Source: Spirosoma foliorum (GTDB lineage: Bacteria; Bacteroidota; Bacteroidia; Cytophagales; Spirosomataceae). Taken from it: DNA of 64,000 nucleotides. The position numbers were made by a program, and so were the translations under genes. The notes beneath the pieces are model-generated. The model did not search any database. It saw only the letters and a program-made list of their open reading frames with translations, and was not told the DNA's origin. The DNA lies in NCBI RefSeq assembly GCF_014117325.1, contig NZ_CP059732.1:7887501-7951500 (forward strand), written 5' to 3'. Below, in pieces: positions 1 through 64,000 of this stretch; the first letter of the stretch is position 1, and every line of letters begins with the position of its first letter.

Positions 1-1020
<1,020 letters not shown>

Positions 1021-1159
1021 GGTGTTTACTTGAAGAGATTGTTCTATTGGTGATTGGTTGGTGGGGTTGGTGACAGACGAAATCAGGGTCTCTCTCTGTG
1101 GGGAAAAAGACATACCGATATTGATACGTAAGCCGAAAGGCTGGTGTCTGAAGAGTCAC

Positions 1160-1276
1160 TCAGGTTGGTGCTGGTAAGGCGGGTGTTCACCTCTTCCATC
1201 TCGAACAGAGCCGTTAAGCCCCGTACTGCCGATGGTACTGCTGTCACAAGCGGGAGAGTAGGAAGGTGCCACCTGA
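1160..1276 (+). rRNA. 5S ribosomal RNA
   Basis: About 117 nt. The terminal helix is formed by tcaggt (1160-1165) pairing with acctga (1271-1276). The conserved inner block 'ctcgaacagagccgttaagc' lies around 1200-1219, followed by 'gatggtactgc'. It lies about 140 nt after 23S, as expected in a bacterial rrn operon. No tRNA is seen between 23S and 5S or after 5S. Confidence 0.94.
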
Positions 1277-1290
1277 CTGAAATTAAGAAG

Positions 1291-1319
1291 AGAGCCTGTT
1301 CATAAGACAGGCTCTTTTT
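1291..1319 (+). terminator. Intrinsic terminator of the rRNA operon
   Basis: A 9-bp perfect stem, agagcctgt (1291-1299) with acaggctct (1307-1315), has a 7-nt loop and is followed by a T run. It lies 14 nt after 5S in the rRNA direction. Confidence 0.92.
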
Positions 1320-1376
1320 GTTGTTGGTTATAAGAGCATCATGCTTATCGTTACTAAAAGGAATCAGTAATGTATT

Positions 1377-1838
1377 CTAGGCGAATTCAACTTCCTGTAA
1401 AGAAGATAAGGTTATTTTAGCCAAAAGCTGCTCTTCTAACAACTCGGCCCAGGCTATCATATAAGCTACAACATCTTCGCGCATATTATGTCTCAGATAG
1501 CGTTTTTCGACTGGAAAACGACTTAGTACCTGACGATCATCCAAGCGCTCAAGGTGTTTTAAATCCTCTAGAAGCAAACCTGCGCTTAACATTTCATTGA
1601 TAAGAAGATCAATAGGCATCTGACTGGTTGAACAATAGTCTTCGGCTTGTTCATTCCAATCACCATGTCGTTGCATGGCATACTGGTGAATTTGACCTTT
1701 GCTAAGATTTGTGAGCTCTTGGGCTAGATTACCACAATTACAGCCGCCCATATGACCCCATTGATATGGAGCACCATTTTTTAGGCTTTGGGCCGTTTTG
1801 CGGAGCGCATTGATTAATTCGGGAGTTGGACGTGCCAT
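1377..1838 (-). CDS. Conserved hypothetical protein
   Basis: I do not recognise the family. The 153-residue protein has no signal peptide or membrane segment. A Cys pair in GGCNCGN (Cys33, Cys35) and a further Cys in DYCSTS could bind a metal or be a redox pair, but this is speculative. The second half is rich in Leu and Glu and likely helical. It stands alone on the minus strand between the rRNA operon, which is convergent with it, and the leucine cluster. A hairpin terminator lies upstream of it (1898-1922), so it probably has its own promoter in 1839-1897. Confidence 0.75.
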   Translation of the reverse strand: MARPTPELINALRKTAQSLKNGAPYQWGHMGGCNCGNLAQELTNLSKGQIHQYAMQRHGDWNEQAEDYCSTSQMPIDLLINEMLSAGLLLEDLKHLERLDDRQVLSRFPVEKRYLRHNMREDVVAYMIAWAELLEEQLLAKITLSSLQEVEFA

Positions 1839-1897
1839 AGCCGTGAAGGATTTACTGGCGAAACAGACCGTTTTATTAATTTGTTCGGCTAAAAGCT

Positions 1898-1922
1898 AAA
1901 AAGCCCGTCTCGTGAGACGGGC
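1898..1922 (-). terminator. Intrinsic terminator after leuA
   Basis: An 8-bp stem, gcccgtct (1903-1910) with agacgggc (1915-1922), has a 4-nt loop. On the minus strand it is followed by a T run. It begins 6 nt after the leuA stop codon. Confidence 0.9.
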
Positions 1923-1928
1923 CTTAGA

Positions 1929-3068
1929 CTAGCGGACTAATTCCATTAAGTCTTTATCATTTACTTCCTTACGAATGTCTGCCATATCCAGGAAGCGCGT
2001 ATAAATTCCATCGAGGGTTGGCTTGTCATAACGGAAGCCTAACAATTCGAGTCGGTGTTTTAAGGCGTGGCGGCCGCTACGAGCGGTCAGAACGATCGAA
2101 GATTTTGGAACACCAACATCATGTGGATTCATGATCTCATAGTTCTCAGAATGCTTTAAAAAACCGTCCTGGTGAATTCCTGACGAGTGAGCAAACGCAT
2201 TTCGACCCACAATGGCTTTGTTTGCCTGAACAGGCATGCGCATCATTTGAGACACTAAATTGCTTAACGGGAACAAGCGTGTCGAATCGACATTCGTATA
2301 TAAGCCTAATTCCTTCTTCACCTTAATGGCCATTACGACCTCTTCGAGCGATGTATTACCTGCCCGCTCACCAATGCCGTTCATGGTTACTTCTACCTGA
2401 CGTGCGCCATTCATGACACCTGCAAGCGTATTTGCTGTCGCCAGACCTAAATCGTTATGACAGTGAATTGAAATCGTAGCTTTATGAACATTCGATACGT
2501 GTTCATAGATGTACGCAATTTTCCGACCATACTCGTCGGGTAGGCAATAGCCGGTTGTATCTGGAATATTAACGACCGTGGCTCCAGCATTAATAACGGC
2601 TTCTGTTAATTGGGCCAGAAATGCCAGATCCGCACGACCAGCATCTTCGGCATAAAACTCTACATCTTCAACGTAGGTTTTTGCATGCTTAACAGCCGCA
2701 ATGGCTTGCTCAAGAATTTTCTCCCGCGTGCTACCGAATTTATTCCGAATGTGAATATCCGATGAGCCAATTCCCGTGTGAATACGGCCTCGTTTAGCCC
2801 ATTTGAGCGCTTCACCTGCTGCATCGATATCGCCTTTTACGGCCCGGCTAAGTGCACAGATCGTTGGCTCTGTAACGGCTTTCGAGATTTCGACAACGGA
2901 ACGGAAATCACCGGGACTTGAGATAGGGAAGCCTGCTTCAATAATATCGACACCCAATAGTTCCAGTTCTTTGGCAACCACAATTTTTTCCTCTGTGGTC
3001 AACTGGCAGCCTGGCACTTGTTCGCCATCGCGTAAAGTGGTATCGAAAATATAAACTCGTTGGCTCAT
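1929..3068 (-). CDS. leuA: 2-isopropylmalate synthase, short form
   Basis: Condenses acetyl-CoA with 2-ketoisovalerate, the first committed step of leucine synthesis. The HMGL-like TIM barrel covers almost all of its 379 residues: the DTTLRDGEQ motif is at residues 9-17, the metal site HCHND near 200 and GIGERAGN near 230. Classical LeuA proteins are about 500 residues with a C-terminal leucine-sensing domain. Here that regulatory domain is absent, so allosteric inhibition by leucine is not expected. Control appears to be at transcription: the gene has its own promoter (3259-3288), a leader peptide (3170-3217) and a terminator hairpin (3111-3143). A second, long paralogue with the regulatory domain lies at 5277-6797. 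Homocitrate synthase is a related family, but the leu context favours LeuA. Confidence 0.93.
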
Positions 3069-3110
3069 GGTCCGATATATATTGAAAACGTAAAAATTTA
3101 TTGGTCTATG

Positions 3111-3143
3111 AAAAAGGCCCTTTCCTGTTGAGAAAGGGCCTTT
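3111..3143 (-). terminator. leuA attenuator hairpin (leader terminator)
   Basis: A 12-bp perfect stem, aaaggccctttc (3113-3124) with gaaagggccttt (3132-3143), has a 7-nt loop. On the minus strand it is followed by five T. It lies between the leader peptide stop (3170) and the leuA start (3068), the position expected of an attenuator. Simple termination of read-through from leuB is the alternative, and it could do both. Confidence 0.82.
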
Positions 3144-3169
3144 AAGTATGGCATATCCTTCTCTCCGTT

Positions 3170-3217
3170 CTATAAAACGTTTAGGTTTTGCAGTCGGTTA
3201 GTAAGGGAAATAGGCAT
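3170..3217 (-). CDS. Candidate leucine leader peptide
   Basis: A 15-codon frame, [15 protein letters not shown], ends in TAG. Four of 15 residues are Leu, using four different codons (CTT, CTG, CTA, TTA), and the last sense codon is Leu. It starts about 35 nt downstream of the predicted transcription start and stops 26 nt before the attenuator stem. The layout is promoter, short Leu-containing frame, terminator, leuA. It is too short for standard gene finding. The Leu codons are not consecutive as in the enterobacterial leuL, which is the main reason for caution. Confidence 0.6.
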
Positions 3218-3227
3218 AATTTTATTT

Positions 3228-3239
3228 GCGAAATTTCGC
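3228..3239. promoter_or_regulatory. 12-bp palindrome, candidate operator shared with ilvD
   Basis: GCGAAATTTCGC is a perfect palindrome. It begins 20 nt after the -7 element of the leuA promoter and ends 10 nt before the leader-peptide ATG. The same 12 bp occurs at the same distance from the ilvD -7 region (23379-23390), with further matching bases between. It is probably a repressor or activator site; in RNA it could also form a 4-bp hairpin. Confidence 0.6.
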
Positions 3240-3258
3240 TGTTCGCGTAAATACGCTA

Positions 3259-3288
3259 CAAAAATAACCATTTTGAAAAAGAGTGCAA
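3259..3288 (-). promoter_or_regulatory. leuA promoter (Bacteroidota type)
   Basis: On the minus strand TTG (3288-3286), a 19-nt spacer and TATTTTTG (3266-3259) match the Bacteroidota consensus TTG-N19..21-TAnnTTTG exactly. The transcription start should be near 3252. It drives the leader peptide and leuA independently of the upstream leuCD operon. Confidence 0.75.
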
Positions 3289-3328
3289 GGGAATACACAA
3301 ATTTTTTCAACTGATGATCAGTAGGTAA

Positions 3329-4405
3329 TTATGCATTCAGACGTTGCAGAATTTGCTCGCCCATCGCATCGGTGCCAAGAATTTTATCGGCTGGCGTAGT
3401 GCTATTAGCAATGTCACGCGTGCGGAAACCAGCTTTTAAGATAGCATCTACTGCGTCGATAACCGTCTGCGCTTCTGCTTTGAGACCAAATGAAATATCC
3501 AGTAATAGAGCTACGCACAAAACTGATGCTAATGGATTGGCTACGCCTTTACCTGTAATATCGTGTGCCGAGCCATGAATAGGTTCATAAACCCCTGTGC
3601 TGTCGCCAACCGAAGCCGAAGCCAACATGCCCATTGAACCCGCAATCTGACTGGCTTCATCGGTTAGGATATCACCAAAGAGATTACCTGTTACGACCAC
3701 ATCATAGCGTTTAGGGTCTTTGATCAATAACATGGCCATGGCATCGACAAACTGATGCTCAACGGTAACGTCTGGATACTCAGGTGCCAGGGATTGAACG
3801 ACTTCTCTCCACAAACGGCTGCTTTCAAGTACGTTTGCTTTATCGACAGAACATAGTTTCTTGCTACGTGTACGAGCCGCTTCGAATGCCTTCCGAACAA
3901 TACGCTCTACTTCATATTTGCTGTAGATCATAGTGTCGTAAGCTGTATTGCCTTCATCAATCCGTTCACGTTTACCGAAGTAAACATCACCTGTTAATTC
4001 CCGGAAGAACAGAATATCAGCTCCGCGAAGAATCTCAGGCTTGATACTCGATGCGTCGAGGAGTTCGTCGAAGAGTTTGATTGGGCGCAGGTTGGCGTAC
4101 AAGCCAAGTTCTTTACGCATTTGCAATAAGCCTTGCTCAGGACGGACTTTTGCCGATGGATCGTTGTCGTATTTAGGATGACCTACAGCGCCAAATAAAA
4201 TGGCATCGGCCTCCTTCATTTTAGCTAAAGTTTCGGCTGGTAGGGGGGAACCTGTGGCTTCAATGGCGACGTGACCAATTAGGGCTTCATCGTACGAAAA
4301 TTCATGCCCGAATTTCTGAGCAATAACTTCTAAAACCTGTTTGCCAACGGCGGTTACTTCGGCTCCAATGCCATCGCCTGGCACCACTAGAATGTGTTTT
4401 TTCAT
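3329..4405 (-). CDS. leuB: 3-isopropylmalate dehydrogenase
   Basis: Oxidises and decarboxylates 3-isopropylmalate with NAD+ to give 2-ketoisocaproate. The nucleotide-binding start VVPGDGIGAEV is near residues 8-18, followed by the ELTGDVYFG loop and the metal/NAD region DEASQIAGSMGML and EPIHGSAHDI. The length of about 358 residues is normal. I chose the ATG at 4405 because it puts the family motif at the N-terminus; the in-frame ATG at 4432 adds nine residues with no homology. It is cytosolic and probably co-transcribed with the methyltransferase and leuDC upstream. Transcription then meets the leuA leader region. Confidence 0.96.
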   Translation of the reverse strand: MKKHILVVPGDGIGAEVTAVGKQVLEVIAQKFGHEFSYDEALIGHVAIEATGSPLPAETLAKMKEADAILFGAVGHPKYDNDPSAKVRPEQGLLQMRKELGLYANLRPIKLFDELLDASSIKPEILRGADILFFRELTGDVYFGKRERIDEGNTAYDTMIYSKYEVERIVRKAFEAARTRSKKLCSVDKANVLESSRLWREVVQSLAPEYPDVTVEHQFVDAMAMLLIKDPKRYDVVVTGNLFGDILTDEASQIAGSMGMLASASVGDSTGVYEPIHGSAHDITGKGVANPLASVLCVALLLDISFGLKAEAQTVIDAVDAILKAGFRTRDIANSTTPADKILGTDAMGEQILQRLNA

Positions 4406-4505
4406 TTTTTTCAACTGAAAGAAAAAGCGCATCTGTGCTCAATCTTTCTTTAGGGAACTTATAGCTAAATGGAATTAAACAAAAAGAATTTTAAATGCTT
4501 GTAAG

Positions 4506-5210
4506 CTACTTTGGACGAACAGCTTCGGCAATAACATTTTTGCCAATAACCTGGCCCACGGTTAACACATCAAATACACGACTTACTGGAAATATGGCCC
4601 GGTCGTAAAGAATAACGGATTCTTTAGTAATCCGACCGTCTTTTCCCAACCACTTATAGAGTAACGAGATAAAGTAACCTGCGAAATCATAATACCGGCA
4701 GTCGGTAACCCGAAAGCCAGCATCTTCCAGAATCTGACGAACCAGTTTTTTATCGTAGCGACGATAATGACCAACGTGCTCATCCATATTACTGAAAATT
4801 TCCTGGCGAGCGGGTACAAATACCTTAATTCGACCGCCTGGCTTGAGTTTCGTAAATAACTCTTTTACGATTTCGCCGTGATGCTCGATGTGCTCCAGTA
4901 CGTTGATTGTATAAATTAAATCATACTTTTTCGTTAGTTGACTGATGTCGGTAAAAACGGGTTGTTTGATTAGAGGCAGAAGATCAGGATCAATTTCGGC
5001 AGCATCGACGCTTCCTAATGGAAATCGATTGGCATACTCGCCATTTCCGGCTCCAAAATCTAAGATAGCCTCACCAGGGCGAATATCACTAGATACCCAC
5101 TTGTATAGACCGCTGTTGTAATTGACAGCATGGCTCATAATTGCCAAATTGTCTGATCCGTTATACTCTACTTTCTCTGCCGTTTGTTTTGCCTGGCTCA
5201 TAAAGGACAA
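4506..5210 (-). CDS. SAM-dependent class I methyltransferase
   Basis: The 234-residue protein has SAM-binding motif I, DFGAGNGEYA, at 51-60, an acidic motif II (DAAEIDPDLL) near 70-80, and the post-motif NVLEHIEHHGEIV followed by KLKPGGRIKVFVPA. This is the architecture of the methyltransferase type 11/12 family. The substrate is not predictable. Its place inside a leucine operon, between the long LeuA-like synthase and leuB, is unusual; no methylation step is known in leucine synthesis. It may be a passenger gene. An alternative start is Met4. Confidence 0.85.
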   Translation of the reverse strand: MSFMSQAKQTAEKVEYNGSDNLAIMSHAVNYNSGLYKWVSSDIRPGEAILDFGAGNGEYANRFPLGSVDAAEIDPDLLPLIKQPVFTDISQLTKKYDLIYTINVLEHIEHHGEIVKELFTKLKPGGRIKVFVPARQEIFSNMDEHVGHYRRYDKKLVRQILEDAGFRVTDCRYYDFAGYFISLLYKWLGKDGRITKESVILYDRAIFPVSRVFDVLTVGQVIGKNVIAEAVRPK

Positions 5211-5276
5211 ATTAAATCTAATCTCGTTTTAGCCTTTGTTAACTAGAGCACTAAGTTATTAAACGAATTGTCATTT

Positions 5277-6797
5277 TTAATCCAGCGTATTCAGCATTTT
5301 TTGAGTGGCTTTAATTGCCGATACAGTTTGGTCAGAATCAAGGCCCCTGGTTTTGAATTCACGGTTCTTGTGCTTCCAGGTAATAATCGTTTCGCAAAGG
5401 GCGTCCGTCCTTCCACCGGTTGGAATTCGTACGGCGTAATCGGTCAACTCAGGCAGGGTTAGCTTTTTCTTACTGTAAATCTTCTTGAGCGCATTCATAA
5501 ACGCATCGTACTGACCATCACCCTGCGCATTCTCTTCAAATAGCTCTGTATCAATCCGTACCCGTAACGTAGCCGATGGCTTGAGATCTTTCGAATGCGT
5601 CAACACATAATTAAGAACTTCAACCCGAGAAGCTATTGCATTGGTATTCAGGATATCGGAGATGATATACGGCAAATCTTCACGCGTGACCGCTTCTTTC
5701 TGGTCGCCTAGCTCAATAACCCGTTGAGTCACTTTCTTGAGATCACCTTCAGACAGCAGGATGCCTAATTCGCGGAGGTTGTTCTCAATGTTCGCTTTCC
5801 CCGACATCTTCCCGAGTGCATAGCTGCGTTTGCGACCAAATCGCTCAGGGAGCAAGGCGTTGAAATACAGATTGTTTTTCTTGTCGCCGTCAGCATGAAT
5901 GCCTGCTGTTTGGGTAAACACATTGTCGCCAACGACGGGCTTATTGTCGGGAATCCGAAGGCCTGAGAACGTCTCAACAATCTTGCTAACCTGATACAGA
6001 GATTTTTCAACGACGCCCATTTTTACCTCAGGCATGAAATCGCGCAGGACAGCTATGGCGCTGGCCATTGGCGCATTTCCAGCCCGTTCGCCCAAACCGT
6101 TCACTGTCAGGTGTATACCGTGTGCACCCGCCCGAATTGCCTCCATCACGTTAGCAATGCTGAGGTCATAATCGTTGTGAGCGTGGAAATCGAAATGCAG
6201 ATTTGGATAACGGTTTACTAGCTGACTGATAAACGAGTACGACTCGGATGGAGTCATCACCCCAAGCGTATCGGGCAGCAACACCCGACGAATAGGTTGC
6301 GTTTGAAGAAAATCCAGGTACTGGAGCACGTAATCAGGCGAGTTACGCATGCCATTGCTCCAATCTTCCAGATACACATTGACCTGTAAACCCGATTGTT
6401 GCGCCTGGAGAATAACTTGCTGAATATCGGCGAAATGTTCCTCCGGGGTCTTCTTGAGCTGGTGGGTCAGGTGATTGAGCGAGCCTTTTGTGAGCAGATT
6501 CATCACCTTTGCTCCTGACGCCTGCATCCAGTCGAGCGAGGCTTGTCCATCGACAAAGGTTAGTACCTCTACTTTATCGAGCAGACCAGCTTGGGAAGCC
6601 CAGGCGGTAATCTGCTGTACGGCTTCCAATTCCCCCGCCGACACGCGTGCCGAAGCAACTTCAACGCGGTCTACTTTAACTTCGGTGAGCAGTAATTGGG
6701 CTAGCGCTAATTTCTCGGACGCAGAAAACGACACTCCGCTGGTTTGTTCACCATCGCGAAGCGTCGTGTCCATGATTTCAATATAACGACGTTTCAT
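5277..6797 (-). CDS. 2-isopropylmalate / (R)-citramalate synthase, long form with regulatory domain
   Basis: The protein has 506 residues from the ATG at 6797, which places DTTLRDGEQ at residues 9-17. An in-frame ATG at 6848 lies inside an intergenic inverted repeat and is rejected. The catalytic barrel has HAHNDYDLSIANV and GLGERAGN motifs. The last 110 or so residues form the LeuA dimer/allosteric domain (TLRVRIDTELF, GGRTDALCETIITW). Members of this group are either 2-isopropylmalate synthases or citramalate synthases, which make 2-ketobutyrate from pyruvate with the help of LeuCD and LeuB. The sequence alone does not decide. Because a short LeuA also exists nearby, a citramalate role that bypasses threonine deaminase is attractive but is inference. 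Confidence 0.85.
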   Translation of the reverse strand: MKRRYIEIMDTTLRDGEQTSGVSFSASEKLALAQLLLTEVKVDRVEVASARVSAGELEAVQQITAWASQAGLLDKVEVLTFVDGQASLDWMQASGAKVMNLLTKGSLNHLTHQLKKTPEEHFADIQQVILQAQQSGLQVNVYLEDWSNGMRNSPDYVLQYLDFLQTQPIRRVLLPDTLGVMTPSESYSFISQLVNRYPNLHFDFHAHNDYDLSIANVMEAIRAGAHGIHLTVNGLGERAGNAPMASAIAVLRDFMPEVKMGVVEKSLYQVSKIVETFSGLRIPDNKPVVGDNVFTQTAGIHADGDKKNNLYFNALLPERFGRKRSYALGKMSGKANIENNLRELGILLSEGDLKKVTQRVIELGDQKEAVTREDLPYIISDILNTNAIASRVEVLNYVLTHSKDLKPSATLRVRIDTELFEENAQGDGQYDAFMNALKKIYSKKKLTLPELTDYAVRIPTGGRTDALCETIITWKHKNREFKTRGLDSDQTVSAIKATQKMLNTLD

Positions 6798-6808
6798 ATG
6801 TAATGGTA

Positions 6809-6884
6809 GAATGAGTGAATGATAGAATGATTGAATAGGCTGTCGCAACCTTTTCTATTCAATCATTCTATCATTCACTCATTC
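6809..6884. repeat. Perfect 30-bp inverted repeat filling the leuD-cimA/leuA2 gap
   Basis: Arms 6809-6838 and 6855-6884 are perfectly complementary over 30 bp, with a 16-nt loop. The arms consist of irregular GAATGA/GAATGATA units. The element ends 4 nt from the leuD stop and starts 11 nt before the next gene's ATG. Both genes are co-directional, and no T run follows on the minus strand, so it is not a canonical terminator. Confidence 0.92.
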
Positions 6885-6888
6885 AAAA

Positions 6889-7485
6889 CTAGAAGGGTCT
6901 CGCGTCGGCGAAGGCTTCGATTTCACTTTTCATCGAGAGGAGATAGTCGATGTCATCGTAGCCGTTGGTGAGGTTATGCTTTTTGTATTCGTTGATGGCG
7001 AAGCTTTCGCTTTCGCCCGTAGCCAATAGCGTAATCGTTTGGGCTGGAAGATTTACTTCCAATTCTGTCTTTGGATCGGCTTCGATGGCTGCAAAGATTT
7101 TTTCCAGAAACTCAGGGCTGACCCGTACTGGCAGAATACCAACGTTAATGGAGTTGTTCTGGAAAATATCGGCGAAGAAGCTCGATACGACGCAACGGAA
7201 ACCATAGTCATAAATAGCCCAGGCTGCGTGTTCACGGCTCGATCCGCTACCAAAGTTTTTACCACCGACCAGGATTTTTCCTGAATAAGTCGGATCGTTT
7301 AGGACGAAATCGGCTTTAGGCGTATTGTCGTTGTTGTAGCGCCAATCGCGGAAAAGGTTGTCGCCGAATCCTTTGCGTTCGGTAGCTTTCAGGAATCGGG
7401 CAGGGATAATTTGGTCAGTGTCGACGTTCTCAATCGGCATGGGAACGGCACTGCTCCGGAGTATAGTGAATTTGTCGTAAGCCAT
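6889..7485 (-). CDS. leuD: 3-isopropylmalate dehydratase small subunit
   Basis: With LeuC it isomerises 2- to 3-isopropylmalate. The 198 residues include [14 protein letters not shown] near the N-terminus and the aconitase swivel-domain motif [12 protein letters not shown]. The length is typical. The start is the ATG at 7485 (MAYDKF). A longer reading frame to 7557 runs through intergenic repeat sequence and should not be used. If CimA is active, LeuCD also acts on citramalate. Confidence 0.96.
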
Positions 7486-7489
7486 TTTG

Positions 7490-7592
7490 GATAATGAATA
7501 ATGTGTAATGAATAATGATCGAGTAATGTGAAACTTGGTTTCAATAAGAGAAGCCATCAGTTTACATTGTCCATTTTACATTATTCATTATC
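7490..7592. repeat. Inverted repeat of the TAATGAATAATG family, leuC-leuD gap
   Basis: The left arm 7490-7510 pairs with 7572-7592 at 19 of 21 positions. The units are AATGAATAATG-like. The right arm overlaps the last codons of leuC. Related units occur at 36223-36310 and 57535-57614. Confidence 0.8.
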
Positions 7593-8990
7593 AATTAAAA
7601 TTCTTGGATCAGTAACTACACCAGTTACGGCGGCAGCGGCAGCTACCAGTGGGCTAGCCAACAAGGTGCGTGCACCGGGTCCCTGACGACCTTCGAAATT
7701 GCGGTTTGACGTTGACACGGCGTATTTACCAGCCGGAACTTTGTCTTCGTTCATGGCCAAACAAGCCGAACAACCGGGCTGACGTAGTTCGAAACCAGCC
7801 TGGGTCAGAATATCCAGAATACCTTCGTCTTTGATTTGTTTCTCCACCACATGCGATCCCGGTACCAACCAGGCCGTAATGTTATCCGCTTTCTGACGTC
7901 CCTTCACGATGGAGGCAAACGCCCGGAAATCTTCAATCCGACCATTCGTGCAACTGCCGAGGAATACAAAATCGACGGGTTTGCCAATCATGGATTCGTT
8001 TTCGGCGAAGCCCATGTATTGCAGCGATTTTTTGTAGCTCGCTGAGCCGTCTTTCACGTCTTCGGCTGCTGGAATCTGGTGCGTTACACCCGTTCCTAAT
8101 CCTGGATTTGTACCATAGGTGATTTGTGGCTCAATGTCGGCTGCATCGAACGTAAGGTCAAGATCGAACGTAGCACCTTCGTCGGTTTTGAGCGTTTCCC
8201 AATAAGGAACCAGTTTGTCCCACTGTTCGCCTTTGGGTGATAGTTCGCGGCCTTTCAGGTAATCGAGCGTGGTTTGGTCGGGGGCAATCATACCACCCCG
8301 AGCGCCCATTTCGATGGTCATGTTACAAACCGTCATCCGGCCTTCCATCGTCATGTTCTCGAACACTTCACCAGCGTACTCGACAAAATAACCGGTAGCA
8401 CCGCTGGCGGTCGTTTGCGAAATGATGTAAAGAATTACATCTTTCGGTAATACGCCTTTGCCCGTTTTACCATTGACCGTAATCCGCATTTTCTTTGGCT
8501 TGGGCTGCATGATACACTGCGTTGCCAGCACCATTTCAACTTCCGAAGTACCAATACCAAAGGCAATCGCTCCAAAAGCACCGTGCGTTGAGGTGTGTGA
8601 ATCACCACAAACGATGGTCATACCCGGTAGTGTGATGCCGTTTTCGGGACCTACTACGTGTACAATACCGTTTTTGATGTGCCCAAGACCCCAGTGAGAG
8701 ATGTTGTATTTAGCCGCATTCCGCTCCAGGGCCGCTAACTGATTCGCCGACATTGGATCGGCTACGGGCAAATGCTGGTTCAGCGTTGGCGTGTTGTGAT
8801 CGGCGGTAGCGAATGTGCGGCCCGAAAACAATACCGGTGCACCACGCCCTTCGAGGCCCAGAAAAGCCACCGGGCTAGTTACTTCGTGAATAAAATGACG
8901 GTCGATGAACAACACATCGGGACCATCTTTAACCTGCCGGATGACGTGCGCATCCCATACTTTATCGAACAGGGTTTTTGGGGTACTCAT
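7581..8990 (-). CDS. leuC: 3-isopropylmalate dehydratase large subunit
   Basis: Catalytic subunit of isopropylmalate isomerase, an aconitase-family [4Fe-4S] enzyme. The 469 residues carry the active-site stretch [13 protein letters not shown] and the cluster cysteines in GSCTNGR and in [11 protein letters not shown]. The start is the ATG at 8990 (MSTPKTLF); 19 extra in-frame residues upstream have no family counterpart. It is the first gene of the leuC-leuD-synthase-methyltransferase-leuB run. I find no convincing promoter or leader peptide in 8991-9222. Confidence 0.96.
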
Positions 8991-9222
8991 AGTGGTTAGT
9001 AGGTAACTGTTCTCTGTAGTTGACTCTCTTTCCTCCGGTGTCGCCATGCGGAGAAACGTGATTACAAAGTTGCAGAATCTTATTCAATCCCGTATCCCGT
9101 CATTCGTCCAGTAAATAGCGATTTTAGTTCAGGAGGTTAAATTGGGTGTAAAACCGTATTTATCTATAAGGACAAGTAAAAGGAGGCTCTTGCTACGCGT
9201 GGTTAGAGTTGAAGTTGGCCTG

Positions 9223-9651
9223 TCAGGTGGCCTCAAAGCCATCTTTTAGGGCTGCTTCGAGTATATCAACGTTTATATCTTTCAGCGTTTTGAACTTGAT
9301 GCAATAGCCAGTCACGCTCGCCTTTCCAAGCTTTTCACCATACGTTTTGGCTAAGTATGTCTTATCCTTAATACCAAGGATGTACACCGAGATTCCGGTC
9401 GTGTTTGCACTCAACCCAATTTGATAAAACTCCCGGGTTGTGCCATCAGCATAGTTTATGGTGTAAAATCCATAGCCTATGTTCGGGTTAGAAACCGTTT
9501 TACCATCGCTGTTTTTTCCATTGATGAACCATAATTTAGAAGCTGGTGACGCTTGAAGTATGCGCCGGTGCAACTCTTGCAGATCGCTCTGTTTGGGCTC
9601 AGGCTGGCTAGTAATATAATTGTTGATTTGCTCTTCTATGTTCATAGCCAA
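9223..9651 (-). CDS. DUF1801 domain protein
   Basis: The 142-residue cytosolic protein begins with a helical segment (IEEQINNYITSQPE) and continues with a small alpha/beta domain ending in CIKFKTLKDINVDILEAAL, typical of the DUF1801/YdhG-like group. The function is unknown; related folds bind small ligands or metals. It lies 17 nt downstream of the PQQ dehydrogenase gene on the same strand and may be co-transcribed. The start could be Met1 or Met3. Confidence 0.8.
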   Translation of the reverse strand: MAMNIEEQINNYITSQPEPKQSDLQELHRRILQASPASKLWFINGKNSDGKTVSNPNIGYGFYTINYADGTTREFYQIGLSANTTGISVYILGIKDKTYLAKTYGEKLGKASVTGYCIKFKTLKDINVDILEAALKDGFEAT

Positions 9652-9668
9652 GTGCGAGGTGTTTTTAT

Positions 9669-12023
9669 TTATAGCGATAACGCAACGAGTTCTCCAGGGT
9701 GACCGATGGCCCCAACGGCTACAACGATATACTGCTTGCCATTGATCGAATACGTCATAGGTAGACCGGCCTGATTGGCGGGCAATTCGATCTCCGAAAT
9801 GATTTTCCCAGTTTGTTTGTCGTACGATCTGAATTTGTTTCCGCCACCGCCATCTGAACCATACAAGCCTGCCCCTTCGCCAGCAAATAACAGGGTTTTC
9901 GTCACCAGCATGCCAACCCGATCAGGCAATCCAGTTCTGGGAATTTTAATGCCCTTTAAGGCTGGAACATCTTTGACCCAGCTAGGCGTATCAGCATTCG
10001 GTACCATCCATTTGTGATCGCCGGTATTCAGATCAATAGCTGTGATTCGTCCGTAGGGAGGTTTTACTAACGGCAAACCATAGGGGCCAATTCGGGCATT
10101 ACCCATATAGGCTACGTAATCCATATCCGATATATTAGGTGCCGACTCCAAACTCATAGGCCGAATAACCGTACTGGACGAAACATACAGAATTCCGGTT
10201 TCGGGGTCCAGAACGCCACCCTGCCAATTAGCACCACCCACGGCGTCGGGAAGCATTAGCGTTCCTAAATTATTGGGTGGATTGTAGGTACTGATAGGTG
10301 TATAAAGCGGCCCTTTTTTATAGCGGCTGACAATCTTTAAGGCTGCCTTTTTGATTTCAGGTGTAAAGTCCACCAGAATATCATCTGAATACCCCTGTCG
10401 GTCGAAAGCGGCAGGTTTTGTTGGGAAAGGTTGCGTAGGTGATGTCCACTCGCCTTTCACATCACTTTGGGGAACAGGACGCTCCTCGATTGGCCAAACG
10501 GGCTTCCCGGTAACGCGATCAAAAACAAAAGCAAACGCCTGTTTGGTAACCTGAACAACTGCTTTTATGGCCTTTCCATCTATAGTAATATTTGCCAGGA
10601 TAGGGGGAGCTGGCAAATCATAGTCCCAGATGTCGTGGTGGATCAACTGGTAATGCCATACTCGTTTGCCCGTTTTAGCATCTAAACAAACCAGACTTTG
10701 CGAAAACAGATTGCTTCCTGGTCGATGGCCACCGTAAAAATCGCCGGTTGCGGCCTCTAAGGGTAGATAAACGTAGCCTAATTCGGGATCTGCTGTTAGG
10801 GGTGCCCAGGCTCCAGCGTTGCCCGTATAGGTCCAACTTTCCTTTTCCCAAGTTTCATTTCCGACCTCGCCCTGCTGCGGTATGGTGTGGAAAATCCATA
10901 ATTTCTTTCCGGTTTTTACATCATATCCCATAATATCTCCCCGAACTTGCTTTTTAGAAACAGGCGCTAAGCCCACGGGAAAAGACGCTCCCATGATGAT
11001 AACGTCGTTGACAATAATGGGGGGAGATGTGGAGCCAATCGTTGCGGTAATTGGATCAATTTTCTGGTCTAAGCCTTTCTTCAAATCTACCACCCCGCTA
11101 TCGCCAAAATCAGGGATTAAATGCCCTGTCTTAGCATCCAAAGCAACCAATTGAAAACTTGGCGTAATGTAAATGATCCGATCTTTCCCTATTGAAGGCG
11201 ATGCCCAGTAGGCTACTCCTCGACCAGAATTCTGGCGGGGTACATAGGTTTTTCGCTCTTTTTCGTCGAATCGAAACGTCCAGAGTGTTTCCCCGTTTTC
11301 GGCATCTATGGCGGCTACTGTTCTGCTCAAGCCGGCAGTGGTATATAAGATACCATTCACCATCAAGGGTGTCGATTTAAAATAAAACTCTGGACTGGCT
11401 CCGAAGTTGTCGGTTTTCCAGCGCCAGGCGATTTTCAGATTTTTGGCATTTTCTTTATTGATCTGCTCTAAAGAAGAGTAATTCGAGCTGGCGCAGTCGC
11501 CCCTGTGCTGTCGCCAGTCGGCTTCAATCGTGGTTGGTTTTGCGTTGTAGGCAGCGGGCTTAAACTGCATACTTACCCGCGAAGAAGGCGTGCCCAAAGA
11601 AATAGCGGCCAATACTTCCTTTTTCGACGACAAGGCCACATCGCCGTTGGGAAACCCGTTGGCATTCAGAATAAACGCCAATAGGGACGAATAAGCCGTA
11701 TTATCCAGCGAGTGGGGATTGGTTTTGGGCATGGTCGATTTGGTCAAATCAAACAATTGCCCCACCGATTTACCGGCCCACTTAGTTATGAAACGATCCC
11801 CAATCAGCGCTGTGCCACCTTCCGTTCCTCGTAAATCCCGACCATGACAGGCCGCGCAATGTGTAGCAAATAGAATTGCCCCTGTTTCAACCTGCTTTTT
11901 GGTGAAAACCCCCGAATTAGCAGTTAATCCTACTTTTTTTGCTGAATGCTGTTGCGCTTTCAGACATGAGCAGAAAAGTAGATTGAAGACTACTGTACAA
12001 ACGAGTAGGGAGCGATTTTTCAT
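9669..12023 (-). CDS. PQQ-dependent dehydrogenase with N-terminal cytochrome c domain
   Basis: The 784-residue exported protein has a signal peptide at residues 1-23 (a Cys-containing end, FCSCLKA, could also be a lipobox). A c-type haem site CAACH lies at 56-60 and an eight-bladed quinoprotein beta-propeller runs from about 165 to the end. Propeller hallmarks are WRQHRGDCASSNYSSLEQI and repeats such as DAENGETLWTF, DAKTGKRVWHY, DLNTGDHKW and DKQTGKI. It is likely to oxidise a sugar or alcohol in the periplasm and pass electrons through its own haem. The closest general class is membrane-type glucose/alcohol quinoproteins; the substrate is unknown. No pqq synthesis genes are in this window, so PQQ must come from elsewhere. 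Confidence 0.88.
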   Translation of the reverse strand: MKNRSLLVCTVVFNLLFCSCLKAQQHSAKKVGLTANSGVFTKKQVETGAILFATHCAACHGRDLRGTEGGTALIGDRFITKWAGKSVGQLFDLTKSTMPKTNPHSLDNTAYSSLLAFILNANGFPNGDVALSSKKEVLAAISLGTPSSRVSMQFKPAAYNAKPTTIEADWRQHRGDCASSNYSSLEQINKENAKNLKIAWRWKTDNFGASPEFYFKSTPLMVNGILYTTAGLSRTVAAIDAENGETLWTFRFDEKERKTYVPRQNSGRGVAYWASPSIGKDRIIYITPSFQLVALDAKTGHLIPDFGDSGVVDLKKGLDQKIDPITATIGSTSPPIIVNDVIIMGASFPVGLAPVSKKQVRGDIMGYDVKTGKKLWIFHTIPQQGEVGNETWEKESWTYTGNAGAWAPLTADPELGYVYLPLEAATGDFYGGHRPGSNLFSQSLVCLDAKTGKRVWHYQLIHHDIWDYDLPAPPILANITIDGKAIKAVVQVTKQAFAFVFDRVTGKPVWPIEERPVPQSDVKGEWTSPTQPFPTKPAAFDRQGYSDDILVDFTPEIKKAALKIVSRYKKGPLYTPISTYNPPNNLGTLMLPDAVGGANWQGGVLDPETGILYVSSSTVIRPMSLESAPNISDMDYVAYMGNARIGPYGLPLVKPPYGRITAIDLNTGDHKWMVPNADTPSWVKDVPALKGIKIPRTGLPDRVGMLVTKTLLFAGEGAGLYGSDGGGGNKFRSYDKQTGKIISEIELPANQAGLPMTYSINGKQYIVVAVGAIGHPGELVALSL

Positions 12024-12144
12024 TTAACAGAAGTCAGGAGATGTCAGTCCAGTTAAAAGCAGGTTTGATAACGTAAATACCATAGTGCGTAACTTTAATA
12101 TGGAAGCAGCTTAACCGTCTTATTTCTTTGAAATTGAACCGCTT

Positions 12145-12178
12145 TTCTGTCATTCCTCCTGGCGTCGGAATGACAGAA
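12145..12178. repeat. Small hairpin of the GTCATTTCGACGTCAGGAG family
   Basis: A perfect 12-bp stem, ttctgtcattcc (12145-12156) with ggaatgacagaa (12167-12178), encloses 'tcctggcgtc'. Read on the minus strand, GACGCCAGGAGGAATGAC resembles the arm of the larger repeat at 25683-25763. It lies in the 178-bp gap between two minus-strand genes. Confidence 0.75.
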
Positions 12179-12201
12179 TCTAGGGTCTATCTACGGTATG
12201 A

Positions 12202-14214
12202 CTACTCCCGTGGCCAAATGTTATCGGTAGGATTGGCATCCGGGAAACGGCCATGCGGATCAAACGTTATCTTTTTGATCTTGCGTTCGCCAAAATTCAT
12301 GATGGCATTAAACGTACGGTTGCCATCAAACCAAACGGAGGCAGGCCAGGTAACTTCGGCGGTAGTGGCATCGATCATTTTGGCGTTAGGCATCGTTTTA
12401 ATGGCAGGGCCTGCTGCGTCAAACTCAACCTTCAACACAATCGGCGACGGCATCTGACCTGCCTCATGAACAGTTACCGTAGTCTGGCCATTTGCCGTTT
12501 TTACTCCCTGAATCGATCCTTCAACAGTCTCCGTTGTCCATAGCCAGTAGTACCAGAACCACTCGAGATTCTGTCCTAATTCATTGTTCATGAAGAAGAT
12601 GTAATCCCAGGGCGACGGATGTTTGAACGCCCACGTTGCTGTATATTTTTTCATGGCGTTTAGCACTGCCTGATCGCCTACAATGCCACCCAGCATGGAA
12701 AGCATCAACGGCGCTTTGCCATAAGTTTGAAACCGATAGCCACTACCAGCATCGTTTGCGCTCCACATCATGGGTGCTTCGTTTTCGTCGCCACTCATCC
12801 GGCCATAGCTCTGGCCCAGACCATCCAGATTATAGGGTTTCCGGTCTCGGTCGGCAGCCGAGAGGATATTCATGTACTGATTGAAGCCTTCATCCATCCA
12901 GCCGTAACGTGTTTCATTCGTACCCAGCATCATAGGCCACCACTCGTGCCCAGTTTCATGATCGGCAGCACCCTGATTCGAGTTAATGACCATCGGATAC
13001 TCCATACCCGCGCTTGGGCCATCCTGCAAGGTCAATTGAGGAAATGGATAAGGTGCCCAAAGTGCGGAATAAAACTCGAGCGCATGTCGTGTAATCGTAC
13101 CCGCTTTTTCAAAGAGTTTGGCTCGTTCGGGGAGGTAAACCATATGAATGGGAATAGCGCCTTTGCCGGGAATGGTGGCGCGGGTTGCCTTCCAGATAAA
13201 GTTTTCGGCGGTTGCCCAGGCAAAATCATTGACCTTGTCTGCCACAAAATGCCAGGTGAGCTTGTCGCCCGGAGCCGTTGATTGGCCAGGCCCTTTTTCG
13301 GTTTCACCCACAATGACTACTTCATCGTTGGAGTTGAGAACGGTGGAAAGCCGCTGCCGTGCCGTTGCTGTCAACACCTCGTTTTGGTTTTGAAGGACGC
13401 CTGTACCACTGACAATCCATCCGCCGGGTACAGTTATGGACACATCGAATTTGCCGAAGTTATTGTAGAATTCTGAAGGACCGAGGTAAGGGCTTGTCTC
13501 CCAACCACGCAGATCATCATATTTTCCCAGGCGCGGGTACCATTGTGTGGGTTGAAAGAGCTTACTATCAAACCGTTGCGTCATTCGGTGACCTCGCCCA
13601 TTTGGACCGCCTGGTAGCTTGGTGTGCCATTCGATTTCCAGTTCAGCCGTTGTTCCTGCTTTGACCGGATCAACCAGATTGATAGTGGCTATCGTTTGCG
13701 TAAGGCCGGATATAGTCATTTTGGTAGTGGGTGCTGTACTCCGACCAAATGGCGACGGAGTGGGAGCTGCGGCTGTAAGATCCACTGACTGCCCCGCTAC
13801 TTTCAGGCTAGTTAAAACCATGCCATCGGTTGCTTCGGCTGGCACAGACGCCCCGCGCTGGGCTTCCGGCCGAAACAAGTTATGATCAAGGCGCAGAACA
13901 ATCGTTTTCAGGTCGTACTGGCTATTGTTATGCATGCTGATTTTTTCTGATCCAGTAATTACTTGTGTTGCCGGATCAAGGCTTGCCTTTATAGTATAGT
14001 CAGCCTCTAACTGCCAGTAATTGGGTCCCGGTTTGCCAGAGAAATCACGCGTGCCAGCCTTGAATGCGTTTTGGATGGAGTTTGTTATCGGAACATCGAG
14101 CCGAACTGAACGCTTCGACGTCTCGACTGTTTTCCGGATTGGTGAACTCGTCTGTTGGGCTGAGACAACTGTGCTGCCTATCAGCAGTGTAAGGAAGGTA
14201 ATTCGTGTAATCAT
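12202..14214 (-). CDS. Secreted M1-family metallopeptidase
   Basis: The 670-residue protein has a signal peptide (1-20, ending VVSAQ) and an M1 aminopeptidase-like fold. The zinc site is HETGH at 419-423 with the third ligand Glu442 in WMDEGF, and GMEYP near 403 is the counterpart of the GAMEN substrate motif. The N-terminal beta domain (40-270) is typical of M1 enzymes, and the C-terminal helical domain is short. It probably degrades peptides in the periplasm or outside the cell. It is monocistronic or grouped with the PQQ gene, from which it is separated by the 12145 hairpin. Confidence 0.9.
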   Translation of the reverse strand: MITRITFLTLLIGSTVVSAQQTSSPIRKTVETSKRSVRLDVPITNSIQNAFKAGTRDFSGKPGPNYWQLEADYTIKASLDPATQVITGSEKISMHNNSQYDLKTIVLRLDHNLFRPEAQRGASVPAEATDGMVLTSLKVAGQSVDLTAAAPTPSPFGRSTAPTTKMTISGLTQTIATINLVDPVKAGTTAELEIEWHTKLPGGPNGRGHRMTQRFDSKLFQPTQWYPRLGKYDDLRGWETSPYLGPSEFYNNFGKFDVSITVPGGWIVSGTGVLQNQNEVLTATARQRLSTVLNSNDEVVIVGETEKGPGQSTAPGDKLTWHFVADKVNDFAWATAENFIWKATRATIPGKGAIPIHMVYLPERAKLFEKAGTITRHALEFYSALWAPYPFPQLTLQDGPSAGMEYPMVINSNQGAADHETGHEWWPMMLGTNETRYGWMDEGFNQYMNILSAADRDRKPYNLDGLGQSYGRMSGDENEAPMMWSANDAGSGYRFQTYGKAPLMLSMLGGIVGDQAVLNAMKKYTATWAFKHPSPWDYIFFMNNELGQNLEWFWYYWLWTTETVEGSIQGVKTANGQTTVTVHEAGQMPSPIVLKVEFDAAGPAIKTMPNAKMIDATTAEVTWPASVWFDGNRTFNAIMNFGERKIKKITFDPHGRFPDANPTDNIWPRE

Positions 14215-14256
14215 AGTTGGTGAAATGTTAAATCGTTATTGGCTGGATAGCAACGG

Positions 14257-14685
14257 TTAATCTTTCTGGCCGCCTTTGAAAATCCAGGAAACGCCGTATT
14301 TATCGGTGAATTGCCCATAGCTTCCAAATGGCATATTATTTAGCTCAATGAACGTTCTGGTATCTTGGTCAGCTCCGGCTGCCAGTTTGTCGAACACCGT
14401 TTTTACTTCATCATATGTTTCACCGACGACATATATGCTAAATGTGTTTCCCGGTTTTGGCTCAAGTTTAGGGGAAGCCATCCAGTCGGTAGCTGAGAAA
14501 TCGATGGCCCCACTTTTCAGTTGGGCATTGATAATCCGGTCATGTTTTTCGGGTGGAAACTGGGCTTTCATGGGCGTATCACCGAGTTTAATCAGTGTCA
14601 AGTCTCCGCCAAGACACGTTTGGTAAAAGGTCATTGCCTCAGCGCAATTTCCATCGAATAAAAGAAAGGGGGTACAGTGTAGCAT
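14257..14685 (-). CDS. VOC-family (PhnB-like) protein
   Basis: The 142-residue protein has two beta-alpha-beta-beta-beta units of the vicinal oxygen chelate fold. It starts LHCTPFLLFDGNCAEAMTFY and ends MPFGSYGQFTDKYGVSWIFK, typical of PhnB/3-demethylubiquinone-like VOC proteins. The catalytic role is unknown. The ATG at 14685 is chosen: a longer frame to 14835 overlaps the upstream AraC gene in another frame. It starts 10 nt after the AraC-type regulator, suggesting one transcript. Confidence 0.85.
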   Translation of the reverse strand: MLHCTPFLLFDGNCAEAMTFYQTCLGGDLTLIKLGDTPMKAQFPPEKHDRIINAQLKSGAIDFSATDWMASPKLEPKPGNTFSIYVVGETYDEVKTVFDKLAAGADQDTRTFIELNNMPFGSYGQFTDKYGVSWIFKGGQKD

Positions 14686-14695
14686 AGCTGTATGA

Positions 14696-15556
14696 TTAGT
14701 TACCGCGTTTGGGTGTAAAACCGTACTGTTGCTTATAGGCTTTAATAAAATGGGACACGCTTTCATACCCAATTTCCATACTGACTTCCGACACGTTTTT
14801 ATTCGTGTTTCGGAGTAGAAAGTGGGCATGTTCAAGCCGTTTTAATCGTATCCAATGACCGGGCGACGTATGAAAGTGTTCTTCAAATTCGCGTTTAAAT
14901 CCCGATAGGCTTCGTCCTGATAATCTGGCCAATTCGCTCATCGATAGTGGCTTAAGCGAATAGGCGTTCATCAAATAATCGAGGTCGATTTTCTGGCCTT
15001 GGTAAATATGCCACAAGATAGCGCGTAGCTGGCCTAGCGTATCGAGTTCGAGAAGATGAAGTAATAGCTCCTGAAACTTAAGCCGTAAGAGGTCGTTCAG
15101 AAAGGGAGTTTTAGAACCGAAATAAGGTAGCAGTGAATCAATAAACGTGGCAAACGTGGGCGATGACGAGAAGGATAAAATCAGATCCGTAGGGAGCGAA
15201 GTTGATGCCGATTGAAACAGTGACAGGTGCTGATTAACAAACTCTTTCAGCATTTTCTCATTCACAAAAAACACCAGACTTCGGTAGCTGTTGTCGATCG
15301 ACTCGTTCATGGAGTAACACCCCCGCTGAAAAAATAGAATGTCGCCTTTTCGTACGTGTAATTCCTGCGTAGGCGAACTGAACTTCTTCTCGCCTTCGAG
15401 CACTACAATAACGGCATGTTCCTCAAAAAATACCTCGTTCCGTTCAGGATAGACGTCGCTTCGATACGCCACGAACTTCATCTCTGAAGCGTCGGGTCGC
15501 CGGATATTCAGTGATTCAAACTGATTGGCTTGTATGGAGGAGGGGACGCGGAGCAT
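14696..15556 (-). CDS. AraC-family transcriptional regulator
   Basis: The protein has 286 residues from the ATG at 15556. The N-terminal half is a cupin-like sensor (FFEEHAVIVVLEG, LHVRKGDILFFQ). The C-terminal 100 residues are a double helix-turn-helix domain: MSELARLSGRSLSGFKREF, then the second helix pair VSEVSMEIGYESVSHFIKAY and QQYGFTPKRGN. It probably controls the VOC gene 10 nt downstream. The ligand is unknown. A longer frame from 15598 overlaps the DUF2442 gene and is less likely. Confidence 0.9.
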   Translation of the reverse strand: MLRVPSSIQANQFESLNIRRPDASEMKFVAYRSDVYPERNEVFFEEHAVIVVLEGEKKFSSPTQELHVRKGDILFFQRGCYSMNESIDNSYRSLVFFVNEKMLKEFVNQHLSLFQSASTSLPTDLILSFSSSPTFATFIDSLLPYFGSKTPFLNDLLRLKFQELLLHLLELDTLGQLRAILWHIYQGQKIDLDYLMNAYSLKPLSMSELARLSGRSLSGFKREFEEHFHTSPGHWIRLKRLEHAHFLLRNTNKNVSEVSMEIGYESVSHFIKAYKQQYGFTPKRGN

Positions 15557-15569
15557 GAAGGTTTGTTGA

Positions 15570-15827
15570 TTAAGCTTTCGCCAAAATCTCACCTTCAACG
15601 TAATCTCTCAGATACGTTGGGTCAAAATCATAACCATTGGGCCAATAGATACCACTTCCCCGTTCATACAAATGAACTTGTTTGAAATAATCAAAGTCAG
15701 CCAAAGGCTTCGTAATTGGGTTATCTTTAATATACGGCTTAAAATCAATTAACTTTTCTAGGCCGTCGGTGAAGCGAAAACGAATGTAGTAGTTCTCTAA
15801 TACTTCAAAATTTTCAATTTCTGCCAT
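15570..15827 (-). CDS. DUF2442 protein, partner of DUF4160
   Basis: The 85-residue protein has the DUF2442 pattern: a small beta-rich N-terminus (YYIRFRFTDG, KLIDFKPYI), then the GIYWPNGYDFDPTYLRD motif close to the C-terminus. It lies 9 nt downstream of a DUF4160 gene on the same strand. Such DUF4160-DUF2442 pairs recur in bacterial genomes and are predicted, not proven, toxin-antitoxin-like modules. It sits at the tail of the ilv cluster. Confidence 0.85.
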   Translation of the reverse strand: MAEIENFEVLENYYIRFRFTDGLEKLIDFKPYIKDNPITKPLADFDYFKQVHLYERGSGIYWPNGYDFDPTYLRDYVEGEILAKA

Positions 15828-15836
15828 AGTCTTCGA

Positions 15837-16097
15837 TCAGTTTAAAGGATCAATTGGCAATAAGTCTTCTGGTTTACGTGCTTTTTCCCAGTTATTTACT
15901 AATTCCTCCCGATGCTCAATTGCCCATTCGGTTACTAACGCTCTGGCACGCTTAGGAAGCTTACCTTCTATGTATTCTAACGTTTGAATATTAATTAACG
16001 CTTCATCATTGCCATAGATAGCATGAAAATGAGGTGGATTATGGTCGTTGTAAAACATCCGGATAATAATCCCATAAAAGCGGCTAATCTCGGGCAT
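15837..16097 (-). CDS. DUF4160 protein, partner of DUF2442
   Basis: The 86-residue protein has the DUF4160 signature: MPEISRFYGIIIRMFYNDHN at the start, then PPHFHAIYG, and a C-terminal helix rich in charged residues (WAIEHREELVNNWEKA). The PPHFHA motif is the best conserved part of the family; its function is not known. It starts 12 nt after the ilvA stop, so it is probably read from the ilv operon. Confidence 0.87.
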   Translation of the reverse strand: MPEISRFYGIIIRMFYNDHNPPHFHAIYGNDEALINIQTLEYIEGKLPKRARALVTEWAIEHREELVNNWEKARKPEDLLPIDPLN

Positions 16098-16109
16098 ATG
16101 TATGATAAG

Positions 16110-17375
16110 TTACACCAAAAACTGAAACAAATCAGGCTGGTCGTTCAGGTACTCGAACACGATATTTTGTGCCTGCATTCGCTGAATGAGCGGCTCGAAG
16201 TCTTCACGATGTTTTAGCTCGATCCCTACGACAGCAGGGCCGGTTTCCCGATTCGTTTTCTTGGCATACTCAAAACGGCTGATATCGTCATTGGGGCCAA
16301 GTACGTTCAGAAAGTCGCGGAAGGCTCCGGCACGTTGTGGGAAACGAATAATGAAGTAGTGTTTTAATCCTTCATACAACAAAGACCGCTCCTTGATTTC
16401 TTCTGTACGGGTAATGTCGTTATTGCCGCCACTAACCAGACAAACAACGTTTTTGCCTTTGATTTCGTCCTTCATCATGTCCAAGGCGGCAATCGTTAAG
16501 GCGCCCGCAGGCTCGGCTACAATAGCGTCTTCGTCGTACAGCTTTAGTATCGTTGTGCAGACTTTTCCTTCGGGTACCAGCAAAACGCGATCAAGGTTTT
16601 TGCGACAGATTTCGAAGGTCATATCGCCCGGACGTTTTACGGCAGCTCCATCGACAAACTTATCAATCTTGTCGAGCGCTACAACGTGGCCTTCGTCTAT
16701 GGAAACTTTCATAGATGGCGAACCAAGAGGTTCTACACCAATGAGTTTAGTCTTGGGGCTTAGCTGCTTAAATACTGTTGAAACGCCCGATGCCAAGCCA
16801 CCTCCGCCGATGGCCATGAGCAGGTAATCGATTTTGCCTGTAGCGTCCCGAAGAATCTCCAGACCAACGGTGCCTTGCCCTTCCATCACCAGCACATCAT
16901 CGAAAGGGTGCACAAACGTACTGTCGTGGGTATTGACGTAATCCATTGCCGCATTGTAGGCATCGTCATAGGTATCGCCTATCAGCTGAACATCGACGAA
17001 CTCCTTGCCAAACATGCGTACCTGTTTCACCTTTTGGTTCGGTGTGGTTGTCGGCATGAAAATGGTGCCATGTACCGCCATCTTCCGGCAGGCATAGGCT
17101 AACCCTTGTGCGTGGTTTCCAGCACTGGCGCACACGACTCCTTTGGCCAGCGCTTCGGCCGAGAGGCTGGCCATTTTATTATAAGCGCCCCGAATTTTGT
17201 AGGAGCGTACGACCTGCAAATCTTCGCGTTTTAGAAAAATGTTAGCCCCGTATCGATCCGACAGGTTAAGGTTTTCCTGTAACGGCGTATGGGCAGCAAC
17301 GCCCTGAAGCCGCTCGGCAGCTAGATATATATTGTCAAGATCAGGTGTAAAACCTATTTTTTCGGAATCGACCAC
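16110..17375 (-). CDS. ilvA: Threonine ammonia-lyase (threonine deaminase)
   Basis: PLP enzyme making 2-ketobutyrate from threonine, the first step of isoleucine synthesis. The PLP lysine lies in RSYKIRGAYNKM near residue 62, the glycine-rich phosphate loop is IGGGGLASG near 190, and SGGNND lies near 315. A single ACT-like regulatory domain occupies roughly 335-421 (FIIRFPQRAGAFRDFL), as in the short 400-420 residue biosynthetic forms. The start is GTG at 17375. It follows ilvC by 159 nt, with a hairpin (17469-17512) in between. Confidence 0.93.
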   Translation of the reverse strand: MVDSEKIGFTPDLDNIYLAAERLQGVAAHTPLQENLNLSDRYGANIFLKREDLQVVRSYKIRGAYNKMASLSAEALAKGVVCASAGNHAQGLAYACRKMAVHGTIFMPTTTPNQKVKQVRMFGKEFVDVQLIGDTYDDAYNAAMDYVNTHDSTFVHPFDDVLVMEGQGTVGLEILRDATGKIDYLLMAIGGGGLASGVSTVFKQLSPKTKLIGVEPLGSPSMKVSIDEGHVVALDKIDKFVDGAAVKRPGDMTFEICRKNLDRVLLVPEGKVCTTILKLYDEDAIVAEPAGALTIAALDMMKDEIKGKNVVCLVSGGNNDITRTEEIKERSLLYEGLKHYFIIRFPQRAGAFRDFLNVLGPNDDISRFEYAKKTNRETGPAVVGIELKHREDFEPLIQRMQAQNIVFEYLNDQPDLFQFLV

Positions 17376-17468
17376 GGCTAACGGAAGTGTTTACACAAAC
17401 ATACAAAAAGTCAACGGGTGATGGGCGGAGATTCGAGGCCAGCGGATTAGATATTGGCCATAAACGAA

Positions 17469-17512
17469 CTATCGGGTAGTAGCTGGCCTGATGGCTGCTC
17501 TCTACCCGATAG
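17469..17512 (-). terminator. Hairpin between ilvC and ilvA
   Basis: A perfect 11-bp stem, ctatcgggtag (17469-17479) with ctacccgatag (17502-17512), has a 22-nt loop. It starts 23 nt after the ilvC stop. The T content after the stem on the minus strand is weak (agttcgttta), so it may be a partial terminator or a processing hairpin that sets the ilvC/ilvA ratio. Confidence 0.55.
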
Positions 17513-17534
17513 GTATAATAATTGTCAGTTCTGA

Positions 17535-18578
17535 CTAGCTACGTTCTGGGCGCAGTGACCGAACAGCTTTACCAGCCTGCCACATTTCAGACTCACGTAG
17601 TTCAGCCAATTCAACTTCAAGTTTTTCGCGGTAATCGCTTTGCGAATTGCGAGTGATGCTGATTTCAGCTTGCTCCTGCGATTTTACCGAGTTGTATAGT
17701 TTCTCGAATACGGGCTTGGTAGCATCGTGGAAAGGCTTCCACCAATCCAGCGCACCACGCTGAGCGGTTGTCGAACAGTTAGCGTACATCCAATCCATAC
17801 CGTTTTCAGCAACCAATGGCATCAGCGATTGGGTTAATTCTTCAACCGTTTCGTTGAACGCTTCGGATGGGCTGTGACCATTTTCACGTAAAACTTCATA
17901 CTGAGCAGCGAAAATACCCTGGATAGCACCCATCAGCGTACCACGCTCACCCGTTAAGTCAGACGTTACTTCTTTGTAGAAATCGGTTTCGAACAGGTAA
18001 CCTGAACCAACACCGATACCCATAGCAATCGCTTTGGTACGTGCGTTGCCGCTGGCATCCTGATAAACAGCGAAAGACGAGTTCAATCCTTTACCTTCTA
18101 CGAACAGACGACGGAGCGATGTACCTGAACCTTTAGGAGCAACCAGGAATACATCAACATCGGCAGGAGGAACAATACCGGTTTTCTCTTTATACGTTAC
18201 ACCGAAACCGTGTGAGAAATACAGCGATTTGCCGGGTTTGAGGGCTGCTTTTACAGTTGGCCAGAGTTCAATCTGAGCAGCATCAGAAAGCAGGAAGCAG
18301 ATGATGGTACCTTTTTCGAGCGCTTCTTCGATTTCGAACAATGTTTCGCCTGGAACCCAGCCGTCAGCAACTGCTTTGTCATAGGTTTTGCCTTTGCGTT
18401 GGCCAACGATAACGTTGAAACCATTGTCGCGCATGTTCAGCGACTGACCAGGGCCTTGAACACCATAACCGATTACGGCGATTACTTCATTCGCCAGTAC
18501 TTCACGTGCTTTTTCTAACGGAAACTCTTCCCGTGTTACAACTTGCTCTTCAACTCCTCCGAAATTAATCGTTGCCAT
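17535..18578 (-). CDS. ilvC: Ketol-acid reductoisomerase
   Basis: Converts acetolactate and acetohydroxybutyrate to the dihydroxy acids using NAD(P)H and Mg2+. The Rossmann motif is VIGYGVQGPGQSLNMRDNG near residues 35-53, the cofactor-specificity loop follows (VGQRKGK), and the metal-binding acidic residues lie in the DLTGERGTLMG region. The 347-residue length is that of a class I enzyme. It is preceded by an unusual hairpin (18637-18681) downstream of ilvN. Confidence 0.96.
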   Translation of the reverse strand: MATINFGGVEEQVVTREEFPLEKAREVLANEVIAVIGYGVQGPGQSLNMRDNGFNVIVGQRKGKTYDKAVADGWVPGETLFEIEEALEKGTIICFLLSDAAQIELWPTVKAALKPGKSLYFSHGFGVTYKEKTGIVPPADVDVFLVAPKGSGTSLRRLFVEGKGLNSSFAVYQDASGNARTKAIAMGIGVGSGYLFETDFYKEVTSDLTGERGTLMGAIQGIFAAQYEVLRENGHSPSEAFNETVEELTQSLMPLVAENGMDWMYANCSTTAQRGALDWWKPFHDATKPVFEKLYNSVKSQEQAEISITRNSQSDYREKLEVELAELRESEMWQAGKAVRSLRPERS

Positions 18579-18636
18579 GTTTAATTGATTTTTGTACTCG
18601 TATTTAGGGTTACTAATTGGTTACGCAAATTTGCTT

Positions 18637-18681
18637 TTTATTTTTGCCATTCCGACGATAGGCCGAATGGCAAAAAATAAA
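18637..18681. repeat. Hairpin between ilvN and ilvC without a U tract
   Basis: Arms TTTATTTTTGCCATTC (18637-18652) and GAATGGCAAAAAATAAA (18665-18681) pair almost perfectly. On both strands the stem starts with T and ends with A, and no T run follows, so neither strand has a canonical terminator. It occupies the space right after the ilvN stop. A shorter palindrome, GCAAATTTGC (18625-18634), lies just beyond, before ilvC. Confidence 0.7.
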
Positions 18682-18682
18682 A

Positions 18683-19216
18683 CTACATGTAAGACTCCCA
18701 TTCGGCTTCGGGCAAGTACTCGACCAGACCCTTTTCGGTCTTGCCAACAGCTACGCGCCCAGAGCGAACAAATTCAAGAATCTCGTATTGTTTGAGGTAA
18801 GCAAAAACCTCAAAAATCTCAGTGTCATTCCCTGTCTTCTCAATCACCACATAGTCCAGTCCCCAGTAAACCACCCAGGCTTTATACTGCTTGTTAATTG
18901 TTTCAACGTCCAGCGACTTCGTGCCGAGCGATGTTGAAATCTTGAACAGGGCGATTTCATTATACACAATCTCATCGTTGAGGTAGCCAAATACCGCCAG
19001 TACTTCTACGATTTTCCGAATTTGCCGGACTAGCTTTTCAACTTCTTCCCGCGATTCATGTTTAATTACAATCGTAAAGCGCGATATACCCTTCCGTTCG
19101 GTTTCTGATACGGTTAAGCTCTCGATATTGATGCGTCGTCGCGTGAAAATGATCGTGATGCGATTGAGCAACCCGATGGTGTTTTCCGTGAATATGCAAA
19201 TGGTGTATGTCGTCAT
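18683..19216 (-). CDS. ilvN: Acetolactate synthase small (regulatory) subunit
   Basis: The 177-residue protein has an N-terminal ACT domain (TICIFTENTIGLLNRITIIF, then SRFTIVI) that binds valine in this family, and a C-terminal subunit-association domain. It starts 4 nt after ilvB stops, a tight coupling that suits a two-subunit enzyme. The symbol ilvH is also used for this family. Confidence 0.94.
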   Translation of the reverse strand: MTTYTICIFTENTIGLLNRITIIFTRRRINIESLTVSETERKGISRFTIVIKHESREEVEKLVRQIRKIVEVLAVFGYLNDEIVYNEIALFKISTSLGTKSLDVETINKQYKAWVVYWGLDYVVIEKTGNDTEIFEVFAYLKQYEILEFVRSGRVAVGKTEKGLVEYLPEAEWESYM

Positions 19217-19220
19217 AAGG

Positions 19221-20966
19221 CTATTTCAATCTGATTTGCGCTACACTAGCACCAGCCGGTACCATTGGGAATACGTTCTCTTCCTTTTCAACGATTACCT
19301 CAAGCAGGAACGGGCCATCATGATTCAGCATCGTATCGAGTGCATCGGATAGGTTATCGCGCTCTGTACAGGTTTGCCCGGCCATTCCGAAACCTTTGGC
19401 AATCGTAATAAAATCGGGGTTTTGTAATTCCACGAATGAATACCGACGCTCATGAAACAATTGTTGCCACTGACGCACCATGCCCAAAAAGTTGTTATTC
19501 AGGATGATGGCTTTAACGGGCTGCTTGTTCTGAACGATAGTACCCAGTTCCTGCAAGGTCATCTGGAAGCAACCATCCCCTATGATGGCTACTACCTGTC
19601 GGTCGGGAGCACCTACCTGCGCGCCAAAAGCGGCTGGCAAGGCAAAGCCCATGGTACCCATACCGCCAGACGTCACTAAACTGTTGGGACGACGGAATTG
19701 GTAATAGCGAGATGCCATCATCTGGTGTTGACCTACATCGGTTACCAGAATCGACTCACCTTTGGTTTTGGTCGAAAGCATGTCGATAACCTCAGCCATT
19801 CTGATTTTACCGTTGGTATTGGTTAATTCAGGAACCGTGATGGTTTCGTTCTCAACGGCATCGTATTTCCGGAACTCATTCCGCCAAACTGTGTGGTCGT
19901 TTGGTTTTACGAGCGGAAGCAGTGCATTTAATGCCGCTTTCGCATCGCCAACCACAGGTACATCGGCCCGGATGATCTTGTCAATTTCGGCAGGATCAAT
20001 TTCAATGTGAACAACCTTAGCTTGCTTGATGTATTTGCTGGCATCGCCCGTAACCCGGTCGTCGAAGCGCATACCAATCGCGATAATTACATCGGCATGG
20101 TCGGTCATTACGTTCGGGCCGTAGTTGCCGTGCATGCCCAGCCAGCCAACATAAAGTGGGTGATTGGTTGGAATCGTGGATTGACCTAACAGCGTTGTAG
20201 CTATAGGAATGCCTGTTTTTTCGGCAAATGCTTTTAGCTCATCTTCTGCTTTAGCAATCTGTACACCGTGACCAACTAGTATGTAAGGTCGTTTGGCTGC
20301 GTTAATTAATTGAGCAGCCGCTTCGACTTGTTCCTGCTTGGGTACTAAACGAGGCCTATAGCTGATAAGCGTCTGGCACTTTTCGTACACGAAGTCTTTG
20401 GTCATCAACTCCAACTGTGCACTTTTCGTGATATCGATCAAAACCGGACCTGGGCGACCTGACTGGGCGATATAGAATGCCTTTGAAATAATCTCAGGTA
20501 CTTCGTTCGCATCTGTAATCTGGTAGTTCCACTTGGTAATAGGCATCGTTACACCCATTACATCGGCTTCCTGAAAGGCATCGGTTCCTAGCAGTTTTTT
20601 GGCAACCTGTCCTACGATACAAACAAGTGGAGTCGAGTCAATAAGGGCATCCGCAATGGCCGTAACCAAATTGGTGGCTCCTGGACCTGATGTGACCAAA
20701 CAAACGCCAGCCCGACCCGTTACACGGGCATAGCCTTCGGCAGCATGACCAGCTCCCTGCTCGTGACGTACCAGGATGTGATTAAGTTGATCCTGATAGT
20801 CATAAAGGGCATCGTAGACGGGCATTATGGCTCCACCAGGGTAGCCAAAAATGGTTTCTACACCTTCGGCTAACAGGGCTTTCATCAGAGCATGTGAGCC
20901 GTTGATGTAGGTAGGGGCCGGTTTGGTTTCGATAACTTCCGGCATGACGTTGGCAATTGCTTCCAT
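19221..20966 (-). CDS. ilvB: Acetolactate synthase large (catalytic) subunit
   Basis: The ThDP-dependent enzyme of 581 residues catalyses the first shared step of valine and isoleucine synthesis. The catalytic Glu lies in RHEQGAGHAAEGYARVTGR. The FAD/middle domain follows, and the ThDP motif GDGCFQMTLQELGT...NNN lies near 450-480. Its ACT-domain partner IlvN follows immediately. Between ilvD and ilvB lies an inserted hepT-mntA pair, ending 42 nt before the ilvB start. Confidence 0.96.
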   Translation of the reverse strand: MEAIANVMPEVIETKPAPTYINGSHALMKALLAEGVETIFGYPGGAIMPVYDALYDYQDQLNHILVRHEQGAGHAAEGYARVTGRAGVCLVTSGPGATNLVTAIADALIDSTPLVCIVGQVAKKLLGTDAFQEADVMGVTMPITKWNYQITDANEVPEIISKAFYIAQSGRPGPVLIDITKSAQLELMTKDFVYEKCQTLISYRPRLVPKQEQVEAAAQLINAAKRPYILVGHGVQIAKAEDELKAFAEKTGIPIATTLLGQSTIPTNHPLYVGWLGMHGNYGPNVMTDHADVIIAIGMRFDDRVTGDASKYIKQAKVVHIEIDPAEIDKIIRADVPVVGDAKAALNALLPLVKPNDHTVWRNEFRKYDAVENETITVPELTNTNGKIRMAEVIDMLSTKTKGESILVTDVGQHQMMASRYYQFRRPNSLVTSGGMGTMGFALPAAFGAQVGAPDRQVVAIIGDGCFQMTLQELGTIVQNKQPVKAIILNNNFLGMVRQWQQLFHERRYSFVELQNPDFITIAKGFGMAGQTCTERDNLSDALDTMLNHDGPFLLEVIVEKEENVFPMVPAGASVAQIRLK

Positions 20967-21008
20967 TACGCTTGGTCCGTTTAAGGTTGTATTCAGTTTG
21001 TTGTGTTG

Positions 21009-21359
21009 CTAGGATTCCTCTTTTTCAAGAGTTTCAATAATTGTTTCAATAGAAATCAAAAGTGGCGTTGCATTTTCGGTAATTACTAGCCAGACAATCA
21101 TTAGATCGACATCGATATATTGATGAATAAGTCGATCTCTCATTCCTGCTATGTCTTTCCAGGGAATGTCAGCGAAACGTTCACGCACTAACATTGATAA
21201 CCGTTTGGTTGCTTCTCCAGCAATTTCCAATTGTCTGACACAAGCATCCTGTGTTTTTGAATCATTCAGGAATTCTGCCAATGTCATTTCTTCTGCATAT
21301 TCCAGTAATTTTCTAAAACTGTTTGCGATGTGATCCAAATAAGTCAGATCGTCATTCAT
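21009..21359 (-). CDS. hepT: HepT-like RNase (DUF86), toxin of a HepT-MntA pair
   Basis: The 116-residue all-helical protein carries the HEPN RNase motif RX4HXY as RDRLIHQY near residues 81-88. In characterised HepT-MntA systems the toxin is neutralised by AMPylation of the motif tyrosine by the MntA nucleotidyltransferase; that is family knowledge, not shown here. Its start overlaps the mntA stop by 4 nt (ATGA-type coupling). The pair sits between ilvD and ilvB on the same strand. Confidence 0.9.
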   Translation of the reverse strand: MNDDLTYLDHIANSFRKLLEYAEEMTLAEFLNDSKTQDACVRQLEIAGEATKRLSMLVRERFADIPWKDIAGMRDRLIHQYIDVDLMIVWLVITENATPLLISIETIIETLEKEES

Positions 21360-21643
21360 GATGAAATTAATTTGAGATCATGCAGCACTCGTCGACGCAT
21401 GCGTTCATTCTTAAGTCCACCTTCTGATACTAAATCAACTTTTAATGCAAGCATTTCTGAGAGTTCACGCTCCATCCGAACGAATGTTAACAACGAAACG
21501 GGCTTGATAAACTTAATCAAAATATCCAGATCGCTTTCTGGCCCGTTTTCACCCCTTGCCCAAGATCCAAAAATTCCCACCCACTCAAGCTGATATGGCT
21601 TCAGATAATTGAGAATCTGTTGATTTTGAATTGGTGTTGTCAT
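21356..21643 (-). CDS. mntA: MntA-like minimal nucleotidyltransferase (antitoxin)
   Basis: The 95-residue protein has the nucleotidyltransferase motif GSX10DXD as GSWARGENGPESDLD near residues 27-41, followed by the supporting beta-strand ILIKF. It begins 22 nt after the ilvD stop and overlaps hepT. It is likely to protect the cell by modifying HepT. Confidence 0.9.
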   Translation of the reverse strand: MTTPIQNQQILNYLKPYQLEWVGIFGSWARGENGPESDLDILIKFIKPVSLLTFVRMERELSEMLALKVDLVSEGGLKNERMRRRVLHDLKLISS

Positions 21644-21665
21644 ACTCTCTATTTATTGTTTACCG

Positions 21666-23366
21666 CTACGCTTCATCTGTTACACAGCCTTCACTGGCAG
21701 ACTTTACATTGCGAATGTATTTGCCCAGCACACCTTTAGTGAATAAAGGAGCGGGTTGTTTCCATTCGCTTTTCCGTTGCGCTAATTCTTCGTCCGAAAC
21801 GTGTAAAATCAGTTCGCGAGTTGTGGCATCGATTGTGATACCGTCGCCATCTTTAACCAGCGCGATAGGACCTCCTTCGAAGGCTTCGGGTGTAACGTGG
21901 CCTACAACGAAACCGTGCGTACCACCGGAGAAACGCCCATCGGTAATTAAAGCAACTTTATCGCCAAGACCCGCTCCCATGATGGCTGAGGTTGGCTTCA
22001 ACATTTCACTCATGCCAGGCCCACCTTTTGGCCCCGCATTCCGAATCACAAGTACCTGACCAGCCAGGATTTCGCCTTTCGAGAGAGCATCGATAATGTC
22101 GCCTTCATGTTCGAATACTTTGGCAACACCTTCGAATTTTAAGCCTTCTTTACCTGTGATTTTCGCAACAGACCCAGTTGGCGACAAGTTACCCCGCAGA
22201 ATCTGAATGTGGCCAGTAGCCTTAATGGGTTGGCTCAGCGGGAATACAATCTTCTGCGTATCAAAGTTTAAATCAGATGCTTCTTCCAGATTCTCTGCAA
22301 CCGTTTTGCCCGTTACAGTCATGCAATCGCCGTGGATGAATCCATTCTGATACAAATATTTCGTTACAGCCGGAACACCCCCAATGGCGAGCATATCCTC
22401 CATGTAGTATTTACCACTTGGTTTCAGATCGGCGAGTAGGGGAGTCCGGTCACTGATTTCCTGAATTTCGTCGAGCGTAAGCTGAATGCCAGCCGCCCGC
22501 GCAATAGCCAGGTAGTGCAACACCGCATTGGTTGACCCGCCAAGCGTCATGACGAGAGTCAGGGCATTTTCGAGTGATTTACGGCTAATGATATCGGCTG
22601 GCGTGATGTTGCGTTCAAGCAATAGGCGCATAGCCGCACCAATCTTTTTACATTCTTCCTGTTTTCCTTCGTGCGTGGCTGGGTAAGTGCTGCTGAATGG
22701 CAGACTCAATCCCATGGCCTCGATGCTACTAGCCATTGTGTTGGCTGTATACATACCTCCGCAGGCACCTGCCCCTGGAATCGCATTTTTGATAACACCT
22801 TCGTAATCTTCGTCGGAGATGTTATTTGCGTATTTTTTACCGAGTGCTTCAAACGCCGAAACGATATCTAATTTCTGTCCTTTATAATGTCCCGAACGAA
22901 TCGTGCCCCCATACACCATGATGCCTGGGCGATCAAGGCGAGCCATTGCTATCAGGGCGCCGGGCATATTCTTATCACAACCTACAACCGTTACCACACC
23001 ATCGTACCATTGTGCCGATACAACCGATTCAATAGAGTCGGCAATCAGATCGCGGCTGGGGAGTGAATAACGCATGCCGTCGTTACCGTTTGTCATCCCA
23101 TCCGATACCCCGATTGTGTTAAAAATCAACCCGACCAATCCATTGGCCTGAATTCCCTGCTTCACATAAACAGAGAGTCCATTCAGGTGCATGTTGCAGG
23201 TGTTTCCTTCATAGCCCGTACTGGCAATACCAATTTGGGGCTTCTGCATGTCGTCTTCAGTTAGCCCTACTCCGTAAAGCATAGCTTTGGCGGCTGGGTT
23301 ACTGACTTCTTGGGTTAGCGTACGACTAAAGCGGTTTAATTCGGTAGTAGGTTGTTCGGCAATCAT
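21666..23366 (-). CDS. ilvD: Dihydroxy-acid dehydratase
   Basis: Fe-S dehydratase of valine and isoleucine synthesis; about 566 residues, normal length. Cluster/metal motifs are [10 protein letters not shown] near 53, [16 protein letters not shown] near 125 and [14 protein letters not shown] near 200, with the C-terminal [15 protein letters not shown]. The ATG at 23366 ([10 protein letters not shown]) is preferred over the in-frame TTG at 23375. It is the first gene of the ilv run. The promoter carries the palindrome shared with leuA. Confidence 0.95.
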
Positions 23367-23378
23367 AATTAACAATTA

Positions 23379-23440
23379 GCGAAATTTCGCTGATGGTGTA
23401 ATAACGCTGTAAAGAAAAGTTATGTTTTTATGAAAGGCAA
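23379..23440 (-). promoter_or_regulatory. ilvD promoter with shared palindrome
   Basis: On the minus strand TTG (23440-23438) is followed after 20 nt by TTTCTTTA (23417-23410), a weak version of the TAnnTTTG box. Then, after 19 nt, comes the palindrome GCGAAATTTCGC (23390-23379), 12 nt before the ATG. Aligned without gaps to the leuA promoter it also shares GTAA, ACGCT and AAA (plus-strand sense). The alignment to leuA is the main evidence for the -7 position. Confidence 0.55.
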
Positions 23441-23527
23441 GAAAAATCGGATTATTTCTCGATGGAACGCTGATTTTAATGATCCATATGATTTAGGAAT
23501 GCTTTTACATCGCCGGTTACCTAGCTA

Positions 23528-24710
23528 GTGTTACTTAAAGAGTAGTCTGGCGGCTTTTTGTATTTTTGATGCTGTAACTCATCTTCCATGACTAAGCATC
23601 GACTGACTCTAACGGCCACCGAACGTACAGAATTACTGGCTAAAGTCCAAAAAGGCAAAACAGCCGCTAAACTCATCCAAAAAGCACAGGTGCTTTTGGC
23701 CAGTGACGAGGCTGTCGAACGCCAGAGCCAAACTACGATTGCCGCCACCTATCATCTCTCCACACGCAGTGTTGAGCGGATTCGCAAAGAATTTTGTGAG
23801 CAGGGCATGGCGGTCTTTGATCCAAAGCCCCGCCAGCCCCGTTCCGACAAAAAGCTGACGGGGGAAGTGGAAGCTCACTTGATTGCCATTGCCTGTAGCG
23901 AACCACCAGTCGGTGAAAGCCGCTGGAAATTACAGGCTATTGCGGATCGACTGGTCGAACTCCAAGTAGTTGAAACGCTTTCTCACACGAGTGTGGCAAC
24001 GGTGTTAAAAAAAACCAACTTAAGCCCTGGCGGGTCAAGGGATGGGTGATTCCGCCCAAGCAAAGTGCCGATTTTGTGTACTATATGGAACAGGTTTTAG
24101 CTGTTTATGAGCGACCTTATGATGAGCGGTTTCCCGTTGTTTGTGTGGACGAATCACCCAAACAACTAATCGAAATCAAGCAATATCGTTCCGCCGACGG
24201 CACACGCATCCAAGATTCCGAATACATCCGGCGGGGCGTAGGCGAGATTTATATGGCCTTTGAACCCTTGGCAGGGCAACGGTTTGTCGAAGTCAAAGAC
24301 GATCACAAGGCCATTACGTGGGTGGGTGTGCTAGCCAATTTATTGGACGGCCCTTATACAGACTGTGTAAAAATGACGGTGGTTGGAGATAATCTGAGTG
24401 CCCATAAACCCAGTGCATTTTATACAGTTTTTGGGGCCGAGAAAGCCAAAGCGTATCTGGATCGATTGGAGTTTGTCTATACCCCCAAGCATGGCAGTTG
24501 GCTTGACATGGCTGAGATTGAGTTGTCCATCTTACAGCGTGATTGCCTGAATCGGCACATTGCGACCAAAGAGTTGCTGGTAGCAGAAATTACCGCCTGG
24601 CAAGCAAACAGAAATGCCAAACAAGCGAAGGCGAACTGGCAGTTTACCACCAAAGATGCCCGAGTAAAATTACATAAGCTATACCCGACAGTTTAATCTT
24701 TAGACAACAC
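23528..24710 (+). mobile_element. IS630-family insertion sequence
   Basis: The element is 1183 bp. Left end GTGTTACTTAAAGAG and right end (read inward) GTGTTGTCTAAAGAT are imperfect terminal inverted repeats extending about 26 bp. The element is flanked on both sides by TA (23526-23527 and 24711-24712), the target duplication expected of IS630/Tc1-mariner transposition. One transposase in two overlapping frames fills it. The ends look intact, so it may be active. It lies between the ilvD promoter and murQ and disrupts no recognisable gene. Confidence 0.9.
23588..24696 (+). CDS. IS630-family transposase, two frames joined by -1 frameshift
   Basis: Frame 1 (23588-24049) encodes the helix-turn-helix DNA-binding part (TIAATYHLSTRSVERIRKEF). 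Frame 2, which continues to 24696, encodes the DDE domain: VCVDESPKQ with the first Asp, VVGDNLSAHKP with the second, and KHGSWLDMAEIELS with the catalytic Glu. At 24007-24014 there is a run of eight A. Slippage by -1 there joins VLKK to NQLKPWRVKGWVIPPK, which restores the usual family sequence at the junction. Without slippage frame 1 ends within about 40 nt. This is the usual programmed -1 layout in many IS630 elements; a decayed gene is less likely because both parts are intact. Confidence 0.87.
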
Positions 24711-24775
24711 TAGTGTGTTATCAATGGCACTGAAAATCATAGTTAGTCTTGCTAATCATAAAAATCAGCGATCTA

Positions 24776-24807
24776 TTGTCTGTTAAAATAAGTGAGTGTT
24801 ACTTTTG
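24776..24807 (+). promoter_or_regulatory. Candidate murQ promoter
   Basis: TTG (24776-24778), a 21-nt spacer and TACTTTTG (24800-24807) match the Bacteroidota consensus. The predicted start falls at about the murQ ATG (24812), so the mRNA would be leaderless or nearly so. Confidence 0.5.
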
Positions 24808-24811
24808 ATGT

Positions 24812-25621
24812 ATGACAACAGAAACAGCTTCGCATTACGACCATCTAGAGCAAATGTCGGTTCACGACTTGCTGACTAATATTAATAAAGAAGATAAAAC
24901 TGTACCTCTTGCCGTAGAGAAGGCGATTCCACAGATTGAAGCGCTGGTAACGGAAATCGTAAAACGGATGAAACAGGGTGGCCGACTCATATATATAGGG
25001 GCTGGAACCAGCGGTCGCCTTGGGGTTGTCGATGCTTCGGAATGTCCACCAACCTATGGGGTTCCGCATGATTTAGTGATTGGACTGATGGCTGGGGGGG
25101 ATGGCGCGATTCGTAAAGCCGTTGAATTTGCCGAAGATGATGCCGAGCAAGCCTGGAAAGACATTGCGCCCTATCACCCCGATGAACACGATACTGTTAT
25201 TGGCATTGCAGCCTCTGGCCGGACTCCTTATGTTATTGGTGGCTTGCAGGAAGCCCGGAAAGCGGGGCTCCTGACCGGTTGTATTGTCTGTAACGAGGGT
25301 TCGGCAGTAGCGCAGGCGGCTGAGTATCCAGTAGAAGTTGTTACGGGCCCCGAATTTGTAACGGGTAGTACACGTATGAAAGCCGGAACTGCGCAGAAAT
25401 TGGCTCTGAACATGATTTCGACCTCAGTAATGATTCAACTTGGCCGGGTGAAGGGTAATAAAATGGTCGATATGCAACTGACGAATATAAAGCTTCAGGA
25501 TCGAGCAGCTAAAATGGTGATGAGTGAGATTGGCGTTGGCCGGGAAGAGGCCGAAGCTTTGCTTGCAAAGTTCGGAAATGTTCGTGGTGCTATTGAGGGG
25601 TTTGCTCAGATGCAAAAATGA
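24812..25621 (+). CDS. murQ: N-acetylmuramic acid 6-phosphate etherase
   Basis: Cleaves the lactyl ether of MurNAc-6-phosphate to give GlcNAc-6-phosphate during peptidoglycan recycling. The 269-residue protein has a SIS sugar-phosphate fold with the family signature GAGTSGRLGVVDASECPPTY near 67-86 (catalytic Glu in ASECPPT), then ASGRTPYVIGGL near 134 and the GSTRMKAGTAQKLALNMIST motif near 190. It is slightly shorter than the common 300 residues, lacking part of the C-terminal UBA-like tail. It is transcribed alone, away from the IS element. Confidence 0.95.
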   Translation: MTTETASHYDHLEQMSVHDLLTNINKEDKTVPLAVEKAIPQIEALVTEIVKRMKQGGRLIYIGAGTSGRLGVVDASECPPTYGVPHDLVIGLMAGGDGAIRKAVEFAEDDAEQAWKDIAPYHPDEHDTVIGIAASGRTPYVIGGLQEARKAGLLTGCIVCNEGSAVAQAAEYPVEVVTGPEFVTGSTRMKAGTAQKLALNMISTSVMIQLGRVKGNKMVDMQLTNIKLQDRAAKMVMSEIGVGREEAEALLAKFGNVRGAIEGFAQMQK

Positions 25622-25682
25622 GCTAATTGTTAAGAGGCTACCATATACTGTATAGCCCTCTTTCTGAACGATGATTATATTT

Positions 25683-25763
25683 TTTGTCATTTCGACGTCA
25701 GGAGAAATCTCGACGTTCCTTGTTAATCAAGCTTGAGATTTCTCCTGACGTCGAAATGACAAA
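25683..25763. repeat. Perfect 29-bp inverted repeat, GTCATTTCGACGTCAGGAG family
   Basis: Arms 25683-25711 and 25735-25763 are perfectly complementary over 29 bp, with a 23-nt loop. The arm contains GTCATTTCGACGTCAGGAG. Similar 'gtcatttcgac..aggagaaatctc' repeats are, to my knowledge, common between genes in Bacteroidota. It lies between murQ and the next co-directional gene, with weak T runs, so a terminator role is possible but not obvious. Confidence 0.92.
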
Positions 25764-25786
25764 CAGCCTCTACCCGCTAGAAAATA

Positions 25787-26353
25787 ATGGGCAAAAAGGT
25801 ACTACTCATCGGCCGTAACCCAAACGTATTGGCCAACCTAGCTTTAGCTTTAAGGGATGACGGCTTCGTTGTAAAAACGACAAGCGCTATTGAACAGGCT
25901 AGTCAGGATTTCAATGCGACTGATTTTGACGTAGTCGCTTTTGGTCGTGGTATTGATGCTGCTACAAATGCAGCTCTTAGAGCTAGTTTCCTGGAGCAAA
26001 ACCCTGCGATTCTGTTTGTTGATGGACTGGCGCCGGTTATTTCGCTGTTGGTGAAGCAGATCAAACTTGCCCTGGCACCCCATTCTACTAGCAAAAAAGT
26101 AATCACGAATTTTAGCTACGAGAAGACCAACCCATTGCAGATTACTGTTTCTGTGGCTGTTGATTGTCAACTGACAATTGATCTATATCAGTTGGATGCC
26201 ATTCATACCACCCTGCAAAAAACACTTGTTTCTGAGTTTGTTAAGGCCGGAGATCATACATTCCCAATCGAAGCTTTTCCTGAGCTGACGTCAACGATTA
26301 ACTTTCTGGTAGCAGAAGTCGATAACCTCGAGCTGACTGTTTTACAGCTTTAA
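25787..26353 (+). CDS. Hypothetical protein with receiver-like N-terminal fold
   Basis: The 188-residue soluble protein starts KKVLLIGRNPNVLANLALAL and has alternating strands and helices like a response-regulator receiver domain. The usual phospho-acceptor Asp at the end of the third strand is not evident (the segment reads FDVVAFGRG). The C-terminal 80 residues are of no recognised family. The last 4 nt overlap the convergent AGE-epimerase stop. I cannot assign a function. Confidence 0.7.
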   Translation: MGKKVLLIGRNPNVLANLALALRDDGFVVKTTSAIEQASQDFNATDFDVVAFGRGIDAATNAALRASFLEQNPAILFVDGLAPVISLLVKQIKLALAPHSTSKKVITNFSYEKTNPLQITVSVAVDCQLTIDLYQLDAIHTTLQKTLVSEFVKAGDHTFPIEAFPELTSTINFLVAEVDNLELTVLQL

Positions 26354-27585
26354 TAAAGCGTTCGCGTACCCGTCGGTTTCGTTTTTACCTGCTCGCATTT
26401 TGTTAACAGTTGTGCTGTTTCAGCTAAGCAGCGGATAAGCGAAAAACAACCAACTGCGGTAGTGGACTTGACTGATAATACGGGTTGGCTGTGTTGATCG
26501 ACGATTAAATGCCAGCCACTCTGTTTCGCATCGGGGAAATTATGAAACGTATAATCGTGGATGCGTTTGAACCACTTGAGGCAGTCGGGCTGGCGGGTAT
26601 AGAAATAGCTTTTTAGCAAAGCGGTCAATGCTTCAACTTGTACCCAACCCCATTTTTGTTGCCAGTCGGGGAAGAGTAATGGCTGTTGTTTGATATCTAC
26701 ATATTGATTCAGTCCTCCTCCCGCTTCGTCCCAGGCTTGCTCGCACAAGCGCAGACACCAACCGGTAGCCTGAGCAGCTAGCTTACGGTTCGTATTGGTG
26801 AATGGGCTGGTTCTGGACTGGCTGCTTTCCGCTGAAAAATCAAGCAGGTAACTGGCCGCCCGGAATGTCAGTCCTACGTTGATTCGCCGTCCTTCGGGTG
26901 TGTTCACAAACGAACCTTCGGGTAAAACAAATTCCCGCAATACATCAATCCGGCGGTCGACAAACTCAGTCAGTAATTCCTGTACGATACTATCCGTAGC
27001 GTTTTTCCAGGTTTCCTCGTCCAGAAGAGGCTGAATTTCCTGAAGTGTTTTAAGAACAGCTATTGGTTCGTTCAGGTGTCGCATTTGTCGAAAGCCGCCA
27101 AGGGTTGCCGCTTGTGCCGTTCGAACTTCATCGTGCCGTTCCAATAGATCGACAAATGTCTGTTTGGTCAGCATGCCCCATTCGTCATCGCCTGTTGCTC
27201 GATGGAGTTGTGCGTAAGCCATTACGACAGAGCAATCAGGAATAAGGCCTGTAGAAGGAGCTATCGGTCGCCCCAGTCGATCGAGTTGGGTGTAACAGGA
27301 AAGCGTGTCTGAATGGGCAAACTGACTTAAGAAGGTAGCACCGTGCCGGGCGTGTTCGAGCCAGCTGGGTTGGCCATCGAGCGTATTATAAAGCCAGGCA
27401 AAAGCCCAAACCTGTTGAGCTTGCTGGCTAACGAATTTATCCCCCTCAATTACCTCGCCCGTTGCTGATAGTAGATCAAAATAGCCACCGCATTGTTCAT
27501 CCCGGCTATGTTTAAGCCAAAATGGTACAACCTGCCGAAGCAATGCCTGTTGATAGGTAGCGGAGAGTTTTTGAAAGTCAAGCAC
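26350..27585 (-). CDS. AGE-family epimerase/isomerase
   Basis: The 411-residue protein belongs to the N-acylglucosamine 2-epimerase superfamily, an (alpha/alpha)6 barrel. Typical motifs are CGGYFDLL near 33, KFVSQQAQQVWAFAWLYN near 50-67 and the closing GWHLIVD and CFSLIRCLAETAQLL with active-site His and Arg/Cys residues. Related enzymes interconvert GlcNAc/ManNAc or mannose/fructose/glucose, or are cellobiose epimerases; the substrate here is not determined. The neighbour murQ suggests, but does not prove, amino-sugar metabolism. Confidence 0.85.
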   Translation of the reverse strand: MLDFQKLSATYQQALLRQVVPFWLKHSRDEQCGGYFDLLSATGEVIEGDKFVSQQAQQVWAFAWLYNTLDGQPSWLEHARHGATFLSQFAHSDTLSCYTQLDRLGRPIAPSTGLIPDCSVVMAYAQLHRATGDDEWGMLTKQTFVDLLERHDEVRTAQAATLGGFRQMRHLNEPIAVLKTLQEIQPLLDEETWKNATDSIVQELLTEFVDRRIDVLREFVLPEGSFVNTPEGRRINVGLTFRAASYLLDFSAESSQSRTSPFTNTNRKLAAQATGWCLRLCEQAWDEAGGGLNQYVDIKQQPLLFPDWQQKWGWVQVEALTALLKSYFYTRQPDCLKWFKRIHDYTFHNFPDAKQSGWHLIVDQHSQPVLSVKSTTAVGCFSLIRCLAETAQLLTKCEQVKTKPTGTRTLY

Positions 27586-27596
27586 GGAGGGGAATG

Positions 27597-27660
27597 TATG
27601 ATGTAGGGTATATGATGTATGATGTCGGTTATATCATATACCCTATATCATACATCATAC
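27597..27660. repeat. Inverted repeat of the GATGTATGATATAGG family
   Basis: The left arm from 27597 (GTATGATGTAGGGTATATGA) pairs with the right arm ending 27660, which has an extra TGATATA bulge. The same units recur at 38939-39008 and 54533-54603. It lies between two co-directional minus-strand genes. Confidence 0.8.
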
Positions 27661-27682
27661 CGCATGGGCGGCCCCGATCAAC

Positions 27683-30178
27683 TTAATACACTTTCTCTAC
27701 TTCGCGATACTCCCTTTCTTCGGGAAGCACGAATTTCATGGGTTTTCCAACCTGATCGGGTAATAACGCAATATTGAGTACCTGATCTACGGTATCGGCA
27801 TAGTGGAAGGTCAAGTCTTTAATGTAAGACTGATTAATTTCCTCAATGTCTTTCCGGTTTTTCGAGCAGAGAATAATTTCTTTAATACCTGCCCGATTAG
27901 CCGCCAGAATCTTTTCCTTAATACCGCCTACGGGCAATACCTTACCCCGAAGCGTTACCTCGCCCGTCATTGCCAGATAAGGCTTAACCTTACGCTGAGT
28001 ATAAATTGACGTCATGGAGGTTAACATAGTTATCCCTGCCGATGGGCCATCTTTGGGTACGGCTCCGGCTGGTATATGAATGTGCAGATCGTAATGGTTA
28101 AAGACGCGGTAATCGATACCCAAATCATCGGCATGCGCCTTCAGATAGGATAGAGCTGTAACGGCCGATTCCTTCATTACGTCGCCCAACTGGCCTGATA
28201 GCGTAAGGATTCCTTTACCCCGACTCAAGCTAGACTCAATAAGCAGAATTTCGCCCCCAACCTGTGTCCAGGCTAAGCCCGTTACAATACCCGCAATATC
28301 GTCATCGGCATAGAGTTCTTTATCGAAAATCTCCGCACCGAGCATTTTTGAAATATCTGTAGCCTTAACGGTGTGGTTATATTCCTCCTCCATGGCAATG
28401 GATTTGGCAATTTTCCGTACCAGGGCACCAATTTTCTGCTCCAGATTCCGCACACCCGATTCGCGAGTGTAGCCTTCAATGATGCGAAGAATGGCTTTGT
28501 CTTCAATTACCAGGTCTTTGGGTTTCAGACCATGATCTTTGCGTTGCTTCGGAATCAGGTACTTTTTGGCAATCTGTACTTTCTCCTCAACGGTATATCC
28601 CGCAATGTCGATAATCTCCATCCGGTCGCGCAGGGCAGGGTGGATGGTATCGAGCGAGTTGGCCGTAGCAATGAACAACACCCGAGAGAGATCGAATTCT
28701 GTTTCGAGGTAATTGTCCATGAACGTTGAGTTCTGTTCTGGGTCAAGTACTTCGAGCAGGGCCGATGATGGATCGCCCCGGAAATCGGAACTTACTTTAT
28801 CGATCTCATCCAGAATAAAGACCGGATTGGCGGTGCCGCACTTCCGAATATTCTGGATAATCTTACCGGGCATGGCGCCAATATACGTTTTACGGTGTCC
28901 CCGAATTTCGGCTTCATCGTGAACGCCACCCAATGCCATCCGGCTATATTTCCGACCTAATGCCTTCGCCACCGACTTTCCTAGTGAGGTTTTACCCACA
29001 CCCGGAGGGCCATAAAGGCAAAGAATCGGTGCTTTCATGTCGTTTTTAAGTTTCAGAACGGCCAGGTATTCAATGATCCGTTCTTTTACTTTTTCCAGTC
29101 CGAAATGATCGCCGTCCAGAATTTTCTGAGCACGTTTTAAATCGAAATTGTCTTTGGTGTACTCACTCCAGGGAAGATCAACCATTAACTCAACGTAATT
29201 CATTGTAACCGGATATTCCGGCGCCATTGGATTAATACGTTGGAGTTTATTGAGTTCTTTATCAAAATGAGTCCGTACTTCAGCTGGCCATTTCTTCCGG
29301 TCGGCTTTCATACGAAGTTCATCAATTTCACGGTCGGGGTTATCCATTCCCAACTCGTCCTGAAGCACTTTCATCTGCTGACGCAGGTAATAATCGCGCT
29401 GCTGCTGATCGAGATCTGACGAAGCTTTAGACTGAATTTCACGTTTTAATTCAAGCAACTGCACTTCTCGAAGCATGTATTCGAGTAGCAGACTTGCCTG
29501 CTGATTCCCGTCCGTCAGTTCTAAAAGCCGTTGTTTATCAGCAACATCGGCATTTAGGTTCGAGGATAAGAAGTGCAGCAAAAACGTAGGACTCTCGATG
29601 TTATCGAGCGCAATACGAGCCTCCTGAGGAATCTCGGGGTTAAGCCGAAGGGTTTTATAGGCTGCATCTTTCAACGATTGCAGCATAGCTTTCCCTTCTT
29701 TTTTATTGGTATTGGCGCTGGGGAAAACATCGTCAATCTGACGGACCTTTGCGGTTATAAACGGCTCTTCCTGAGTGATCTCCTGAATTTCAAAACGCTT
29801 CTTCCCTTGAATGATAATCGTAATATTACCATCAGGAAGCGTAATCATTTTGATAATGTAGGCCACCGTTCCGAATCGGTAGAGATCATCGGCGGTCGGT
29901 TCATCTTTCTGTTGATTTAGCTGTGCAGCTACGCCAATAATTCGATTACCCTTATATGCTTTTTTTACCAGTCTGATTGATTTAGCTCGTCCCACGGTAA
30001 CAGGAATGACCATGCCAGGGAACAAAACGGTATTACGAACCGGCAAAATGGGAAGGTTTGCCGGTAACTCATAGTCTTCATCTAAACCCTCGGGCGAACC
30101 GAGGGGCACAATTTCTAAATTATCCGAATCAAAATCGGCCAACATTAAACGGGTCGCAAGTTCTTTTTCTGAAATCAT
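27683..30178 (-). CDS. lon: ATP-dependent Lon protease
   Basis: The 831-residue cytosolic AAA+ serine protease degrades damaged and regulatory proteins. The LON substrate-binding domain spans about 40-245. A coiled-coil linker follows, then Walker [10 protein letters not shown] at 390-398, Walker B FILDEIDK near 454, and the protease domain with Ser713 in PKDGPSAG and Lys756 in GGIKEK forming the Ser-Lys dyad. All catalytic residues are present. A TAGTTTTG box on the minus strand (30324-30317), 139 nt upstream, is a possible -7 element, but it lacks a clear TTG partner. Confidence 0.97.
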
Positions 30179-30357
30179 ACGTACACTGCCAGTCTGGCAG
30201 CATTCAATAATGGGTTGGTGCCTACTAGATCAGGAAAGGCAAGGGAAATGAGGTAGTTGCAAGCGTCATGCCAATCATATGCTTATGACGAATTGACACC
30301 CCAATTGTTTCTAACACAAAACTAACTAATTAGGCAGCTTAATGGCTTAGAAATTTA

Positions 30358-30855
30358 TTAATCGAACGAAATGTCCTGAACAGGCTGATTTTTTCGAAAA
30401 ACAAACGTTTTTTTCTGGTTTTGATAGCGAATATTGACCATATTAACCTGGTCGTCAAACAGCTCCATCAGAACGTTTTGTTTCAATAGACCACCACGAA
30501 ATGGCTCACTATAAGGCATTTCCAGGTAAATCCAGTTCGCTTCGGCTTCAACTTCGTGTCCAACGTATTTGAACGATTTAGTTTGCTTCTGCGGATTTAC
30601 ATACGAAAAATGGGCCTGTATATATTTTTCGATCAAAGGATCATTTTTTTCACCCGGTCCACTTAAATTAATTTTACTGGATGAAGCCGCCGAAAGCGCT
30701 TTTTCAAAATCGTCCGTAAAGATCCGAATGCTGATTTCGAAAGCTCGCTCTTTCGCGTTGTACTCCATCTGCGTAACACTGGCATGGAAATCGTGGGCCG
30801 GGCGACTGGCAGTCAGGCTAATGAGCGAAAGGCAGATGAATAATTTTTGAATCAC
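30358..30855 (-). CDS. DUF6702 secreted/periplasmic protein
   Basis: The 165-residue protein resembles the DUF6702 family of Bacteroidota. From the GTG at 30855 it begins with a signal peptide (IQKLFICLSLISLTASRPA) and continues with beta-rich sequence: HDFHASVTQMEYN, FEISIRIFTDDFEKAL, then NIRYQNQKKTFVF. An ATG at 30912 would add 19 residues, but that stretch lies inside the 30874-30927 hairpin, so the GTG start is preferred. The role is unknown. It lies downstream of rseP and upstream of lon on the same strand. Confidence 0.8.
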   Translation of the reverse strand: MIQKLFICLSLISLTASRPAHDFHASVTQMEYNAKERAFEISIRIFTDDFEKALSAASSSKINLSGPGEKNDPLIEKYIQAHFSYVNPQKQTKSFKYVGHEVEAEANWIYLEMPYSEPFRGGLLKQNVLMELFDDQVNMVNIRYQNQKKTFVFRKNQPVQDISFD

Positions 30856-30873
30856 AGGGACTACAAAAGATAA

Positions 30874-30927
30874 CGCTGGGAACCAAGGATACCGTATTCC
30901 CGAAGGAAGCATCCTAGATTCCCAGCG
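30874..30927 (-). terminator. Hairpin after rseP
   Basis: cgctgggaa (30874-30882) pairs with ttcccagcg (30919-30927), and the stem extends inward through ATCCT/AGGAT. It starts 11 nt after the rseP stop. On the minus strand it is followed by 'ttatctttt', a modest U tract. Confidence 0.65.
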
Positions 30928-30937
30928 CTTAAATTAG

Positions 30938-32254
30938 TTAGAAAACGGCCTTAAATACGTCGTTGAAAATGGCGAAGGCCATTAAACCAAGCAGAAGAAC
31001 CATGCCTACTTTTTGGGCACCTTCCAGGAAGCGATCAGATGGTTTACGACCTGAAATAATCTCATAGCTAAGAATCGTTGCATGACCACCATCGAGAGCT
31101 GGAATAGGTAGTGCGTTCATGAATGCGAGTGCCATCGAGAGCAAGCCTGTAACTGTCCAGAAACGATCCCAACGCCAGATACCTCCAAAGAGATTTTGCG
31201 CAATACCAATAGGGCCGCTTAATGCTTTAGAGGCCGATACTTCACCCCGGAAAATCTTGCCGAACCCTTTAATGTTATCAAAAACTACCTGAAAAGCCCG
31301 TTGTGTACCGACCGATAAGGCTTCGCCAAATGTATACTCCTGGGTGGTCATAGGCAGAAGCAACTCAGGATAAAATCCGATAGTGCCATCGGGTGTGGTG
31401 GTCATCGAAAGCGTAACAGGCTGGCCATTCCGATTAACGGTAAGCGTAAGCGGTTTTCCTTTCAATGGCTTAACCACGTCTGTAAATTCATGATAGAACT
31501 GAATGGGTTTTCCGTTTGCACTGGTGATCATATCACCTGCTTTTAAACCGGCTTTCGTGGCCGGTTGACCAGGTACCAGTTCAGCAACTTTGAACGGCTC
31601 GATTGGCTCAATAAATTGCCCGGCGGCTTTTTTATCGGCTAATTTATCCACGAAATTGTTCGGGATGTAGATGTCCGTCTGTTTGCCATTGCGCTCGATC
31701 GTGTAAGAGCTATTGTTGCCTAAAAACACATCGGAGCTACGGATTTCGTTGAAATCGGTAATTTCTTTCCCGTTGACTTTGATAATCTTATCCCCGGTTT
31801 GTAAGCCAATACTTTTCGCTAAATCGTAGGCGACGATACCGTATTTAGCATCTTTGGTCGCCAGATAGGTATTCCCATTTTTATAGGCCAGAATGACGAA
31901 AATCATAATACCGACAATGACGTTCACGATAATACCACCGAGCATTACGATCAGGCGTTGCCAGGCTGGTTTCGAGCGAAATTCGTAAGGTTGCGGTTCG
32001 GCATCCGTATGAGCGGTATCGAGGGATTCGTCGATCATCCCCGAAATTTTCACAAAACCGCCTAGTGGGATCGCTCCGATACCGTATTCAGTTTCGCCCC
32101 GTTTAATACTCCAGACTTTAGGGGGAAAGCCAATAAAATACTGCTCTACGCGCATCCCAAAGGCTTTGGCCGCCAAAAGGTGCCCTAACTCGTGTAATCC
32201 AACTAAAATTGACAGACCCAAAATGAGCTGTCCTCCCATTACTAAAATTTCCAT
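30938..32254 (-). CDS. rseP: Site-2 intramembrane zinc protease RseP
   Basis: The 438-residue membrane protease has the zinc motif HELGH at residues 21-25 in the first transmembrane helix. Further membrane segments lie near 105-125 and 370-435, with one or two PDZ domains in the periplasmic loop (IGLQTGDKIIKVNGKEI; KAGLKAGDMITSANGKPI), and the third zinc ligand lies in NALPIPALDGGH. Family members release anti-sigma factors or clear signal peptides. It is commonly adjacent to dxr; here hicBA is inserted between them. Confidence 0.95.
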   Translation of the reverse strand: MEILVMGGQLILGLSILVGLHELGHLLAAKAFGMRVEQYFIGFPPKVWSIKRGETEYGIGAIPLGGFVKISGMIDESLDTAHTDAEPQPYEFRSKPAWQRLIVMLGGIIVNVIVGIMIFVILAYKNGNTYLATKDAKYGIVAYDLAKSIGLQTGDKIIKVNGKEITDFNEIRSSDVFLGNNSSYTIERNGKQTDIYIPNNFVDKLADKKAAGQFIEPIEPFKVAELVPGQPATKAGLKAGDMITSANGKPIQFYHEFTDVVKPLKGKPLTLTVNRNGQPVTLSMTTTPDGTIGFYPELLLPMTTQEYTFGEALSVGTQRAFQVVFDNIKGFGKIFRGEVSASKALSGPIGIAQNLFGGIWRWDRFWTVTGLLSMALAFMNALPIPALDGGHATILSYEIISGRKPSDRFLEGAQKVGMVLLLGLMAFAIFNDVFKAVF

Positions 32255-32273
32255 TTTATTTGTTTTGAGATCA

Positions 32274-32522
32274 TTATTTGCGACTTAATAGTCGCTCAGT
32301 TACTGTTTGTTTATCGAGACCTAAATGATCAGCTACATCGCTTAAAATACTATTCAATGTACCAACTTTTAAAGGTTTATGGTAGGGGACACTAATCGAA
32401 TGTTCACCATTTACATTTGTCCTAAGGATAACGTGGCTTCCAGTTTGATGATGAACCTGATAACCGTATCGCTCCAATCGCTTTATTAATTCGGACCCAT
32501 TTAAATCTCTTGGTAATTTCAT
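32274..32522 (-). CDS. hicA: HicA-like mRNA interferase toxin
   Basis: The 82-residue double-stranded-RNA-binding-like fold has the HicA catalytic His in TGSHVILRT and the PYHKPLKVGTLNSIL motif near 50. In known systems HicA cleaves mRNA and is blocked by HicB. It begins 5 nt after hicB. It is longer than the common 60-residue HicA because of a short C-terminal helix. Confidence 0.88.
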   Translation of the reverse strand: MKLPRDLNGSELIKRLERYGYQVHHQTGSHVILRTNVNGEHSISVPYHKPLKVGTLNSILSDVADHLGLDKQTVTERLLSRK

Positions 32523-32527
32523 TCGTA

Positions 32528-32743
32528 TTAGGCTAACGCAAACACTTCATTAACCTGTAACCGGATGGTTTTAGGTAGTTTATCGGGCCTATCGTAAAAA
32601 TAGCCTGATACTGCGTCTTTAATCATAGCTTTTAGTTCATCCAGTGTGTCTCCTTGAGTAATGATTGACCCAGTCGCCAATTTTGCCCGAGCCACATAAC
32701 CACCTTCTTCATCTGGTTCAACCTGAAACACAAGTTCGCTCAT
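32528..32743 (-). CDS. hicB: HicB-like antitoxin
   Basis: The 71-residue partial RNase H-like HicB fold reads VEPDEEGGYVARAKLATGSIITQGDTLDELKAMIKDAV in outline, the pattern typical of HicB/UPF0150. No C-terminal DNA-binding domain is present, so autoregulation by this protein alone is doubtful. It is the first gene of the hicBA pair, lying between dxr and rseP. Confidence 0.87.
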   Translation of the reverse strand: MSELVFQVEPDEEGGYVARAKLATGSIITQGDTLDELKAMIKDAVSGYFYDRPDKLPKTIRLQVNEVFALA

Positions 32744-32799
32744 AAGACAAATAATTTTCTTAATGAATAGCTAACGTTTGGAACGCCTATTTATAACAG

Positions 32800-33972
32800 C
32801 TAAACCAAACTTTTAATTCGCTCTGTAGCCAGCCGACGGGTTTCCTCATCTGTACTTACGTAGTCATCGTAAGTGGGGTTTTGAATGAAAGTCGCTTTCG
32901 CTAAACAGCTTTCAATCAATTCCGAGATTTCCAGGAAACCAATCTGATCGTTCAGGAAAGCCTCTACTGCCACTTCATTGGCCGCGTTAACAATGCAGGC
33001 TGCGTTGCCGCCTTTGTCGAGCGCATCGAAAGCGAGTTGTAAATTACGAAACGTTTCCCGGTCGGGCTGCTCAAATGTGAGGGACGGATAATCCAGGAAG
33101 TTGAACCGTGGAAAATCTGATTTTAACCGATTGGGATAACCTAATGCAAACTGGATCGGGAGTCGCATATCGGGCAAACCCATTTGCGCTTTCAGACTTC
33201 CATCCTCAAACTGCACAAGAGAATGAATGATGCTTTGCGGATGAACGACCACGTCGATTTGATCAGAGCGAAGGCCAAACAGCCATTTGGCTTCGATAAC
33301 CTCAAGACCTTTATTCATGAGTGTAGCCGAGTCGATGGTGATTTTGGCTCCCATCGTCCAGTTCGGATGTTTGAGCGCCTGCGCTTTCGTGACCGTTGAT
33401 AAAAACTCCCGTGATTTTCCCCGAAATGGTCCACCCGATGCCGTCAGGATAATTTTCTCGATCGGGTTATGAAACTCACCGACTAAGCACTGAAAAATAG
33501 CGGAGTGCTCTGAATCGACAGGGTATATATTCATCCCTTTCTGGGCAGCCAGTTGGGTAATGAGTTCACCAGCTACCACCAGCGTTTCTTTGTTGGCTAA
33601 AGCAATGGACTTTCCAGCTTCAATTGCTTTGATAGTTGGTAGCAGACCCGCGTAACCCACCATGGCCGTCAGCACCATATCAATCGTATCCATCTGGACG
33701 ACGGACGCAATCGACTTGGCACCCGCGTAAACCTTAATGTCGAGTGGATCGAGCGCCGAGAAAACCTGATCGTAGCGGTCTTCGTTGCAGATAACAACAA
33801 CATTCGGTTTTAGGTCGATAGCTTGTTGGATAAGCAATTCGGCGTTGTTATTCGTGGTCAGTACCTCAACCTGAAACTGGTCGGGGTGGGCCTTTATCAC
33901 ATCGACGGCCTGGGTTCCAATGGAGCCAGTCGAGCCGAGAATGGCGATGTGGCGTTTTTTAGATTCAGTCAT
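32800..33972 (-). CDS. dxr: 1-deoxy-D-xylulose 5-phosphate reductoisomerase
   Basis: Second enzyme of the MEP isoprenoid pathway; NADPH and divalent metal dependent. Its 390 residues are normal length. The NADPH site is AILGSTGSIGTQA near 10-22. Substrate and metal residues lie in VDSEHSAIFQ near 147 and in LTASGGPFRG, NWTMGAKITIDSATLMNKGLEVIEA near 195-225, and HPQSIIHSLV. Its start overlaps the end of the second hepT by 8 nt. Confidence 0.96.
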   Translation of the reverse strand: MTESKKRHIAILGSTGSIGTQAVDVIKAHPDQFQVEVLTTNNNAELLIQQAIDLKPNVVVICNEDRYDQVFSALDPLDIKVYAGAKSIASVVQMDTIDMVLTAMVGYAGLLPTIKAIEAGKSIALANKETLVVAGELITQLAAQKGMNIYPVDSEHSAIFQCLVGEFHNPIEKIILTASGGPFRGKSREFLSTVTKAQALKHPNWTMGAKITIDSATLMNKGLEVIEAKWLFGLRSDQIDVVVHPQSIIHSLVQFEDGSLKAQMGLPDMRLPIQFALGYPNRLKSDFPRFNFLDYPSLTFEQPDRETFRNLQLAFDALDKGGNAACIVNAANEVAVEAFLNDQIGFLEISELIESCLAKATFIQNPTYDDYVSTDEETRRLATERIKSLV

Positions 33973-34408
33973 TAAGCTTATCGCGGAGGTATTGAATGTG
34001 TGTGTAATAAGGTGATTCTAATGCTTCAATAAGGGCACCTTCTTCATAGTCGACCCTATCAATCATGTCGGTTAGAATCATTTTTAGTTCAACAAGGCTA
34101 ACCCTACTGGTTTGGTAAACTAGTTCCTTGTCAACTCCCCTATAATCATGAGCGAGGTAATTACGCATACCTGCTAGTTGTTGCCACGGGATTTGCAAAT
34201 ATTCGTTTTTAAGTGAGCTTTCTATTTTTTTAGATTCTTCACCTATAACGAGTAAAAGTCCCCAGGCAGCATTGAAGTTTAGTTGGTCGTTCGCCCAGGC
34301 AAGCGCCGTAGCATCCGAGAATCCATCAATATATATAAAGATCTTTTCAATGCATTCGAGAATAGTGCATATATGAACTAGATTTCGACCACTATACATA
34401 AATAACAT
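33965..34408 (-). CDS. hepT: HepT-like RNase (DUF86), second HepT-MntA pair
   Basis: The 147-residue helical HEPN-family protein has the RX4HXY motif as RNYLAHDY near residue 97. It overlaps mntA upstream by 17 nt (8 nt if the ATG at 34399 is used) and dxr downstream by 8 nt. It is not closely similar to the hepT at 21009, so the two pairs probably arrived separately. Confidence 0.87.
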   Translation of the reverse strand: MLFMYSGRNLVHICTILECIEKIFIYIDGFSDATALAWANDQLNFNAAWGLLLVIGEESKKIESSLKNEYLQIPWQQLAGMRNYLAHDYRGVDKELVYQTSRVSLVELKMILTDMIDRVDYEEGALIEALESPYYTHIQYLRDKLND

Positions 34409-34703
34409 CTTTGCGCATATAATACCGGATGATTGGGTTCATTAATTGGCTGTCTACTAAATCCATTTTTCGATGCAATTTTCGACGAAGGATGCGGTAA
34501 AGTCGATCTTTCTCTGTGTATTGCAGTTTAAAACCAGATGTTAGTTCATAGACCAAATCAATATCGCTCTTTTCGGTCTGCTCATTTCGGGCAAAGCTGC
34601 CATAAAGCCCAATGCGATCAATGCCAAATTCTGTTCGTAGGCGCTCTCGATTCGCTCTGAGCGTTTCCAAAATGAATTCCTGATTAACAGCTGTAGCTTC
34701 CAT
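34392..34703 (-). CDS. mntA: MntA-like minimal nucleotidyltransferase, second pair
   Basis: The 103-residue protein has GSX10DXD as GSFARNEQTEKSDID near residues 31-45, with a preceding helix (LETLRANRERLRTEFGIDRI). It is predicted to be the antitoxin for the overlapping hepT. It lies 4 nt after the GH3-like gene ends, so it is probably in one transcript with that gene and dxr. Confidence 0.88.
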   Translation of the reverse strand: MEATAVNQEFILETLRANRERLRTEFGIDRIGLYGSFARNEQTEKSDIDLVYELTSGFKLQYTEKDRLYRILRRKLHRKMDLVDSQLMNPIIRYYMRKDVIYV

Positions 34704-34707
34704 TGTC

Positions 34708-36210
34708 TTAAACTGTTTGCCCTATTTCCAACAACCCATCCGCAATCTTCCGATCATTTGCTAAACGCGGCACTTTGTTCTGTCCGCCCAGTTTCCCCTG
34801 CGATTTCATGTACCGCTGAAAAGCCCCACGTGGCAAACTCGTCAATTTTAGCGGTTGTAGGATGGAGCCTGTAATTAGGTCATCGTAATATACGTTCAGT
34901 TTCGTCAATCGGGTGTCTACGTCCTGGGCAAAGGCGACTGGATCGTTGGGGGGCGTAGCAAACTCAACCAGCCATTCGTGGTAAGGTAGTCCTTCGTTTG
35001 GACTGACCATTGGCGCAACTGTGAATTCAACGACCTCGGTTTCAGGGTGTTTCTCCATCGCATCTTTCAGGGCCTTTTCCACTTCTTCGCCAATCACATG
35101 TTCGCCGAAGGCCGAAATGAAATGTTTGATACGGCCCGTTACCAATAAGCGATAAGGCTCTCTTGATACGAACTTAACCGTATCGCCTAGGGAATACCCC
35201 CATAGGCCAGCATTGTTGTTGATAATGACCGCATAATTCTTGCCTAATTCCACTTCGTCGATGGTTAGTCGGCGCGGGTTTTCGCTGAAATAGTCGTCGG
35301 CAGCAATGAATTCGAAAAAGATACCACTGTCTAAAAGCATCAATAAACCTTCTTCGGTCTGGCTGTCCTGAAACGCAATGAAGCCTTCAGAAGCGGGGTA
35401 CGTTTCGATTGAGTCGATACGTTTACCGATGCTTTCGAATAACTTGGCCCGATAGGGTTCAAAATTTACACCCCCATACACGAAGAGCGAAAAGTCGGGG
35501 AAAACGTCTTTGATTAATTTCCCTGTCCGCTCCTGAATACGGTCGAAATACATCTGTACCCAGGGCGGAATCCCCGAAATGAGCGACATCGACTGGGTGA
35601 TCGTTTCGTCGATAACTTTTTCCAGTTTGGTTTCCCAATCGTCAATAACGTTGGTCTCATAACTGGGCAACTGATTGGTACGTAAGTAAGCCGGAACGTG
35701 GTGATTGACAATTCCCGACAACCGGCCGATGTTGATGCCTGCTTTCTGAGTAAGTTCAGGACTGCCGGATAGAAAAATGAGCTTCTTGTCCAGAAAGGCA
35801 CTGTTTCCCGTTTCGTTAATGTAGTTCAGCAGCGCGTCACGGGCTGAGTTTATATGGTTAGGAATCGACTCCTGGGAGATAGGAATGTATTTGACGCCGG
35901 AAGTTGTACCGGACGTTTTCGCAAAATAGAGAGGCTTCCCTTTCCAGAGTACGTCGCTGTCTCCGTGCAAAACCTGCTCGATATAGGGTTTCAGGTCTTC
36001 GTAATCACGAACAGGGACAGCCTGCCTGAATTCTTCGATTGTTTGAATATCCTTGAATTTGTGATCCCGGCCAAAAACGGTGTTACGCCCCCCGTCGATC
36101 AACTGGCGAAACCAACGCTGCTGAGTCTGGGCAGGCTGATACATCCAGTTTTGCTGACGCTCGACAACCCACTTGGCCAACGGCTTACTAACAATTGAAC
36201 GAATTCCCAT
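34708..36210 (-). CDS. GH3-like acyl-adenylate/amide synthetase family protein
   Basis: The protein has 500 residues from the ATG at 36210 (MGIRSIV). It belongs to the GH3 auxin-responsive family of the ANL superfamily: ATP-binding motif FAKTSGTTSGVKYIPIS near 95-111, then YPASEGFIAFQD near 285 and the motif GYSLGDTVKFVSREPYRLLVTGRIKH near 345-370. Plant members conjugate amino acids to acyl hormones. Bacterial members are widespread in Bacteroidota with unknown substrates. The 17 residues upstream of this ATG in the longest frame come from an intergenic repeat and are rejected. Confidence 0.88.
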   Translation of the reverse strand: MGIRSIVSKPLAKWVVERQQNWMYQPAQTQQRWFRQLIDGGRNTVFGRDHKFKDIQTIEEFRQAVPVRDYEDLKPYIEQVLHGDSDVLWKGKPLYFAKTSGTTSGVKYIPISQESIPNHINSARDALLNYINETGNSAFLDKKLIFLSGSPELTQKAGINIGRLSGIVNHHVPAYLRTNQLPSYETNVIDDWETKLEKVIDETITQSMSLISGIPPWVQMYFDRIQERTGKLIKDVFPDFSLFVYGGVNFEPYRAKLFESIGKRIDSIETYPASEGFIAFQDSQTEEGLLMLLDSGIFFEFIAADDYFSENPRRLTIDEVELGKNYAVIINNNAGLWGYSLGDTVKFVSREPYRLLVTGRIKHFISAFGEHVIGEEVEKALKDAMEKHPETEVVEFTVAPMVSPNEGLPYHEWLVEFATPPNDPVAFAQDVDTRLTKLNVYYDDLITGSILQPLKLTSLPRGAFQRYMKSQGKLGGQNKVPRLANDRKIADGLLEIGQTV

Positions 36211-36222
36211 AATGATGCAAAA

Positions 36223-36310
36223 GTAATGGATAATGAATAATGGATAATGTAAAATGGACAATGAGAAGTCCCTGATAATTATTCATTCTCCATTAACCAT
36301 TATTCATTAC
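36223..36310. repeat. TAATGAATAATG-family repeat, GH3-mreB gap
   Basis: The left half (GTAATGGATAATGAATAATG) and right half (ending CATTATTCATTAC) form an imperfect inverted repeat. It lies in the divergent region between the GH3-like gene and mreB, where no terminator is needed. Confidence 0.75.
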
Positions 36311-36339
36311 GGATTGAGTGCATTCTCTTGAATAATCTC

Positions 36340-36347
36340 TATTTTTG
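36340..36347 (+). promoter_or_regulatory. Candidate mreB -7 box
   Basis: TATTTTTG matches TAnnTTTG exactly, 53 nt upstream of the mreB ATG. The nearest upstream TTG is 23 nt away, longer than usual, so the -33 element is uncertain. Confidence 0.5.
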
Positions 36348-36400
36348 CACACTTTTCAATAAAACAGTATCTGTAATAAGGCGTTCTGCGTCAACCTATA

Positions 36401-37426
36401 ATGGGACTTTTCAATTTTTTAACTAGCGACATTGCTATCGACCTGGGCACGGCGAATACCTTGATTATTCACAAGGATCGGATTGTGGTGGATGAGCCTT
36501 CGATTATTGCAATGGATAAAGTCAGCGGTAAGGTGCTGGCCATTGGTCATAAGGCCATGCAAATGCACGAAAAGACCAATGAAAATATCAAGACCATTCG
36601 CCCATTGAAGGATGGCGTAATTGCCGACTTTACGGCCGCCGAATTGATGATTCGGGGGATGATTAAAATGATTGATACCGGCAGCAAACTATTTTCACCT
36701 TCGCACCGGATGGTTATTTGTATTCCATCGGGTATTACAGAGGTGGAAAAACGGGCTGTTAAAGATTCTGCCGAGCATGCTGGAGCAAAGGAAGTGTACA
36801 TGGTGCACGAGCCTATTGCAGCCGCTATTGGTATTGGCATCGACATTACCCAGCCCAACGGAACCATGATCGTGGATATCGGTGGGGGAACAACCGAAAT
36901 TGCGGTAATTGCCCTCTCTGGCATCGTCTGCGAACAGTCGATTCGTATTGCAGGTGATGTATTTACCCGCGACATCGTGGATTACATGCGTCGGGAACAT
37001 AACCTGCTTATTGGCGAACGCTCAGCTGAGCAAATCAAAATGGAAGTTGGTTCGGCATTGCCAGAGCTTGATAACCCACCAGCCGATTACGAAATCCGGG
37101 GTCGCGATTTGATGACGGGTATTCCGAAAGAAATTAAGGTTACCTACAGCGAAATCGCTTATGCGCTCGATAAATCCATCTCGAAAATTGAAGAGGCTAC
37201 CATGAAGGCCCTTGAAATTTCGCCACCTGAATTATCGGCTGATATTTATACAAACGGTATTCACCTGACAGGCGGTGGTGCCTTGCTCCACGGTCTCGAC
37301 AAACGTCTGGGTGCTAAAACCAAGTTGCCAATTCACGTGGCCGATGATCCGCTCAAAGCCGTTGTAAAAGGAACGGGTGAGGTGATCAAGAATCTGGAGA
37401 TGTACCGGTCTGTACTGATTAGTTAA
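36401..37426 (+). CDS. mreB: Rod shape-determining actin MreB
   Basis: The 341-residue bacterial actin forms membrane-bound filaments that guide lateral wall synthesis. Nucleotide-binding motifs are IDLGTANTLI near 12-21, MIVDIGGGTTEIAVIALSGI near 157, and HLTGGGALLHGLDKRL near 288. The length is typical. It is the first of mreB-mreC-mreD; the gap to mreC holds only a long inverted repeat (37435-37506). Confidence 0.97.
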   Translation: MGLFNFLTSDIAIDLGTANTLIIHKDRIVVDEPSIIAMDKVSGKVLAIGHKAMQMHEKTNENIKTIRPLKDGVIADFTAAELMIRGMIKMIDTGSKLFSPSHRMVICIPSGITEVEKRAVKDSAEHAGAKEVYMVHEPIAAAIGIGIDITQPNGTMIVDIGGGTTEIAVIALSGIVCEQSIRIAGDVFTRDIVDYMRREHNLLIGERSAEQIKMEVGSALPELDNPPADYEIRGRDLMTGIPKEIKVTYSEIAYALDKSISKIEEATMKALEISPPELSADIYTNGIHLTGGGALLHGLDKRLGAKTKLPIHVADDPLKAVVKGTGEVIKNLEMYRSVLIS

Positions 37427-37434
37427 TGTATTTT

Positions 37435-37506
37435 TGTGTAGCCTGGACGTCTACGTCCGGGTGTAGATCAATGACTACACCCGGACGTAGACGTCCAGGC
37501 TACACA
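37435..37506. repeat. Perfect 32-bp inverted repeat between mreB and mreC
   Basis: Arms 37435-37466 and 37475-37506 are perfectly complementary, with an 8-nt loop. The arm contains GTAGCCTGGACGTCTACGTC. It begins 8 nt after the mreB stop and ends 7 nt before the mreC ATG. GC content is high and no T run follows on the plus strand. Confidence 0.95.
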
Positions 37507-37513
37507 GTTTACT

Positions 37514-38350
37514 ATGGGAGAGTTAGTTGATTTTTTTGTTCGAAGTCGGAACTTCATCTTGTTTGTGTTGCTGGAAGTACTTTGTTTTTACTTCATCATC
37601 AACACCAGCAATTATTGGGGAGCTACCTACTTCAATACCTCAAATCGGTACGCGGCTCAAGTACTGGCCTGGTCGAACGCAGCGAATCAATACGCTAACT
37701 TACGACAGGTTAATGCTGATCTGGCGCTGGAAAACCAACGACTTAATGCCCGCTTGACCCAACTGCTTCAAAGCAAGCCAGCTGCTCCCGCCGAATATCA
37801 GGCTGATTCGGCCTTTGCCGACCGATTTAAGTTTGTAGTAGCGAAGGTGGTTAATAATACCACCCAATTTGCGAACAACTACATCACGATTGATAAAGGC
37901 ACCGACGATGGCATTCGGCCGGGTATGGGTGTGATTTCGCCGACGGGTGTTGTTGGTAAAGTGAAGATTTGCAACCGGCGCTTTTCGGTTATTACATCCA
38001 TTCTTCATTCAGAGTATCTGGTTTCTTCGCAATTGGTAAAAGCCAGAGAAATCGGGACAGCCAAGTGGGATGGCGTTGACCCGCACTTAATTAAGCTGAA
38101 TGATATTTCGCTGACAAAACCCGTCAGCAAAGGAGATTCTGTGGTGACCTCTGATCGCAATTCTACGTTTCCGCCGGGCATTTTGGTGGGTCGTGTCCGA
38201 ACGATTGGCGTACAACCGAATCGGGTATTTCACGATCTTACCCTCGATCTAGCCACGAATTTCAGTAGTTTATCGTTCGTGTATGTCGTTGAAAATCGGC
38301 TGCAGGCCGAACAGGATCAGTTAGAGAAACAGGTTGAAACCGAAAAATAA
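37514..38350 (+). CDS. mreC: Cell shape protein MreC
   Basis: The 278-residue protein has one N-terminal membrane anchor (FILFVLLEVLCFYFII, about 13-30), a coiled-coil segment around 55-90 (NLRQVNADLALENQRL) and the paired beta-barrel periplasmic domain (VVNNTTQFANNYITIDKG, then GVVGKVKICNRRFSVI). It bridges MreB/MreD to the wall synthases in the elongasome. The start codon is ATG at 37514. Confidence 0.93.
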   Translation: MGELVDFFVRSRNFILFVLLEVLCFYFIINTSNYWGATYFNTSNRYAAQVLAWSNAANQYANLRQVNADLALENQRLNARLTQLLQSKPAAPAEYQADSAFADRFKFVVAKVVNNTTQFANNYITIDKGTDDGIRPGMGVISPTGVVGKVKICNRRFSVITSILHSEYLVSSQLVKAREIGTAKWDGVDPHLIKLNDISLTKPVSKGDSVVTSDRNSTFPPGILVGRVRTIGVQPNRVFHDLTLDLATNFSSLSFVYVVENRLQAEQDQLEKQVETEK

Positions 38351-38426
38351 GTCATAAGTTGGGCGTCATCAGCAACGAGTCTATACTCCTGATGACAGGT
38401 GACCATCGACAATCGATAAATTAAAA

Positions 38427-38933
38427 ATGACTTTTCGCGAAATCGTATCCGCTATCCTACTTTTCCTTTTGTATCTGGTTCTGCAAATTCTGCTGGTCCG
38501 CAATCTGGTGCTGTTCGATTACGCATTCTGCTTTGTTTATATCGCCTGTATTCTACTGCTGCCCAATGAAACCAGTTTAACGTGGTTGCTGATTATCGCG
38601 TTTATAACGGGCATAACTGTCGATACATTTTATAATACACTGGGTATGCATGCGGCTGCTACAGTACTGATGGCCTACTGTCGCCCGCTGGTTGTACGAG
38701 CGCAAATCGATGTGCCAGGGCTCGAATCGCGGATTGCTTTTTCGCTCAAAGAACTAGGCACAGGTGCCTTTTTTCGGTACGTACTCGTTCTTGCTCTAAT
38801 TCACCATACGGCTTTGTTCTTCATCGAAGCCAGTAGCCTAACGCTTATTATTCCAACGCTTATCCGGGTCATTGCCAGTACGCTCTTCACGACGGTAAGT
38901 ATTGTATTAATTCAGTTTTTCACAAGAAACTAA
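38427..38933 (+). CDS. mreD: Rod shape-determining protein MreD-like
   Basis: The 168-residue integral membrane protein has four to five predicted membrane helices (ILLFLLYLVLQILLV; YAFCFVYIACILLLP; TWLLIIAFITGITVDTF; FRYVLVLALIHHTALF; IVLIQFF). Sequence identity among MreD proteins is low. The call rests on topology and on the position after mreC; in Bacteroidota pbp2 and rodA usually follow, but here they do not. Confidence 0.85.
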   Translation: MTFREIVSAILLFLLYLVLQILLVRNLVLFDYAFCFVYIACILLLPNETSLTWLLIIAFITGITVDTFYNTLGMHAAATVLMAYCRPLVVRAQIDVPGLESRIAFSLKELGTGAFFRYVLVLALIHHTALFFIEASSLTLIIPTLIRVIASTLFTTVSIVLIQFFTRN

Positions 38934-38938
38934 TTTAG

Positions 38939-39008
38939 GTATGATATAGGATGTATGATATAATTCTGCAACCACTACTCATACATCATATAACCTACAT
39001 CTTACATC
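38939..39008. repeat. GATGTATGATATAGG-family inverted repeat after mreD
   Basis: The left arm GTATGATATAGGATGTATGA (from 38939) pairs imperfectly with the right arm that ends 39008. The GTG start of the next gene is 4 nt after it. Confidence 0.78.
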
Positions 39009-39011
39009 GCT

Positions 39012-39494
39012 GTGGCCGAAACACTTCATATTCCTCAAACTACAAATCGTCAGGCTATTTATGAGAGCCTGATTCCACAAATAGCTGCGCTGGTTGAAGG
39101 CGAGCCAGACCTCGTTGCCAATCTGGCCAATATTGCCGCAGCGTTAAAAGAAGCTTTTGGATTTTTCTGGGTAGGCTTCTATCTCAAAAAAGAAAACCAG
39201 TTAGTTTTGGGACCGTTTCAGGGACCAATTGCCTGCACGCGTATTACGTTTGGTAAGGGCGTTTGTGGGGCTGCTTACACTCGCCAGGAAACCATACTAG
39301 TTCCCGACGTTGAGCAGTTTCCGGGGCATATTGCCTGTAGTTCAGCTTCTCAATCAGAGGTTGTGGTGCCTGTGTTTGATCGGGACGGAAATGTGTCGAT
39401 GGTGCTGGACGTCGACAGCGATCAGCTTGATGATTTTAGCGAAGTCGATGTTAATGGGCTCGAACAAATTGCCAAACTGATCACCAATTTCTAA
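39012..39494 (+). CDS. msrC: Free methionine-(R)-sulfoxide reductase (GAF domain)
   Basis: The 160-residue protein is a single GAF domain carrying the three cysteines of the fRMsr family, in IACTRI, GKGVCGAAY and GHIACSSASQSEVVVPV. It reduces free Met-R-sulfoxide with thioredoxin-type electrons. The start is GTG at 39012 (VAETLHIPQ), directly after a repeat. The cysteine set separates it from ligand-binding GAF domains. Confidence 0.9.
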   Translation: MAETLHIPQTTNRQAIYESLIPQIAALVEGEPDLVANLANIAAALKEAFGFFWVGFYLKKENQLVLGPFQGPIACTRITFGKGVCGAAYTRQETILVPDVEQFPGHIACSSASQSEVVVPVFDRDGNVSMVLDVDSDQLDDFSEVDVNGLEQIAKLITNF

Positions 39495-39496
39495 TG

Positions 39497-39573
39497 GTAC
39501 CTACGGGCCGGGCCGCGTTCGGCTTTAGTCCGTGTTTGATTGAGTTGAAACACGGACTAAAGTCTGTGGGTAC
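39497..39573. repeat. Composite inverted repeat after msrC
   Basis: A perfect inner stem, ctttagtccgtgttt (39523-39537) with aaacacggactaaag (39548-39562), is flanked by outer complementary GTAC..(39497) and ..GTAC (39573). The left side has an extra GC-rich insertion (cgggccgggccgcg). It lies 2 nt after the msrC stop. Confidence 0.85.
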
Positions 39574-39661
39574 ATTCAATTAAGATGTAATTAAATTGAG
39601 GTTGATGCTTAAACCGTTGGTGTTTTTCGGCGTCTTATGATCGGATAAACTAAACACGATC

Positions 39662-40111
39662 ATGTTTAAGAAATTAATTGCCCTGAGTGGCCTGCTACTT
39701 ACGCTGTCGTCATTGCCACTTTTAGCGCAGCAAACGGCTACCCCCGATGCCCAAACGGGTCAGCGTATGGGAAAAGGTCGGGGTATGCAGCAGCATCAGG
39801 CTGCCGATCCAACTGTTCGGGCACAACGGATGACCGATCAAATGACGAAACAGTTAGGGCTTGATGAAGCAACGTCTAAAAAAGTGTACGATGTAGCTTT
39901 AGCCCGGGCGCAGAAAGTGGATGCTATCCAGAAAGGTACTGATGACAATAAGGCAAAGAATCAGGCCCTGCAAGCGAATGCTGAGGATTTTAAAAGTAAG
40001 CTAAAAGGCGTGCTGACACCCGATCAGTTTACAAAATTCGAGTCGATGAAAGGTCGTATGGGGCGAGGCCGTGGTAACGGAGGCTCAACAGATAATAGCG
40101 ACCAGAAATAA
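39662..40111 (+). CDS. Small secreted Spy-like protein, function unknown
   Basis: The 149-residue protein has a signal peptide (1-23, ending LPLLAQQ). A helical middle segment contains QRMTDQMTKQLGLDEATSKK and VLTPDQFTKFESM, a pattern like the LTxxQ repeats of Spy/CpxP-type periplasmic proteins. It is flanked by Gly-Met-Arg-rich stretches (MGKGRGMQQH; MGRGRGNGG). A metal-binding or chaperone-like role is possible. A clear terminator follows (40131-40184). Confidence 0.75.
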   Translation: MFKKLIALSGLLLTLSSLPLLAQQTATPDAQTGQRMGKGRGMQQHQAADPTVRAQRMTDQMTKQLGLDEATSKKVYDVALARAQKVDAIQKGTDDNKAKNQALQANAEDFKSKLKGVLTPDQFTKFESMKGRMGRGRGNGGSTDNSDQK

Positions 40112-40130
40112 GCTGATCAAATAATCTGTA

Positions 40131-40184
40131 AAATCGGAAGCCTGCTAGTTGAACGATAAGTTGACTGGCAGGCTACCGATTTTT
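40131..40184 (+). terminator. Intrinsic terminator
   Basis: aaatcgg-a-agcctgc (from 40131) pairs with gcaggct-a-ccgattt (to about 40182) and continues into five T. It lies about 20 nt after the preceding stop codon. Confidence 0.88.
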
Positions 40185-40294
40185 GTTGCCCTCAACACGT
40201 TGTCTGGATAGTACCTTTCTAGTGATATAGAGTAGACCTAATTGCAGTAAAGTTTACGTACTCTTCCCTTTTTTACGAAACGCTCTACTACTCT

Positions 40295-41365
40295 ATGGCT
40301 TCTTTCTTATCGCGCCGGTCGTTTGTGCGGCAAACCTCATTGATTACAGCGGCTGGACTTGCGATTCCGGCCGGTTTATCTGCTAAGTCGTTTGGACAAG
40401 CTGCCGAACCAGCTATTCTTGGCCACAATGGCTTCCGCTACCGGGTTGTACCGGGTTGGGGCGTGTTGGATGCAGGAAAAAATCCGGTGAATGACTGCCA
40501 CGAGATGGCTCTGGATGCCAAAGGACGAATCATTCTGCTGACCAACGAGACGAAAAATAATATTCTCATCTACGATAAGTCCGGAAAGTTACTCGAAACA
40601 TGGGGGCACGACTATCCAGGTGGGCATGGTCTGACGCTTGGGGGCGAGGGCAACGATCAATACTTGCTTATTACAGATACGGATCGCCATCAGGTTATTA
40701 AAACCGACTTGAAAGGACGAGAGTTGATGAAGATCGAATACCCGAAAGAAACCGGGAAATATGACTACCCAACTCAATTCAAACCAACCGAAACGGCTGT
40801 TAATCCAGCTAATGGCGACATCTATGTTGTAGACGGCTACGGACTCAACTACGTAACCCAGTTTGATAAATCGGGTAAACTCGTTCGCTATTGGGGTGGA
40901 AAAGGAGAGACCAACGAAACCTTCGACTGCTGCCACGGTATTACGGTTGATCGGCGGGTGGCGTCTAATCCAACACTTCTGGTTACGGATCGACGACATA
41001 ATGCACTGAAACGCTTTACACTGGATGGTAAATACCTGTCGACGATTGCGTTGCCCGGTTCATACATTTGCCGCCCGGTTATACATGGCGAAAATATCTA
41101 TGGAGCTGTGTTTCGTAGCACGTCCGATGCCTATCCTGATTCGGGCTATATCACAATTTTGGACAAAAATGATCGGGTCATTTCAACGCCAGGGGGCACG
41201 GAACCAATTTATCAAAACGGTAAACTTGGTGAACAACGCAAAGACAATACGCTTAACGCCTTCCTGCACCCGCACGATGTGCTGATCGATGGCGACGACA
41301 GCATTTATGTGGCTCAGTGGGCATCTAAAAAAACATATCCTATTAAATTAGAGCGAGTAGCCTAA
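40295..41365 (+). CDS. Tat-exported six-bladed beta-propeller (NHL-type) protein
   Basis: The 356-residue protein has a twin-arginine signal (SRRSFVRQTSLITAAGLAIP) followed by NHL-like propeller repeats: DAKGRIILLTNETKNNILIYD, then NGDIYVVDGYGLNYVTQFD and DDSIYVAQWA in outline. Related proteins resemble peptidyl-glycine lyase propellers or sugar-binding proteins, and the enzyme activity is unknown. It lies 13 nt upstream of the DUF2231/cytochrome gene and appears to start the secreted-protein cluster that ends at 48071. Confidence 0.83.
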   Translation: MASFLSRRSFVRQTSLITAAGLAIPAGLSAKSFGQAAEPAILGHNGFRYRVVPGWGVLDAGKNPVNDCHEMALDAKGRIILLTNETKNNILIYDKSGKLLETWGHDYPGGHGLTLGGEGNDQYLLITDTDRHQVIKTDLKGRELMKIEYPKETGKYDYPTQFKPTETAVNPANGDIYVVDGYGLNYVTQFDKSGKLVRYWGGKGETNETFDCCHGITVDRRVASNPTLLVTDRRHNALKRFTLDGKYLSTIALPGSYICRPVIHGENIYGAVFRSTSDAYPDSGYITILDKNDRVISTPGGTEPIYQNGKLGEQRKDNTLNAFLHPHDVLIDGDDSIYVAQWASKKTYPIKLERVA

Positions 41366-41378
41366 GTGTAGCCCGATT

Positions 41379-42905
41379 ATGACTAACCTGATTTTAGTGC
41401 AGGCCACAGCACAACCATCCGATTGGGTGTTGTTTTGGGGCCATTTTCATCCACTCATTGTTCATTTACCTATTGGTTTCCTGTTAATTGCCGGGCTTCT
41501 TGAACTGGACCGATTGACCCGGCGTAACTCAGTAAGTCAGCATACCATCACCCTGATTTTGTTCTGGTCGGCAGTAAGCGCTACGATGGCTTGCCTGCTT
41601 GGCTATATGCTATCGTTAGGTGGAGGCTACGACGGCGAAACGCTGGACTCGCACATGTGGCAAGGCATTGGCGTGGCTGTTTTTGCCTGGGTAGCATGGG
41701 GTGTCAAATCTGAGAATCTCGGGCGCATTTTATCGTTTTCGCAACTTCTGTACCTGCCTGCATTAGGTATCGCGCTGATTTTATTATTGTCGACTGGCCA
41801 TCTTGGTGGAAACCTGACACACGGCTCTGATTATCTGACGCAATACATGCCAGGGCCAATCCGAACACTGGCTGGTGTTCCGGCGAAGACGCCAGCGTTG
41901 AAAGTGGAGCCAATCACGGATGTGAATCAGGCAATGGTTTACCAGCAAATTGTCAATCCGATTCTACACAGTCGTTGTGTGCAATGCCACAATGCCGACA
42001 AATCGAAAGCGGGCTTGCGACTGGATACGCCCGATATGATCAAGAAAGGGTCGGAAGATGGACCAGTATTCGTGGCCGGAAAAGGCAGTGCCAGTGATCT
42101 GATAAAGGTCTGCCTGCTTCCTGAAGACGATGACCATCATATGCCTCCTAAAGGCAAAACACAATTGGAAGAAGGCCAGATCGCCTTGTTGACGTGGTGG
42201 ATTGATCAGGGCGCGCCCTTCGACAAAAAAGTGTCGGACGTGAAAGTCAACGACGCCATTCGGCCAGTGTTAGCCTCATTAGGCGGTGGTGGCCCACTTG
42301 AAACGGGCAAGTCGAATGGTACTACGGGACCGGCTCCCGAATCCCCTGTTCTAACCATGAAGATGGCTGCGGCTGATCCGAAGCTCATTGATGAGTTAAA
42401 GAAAGCCGGGCTGTTAGTGCTTCCCCTCTCGAAAGAGCAAAATCAATTGGAAGTGAGTGCGGTTAATGCCCGTACGTTCAATGATACACAGGCCCAGTTG
42501 CTGCCCAAACTGAGCAGCCAGATTGTCTGGTTAAAATTAGGCGATACCGAAATTACGGATGCAACTCTGGCGCAGGTAGCCAGGCTCAAAAATCTCCAGA
42601 AGCTACATCTGGAGCAGACGAAAGTGACCGATGCGGGACTGAAACAACTCAAAGGGCTGGAGTACCTCGAATACCTGAACCTCTACGGAACGGGAGTAAC
42701 TGATGCTGGTTTAGCTGATTTGGCGAGTTTTAAAAGCCTGAAAACCATTTATCTCTGGCAAACCAAAGTGACAGAACAAGGTATTGCCAATCTGAAAAAG
42801 GCTATGCCGAAACTTGAGGTTATTGGAGGTATCAGTGAAAAAGAAGCTGCCGAATTGGCTAAAGCAACGGCTGTTGAAGCGAAGTCGAGTGAAGCCAAGA
42901 AGTAG
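41379..42905 (+). CDS. Membrane cytochrome c protein with DUF2231 and leucine-rich repeats
   Basis: The 508 residues form three parts. Residues 10-150 are a four-helix DUF2231 membrane domain (HFHPLIVHLPIGFLLIAG). A Planctomycete-type cytochrome domain follows, with CVQCH near residue 204 and the AGLRLDTPD and DDHHMPPKGK motifs (about 190-290). Leucine-rich repeats occupy 385-490 (LKNLQKLHLEQTKVTDAGL and similar). This domain mix is typical of Planctomycetes and some Cytophagales. It may anchor electron transfer to the membrane; the substrate is unknown. Confidence 0.85.
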   Translation: MTNLILVQATAQPSDWVLFWGHFHPLIVHLPIGFLLIAGLLELDRLTRRNSVSQHTITLILFWSAVSATMACLLGYMLSLGGGYDGETLDSHMWQGIGVAVFAWVAWGVKSENLGRILSFSQLLYLPALGIALILLLSTGHLGGNLTHGSDYLTQYMPGPIRTLAGVPAKTPALKVEPITDVNQAMVYQQIVNPILHSRCVQCHNADKSKAGLRLDTPDMIKKGSEDGPVFVAGKGSASDLIKVCLLPEDDDHHMPPKGKTQLEEGQIALLTWWIDQGAPFDKKVSDVKVNDAIRPVLASLGGGGPLETGKSNGTTGPAPESPVLTMKMAAADPKLIDELKKAGLLVLPLSKEQNQLEVSAVNARTFNDTQAQLLPKLSSQIVWLKLGDTEITDATLAQVARLKNLQKLHLEQTKVTDAGLKQLKGLEYLEYLNLYGTGVTDAGLADLASFKSLKTIYLWQTKVTEQGIANLKKAMPKLEVIGGISEKEAAELAKATAVEAKSSEAKK

Positions 42906-42926
42906 AACTTTGGTATCGAATTGCAT

Positions 42927-42995
42927 GTGGTGTCGGGTTCTCAAACCCGACATTTCGCGTCAGCAACAGTGCCGGGTTTGAGAACCCGACACCAC
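42927..42995. repeat. Perfect 23-bp inverted repeat with self-palindromic arms
   Basis: Arms 42927-42949 and 42973-42995 pair perfectly. Each arm also holds its own palindrome (GTCGGGTTCTCAAACCCGAC), so one long hairpin or two short ones can form. It lies 21 nt after the preceding stop codon, with no T run. Confidence 0.92.
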
Positions 42996-43119
42996 AACTA
43001 AGAATAAGCAAAATAGCCTGACAACGGGAAAATATAGTATGATTTTTATGGGCGTTTCGGCGTTATTTTTGTAAAATCATTTCATTGTCAATCAGTTTTC
43101 CGATTCTGCGACTCACTCT

Positions 43120-46100
43120 ATGCACGTCTGGTCTGACATACGGCTTCGATATACTCTCCTAAGCGTAACGGCTGGTCTATTCGGCGCGTCTGTCTGGTTG
43201 ACGGCCTGTCATAGTTCCGTTGAAAAACCAGCCGAGATTGTTGCTGTTGAGGCAAGTCTTCCTGAAAAAGTTGATTACAATCTGCATGTTAAGCCGATTT
43301 TATCAGATCGTTGTTTTGCCTGTCACGGTCCCGACAAAGCGAAACAACAGGCAGGTCTGCGCTTAGATACGCCTGAGGGTGCCTATGAAGCATTAGCGAA
43401 AAGTGGTCATACAGCTATTGTGCCGGGTAATTTAGCCAAAAGTGAACTGGTCAATCGCATCATTAGCACCGATCCCGATGTGATGATGCCGACGCCAAAA
43501 TCGAACCTGACGCTAACCACAGAAGAAAAGGCGATCCTTATTCGCTGGGTTGAGCAGGGGGCGGAGTATAAAGAACACTGGTCGCTCATTGCCCCAACCT
43601 TGCCGGAGATTCCGAAAGTGAAGGATGAAAAGTGGGTGAAAAATGACATCGACAGATTTGTTCTGGTTAAACAGGAAGCGAAAGGCTTATCGCACGCCCC
43701 TGAAGCCGATAAGACAACCTTACTCCGCCGTGTGAGTCTTGACCTAACGGGGTTGCCACCAACACCTGCCGAAGTCGATGCTTTTCTGGCCGATAAATCC
43801 CCAAATGCCTACGAAAAGGTTGTCAATCGCTTGCTAAGAAGCCCTCATTATGGGGAGCGTCAGGCGGTTGAGTGGCTCGACGTGGCTCGCTATGCCGATA
43901 CAGACGGTTATCAGGACGATGGCTTACGAACCATTTGGCCTTATCGCGATTGGGTCATTCGGGCCTATAACCATAACCTGTCATTTGATCGATTCATAAC
44001 CTGGCAGTTGGCAGGCGATTTACTGCCCAATCTGAAAGCATCGACCGATTGGAAAGAAAAACTGATTGCAACAGCCTTCAACCGAAATCACCAACAAAGC
44101 CAGGAAGGGGGTATTGTCGATGAAGAATATCGGGTAGAGTATGTCGCCGACCGAACCAATACATTTGGGAAAGCGATGCTTGGGTTGACAGTGGAGTGCG
44201 CCCGTTGCCACGACCATAAATACGACCCAATCAGCCAGAAAGATTACTATTCGCTGTTTGCCTTTTTCAATAGCAACAACGAGAGAGGCCAGATTCCATA
44301 CAATGGTGAAGCAGCCCCAACCATCACGCTGACAAAGCCTGAAACAGATGCCAAACTGAAATTTATCCGCGAACAGCTTACTCCCCTTGAACAAAAACTA
44401 AATCCGAATCGGCCCGACTATCAGCAACGCTTTGGCCAGTGGTTAGCCAAGACTCATTCAATATCCACCATTGATTCGGGCTTGTTGGCGCATTATACAT
44501 TCGATGAGGCTGATCGGACTGATATTAGTGCATTTGTTAAAGCGCAGAACGAAAAACGGAAGTTGGAGGACGCGCAGAAAAAGAAAGAAGAGGAAGCGCG
44601 GGCGAAACTTAAAAAGCCAGAAGTTAACGTAGCGGAGAAGAAAGAGCCACCAAAGCGAAAAACTAAAGAAGAACTCTGGAAAGACCCTCGTAATGCGTTT
44701 GCCAATTCGGTAAATGATACCCTGCCTGCTCGCCTAGGGGGCGATCCCGATAAAGTAGCGTACTCGGTGCCGGGACGATTTGGCAAAGCACGCTATCTGG
44801 GCGGTGATAGCTACATTGAGTTGCCCAACAAATTCGGTGCTTTTGAGCAAAACGAGCCGTTTACCATTAGTAGCTGGTTTAACCTAGCGAAACCGGGTAT
44901 GGCTCTTACACTACTAGGACGTACAACTGGCCCAATGGATGGTCAGCGCGGCTATCAACTTGATTTACTGGCTGATGGACGATTGAAACTGGCGTTTAGT
45001 CACGTTTGGCCTGCCAATGCCATCGACATCGAAACGATTGATAAAGTGCCTGTACATCAGTGGTTTCAGGTTGCGTTTGCCTACGATGGAACGGGGCAGG
45101 CAAAAGGCATCACTGTATATATAAATGGTCGACCTGTACGTACCAATGTAATTGCCGATAACCTGATTCATAGTATGGTTTACGGCCGAAACCTGACCCA
45201 TTGGGCCCAGCATAACTTTTATGTGGGTCGGATGCACGATAACTTCTACAAGGATTTTGCCGTAGACGAACTTCGTATCTACAAACGTTGCCTGACCCCG
45301 CTCGAAATGCCTGCCTTAGCGGGACAACCAGATGCCTTGGGCATAGCCCTCAAAACGCCTGTTACCAACCGGACGCCCGCTCAGCGAACGGGGTTGTACA
45401 CATACTATGTGACAAACCACGACCCCGTTTATCGAGCCGATTACGCTAAAGCCATGAAGCTACGGGGTGAGCAGCTTATGCTGTACACCAATTCTGATCA
45501 GCTCATGATTATGCAGGAACGGTCGGTGCCACGCGAAACACATTTGTTGAAACGGGGTGCTTACGATGCCCCCGCCGAAGTAGTGACGCCCGCCGTTTTG
45601 CATAGCCTAAATCCAATGGATGATGAAACGCCAAAGAATCGGCTTGGTCTGGCGAAATGGCTTTTGTCTGACAAAAATCCATTGTTCAGCCGGGTTATGG
45701 TGAACCGGATGTGGCAGCAGTATTTTGGCCAGGGATTAGCTAAAAACAGTGATGATTTTGGCAACCAAGGTGCCTTGCCGAGTCATCCAGAATTGCTGGA
45801 CTATCTGGCCGTTAAATTCCGTGGTGAAGAAGGCACGCCCGATGCCTGGAATGCGAAGGCAATGCACAAGCTGATTGTCATGTCGGCCACGTACCGGCAG
45901 GCATCCGCAGTGCCCGAAAAAGCGCGGGAAACCGACCCCGAAAATATGTTCCTTACGCGTGGGCCTAGTTACCGAATGTCGGCCGAACAAGTTCGTGACA
46001 ATGCCTTAATGGCAAGTGGTCTCCTGACGCAACGAATTGGCGGGCCGAGTGTTTTGCCTTATCAACCGTCGGGTATCTGGGAAGCACTGGCTACCCGAAA

Positions 46101-46599
46101 TGCAGTTAAATACGAACAGGATCATGGCGATAGTTTGTACCGCCGGTCGATGTATACGATCTGGAAACGGTCGTCGCCTGCCCCAATGATGCTCAATTTC
46201 GATGCGGCTGAACGACATACGTGTATTGTGAAGCGCCAGAAAACGAGTACGCCTTTGCAGGCACTCGTTACGCTAAATGACCCACAGTTTGTAGAAGCTG
46301 CCCGCGTATTGGCCCAAAGAGAAGGAGGAAAAGGGGCGTGGAAACAGGGTAAGCAAACGATCAACGAGATTTTTAAATCCGTGATCAGTCGGCCAGCCCG
46401 ACCCGAAGAACTAGCGCTGATGGAGCAGCTTTATGCGGACGAACTGGCCGATTTTAAACAGAATCCGAAACGAGCAACAGAGCTGCTCTCAGTAGGAGAG
46501 TACCCGGTTGACCAAAAGCTCAATCCAGTCGAATTAGCTGCCTGGACAGTAGTGACCAGTACAATAATGAATTTTGATGAAGCAATCATAAAACGGTAG
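43120..46599 (+). CDS. Planctomycete-type cytochrome lipoprotein, DUF1549/DUF1553
   Basis: The 1159-residue predicted lipoprotein has a lipobox LTAC with Cys30. Domains in order: PSCyt1 cytochrome with CFACH near residue 66 and AGLRLDTPEGA; DUF1549/PSCyt2 (about 165-400: LRRVSLDLTGLPPTPAEVDA, ECARCHDHKYDPI with a second CxxCH); a Lys/Glu-rich linker around 485-535; a LamG/concanavalin-like domain (about 570-740: YIELPNKFGAFEQNEPFTIS); and DUF1553/PSD1 to the end (RVMVNRMWQQYFG). It is probably a surface polymer-degrading or oxidising complex with the DUF1501 protein 5 nt downstream. Function is not established for the family. Confidence 0.9.
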   Translation: MHVWSDIRLRYTLLSVTAGLFGASVWLTACHSSVEKPAEIVAVEASLPEKVDYNLHVKPILSDRCFACHGPDKAKQQAGLRLDTPEGAYEALAKSGHTAIVPGNLAKSELVNRIISTDPDVMMPTPKSNLTLTTEEKAILIRWVEQGAEYKEHWSLIAPTLPEIPKVKDEKWVKNDIDRFVLVKQEAKGLSHAPEADKTTLLRRVSLDLTGLPPTPAEVDAFLADKSPNAYEKVVNRLLRSPHYGERQAVEWLDVARYADTDGYQDDGLRTIWPYRDWVIRAYNHNLSFDRFITWQLAGDLLPNLKASTDWKEKLIATAFNRNHQQSQEGGIVDEEYRVEYVADRTNTFGKAMLGLTVECARCHDHKYDPISQKDYYSLFAFFNSNNERGQIPYNGEAAPTITLTKPETDAKLKFIREQLTPLEQKLNPNRPDYQQRFGQWLAKTHSISTIDSGLLAHYTFDEADRTDISAFVKAQNEKRKLEDAQKKKEEEARAKLKKPEVNVAEKKEPPKRKTKEELWKDPRNAFANSVNDTLPARLGGDPDKVAYSVPGRFGKARYLGGDSYIELPNKFGAFEQNEPFTISSWFNLAKPGMALTLLGRTTGPMDGQRGYQLDLLADGRLKLAFSHVWPANAIDIETIDKVPVHQWFQVAFAYDGTGQAKGITVYINGRPVRTNVIADNLIHSMVYGRNLTHWAQHNFYVGRMHDNFYKDFAVDELRIYKRCLTPLEMPALAGQPDALGIALKTPVTNRTPAQRTGLYTYYVTNHDPVYRADYAKAMKLRGEQLMLYTNSDQLMIMQERSVPRETHLLKRGAYDAPAEVVTPAVLHSLNPMDDETPKNRLGLAKWLLSDKNPLFSRVMVNRMWQQYFGQGLAKNSDDFGNQGALPSHPELLDYLAVKFRGEEGTPDAWNAKAMHKLIVMSATYRQASAVPEKARETDPENMFLTRGPSYRMSAEQVRDNALMASGLLTQRIGGPSVLPYQPSGIWEALATRNAVKYEQDHGDSLYRRSMYTIWKRSSPAPMMLNFDAAERHTCIVKRQKTSTPLQALVTLNDPQFVEAARVLAQREGGKGAWKQGKQTINEIFKSVISRPARPEELALMEQLYADELADFKQNPKRATELLSVGEYPVDQKLNPVELAAWTVVTSTIMNFDEAIIKR

Positions 46600-46604
46600 G
46601 GGCT

Positions 46605-48071
46605 ATGGATATTCAGGATCAACTTCACGACCAGCTTAGCCGCCGGAATTTTCTGGGCCAGGCTAGCGCGGGTTTAGGCACAATTGCCCTGGCTTCGTTA
46701 TTGAATCCAACGAATCTATTTGGCGGTACTGGCCCCGGCGTGGACTCGCCGGGCGAAAATCCGGCTGTTGGAAAACCACACTTCCCACCGAAAGTAAAGC
46801 GAGTCATTTATTTGTTCCAGAGTGGGGCTCCTTCCCAATTAGAGTTATTCGATTACAAACCGAAGCTCGAAGCCATGTGGGGGCAGGATTTGCCTGCATC
46901 GGTGCGGAACGGACAACGGCTGACGGGCATGAGTGCAGGCCAGAGCCGGTTTCCACTGGCCGCATCGAAATATAAATTTGCCCAGTATGGACCTAGTCAG
47001 ATGTGGATTAGTGAATTGCTACCCCATACGGCACGTATCGCCAATGACCTGACTTTTGTCCGTTCGTTACATACCGAAGCCATTAACCACGACCCCGCCG
47101 TAACGTTCTTTCAAACAGGAAGTCAGCAAGCTGGTCGACCTTCGTTGGGCTCCTGGGTTAGTTATGGATTAGGCTCGGATAATCAGAATTTGCCTTCGTT
47201 CGTAGTGCTTCTTTCCAAAGGTCGTGATGGTGATCAGCCGTTGTATGCTAAGCTCTGGAGTAATGGCTTTCTGCCGTCTGTGCATCAAGGAGTAGTGTTT
47301 CGTTCGGGACCCGACCCGGTTTATTACCTCAATAACCCGCCGGGTATTGATAAATCCAGTCGTCGGCGGATGCTCGATTATCTGGGAAAACTGCATCAAG
47401 AGCAATTTAAGCACGTATTGGACCCCGAAATCAATAGTCGGATGGCACAGTACGAAATGGCCTATCGAATGCAAACATCCGTTCCGGAAACCCTCGATAT
47501 TTCGAAGGAGCCCGATTACATTTTCGATATGTATGGCCCCGACAGTCGGAAGCCGGGGACGTTTGCGGCTAACTGTGTGCTGGCCAGAAAGCTCGTTGAA
47601 AAGGATGTGAAATTCGTGCAATTGTACCATCAGGGGTGGGATCAGCACGGAAACCTACCTAACGATATTAAGATCCAGGCGAAGAGCGTTGACCAACCTT
47701 CCGCTGCGCTTATTCAGGACCTGAAGCAGCGCGGTTTGCTCGATGACACGCTCGTGATTTGGGGCGGAGAATTTGGCCGCGGAGCGTATTCACAAGGAAA
47801 GCTGACTCGCGATAACTACGGTCGAGACCACCATCCACGTGCGTTTTCGGTTTGGATGGCTGGGGCTGGCGTCAAGAAAGGCATGGTTTATGGCGAAACG
47901 GACGACTTTGGTTATAACGTGGTCAAGGAGCCTGTTCACGTGCATGACTTCCAGGCAACTATCCTGCATCTGCTCGGTGTTGATCACGAAAAACTGACGT
48001 TTAAAAGCCAGGGACGGCGTTATCGCCTAACCGATGTACATGGCAACGTAGTAAAACCGTTGTTGGCTTAA
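46605..48071 (+). CDS. DUF1501 Tat-exported protein
   Basis: The 488-residue protein has a twin-arginine signal with RRNFLGQASAGLGTIALASL. It is related to the alkaline-phosphatase/sulfatase superfamily: RVIYLFQSGAPSQLELFDYK near 65, FVQLYHQGWDQHG near 345 and VIWGGEFGRGAYSQG near 390, with DNYGRDHHPRAFSVWMAGAG. It almost always follows DUF1553 genes. It starts 5 nt after that gene and is surely co-transcribed. The activity is unknown; predicted metal ligands (Asp, His) are retained. Confidence 0.9.
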   Translation: MDIQDQLHDQLSRRNFLGQASAGLGTIALASLLNPTNLFGGTGPGVDSPGENPAVGKPHFPPKVKRVIYLFQSGAPSQLELFDYKPKLEAMWGQDLPASVRNGQRLTGMSAGQSRFPLAASKYKFAQYGPSQMWISELLPHTARIANDLTFVRSLHTEAINHDPAVTFFQTGSQQAGRPSLGSWVSYGLGSDNQNLPSFVVLLSKGRDGDQPLYAKLWSNGFLPSVHQGVVFRSGPDPVYYLNNPPGIDKSSRRRMLDYLGKLHQEQFKHVLDPEINSRMAQYEMAYRMQTSVPETLDISKEPDYIFDMYGPDSRKPGTFAANCVLARKLVEKDVKFVQLYHQGWDQHGNLPNDIKIQAKSVDQPSAALIQDLKQRGLLDDTLVIWGGEFGRGAYSQGKLTRDNYGRDHHPRAFSVWMAGAGVKKGMVYGETDDFGYNVVKEPVHVHDFQATILHLLGVDHEKLTFKSQGRRYRLTDVHGNVVKPLLA

Positions 48072-48096
48072 TGATCTTTCGGCATTACTAAAAGTG

Positions 48097-49200
48097 TCAC
48101 TTAATCAGGACTTTGACAGCTGGTTGATGCGCGCCATCGGCTGTCTGGAACCGCAGAATATAAAGACCACTCGCTATTGGTGCAGTAACCTCAATAGTTA
48201 GCGTGCTAGAGTCTTTTGTGGTATTGACTGTGATCGGAATTTCAACCCCGCCAGCGTTATAAAGGCTAACTTTAGTGATATCAAGCCCCTGTGTTGAAAG
48301 GGAAAAACTACCTTGATTTGGGTTGGGGTAAACAACTGGAATTGCAGTTGACAGACTCATATCAGATCGAATACGTACAGCAATAATGTTCGATAGTTCT
48401 GAGCTGCCGTCTTCATTATTTTGCTTGAGTCGATAATAATACACTTGTCCATTTTGAACATTTGGATCAGTAAATGAATAGACAGACACCTCCTGCGTAC
48501 TCACACTTCCTTTCACAAAACCCACTTTTTCGAAGTTGCTGATTGTGCTGCTTCGTAGAATATCAAACCCTGCGTTTCTCACCTCCCAACCTGTCGACCA
48601 GTTTAAGACAGCAGAATTATCAATGGATTGACCAGAGAATCCAATAAGTTTGACTGGAAGTGGGGCTGCTCCAGTAACGGTTAATGAATTATTGAGTCTG
48701 AAGGTTCCTGAGTTGCTAGTCGCTCCCCAGGCATAGATTCGGAATCGAATCGACTGTGCCGTTTGTATGCTCAAACTGATGTTAAGGGCAGCATCTACAG
48801 TACCGGACAATGGCCCTGTAGATACCGTGGTTTCACTGCCTCCTGCAATGCTGTAAGCGATTAGGTAAGTCGTTGGACCAGTGTTTGATCTGCGCTCAGT
48901 CAGATTTAAACCCGTCAAATTCAGTTGATAACCCGTATTAGGGGTTAGCGTAAATTCATAGTAATCCGTTGCGTTTTGTGTCGAACTATTCCAGTCGGAA
49001 GAATTAATACTGCTTATGGTTGTGACAGGGCTTATTCCTGCTCCACGCGTAATATCTGAAGCTGTAATGTTCGCATCTTTAGAGGTGACGGCTTTGGAAG
49101 TCTGATTCCCAGGATCTGAACTTGTGAAGGTGTAGGTGGCAACTTGGGCGAAACTTGCCAAAGAACATAGATGTAGCAGGATTAGTAGTAATTTTATCAT
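48097..49200 (-). CDS. Secreted protein with type IX secretion C-terminal sorting domain
   Basis: The 367-residue protein has a signal peptide (1-18, ending LASFAQ). A beta-sandwich segment of about 160 residues follows, with no clear family. A fibronectin/Por-type linker comes next (SGQSIDNSAVLNWSTGWEVR) and then the T9SS type A sorting domain (VYPNPNQGSFSL, ending SGLYILRFQTADG...VKVLIK). It should be exported and attached or released through the T9SS. The adjacent gene upstream, the nuclease-like protein, lacks such a domain. Confidence 0.85.
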   Translation of the reverse strand: MIKLLLILLHLCSLASFAQVATYTFTSSDPGNQTSKAVTSKDANITASDITRGAGISPVTTISSINSSDWNSSTQNATDYYEFTLTPNTGYQLNLTGLNLTERRSNTGPTTYLIAYSIAGGSETTVSTGPLSGTVDAALNISLSIQTAQSIRFRIYAWGATSNSGTFRLNNSLTVTGAAPLPVKLIGFSGQSIDNSAVLNWSTGWEVRNAGFDILRSSTISNFEKVGFVKGSVSTQEVSVYSFTDPNVQNGQVYYYRLKQNNEDGSSELSNIIAVRIRSDMSLSTAIPVVYPNPNQGSFSLSTQGLDITKVSLYNAGGVEIPITVNTTKDSSTLTIEVTAPIASGLYILRFQTADGAHQPAVKVLIK

Positions 49201-49345
49201 ATACTTACTAGTAAATTTCGTTTACAAAGTAAGTATATTTATTTGGAAATTGTAGGTACATTTTGGGGTTATTAAATTCACCTTTTATTGGAGGGCTGGC
49301 AAAAGATATAGACGAATAAAGATTCATGAAATAGGCGTCATACAA

Positions 49346-49386
49346 ACAAGTAGGCCGATCATCTCTAAGACGATCGGCCTGCTTGT
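49346..49386 (-). terminator. Hairpin terminator after the secreted nuclease gene
   Basis: acaagtaggccgatc (49346-49360) pairs with gatcggcctgcttgt (49372-49386) with one G-U type mismatch. T-rich sequence follows on both strands, so it could work both ways. It lies 28 nt after the stop of the 49414-52458 gene. Confidence 0.8.
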
Positions 49387-49413
49387 TTTGTGTACGAGAA
49401 ATAACGCCTGAAC

Positions 49414-52400
49414 TTACAGGCCGCTGATAATACGGGAATATACGTTATTGGTTATGTTACTATCGTACGCCTGTGTAGCATCATTGCTGACATTAACCGT
49501 AACGCTTGACGTGCTACCTGAGTTAGCCGTCGTGCGTGTGAGACTAAAGCCAAGCGTCGATTTGCCACTTACACCGATAGATTGCCCAACTGCGAGCGTC
49601 AGGGTTAGCTGGATATTAGATACATTGTTCGTAACGCTCCATTTGGTGTTATCAACCGCAAGGTTCGTAGTGCCGTCTGTCACATTGATGCTGCTGATCG
49701 TATTGTCGAAGCCAATTGTGTAGCCCGTAGGCGCAGTAATTGTAATTATCGTATTGCCTGTGGTTGGAAGATTACCACCTACTTCTGTAATATAAGCCGC
49801 AAAGTTATTGGTAGTATTCGTGTTGAAATTCGCCTGTGGCAGATCGAGCGTAGGTGTCAAATCGGGAGCTGCAAGCAGGAATCGGGCTGTTACCGGATAG
49901 TGGTCAGATGTAGTGGTGCCTCCTGTAACAGGACGAACATTATTGACAGAATTCGTTATGTATTGGATGCCACTTGCTGTAAATGTTCCGTTCGTGCTAA
50001 TCTCATTCGACACAGTCAAATGGTCGATGATGTCAGGATAAGAAGCCGTACTGGGAACATTACAATTACTTAGTTGCTTGGTGACCACTGTATAATTTGC
50101 TGATGTTGACAGCGCACTGAATGACGTAACATTCGTTGCGCTGGTCGCGGCATCAATGTAGATTGATTGATCAACGTCGTCATTATAGTCACCCATAATC
50201 ATGATATTATCGTTCGGATAGTTTGTGTCAAGATAAGTCCTTAAAGAATTGAAATCAGCTATACGACGGCTATACGACGAGTTATCGGAGCCCGACTTGG
50301 CGTGAACCCCAACTAGCTTAAGGTTTTTCTTGATACCATTTATGGTCACATCGCAATTCATTAACACAGGGAAACGGTTGGATGCCCAGTCGCTCGATCC
50401 TGCATCTGTTAAACTAGCTGGTACAATTTGAGTAGCCGATACATTCGTAACTACAGCCTGATCATATACAAAACATACTTTTTGAGCATAAGTAGTTGCA
50501 TCGCCCGGTACTTCAGGAGAATCAAACCAGTGAGAATAATAAATAGCAGGTCTTGGCGAAGGGCGACTTGGATCGGCACCGCATGTATAGGTGTAGGATT
50601 TCCCGGTGCCTGCATTTAACGTAGCAACGATAGCGTCCAGTTTTGTAAGATCACAAATCTCTTCCAGGCAGTAAATATCCTTGTTCATGGTCTGAAGTTG
50701 TGCAGCAACATTGCTCTGTTGTTGTGCTTCATTGGTAGGACCAAAGCCCGTATTACCCAACCACTCAACGTTCCACCAGGCAACATCCAGGGTAGCTGTA
50801 ACGGCAGTACCCGATCCGCCTGTTCCTACTTCTGGGCAGGAAGCTGCAGTTGGGGTTGAGCCTGGGACATCAGCTGTTGAACGAGGTAATATTTGACAAA
50901 CATTATCAAATAGGCTCACAACTCCTGTAAGATCGAAGCTGCCAGAAGGGCGGGTGGCATTAACAAGATCGGTTCCGTTCTGAATTCGTAAAACAGTGCT
51001 GGTACCAACAAGTGTATAGTTTGCCCCACCTGTAAAAGCAGTTCCAGCGGGCGCACTGATGGTTACACTTGGCAGCGTGACTAATTCACCTTTATGATCA
51101 CAGACAGTAGTACCCGTAACGGTAGTCGACGTTGGCGTAATGCTGCTAGAGGTTGTCTTTACAAAACAACCGGTGAATTGTTGTAATTCTCTATCCGTAC
51201 GATAGGTCGTTATTACACCTGTTACCTGTACTTCATCGCCAATACTTACTTCTGGTATTTCTATTGTAGTACCACTACCCGTATAAAGTAATAGCCCGCC
51301 TGTTGCATCCTGGATGTACATGTTGGTACCAATGTTGGACGTAACGCGACCTGTAACAGTGAAGGTTACGTTATCGGCAGCGCCACGGACAGCACTAATG
51401 GCGGTAGAAATGCCGCAAGGGCCACTGCCGCTACTAGGGTATACGTTTCCACTAACCGCAATTGATTTCGCACCAGCTACCTCTGTAGTGGCTACTGTAA
51501 CGGTTCCTGAGTAAGCGCCGGAAGAAAGGCCAGACGCTAAGCGAGTATAAACAGTCTGATTTACACTGCCATCGCCAGCAGGAGTGAGGGCGAGAGGGCT
51601 TGTGGTATAACCAGAGTTGGCATCCGTCGAAACTTCATAATTCGCTGGTGGCGTAACAACAATTGGCGTTGCTGGATTAAGATTTTTGCCTGCCGTTGTG
51701 AATGTAGTTGACGTTGGTGTTTGACCAACCGTATAGACCATCGCTGGTAATGACGTGGCCGAAACGGCAATTCTTGGGTTATTACTCAGTGCTGAATAGG
51801 TTAATGAAAAGTCATCAAGACCCGTAGTTGCCCGGCTACCACTTCCGGTACTAGCCGTTAACGCAACCACTCTGATCCAGACATTCTGCCCAATATTGTC
51901 GAGCGCGAAACCAAATTCATAATTTACCGTATTGTTGGTAAATGTAGAACCACCAATTGCCTGCGTAGCTACTGTTGTGAAACTGGTTGGCGAATTCCCC
52001 AGACCATACTGTATAGCCCATGTTGTAGATCTGGCAGAAGATGCATCAAGCGATTGAAGCTTTAAAGAAAGTTTAAAGTCTTGAAAACCAGTTGTGTTGG
52101 CTAGTTTAACGGCAAAAGCTGCACCTGGATCTCCCAAAGAGCCTGTTTGTCTGATGGCAATAGCTCTGTCTGTTGCTGCGTTCTGCTGTGTATTGTTCGA
52201 GCCTGTACCTATGTCGCCTGAGGCTACGTTCCTGAAATTTCCCGTAGTTGATGTCCAGGCGGTTGCCGCAGAAACGTAAGTAGCTGTATTGCCTAGTGTA
52301 GTGCTGGTTGCACCTGTATAAATGGACCAGCTTGATGGAAGGCTTGTGCCCACGCCATCAAATGTTTCGGCGTACGATGTACCCGTTAGCGTTACCTGCG

Positions 52401-52458
52401 CCTGAAGCGCATGCGTTACCAAAAGAAAAGATAGAACGAAGAGTAGTTTTCTGTACAT
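49414..52458 (-). CDS. Large secreted protein with endonuclease/exonuclease/phosphatase domain
   Basis: The 1014-residue protein has a signal peptide (1-21, ending ALQAQ), a beta-sandwich region (25-220), an Ig-like repeat (about 225-340), an OB-like nucleic-acid-binding segment (about 345-540, starting CGISTAISAVRG) and an EEP-type nuclease domain (about 560-860). Catalytic-type motifs include WWNVEWLGN, CLEEICD, GVHAKSGSDN, IMGDYNDDVD and SDHYPVTARF. The tail of about 140 residues is a beta domain, and no T9SS sorting signal is visible. It is likely an extracellular DNase or phosphodiesterase; the substrate is not proven. Confidence 0.85.
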   Translation of the reverse strand: MYRKLLFVLSFLLVTHALQAQVTLTGTSYAETFDGVGTSLPSSWSIYTGATSTTLGNTATYVSAATAWTSTTGNFRNVASGDIGTGSNNTQQNAATDRAIAIRQTGSLGDPGAAFAVKLANTTGFQDFKLSLKLQSLDASSARSTTWAIQYGLGNSPTSFTTVATQAIGGSTFTNNTVNYEFGFALDNIGQNVWIRVVALTASTGSGSRATTGLDDFSLTYSALSNNPRIAVSATSLPAMVYTVGQTPTSTTFTTAGKNLNPATPIVVTPPANYEVSTDANSGYTTSPLALTPAGDGSVNQTVYTRLASGLSSGAYSGTVTVATTEVAGAKSIAVSGNVYPSSGSGPCGISTAISAVRGAADNVTFTVTGRVTSNIGTNMYIQDATGGLLLYTGSGTTIEIPEVSIGDEVQVTGVITTYRTDRELQQFTGCFVKTTSSSITPTSTTVTGTTVCDHKGELVTLPSVTISAPAGTAFTGGANYTLVGTSTVLRIQNGTDLVNATRPSGSFDLTGVVSLFDNVCQILPRSTADVPGSTPTAASCPEVGTGGSGTAVTATLDVAWWNVEWLGNTGFGPTNEAQQQSNVAAQLQTMNKDIYCLEEICDLTKLDAIVATLNAGTGKSYTYTCGADPSRPSPRPAIYYSHWFDSPEVPGDATTYAQKVCFVYDQAVVTNVSATQIVPASLTDAGSSDWASNRFPVLMNCDVTINGIKKNLKLVGVHAKSGSDNSSYSRRIADFNSLRTYLDTNYPNDNIMIMGDYNDDVDQSIYIDAATSATNVTSFSALSTSANYTVVTKQLSNCNVPSTASYPDIIDHLTVSNEISTNGTFTASGIQYITNSVNNVRPVTGGTTTSDHYPVTARFLLAAPDLTPTLDLPQANFNTNTTNNFAAYITEVGGNLPTTGNTIITITAPTGYTIGFDNTISSINVTDGTTNLAVDNTKWSVTNNVSNIQLTLTLAVGQSIGVSGKSTLGFSLTRTTANSGSTSSVTVNVSNDATQAYDSNITNNVYSRIISGL

Positions 52459-52925
52459 AATAAAAATGGGTCAATAAAAGACAGATGATAAAGTTAGAAG
52501 TGTATTGGTCAACATTTAGTCTATAAATTAAAAGCACAATAGTGGAAAACGGTACGTTCTTTGTATTATTTATTTATGTTCATTGATAAGTACATTATTT
52601 AAATTGAAAATTTATAATATAACTGTATATGGATTTTTAATATAGGTTATAAAAAATTAAACATTCGAAGTGTATAACAGCCAACTAATCAATTAGGTAA
52701 GAGTACGCTTTAGATGTATGTTGCCAAAAAAGGAATAGGGGCATACTGGCCTTAGTACTCAGTCATTTCAATCCTGTTGTAGTGAATGTAGTTGAGTTTT
52801 GACGAGAATAGCTTCTTCCCCCTTACTTTTAAGGATCGATTAGCCCGAAGTATACCAGGTAGTTAAATTGGGTAAGGAACGAAATAGCAACAGAGCTTCC
52901 TGAGAATGGCTAGTCAACTTGATGT
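52459..52925. other. AT-rich intergenic region, 467 bp
   Basis: This gap lies between the divergent nuclease gene and the lasso-B2-like gene. It is strongly AT-rich, especially 52540-52680. Only short open frames occur, including a 13-codon one at about 52715 that is probably chance. I see no clear promoter match, RNA gene or long inverted repeat. Confidence 0.6.
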
Positions 52926-53351
52926 ATGAAAAACTGGTGGAAACGCTTGCGAGAGTTTTCTAACTTAACCCTTACCGATAAGTTACTGCTCATACACACG
53001 GCTATGGTTTTGACTTTAGTGCGGCTGGGGCTAAAATTGCTATCGTTTCAGCAGTTTAGAACCCTATATGGCAAGCTTCTGACGGTAAATAAATCGGCAA
53101 ACACATCCGATACATTAATTAGTCGGCGGGTTTGGGCTATACAGAAAATAAGTACCCCATTGGCGGCTGTTTGTTTGCCTCAGGCGTTGGCATTGGCTTA
53201 TTTCTTAAGGAAGGATAAAGGCATTGAGCTAATTGTAGGGGTTCAGAAAAAGCATACTTTTGAAGCTCACGCGTGGGTCGAGAAAAGCGGGCGAATCCTG
53301 ATTGGCGAATCGCCCGACAATAGTTTTAAACCGCTTTGGGTGTGGCAGTAA
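52926..53351 (+). CDS. Lasso-peptide B2-like transglutaminase-fold protease, orphan
   Basis: The 141-residue protein matches the C-terminal protease module of lasso-peptide maturation (B2, McjB C-terminal domain). It has a helical N-terminus, the nucleophile Cys in VCLPQALALAYFLRKDKG near 83, the catalytic His in FEAHAWVEKSGR near 114, and a later acidic residue in LIGESPD. In lasso clusters B2 cleaves the leader of the precursor with help from a B1 (PqqD-like) protein and a C cyclase. None of these partners is visible in the flanking sequence. It is followed after 69 nt by a channel gene. Confidence 0.8.
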   Translation: MKNWWKRLREFSNLTLTDKLLLIHTAMVLTLVRLGLKLLSFQQFRTLYGKLLTVNKSANTSDTLISRRVWAIQKISTPLAAVCLPQALALAYFLRKDKGIELIVGVQKKHTFEAHAWVEKSGRILIGESPDNSFKPLWVWQ

Positions 53352-53420
53352 ACCACAAAACGTAATCAGAATGAAGACACTCAACAGCCTAGAGCCGTTT
53401 AGACTATACGTAATTTAGAA

Positions 53421-54534
53421 TTGTCTATGCAGCAACAATTAGATCTATGGATACGGGCAGTGGTCCGTTGGTTTGGCTACATTCCCAATCGTGATTTGTC
53501 GGGATGGATTTTATTAATAACCGCCGTTGTCCTGGGGCTAGCAGTTGACCTAGTGGTGACGCAGGTCATTCGATTTATTGTGCGTCGTCGGCCCTTCCGA
53601 ACCTTAGGGCTGCTCAAGATTTATGCACGCTGGGCATTCTGGGTATTTGTGCCTTCCTTATTTTTTTTTGCTGGCAACCAATCTACAATCGGAGCGTTTT
53701 CTGCGTCGGCATCCCGTTGCCGATAAAACAGCCGAAATGCTGTTTCTGATTGCCACTACCTGGCTGGTTATTCAGCTACTAAAGGTTGGCGAATTGCGCC
53801 TGATCAATGAATATGATACCACGAAAGATGTCAATCTTTCGCAACGAAAGTTCGTTACGCAGGTTCGGTTTTTTCGCCGGATGATTGCGATTGTTGTGAT
53901 CATCCTGGGGACTTCATTGCTGCTTATCTCGTTTCAGGGAAGTCGAAAAGTAGGATTGAGTGTACTGACCTCAGCAGGTGTTGTATCGGTTGTTATTGGG
54001 TTTGCGGCACAGAAAACACTCGCCAATTTGCTGGCCGGTATTCAGATTGCCTTTAACCAACAAATTCGCTTAGATGACGCCGTGGTTGTCGAAAAAGAAT
54101 GGGGACGTATCGAAGAAATTAACATGACGAGCGTGATTGTCCGACTTTGGGACCGCCGTCGGTTGATTTTGCCAATTACCTATTTTGTCGAAACTCCGTT
54201 TGAGAACTGGACTCGTTCCGACGCATCTATTGTTGGGTCAGTTTTTCTCTATCTGGATTATAACGTTCCTGTCGATAAAATTCGGGCGCAAGCTCGAAAG
54301 ATTGCCGAAAACGACCCACTATGGACGGGCGATGCGTTTGCCGTTCAGGTGACCGATACCACGCCAACTTGTATTCAGATACGCATATTAGTATCAGCGC
54401 CAGATGCACCATCAGCTTTTGATCTACGCTGCCATATGCGCGAACAGCTAATCGAATTCATTCGGGATGAATACCCACAAAACCTACCACAAACACGCCT
54501 GGTACTAGCCGAGGAGCTGAAGAAAGATGTGTGA
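53421..54534 (+). pseudogene. MscS-family mechanosensitive channel gene with a frameshift
   Basis: The N-terminal part (residues from 53421: two membrane helices, LSGWILLITAVVLGLAVDLVV and the next) is in one frame. The rest, from about 53665 (helices, then GFAAQKTLANLLAGIQIAF and the MscS beta domain EEINMTSVIVRLWDRRRLILP), is in another. The break is at a run of nine T (53661-53669); removing one T joins LFF to LLATNLQSER in a single protein of about 370 residues. It may be a real inactivating mutation, a phase-variable tract or a homopolymer sequencing error. The rest of the gene looks intact. Confidence 0.8.
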
Positions 54535-54603
54535 TATAGGATGTAGGATGTATGGCTTTCGCGTCAGTCAACATCATACATACTATATCTTACTTCATAC
54601 ATC
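54533..54603. repeat. GATGTATGATATAGG-family repeat, between channel gene and glpK
   Basis: The left arm (GATATAGGATGTAGGATGTA) and right arm (CATACATACTATATCTTACT) form an imperfect inverted repeat. It spans the space between two convergent stop codons. Confidence 0.78.
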
Positions 54604-56107
54604 AATTGTTTTCTTCCCAGCCAAACGATCGCTCGATGGCTTTTTGCCAGCCCCGCATGAGTTTTGCCCGTTGGGCTTCGTCCATGTCGGGTTCATAGGT
54701 TTTGGCGATGCCCCAGTTCTGACGTAAGTCTTCCAGATTTTGCCAGTATCCTACAGCTAGTCCAGCGGCATAAGCGGCACCGAGTGCAGTGGTTTCGGTC
54801 ATTTGCGGACAAACGACGGGACCATTCAGAACATCGGATTGAAACTGCATCAGGAGTGAGTTGACCACCATACCCCCATCCACACGAAGCGATTTAAGCG
54901 AAACACCTGCGTCCTGCTCCATCGCCCGGACAACATCAACCGTCTGATAAGCAGTGGCTTCTAAAACGGCACGGGCTAGATGGCCTTTGGTCACGAAGCG
55001 CGTCAATCCGGCAATAACACCACGGGCATCGGCTTTCCAGTGGGGCGCATATAGACCCGAGAAAGCAGGCACAAAATAGGCACCTCCATTATCATCTACC
55101 GAGCGGGCGAGTGTTTCAATATCTGTGCTCTTCTTAATAATGCCCAAATTATCGCGAAGCCACTGCACAAGTGCCCCTGTAATGGCGACACTACCCTCAA
55201 GTGCATAGCGAACAGGCTCGTTCTGGAACTGATAGGCCACGGTGGTCAGTAAGCCGTAAGTTGATTCACGGAGTTCGGTGCCTGTATTCATGAGGAGGAA
55301 GCAACCGGTACCGTAGGTGTTTTTGGCTTGTCCTGGCTCAAAGCAGGTTTGTCCAACCAAAGCCGCCTGCTGATCACCGAGAATACCTGCGATGGGGACG
55401 CCCGGTAACACCTCTGAAGTCACATTGCCATATACCTCACTACTGGGCCGAATTTGTGGAAGCATGGCGCGTGGCACGGTAAAGTCAGTGAGTAGTGAAT
55501 CGTCCCAATCGAGGGTTTTGAGATTCATTAACTGAGTTCGGCTAGCGTTCGTCACATCAGTCAGGTGTAAACCACCATGTGGACCCCCGGTCAGATTCCA
55601 GACGACAAAGGTGTCCATATTGCCAAAGAGGGCATCACCCCGTTCGGCGTCAGCTCGAAGGCCCGGCACATTGTCTAAGAGCCATTTGAGTTTTAGTCCA
55701 CTAAAATAGGTTGCCAGTGGCAGGCCCGTTTGCGCCCGAAAACGATCCTGGCCTCCATTCGTTGAGAATTGAGCGACTAAATCAGCCGTTCGCATGTCCT
55801 GCCAGACGATCGCATTGTAGTAAGGTTTACCTGTTTTTCGATTCCAGACAACCGTAGTTTCGCGTTGGTTAGTGATACCAATAGCGGCAATGTCCTGTAC
55901 GGAAAGCTTGCCTTTGATACGAGCCAAGGCAACAACCTCAAGCGTATTTCGCCAGATTTCTTCAGGATCGTGCTCGACCCAGCCCGGTTGTGGGTAAATT
56001 TGTTTATGTTCTTTCTGCGCCACAGAAACAATCTGGCCCTGTCGGTCGAATACGATACAGCGGGTACTGGTTGTTCCCTGGTCAATGGCGGCTACGTAGG
56101 TAGGCAT
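54602..56107 (-). CDS. glpK: Glycerol kinase
   Basis: Phosphorylates glycerol to glycerol-3-phosphate in the cytosol. The 501 residues have the FGGY carbohydrate kinase start [19 protein letters not shown] near 5-23, the substrate signature [14 protein letters not shown] near 95, and the C-terminal [19 protein letters not shown] near 400. Length and motifs are typical. The start is ATG at 56107; 17 further in-frame residues upstream have no counterpart. It is divergent from the flavoprotein gene 72 bp away, suggesting a shared control region. Confidence 0.96.
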
Positions 56108-56178
56108 AAGGTATTTAGGGATATTCGTTTTGGAACGTAATATTGTCAAATTATCCAATTAGTTTAGCGAAAAACCCT

Positions 56179-57531
56179 ATGCCAATGAAAAAAAGGACCT
56201 TTCTGAAATTATCCTCCGCATTAATGGCAACACCTATATTAGCTCCACTAACGAGTTGGGCAGCAGATGATAAACTCAAAAACTGGGCAGGTAATTACCA
56301 GTATAGTACCGATAAACTATATAAAGCCAAGTCGATTCCACAGGTTCAGGAATTGGTGAAAAAATACCCTAAGCTGAAGGTACTCGGTACGCGCCACTGT
56401 TTCAATGGCATTGCCGACAGTAAGGACAACCTTATTTCGCTGGGTGAAATGGACGACGTTATTTCGCTGGATACCAAAGTGCATACCGTAACAGTCGATG
56501 CCACAATGAAATATGGCCAATTGGCTCCCTATCTCGATAAAAAAGGGTTCGCTTTGCATAACTTGGCTTCGTTGCCTCACATCTCCATTGCAGGTGCCTG
56601 TGCCACCGCAACGCACGGTTCGGGCGTAAAGAATGGTAACCTTTCTACGGCAGTTGCCGCTATGGAAATCGTAACGGCTAAAGGCGAAGTTCGCACGTTA
56701 TCGCGGGCTAAAGATGGCGAAACTTTCCGAGCGGCCGTTGTGCACCTGGGTGCTCTGGGCGTTGTTACAAAAGTCACGCTCGACATTCAGCCGACGTTTA
56801 TGATGCGTCAAGATGTCTATGAAAATCTGCCATTAGCGCAGCTTCAGCAACATTTTGAGGCCATTGTGTCGGCTGGCTACAGCGTGAGTCTATTTACCGA
56901 TTGGCAAAAGAAACGCATTAATGAGGTCTGGATAAAAAGCCGCATTGAGAAAGGGAAGACGTTTGACGCTAAGCCGGAGTTTTACGGTGCCAAACGCGCC
57001 ACGAAAAACCTTCACCCCATTGCCGAACTGTCAGCGGTCAATTGTACCGAGCAAATGGGCGTACCGGGTCCCTGGTATGAACGCTTACCGCACTTTCGCA
57101 TGGGTTTCACACCTAGCAGTGGGAAGGAACTGCAATCGGAATATTTCGTTCCGCGGAAGAACGCAGTCGAGGCTATTCTGGCGGTTGAAAAGCTAAACGC
57201 GCACATCAGCCCGCATTTGATGATTACGGAACTACGTACCATCGACGCCGATAATTTCTGGATGAGTCCCTGTTACAAACAGCCAAGTCTGGCCATTCAC
57301 TTTACCTGGAAACAGGATTGGGCTTCGGTCAAAAAAGTGCTACCGATGATCGAGAAAGAATTGGCTCCGTTTAAAGCTCGTCCGCACTGGGGGAAATTGT
57401 TTACACTGGCACCAGCCCAATTACAGTCACGCTACGAAAAATTACCGGAGTTTAAGCAGCTCATGAAGGAATACGATCCGCAAGGGAAATTCCGGAATGC
57501 GTTTCTTGATACGAATCTGTTTGGAAGTTAG
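56179..57531 (+). CDS. Alditol-oxidase-like FAD protein
   Basis: The 450-residue protein has an N-terminal exported-type signal (KKRTFLKLSSALMATPILAP). It then has a PCMH-type FAD-binding domain (VLGTRHCFNGIADS; His73 is the candidate covalent FAD attachment) with SIAGACATATHGSGVKNGNL near 130-150, and a C-terminal D-arabinono-lactone oxidase/alditol oxidase domain. In AldO and xylitol oxidase the His of the RHSF motif binds FAD covalently; here it reads RHCF. It is divergent from glpK and convergent to glpF, so oxidation of glycerol or a related polyol is plausible. Alternative starts are the ATG at 56185 and at 56143. Confidence 0.83.
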   Translation: MPMKKRTFLKLSSALMATPILAPLTSWAADDKLKNWAGNYQYSTDKLYKAKSIPQVQELVKKYPKLKVLGTRHCFNGIADSKDNLISLGEMDDVISLDTKVHTVTVDATMKYGQLAPYLDKKGFALHNLASLPHISIAGACATATHGSGVKNGNLSTAVAAMEIVTAKGEVRTLSRAKDGETFRAAVVHLGALGVVTKVTLDIQPTFMMRQDVYENLPLAQLQQHFEAIVSAGYSVSLFTDWQKKRINEVWIKSRIEKGKTFDAKPEFYGAKRATKNLHPIAELSAVNCTEQMGVPGPWYERLPHFRMGFTPSSGKELQSEYFVPRKNAVEAILAVEKLNAHISPHLMITELRTIDADNFWMSPCYKQPSLAIHFTWKQDWASVKKVLPMIEKELAPFKARPHWGKLFTLAPAQLQSRYEKLPEFKQLMKEYDPQGKFRNAFLDTNLFGS

Positions 57532-57534
57532 ACT

Positions 57535-57614
57535 AATGAATAATGGATAATGTACAATGAATAATGATGGATAGGGCGTTCTCATTATTCATTGTACATT
57601 ATCCATTATTCATT
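57535..57614. repeat. Perfect 33-bp inverted repeat, TAATGAATAATG family
   Basis: Arms 57535-57567 and 57582-57614 are perfectly complementary, with a 14-nt loop. The arm is built of AATGAATAATGGATAATG-type units. It spans between the stop codons of two convergent genes (57531 and 57618). Confidence 0.95.
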
Positions 57615-57617
57615 CAT

Positions 57618-58343
57618 TTAGAGTGCAAACCACTGAATCAACACGCCACCAATCACAGCTCCTATCAATGGTCCTATAACCGGTATCCAGGCGTACCCCC
57701 AGTCAGACGAACCTTTATTCGGAATTGGCAACAGCGCGTGTGCCAGACGCGGGCTGAAATCACGGGCGGGGCTCATGGCGTAGCCTGTTGTTCCACCAAG
57801 CGAAAGGCCAATACTCCAAACCAAAATACCGACTAAATACGGCCCAACACCAATGGCTAATTCGCCTAGATTTTTAGACGAAATCCCGGCTAATCCAAGG
57901 ATGAGTACTAATGTGGCCAACGATTCACTCAATAAATTAGCGCCTGTGTTGCGAATAGCTGGACCTGTAGCGAAGCAAGCCAGCTTGGCGTCTGGATCGG
58001 GCGTGGCGGCCCAGTGAGGGAGGTACTGTAACCAGACCAGCGTAGCGCCCAGAAACGCCCCAATCAGTTGCGCCGTAATATAAGGCACTATGTGGCTATA
58101 ATCATTGGTCGCTACGGCAAAGGCCACGGTAACAGCAGGATTCAAATGGGCATCGGTGCTGCCAAAAGCCTTGGACACAAACACTCCCATTGTAACGGCA
58201 AACGCCCACCCCGCCGTAATGACAATCCAGCCCGACGATTCGCCTTTGGTCTGTTTCAGAACCACATTGGCTACTACACCATCGCCCAACAGAATGAGCA
58301 CCATTGTACCGATTAATTCACCCAGAAAAGGAGAGGTTTGCAT
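57618..58343 (-). CDS. glpF: Glycerol uptake facilitator (aquaporin family)
   Basis: The 241-residue protein has six membrane helices. The first half-helix motif is the canonical NPA in AHLNPAVTVAFAV. The second reads GYAMSPARDFSPRLAHAL, with Ser in place of the usual Asn. The Arg/Asp and the length match the glycerol facilitator group. With glpK it should import and trap glycerol. It ends 4 nt from a long inverted repeat and converges on the flavoprotein gene. Confidence 0.9.
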   Translation of the reverse strand: MQTSPFLGELIGTMVLILLGDGVVANVVLKQTKGESSGWIVITAGWAFAVTMGVFVSKAFGSTDAHLNPAVTVAFAVATNDYSHIVPYITAQLIGAFLGATLVWLQYLPHWAATPDPDAKLACFATGPAIRNTGANLLSESLATLVLILGLAGISSKNLGELAIGVGPYLVGILVWSIGLSLGGTTGYAMSPARDFSPRLAHALLPIPNKGSSDWGYAWIPVIGPLIGAVIGGVLIQWFAL

Positions 58344-58354
58344 AGGAAATAAAC

Positions 58355-58437
58355 AGTCGTTAGTCGACAGTCGTTTATCAAAATCAGCTACTAAAACTAT
58401 CTACTGATTATCGATTTATGACTGCTGGCTAACGACT
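58355..58437. repeat. Imperfect inverted repeat upstream of glpF
   Basis: AGTCGTTAGTCGACAGTCGT (from 58355) pairs imperfectly with the right arm ending CTAACGACT (58429-58437). It lies in the 225-bp gap before the divergent oxidoreductase gene. I find no clear promoter here. Confidence 0.65.
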
Positions 58438-58568
58438 CGATTCAAGGTTTAGGAATAGTTTGTGCGAATTAAGTGATATTTTTGGCTTCGTTCCAAATAA
58501 AGTACCGGAATCTCAACTGGATCAGCTTATTCGCTCAATCTATCAGTCGATAATTCACTCATTAACAA

Positions 58569-59540
58569 ATGAAAAGCATCATTTTTGAAAAAACAGGAAA
58601 ACCTGCCGATATTCTCAAATCCACCGATGTGCCAATGCCTGAGCCCAGCCCAAATGAGGTTCGGGTAAAAGTCATTGCCTCGCCCATTAACCCGTCTGAC
58701 ATCATGTTTGTACAAAACCTGTACGGCATTCGGCCTCAGTTGCCGTCGGGTGCAGGTTTTGAAGGCGTCGGCATCGTGGATGCATTAGGCGAAGGCGTGC
58801 AGATGCGAACGGGCATGCGGGTGAGTTTTACCAGCATTGGCACTTGGTCGGAGTATGCCATTGCGCACCATCGCAGTCTGATTCCCGTTCCTGATGCGAT
58901 GCCCGATGACGTAGCGGCTCAGTTATTTGTCAACCCATTCACGGCCTATGCGATGGTACAGGATGCGAAAGTACCAGAGGGTGGCTGGCTAATGCTAACA
59001 GCGGCTGGATCAGCGTTTGGGAAAATGGTGATTCAGTTGTGTAAAATGCGGGGTATCAAAACCATTGGTACGGTTCGACGTGATGACCTTAACGAGGAGC
59101 TAAAAGCATTGGGTCTGACGGAGATTGTAAATACAGAAACCGAAAATCTGTCTGCCCGTGTCAAACAAATTACAGAAGGGGCTGGCGTTACTTGTGTGTT
59201 AGATTCTGTAGGTGGGCATACCGCCAGCGAAGCGCTGAAATGTCTTGGTAAAGGTGGTACTATGCTTATTTATGGTGTACTGAGTTTGCAAGATCCTACC
59301 ATTAATGCCGGGCTACTTATATTCAGAGAGTTGACAGTCAGAGGATTCTGGCTGACAGACTGGATGCGCAGAGTAGATAGCCAAACTCGTCAGGATGTAG
59401 CTCAAAATGTGATCAGTTTGCTGGCGTCAGGCGCTATTCAACTACCTGTTGAAGCAGCTTATTCGCTGGACCAAATCGTAGAGGCCGTTGAGCATGCCGA
59501 CCGCACAGGCCGATGGGGGAAAATTCTGGTGAAGCCGTAA
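58569..59540 (+). CDS. Zinc-independent MDR-family oxidoreductase
   Basis: The 323-residue medium-chain reductase resembles quinone reductases and 2-enoyl-CoA/ACP reductases. It has an N-terminal GroES-like domain (EVRVKVIASPINPSDIMFVQ), GAGFEGVGIVDALGEGV near 57-71, and a Rossmann domain with AAGSAFGKMVIQLCK near 138-152 and VLDSVGGHTA near 205. No zinc ligand Cys/His set is visible. The substrate is unknown. Confidence 0.88.
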   Translation: MKSIIFEKTGKPADILKSTDVPMPEPSPNEVRVKVIASPINPSDIMFVQNLYGIRPQLPSGAGFEGVGIVDALGEGVQMRTGMRVSFTSIGTWSEYAIAHHRSLIPVPDAMPDDVAAQLFVNPFTAYAMVQDAKVPEGGWLMLTAAGSAFGKMVIQLCKMRGIKTIGTVRRDDLNEELKALGLTEIVNTETENLSARVKQITEGAGVTCVLDSVGGHTASEALKCLGKGGTMLIYGVLSLQDPTINAGLLIFRELTVRGFWLTDWMRRVDSQTRQDVAQNVISLLASGAIQLPVEAAYSLDQIVEAVEHADRTGRWGKILVKP

Positions 59541-59719
59541 TGGTGATTGAGAAGCGCTTTAAATCGTGGGTTTCCAACCGCGTTACGTAAGCATTACCTA
59601 ACTTTCTCTTTATCATACCGAAGGCTTCGTTATCTTTGAAACAATATCTGAGGAAAGCCATACGTTTGTTCCAGTAACGACCGCTGGTCTAACCTCACTC
59701 ACTTACTCGACTCGTTCGT

Positions 59720-60430
59720 ATGCTCTTGCTTCAGGTTCCGGCTGTTGACACCACGGCCGCATCGCTGTCGGCCACCACGGCTGCTCAACCCCAATCGTTG
59801 CAACTTTTTGATCTGGTAGCCAAAGGCGGCTGGGTTATGATACCCATTGCGTTTTTGTTCTGTGCTGCTCTTTATCTGATTTTTGAGCGATACTTCGTCA
59901 TCCGTGCACAAACCAAGGCCGATGCCAACTTTATTGATAACATCCGCGATATGATCGCGCAGGGAAATATCAAATCGGCCGAGTCATTCGCTAAAAATCA
60001 GCGAACGGCTATGGGACGCGTGTTCGAAAAAGCCATTGGTCGGATTGGATCGCCTATTCGGGAAATCGAAAGTACCGTCGAAACCGTTGGTCAGATTGAA
60101 TTGTCGCGTCTGGAACGCAACATGGGCTATTTAGGGATTATCGCGGGGATTGCCCCAATGATGGGTTTTATTGGGACTATCTCTGGTATTATCCGTATTT
60201 TCTACGATATCTCGCTGTCCGACAATATTAGCGTTGGGATTATTGCCGGTGGGCTATACGAGAAAATGATCACATCGGGCGCGGGTCTGATTGTGGGGGT
60301 TATTGCCTATACCGGCTATCACCTGCTCAACATGATGATCGAGAAGTTTACCCTTTCGCTCGAAGTGAATGCCTTCGAATTCATCGAAGTTCTCCAGAAA
60401 CCAACCACCGAACCCGCCCGGATGCGGTAA
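59720..60430 (+). CDS. exbB: ExbB/TolQ-family proton channel protein
   Basis: The 236-residue protein has three membrane helices: WVMIPIAFLFCAALYLIF near 39-56, the paired helices GIIAGIAPMMGFIGTISGII near 137-156, and GAGLIVGVIAYTGYHLL near 193. With ExbD it uses the proton motive force to energise TonB or Tol. No TonB gene is visible in the window. It is followed after 101 nt by exbD; the TonB-dependent receptor at 61191 lies on the other strand. Confidence 0.9.
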   Translation: MLLLQVPAVDTTAASLSATTAAQPQSLQLFDLVAKGGWVMIPIAFLFCAALYLIFERYFVIRAQTKADANFIDNIRDMIAQGNIKSAESFAKNQRTAMGRVFEKAIGRIGSPIREIESTVETVGQIELSRLERNMGYLGIIAGIAPMMGFIGTISGIIRIFYDISLSDNISVGIIAGGLYEKMITSGAGLIVGVIAYTGYHLLNMMIEKFTLSLEVNAFEFIEVLQKPTTEPARMR

Positions 60431-60435
60431 TATTT

Positions 60436-60520
60436 AGTTTGAGGTTTGTGCAAGGTCACCGATGTGGTTTGAAGTTCGTAGTTATCGTAACTGAGAACTT
60501 AAAACCGTAAACTTCAAACT
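60436..60520. repeat. Imperfect inverted repeats between exbB and exbD
   Basis: agtttgaggttt (from 60436) pairs with aaacttcaaact (ending 60520), and an inner pair ggtttgaagttc/gaacttaaaacc forms a second stem. Both lie between co-directional genes. Confidence 0.75.
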
Positions 60521-60531
60521 ATAAACTGACT

Positions 60532-60924
60532 ATGAAACTCCGTCGAAAACAAAAGTTTGCTGCCGAAGTCGCGACATCATCGTTGAACGACATCATGTTT
60601 TTCCTGTTGTTGTTCTTCCTGATTATCTCGACGGTGGCTAACCCCAATGTCATTAAACTGATGTTGCCCAAGGCATCGTCGTCGCAGCAACTGAGTAAGA
60701 AGCAAGTGACCTTATCGGTCGATGACAAGAAGCAGTATTTTATTGATAAGAAGCCGGTTGATCCGGCAAATCTGGAACTTGAATTGAAAACGATCATGGC
60801 CGGTATTGCTGAACCGACGGTTGTTGTTCGTTTCGACAAAACCTTAACCGTACAGGATTTGGTGGATGTTCTCCAGACAGGGGCCAAGCTGAATATTAAA
60901 ATGGTAATGGCAACATCGAAGTAG
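60532..60924 (+). CDS. exbD: ExbD/TolR-family protein
   Basis: The 130-residue protein has one membrane helix (DIMFFLLLFFLIISTVA) whose Asp20 is the conserved proton-carrying residue. The periplasmic domain follows (KKQVTLSVDDKKQYFIDKKP, ending LQTGAKLNIKMVMATSK). It is the partner of ExbB just upstream. A terminator follows at 60961-60987. Confidence 0.92.
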   Translation: MKLRRKQKFAAEVATSSLNDIMFFLLLFFLIISTVANPNVIKLMLPKASSSQQLSKKQVTLSVDDKKQYFIDKKPVDPANLELELKTIMAGIAEPTVVVRFDKTLTVQDLVDVLQTGAKLNIKMVMATSK

Positions 60925-60960
60925 GACCCGGATTTTTTTGATTAATCTGATTTTATTGGG

Positions 60961-60987
60961 CCGATGCAGGGTTGCATCGGCTTTTTT
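60961..60987 (+). terminator. Intrinsic terminator after exbD
   Basis: ccgatgca (60961-60968) pairs with tgcatcgg (60973-60980) and is followed by a run of six T after one C. Confidence 0.9.
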
Positions 60988-61013
60988 GTTGCGGTAATTT
61001 TTTAGAAGAAATT

Positions 61014-61108
61014 ATCAATTGCAGGTATGACCCCGATGGGGTCAAATGTTTATAGTCAAGTTTTTTCTATAGACATCTGACCCCTTCGGGGTCATACCTG
61101 CAATTGAT
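61014..61108. repeat. 36-bp inverted repeat with self-palindromic arms
   Basis: Arms 61014-61049 and 61073-61108 pair with two mismatches in 36. The arm contains ATCAATTGCAGGTATGACCC; each arm also holds an inner palindrome GACCCCGATGGGGTC or GACCCCTTCGGGGTC. It lies between the exbD terminator and the receptor-gene terminator. Confidence 0.92.
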
Positions 61109-61120
61109 AGGATATCATTG

Positions 61121-61170
61121 AAAAACCCTCTTAACGATGCGATGACAAAGGCCATTGTTAAGAGGGTTTT
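61121..61170 (-). terminator. Intrinsic terminator of the TonB-dependent receptor gene
   Basis: A 14-bp perfect stem, aaaaccctcttaac (61122-61135) with gttaagagggtttt (61157-61170), has a 21-nt loop. On the minus strand five T follow. It begins 20 nt after the receptor stop codon. Confidence 0.87.
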
Positions 61171-61190
61171 CGTAGCAATAGGCTTATTTC

Positions 61191-63758
61191 TTAAAATCGG
61201 AAGTTCAGTTTGCCGAACCAATACGCTCCGTTGCTACCCATTTGAACGGGGTCCCAGGCACCACCCGACTCGGTCAGATCGGCACGGTGTAGGTCAGGGT
61301 ACACGTTAAAGATGTTAGAGCCGCCAATCGACAAACCAACTTGTGGGGTGAACCGGTACGAAATCGATAAATCGGTTGTGGCTTTTGGACGGTAAACGTC
61401 GAGATTATTCGAATCGTAATTCCAGTTTGCCAGCTTCACTTCGCCAAAACGCACGACACGTAGCAGGAATGCCCACTTATTGATGCTATAATCAACCGTA
61501 AGGTTCATTTTGGACGGGGGAGCCGACGCCTTTACGAAATAGTACTCTCGCAGGTCAAAATACAGGTCTTTATAGGGTTTCAGTTTGGCGTTTGTATTCA
61601 CACTAATCGTGTCTAACGAATTGAAATTCAGGCCTAAGGATGTATTCAGTCGGCCATTGCCTAACTGCGTATGATGCGCCAGTACGATGTCGATACCGCG
61701 TGTGCGGGTTGAAATGGCATTCGTGAAAAACTGTACACGACTCACATTCAATTGCTTTAATTCATCGGCAATAGCAGGTAAATCATCGCTGAATTGTCCT
61801 GTCAGAACAACCCGATCTTTGATACGAACGTAATACGCGTCAACGGTTAACGAGAAGCCGCTTCCTAGTTGGCTCGTAAATCCCAAACTTCCGTTAATAG
61901 AGGTTTCCTGTTTAAGAGGAGGTACACCCAAAGCTTGGGTAATAGCACTACCGTTCTGGGCAATCTGCACCTGCACCGCCTGACCACCTACGAAATTCGT
62001 AATAGTCGAGTTGAAATAGGTTTGCGCCAGCGAAGGAGCGCGGAAACCCGTACTTACCGTACCCCGCAGCATAAACGCCGGACTTATTTTCAGACGACTC
62101 GATAGTTTACCATTCAGGGTACTTCCAAAATCGCTATAGTTCTCATAGCGGGCAGCTGCCCCAATCATAAAGGCTTTAGTCAGGTCAGCCTCCGTGTCGA
62201 TATAAACCCCCAAATTAGTACGACTTTTATTCAGCGAATTACTTGGCTGAAAGCCAGGAAACCCCTGTGAACCAGCTGCTTTTGTAATATCATACGCTTT
62301 ATAGGAAGCTTCTTCACCTGCGAAAATCTTATAATTCTCATACCGGAACTCTGAGCCAAAGGCGATGTTCAGGCCTTGTAAGGTGTTTTTGTAGAATCGG
62401 GTGAAATGCAGACCCGTTACGTTTTGCTGCAACTGAAAACCGCCAGCATTGAACTCGCGGGGAGATGAAGCTCCCATTGATGTATTCAGCGTGTTCTTAA
62501 CACCATAATCGAAACGGTTTGAACCAAAGATATTGCCCAAATCCACATTCCAGCCGCGCAGGTTTGTACGTACACCAGCGGCAAAGGTTCCATCAAGAAT
62601 TTTGCTGGTGATAATCGGGTCAAACCCATCGGGATAAATAGAAGGAATGTTCCGTGGACTATCAGCCGTGCGTGTCCAGGCATAGGCATCGCCCTGGCGG
62701 CTATTGATACCACCAAAGGCGTAAAGCGTTGTGTTTGCTGTGACTGGAAGCTGAGCATTTACATAGAGTGACGAGTTCGTAATCTTTGAATCGCCATATT
62801 GCCGACGTTGTAACGTTGAGTCGATTCCAGGCGTATTAGCCCGGTTTGTATGCTGACGTTGGTTGAAATCGCCTGTCAGATTGAGGAACCCATTTTTGCC
62901 CAGACGGAATCCGTAGTTGGCGTTTACGTTGAGATTGCCACCATCAAATTTCTGATTGTCGAAGCGATACTTGGCCTGATAGGCGCCATAGTTGACGTTG
63001 GCTGTTAACTGATTGGTGCTGGTTTTCAGGACAATGTTAATAACCCCGGCAATAGCATCAGAACCATACTGAGCGGCTGCACCATCCCGAAGAATTTCAA
63101 TGCGTTCGATAGCAGCCGCCGGAATTGTATTCAAGTCAGTTCCCGTATTGCCTCGACCTCTTGTACCAAACAAGGTAACTAACGATGATTGGTGCTGGCG
63201 CTTACCGTTAATCAGAACTAAGGTTTGGTCAGGACCAAGACCTCGAAGAGAAGCAGGGTCCACGTGGTCAGCGCCGTCGGAGCCAGTTTGCCGATTGGAG
63301 TTGAACGATGGCGCTACAAACTGAAGTAACTGATTAACATCCAATTGGCCCGTTTTTGAGGTTACCTGCCGCACATCAATGATATCAATTGGTGCAGGCG
63401 AATCGGTAACCGAACGATTCAGATTACGTGAGCCGACTACAACCACTTCACTAAGGCTGGTTTGGGCAGGCTTCAGGGCCACATTCAGGGGTGCATTGCC
63501 ATTTGCCTCTACCTTGATGGGTTGCTCGGCAGTTTCAAAACCTAACGAACTGAATCGTAACGTGTACTGACCTGGTGTCAGTTTCAGGGAAAAATCACCT
63601 TCACCATTGGTTGTGGCGCCAAGTTGCTGGCCAACAACCAGTACGGTTACACCAGGTAAGGGAGTATTATTCGATGCGTCGGTGATGCGGCCACGCAGAT
63701 TTTGTGCAAATGCTGTTGTCGATAACAGACAACAAATAACTGCTATTCGTGTAATCAT
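61191..63758 (-). CDS. TonB-dependent outer membrane receptor
   Basis: The 855-residue protein has a signal peptide (1-18, ending TTAFAQ). A carboxypeptidase-regulatory-like domain (about 20-103: GRITDASNNTPLPGVTVLVV) precedes the plug (about 110-240; LVLINGKRQHQSSLVTLFG, RIEILRDGAAAQYGSDAIAG), and a 22-strand barrel runs to the end, closing with a terminal Phe. The transport substrate is not predictable, and no SusD-type partner gene is adjacent. A TAATTTTG box on the minus strand at 63803-63796 is a possible -7 element, 37 nt upstream. It ends near the exbBD genes, which would energise it. Confidence 0.93.
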   Translation of the reverse strand: MITRIAVICCLLSTTAFAQNLRGRITDASNNTPLPGVTVLVVGQQLGATTNGEGDFSLKLTPGQYTLRFSSLGFETAEQPIKVEANGNAPLNVALKPAQTSLSEVVVVGSRNLNRSVTDSPAPIDIIDVRQVTSKTGQLDVNQLLQFVAPSFNSNRQTGSDGADHVDPASLRGLGPDQTLVLINGKRQHQSSLVTLFGTRGRGNTGTDLNTIPAAAIERIEILRDGAAAQYGSDAIAGVINIVLKTSTNQLTANVNYGAYQAKYRFDNQKFDGGNLNVNANYGFRLGKNGFLNLTGDFNQRQHTNRANTPGIDSTLQRRQYGDSKITNSSLYVNAQLPVTANTTLYAFGGINSRQGDAYAWTRTADSPRNIPSIYPDGFDPIITSKILDGTFAAGVRTNLRGWNVDLGNIFGSNRFDYGVKNTLNTSMGASSPREFNAGGFQLQQNVTGLHFTRFYKNTLQGLNIAFGSEFRYENYKIFAGEEASYKAYDITKAAGSQGFPGFQPSNSLNKSRTNLGVYIDTEADLTKAFMIGAAARYENYSDFGSTLNGKLSSRLKISPAFMLRGTVSTGFRAPSLAQTYFNSTITNFVGGQAVQVQIAQNGSAITQALGVPPLKQETSINGSLGFTSQLGSGFSLTVDAYYVRIKDRVVLTGQFSDDLPAIADELKQLNVSRVQFFTNAISTRTRGIDIVLAHHTQLGNGRLNTSLGLNFNSLDTISVNTNAKLKPYKDLYFDLREYYFVKASAPPSKMNLTVDYSINKWAFLLRVVRFGEVKLANWNYDSNNLDVYRPKATTDLSISYRFTPQVGLSIGGSNIFNVYPDLHRADLTESGGAWDPVQMGSNGAYWFGKLNFRF

Positions 63759-64000
63759 TTATCAATAAACTATAGGGACAAAAATTAGAAAAATACAAAA
63801 TTACGGCCTATTCTCAGATAATAGATTAAAAGCAATGCAAATTGTCGGTAAATAATATTTTTTTGTGGACAAATAAGTATTCAGCTAGTTGACTTACGCT
63901 CAGCTTGACAAGTCTTAAATGATCGATTTAGGGAGAATTCGGCGAAACGAATTCAGAGCAGGCATATCAACAGCACAGATAACCATTGGCCAACTTGGTA
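63759..64000. other. AT-rich upstream region at window edge
   Basis: 242 bp upstream of the receptor gene. Apart from the possible -7 box at 63796-63803 I find no coding frame, RNA gene or inverted repeat. Confidence 0.5.

Follow-up and report, generated by a model that had tools for sequence, protein, structure and literature searches.

A conserved putative operator just downstream of the leuA and ilvD promoters of Spirosoma, with an ScfR/IsaR-type protein as its candidate regulator

The operators of ScfR/IsaR-type regulators, such as RamB, PrpR/MccR and PccR, are among the closest described relatives of the element analysed here. According to passages of one account, Paracoccus RamB is an ScfR-family activator whose gene adjoins malate synthase, the protein binds CoA esters as well as two near-identical DNA boxes, and two-box operators of this kind are common for ScfR (PMC10370305). 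Sections of a second paper present MtPrpR as a CoA-binding [4Fe4S] tetramer carrying a C-X2-C-X4-C motif plus one other cysteine, and give TTTGC(A/G)AA as the MtPrpR/RamB motif (PMC6765138). For branched-chain amino acid (BCAA) genes, a DNA-binding regulator, CodY, is combined with a leader attenuator in Staphylococcus, as described in part of PMC5794164. The Bacteroidetes promoter consensus is stated, in a portion of PMC7366714, as TAnnTTTG at -7 and TTTG at -33. We found no description of DNA-level control of BCAA synthesis in this part of Bacteroidota in our searches of openly licensed papers. To our knowledge, the ScfR-family targets reported so far do not include amino acid synthesis genes.

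We compared these systems with the ilv-leu cluster of Spirosoma foliorum, which lies in a stretch of 64,000 nucleotides (hereafter the window, to which coordinates refer unless stated otherwise). As in the ScfR/IsaR systems, the four cluster cysteines are conserved in the Spirosoma protein; TTTGCGAAA, found at some aceB-type sites of sister genera, resembles the MtPrpR/RamB motif TTTGC(A/G)AA; and the RamB-like gene of sister genera adjoins malate synthase, as ramB does in the Paracoccus passages cited above. Unlike those operators, the sites described here serve targets that include ilvD and leuA, lie downstream rather than upstream of the -7 box at these two genes and contain a box that is a perfect 12-bp palindrome. 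Furthermore, the boxes of the Paracoccus operator are separated by a spacer of 18 bp, whereas the 17-18 bp seen here is a start-to-start distance. The leuA leader resembles those of leu/ilv leader-peptide attenuation, with a short ORF that includes L/I/V codons and then an intrinsic terminator before leuA, but Spirosoma leaders hold just 3-6 L/I/V residues and the leuA leader is preceded by a putative operator. A DNA-binding regulator combined with a leader attenuator would be shared with the CodY-controlled genes of Staphylococcus, although the regulator, the site and the phylum are all different. The palindrome is presumably not similar to a CodY box.

A palindrome shared by both ends of the ilv-leu cluster

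The cluster runs in the order ilvD, ilvB, ilvN, ilvC, ilvA, leuC, leuD, cimA-like, leuB, leuA, with leuA and ilvD as its two ends. leuA (1929..3068, minus strand) encodes a 379-aa 2-isopropylmalate synthase that scores 594.8 bits against a cut-off of 532 for NCBIfam NF002086 and is 98% identical to the nearest named LeuA, from Spirosoma arboris. ilvD (21666..23366, minus strand) encodes dihydroxy-acid dehydratase, with NCBIfam TIGR00110 and NF002068 both above cut-off; its start, the ATG 12 nt past the palindrome, was chosen by reading the sequence. The palindrome itself, GCGAAATTTCGC, lies before leuA at 3228..3239 and before ilvD at 23379..23390, on the minus strand in both cases, and is the predicted main box (box 2) of the operator. 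The leuA promoter has a -7 box of the Bacteroidetes TAnnTTTG type (TATTTTTG, 3259..3266, minus strand) and, 19 nt from it, a -33 element CTTG (3286-3289, minus strand). At ilvD the -7-like element (TTTCTTTA, 23410..23417, minus strand) is a weaker match to TAnnTTTG than that of leuA, with CTTG (23438-23441, minus strand) at 20 nt. A sequence-only reading of the window had placed the palindrome 19 nt past the -7 box at both genes, and the distance from the last -7 base is indeed 19 nt at each. It also saw blocks shared across this spacer, and the two spacers agree at 13 of the 19 positions. It also had the palindrome ending 10-12 nt before the first start codon; the distances are 10 nt at leuA and 12 nt at ilvD, but only at ilvD is this ATG the gene's own start, since at leuA the ATG at 3217 opens a 15-codon leader ORF rather than leuA, which starts at 3068.

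Within the 19-nt spacer we found a degenerate second box, box 1, located 17 bp upstream of box 2 from start to start. It reads GCGTATTTACGC before leuA (3245..3256, minus strand) and GCGTTATTACAC before ilvD (23396..23407, minus strand), in the same 17-bp register. The leuA version recurs at 13 of the 21 Spirosoma leuA sites, with close variants at the remaining eight, and the ilvD version at 21 of the 25 ilvD sites. Degenerate as box 1 is, a GCGT at 17 bp is present at 17/21 leuA and 23/25 ilvD sites of the genus. Judged from the -7 element, transcription would start at or just before box 1.

The S. foliorum genome (one contig, 8,853,064 bases searched) contains two exact copies of GCGAAATTTCGC, those at leuA and ilvD. 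There is no third copy in the 64-kb window, as the earlier reading had reported, or in the rest of the genome. Under a first-order Markov model fitted to the window, 1.5 copies would be expected in a genome as large as this one, and the reversed word, used as a control, is found four times; set against the two copies observed, these figures make copy number alone uninformative. The looser pattern GCGAANNTTCGC matches seven places in the same genome, and because the five extra places all fall inside long stop-to-stop frames (175-807 codons), no additional targets were found there. A chance similarity of the two sites would agree with the count. It is refuted by positions and spacing that are conserved across the family, which leaves it a negligible probability; in our assessment it is position and conservation, not number, that exclude chance.

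Conservation was examined in 25 Spirosoma genomes (S. foliorum and 24 others of the genus), which hold 58 exact copies. Tblastn with the window proteins placed 46 of these upstream of one of the two genes, leuA in 21 genomes and ilvD in 25; of the 12 that remain, 11 fall within stop-to-stop frames of at least 353 codons. In this exact-match scan the copy at ilvD is thus found in 25/25 genomes and that at leuA in 21/25, the four genomes without it being G003, G012, G020 and G022; a further genome, that of Spirosoma oryzae, has GCGAATTTTCGC at the leuA position. At 21/21 Spirosoma leuA sites, TTTTG and the palindrome are separated by 19 nt. Beyond the genus, 131 of 200 family genomes have an exact copy, a figure that includes chance copies inside genes, and many of the places fetched from other genera again precede leuA and ilvD. 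The sequence-only reading had named two outcomes that would count against it, namely abundance of the motif at random positions and lack of conservation in relatives, and the genome searches showed neither; its expectation that the motif is conserved upstream of these genes held in Spirosoma and in other genera. Because of this conservation, we regard it as close to certain that the initially transcribed regions of leuA and ilvD contain a conserved DNA operator. In three genera (g16, g50 and g19), the region upstream of ilvD has a pair of exact palindromes spaced 241-242 bp apart (L193, L196, L203, L206, L210 and L219), as if for looping or for two promoters.

The palindrome at non-BCAA genes of sister genera

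The 12-mer also adjoins genes outside BCAA synthesis, both in several sister genera and in three genomes from other families of the order. Pfam searches on representatives identified eight such neighbours: malate synthase, a 496-aa XRE protein with an IrrE-like domain, a 483-aa GAPDH, ATP-type PEP carboxykinase, fructose-1,6-bisphosphatase, a fatty acid desaturase, a POT transporter and an SCP2 protein. The best NCBIfam match of the XRE protein was RamB, far below cut-off; at 54.5 bits against the 700 required by the RamB equivalog NF038139, we call it RamB-like and do not file it as RamB. When the eight genes were used as tblastn queries, 32 distinct sites were found to adjoin at least one of them, and at 11 of these, in ten genomes, malate synthase and the RamB-like gene are both neighbours. 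Some of the 32 sites are orthologous promoters of related genomes, so the set is not independent. At every one of them (32/32) a TAnnTTTG box points away from the palindrome, at a distance of 23 nt (22 sites), 32 nt (8 sites), or 21 or 41 nt (one site each), and 29/32 have a GCGAAA-type half-site 17 or 18 bp from the palindrome. Among 26 sites that lack these neighbours, of which 21 are in frames of at least 205 codons and five have no long frame, the half-site was found at 0/26 and the TAnnTTTG box at 1/26; the five frame-free sites have neither. At BCAA genes the GCGAAA-type half-site is absent from 12/12 leuA and 22/29 ilvD sites, the seven ilvD sites that have it all belonging to genus g46. 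Exact copies in the three genomes from other families (G032, G037 and G027) adjoin malate synthase, and both copies in G025, likewise from another family of the order, lie in long frames. A search for malate synthase in 25 genomes returned a close match in two (G042 and G063); in five Spirosoma genomes there was no close match, with distant 32-33% matches in G000 and G001 and none in G003, G015 and G020.

The earlier reading had proposed a regulator dedicated to branched-chain genes and acting just downstream of the transcription start. The second part is supported by family-wide conservation at a fixed spacing. The first applies to Spirosoma, with two exact sites and no more in the S. foliorum genome, and does not extend to the family, in which the palindrome is also present at aceB, the RamB-like gene, gapB, pckA and others. 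A distance of 23 nt would put the palindrome's centre at about -41, a usual activator position, and at leuA and ilvD it would lie downstream of the start, a usual repressor position. The distances from palindrome to TAnnTTTG are mostly 23, 32 or 41 nt, and thus fall into 9-nt steps, near one helical turn (L191-L258, L004, L005 and L030).

A candidate regulator and competing readings

The S. foliorum genome encodes an ScfR/IsaR-type protein with XRE and IrrE-like domains (positions 2931934-2933430 of contig C1). Its N-terminal XRE helix-turn-helix scores 47.9 bits for HTH_3 (cut-off 23), the match of its middle domain to the IrrE/M78-like PF06114 is weak (24.4 bits against 22) and its sequence matches in the PDB cover the HTH region only. 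All four cysteines to which the [4Fe4S] cluster is attached in MtPrpR are present, in the form of C-X2-C-X4-C plus a further cysteine (363, 460, 463 and 468 of the first row), and these are invariant in nine of nine aligned proteins. The gene was found in 36/36 Spirosoma genomes searched, with an interrupted frame in G016. It is unlinked to the cluster (2.93 Mb versus 7.89-7.91 Mb), and no palindrome lies in the 280 nt before the Spirosoma gene.

Across 200 family genomes, in which the best candidates (up to seven per genome) were scored and ScfR-like was defined by an E value below 1e-60, the exact palindrome is present in 126 of 160 genomes with an ScfR-like protein and in 5 of 40 without (Fisher p = 8e-15, kinship ignored); loss of ScfR is concentrated in genera g26 and g34. 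In three of the five exceptions (G152, G173 and G164), and for one of two copies in G118, the copy lies in a long frame; placement in frames left out the exact copy of G062 and the second of G118. For 25 genomes the stretch fetched before ilvD had no exact copy. Among these, a form with at most two mismatches was found in 15 of 17 genomes with ScfR and in none of eight without, compared with 1 of 400 shuffled upstream regions. Such forms with one or two mismatches (GCGTAATTTCGC, GCGAATTTTCGC and GCGAAATTTCAC) often occupy the same place after a TTTG box. G083 and G070 have ScfR and no site in the stretch before ilvD.

Since the 12-mer adjoins the RamB-like gene and aceB in sister genera and ScfR is found in 36/36 Spirosoma genomes, an ScfR-type acyl-CoA regulator is the leading candidate. 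We consider it fairly probable that leuA and ilvD have a two-box operator that is read, and repressed from, by an ScfR/IsaR-type regulator. The palindrome would then be the main half of an operator composed of box 1 (GCGTATTTACGC or similar) and box 2 (GCGAAATTTCGC), 17 bp apart from start to start and overlapping the first ~30 transcribed bases of both genes. Because of this position, repression is what would be expected at leuA and ilvD: a bound dimeric or tetrameric repressor could block promoter escape or early elongation, and once it came off, both ends of the cluster would be switched on together. The binder would be an XRE regulator similar to RamB and PrpR, whose relatives sense short-chain acyl-CoA, and in sister genera this type of protein is probably an activator of glyoxylate and gluconeogenesis genes, acting from 23 or 32 nt ahead of the -7 box. 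The leuA operator would act before the leader-peptide attenuator, so that leucine supply would be read a second time, during elongation.

A fuller evolutionary version of this proposal is more tentative, and we place it slightly short of probable. It holds that Spirosomataceae took over an Fe-S, acyl-CoA-sensing activator of glyoxylate and gluconeogenesis genes as a repressor of leucine and valine synthesis, acting at an operator that lies within the initially transcribed region and is stacked before an attenuator, with the exact sites in Spirosoma being essentially those at leuA and ilvD. If true, leucine and valine synthesis would be tied to acyl-CoA state (LeuA consumes acetyl-CoA), amino acid synthesis genes would join the known targets of the ScfR family and the two sites would form a compact regulon whose operator and attenuator, arranged in series, could be separated by experiment.

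The same operator could instead be read by another regulator, specific to BCAA genes, in which case the 12-mer at aceB and the ramB-like gene would reflect related or converging specificity. The 46 of 58 exact Spirosoma sites that lie at leuA or ilvD fit this reading, with the remaining 12 resembling chance copies. So do the differences between the two groups of sites: the position relative to the promoter, the accessory register (17 bp in Spirosoma versus 18 bp at most aceB-type sites) and the recognition helix, which is SYVTEIEKGRKYPK in Spirosoma ScfR and SYLNEIEKGKKYPK in the aceB-linked relatives. However, the same palindrome with a related half-site adjoins the scfR-like gene itself in several genera, and the palindrome co-occurs with ScfR; we view a separate BCAA-specific regulator as possible but doubtful. 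Less likely still is that the palindrome is bound by the AraC/ExsA_N-type regulator encoded within the cluster (14696..15598, minus strand; Pfam PF22200 and PF12833). This protein is matched in 15/16 Spirosoma clusters and is widespread in the family. Yet no match better than 1e-80 was found in six genomes that keep the exact palindrome at ilvD (G023, G020, G022, G092, G055 and G081) or in G085, which keeps a one-mismatch form there, although with about 11 best candidates scored per genome orthologues could be missed. In G023 the gene is absent from the cluster itself too, and conversely it is present in four genomes without an exact copy (G057, G097, G108 and G126). It also counts against this reading that AraC proteins are mostly activators whose sites are asymmetric and lie upstream of the promoter.

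The sequence-only reading had also suggested an RNA element next to the ribosome entry site, that is, a 5' UTR hairpin with a GCGA/UCGC stem and an AAUU loop. The site does end 10-12 nt before an ATG, and a consensus fold gives two small stems here; the invariance in the alignment behind this fold is no evidence, because its rows were selected by exact match. At the sites beside other genes, however, the palindrome is upstream of the TAnnTTTG box in 32 of 32 cases, and therefore outside the mRNA of that promoter, which makes an RNA reading unlikely. The four-nucleotide 'loop' is as conserved as the stem (25/25 Spirosoma ilvD sites), the variants GCGAAATTTCAC and GCGTAATTTCGC found elsewhere break the stem, most Spirosoma ilvD sites have a disrupted box-1 stem (GCGT versus ACAC) and in several sister genera ilvD starts at least 150 nt downstream. 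Taken with these observations, the hairpin is very improbable, and an operator read by an ScfR/IsaR-type protein is the reading that we prefer.

The leuA leader and the gene neighbourhood

Downstream of the putative operator, the leuA leader contains an ORF of 15 codons (3170..3217, minus strand), six of which encode L, I or V, and an intrinsic terminator (3111..3143, minus strand). Leader ORFs of 11-18 codons, with 3-6 L/I/V residues each, were found in 21/21 Spirosoma leuA leaders. The terminator folds, and an alignment of 20 of these leaders revealed two-sided changes at seven pairs of its stem, so that it is supported by compensatory changes. By eye, GGAGAGAAGG could pair with the CCTTTCTC arm to form an alternative antiterminator. 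Rfam searches (E up to 1) of the first 26 kb of the window and ten leuA loci gave no leader match at a family's threshold; a sub-threshold match to Thr_leader covers the leader of L095 (27.0 versus 55 bits, E = 0.53).

Leaders also precede ilvD in sister genera, some with strong I/L/V runs such as MFANIIVVVVVILCTQTV and MNSYKAINIILVIILLCQTV. At the 25 Spirosoma ilvD sites the ilvD reading frame follows close behind the palindrome, which leaves no room for a leader ORF. It looks as though operator followed by attenuator is the common plan, of which Spirosoma ilvD retains the operator alone. Upstream of ilvD in L341, L219, L193, L210, L229, L232 and L234, ORFs rich in I/L/V and terminator-like hairpins come after the palindrome. 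Similar I/L/V-rich ORFs and terminator-like hairpins were seen by eye before leuA in Prevotella, Bacteroides and other Bacteroidota (L105, L107, L122, L131, L153, L156 and L164). None of these leuA leaders matched an Rfam family at its threshold, and together they possibly represent an undescribed, widespread leader family.

LeuA (379 aa, window 1929-3068) aligns to only the first ~380 of ~500 model positions, and its C-terminal regulatory domain is therefore seemingly absent; the cimA-like protein (523 aa) matches its model over the full length. Between leuC and the AraC gene (window 9223-14835), a 142-aa, a 784-aa, a 670-aa and a VOC protein were matched in 0, 2, 0 and 0 of 16 Spirosoma clusters, respectively, and these genes are perhaps a recent insertion. 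A HepT-like protein (window 21009-21359) lies between ilvD and ilvB and has matches in 5/16 Spirosoma clusters. On the other side of ilvD, an IS630-type transposase in two frames (window 23588-24696) separates ilvD from murQ, a gene whose start is ~100 bp away from the palindrome in several Spirosoma relatives.
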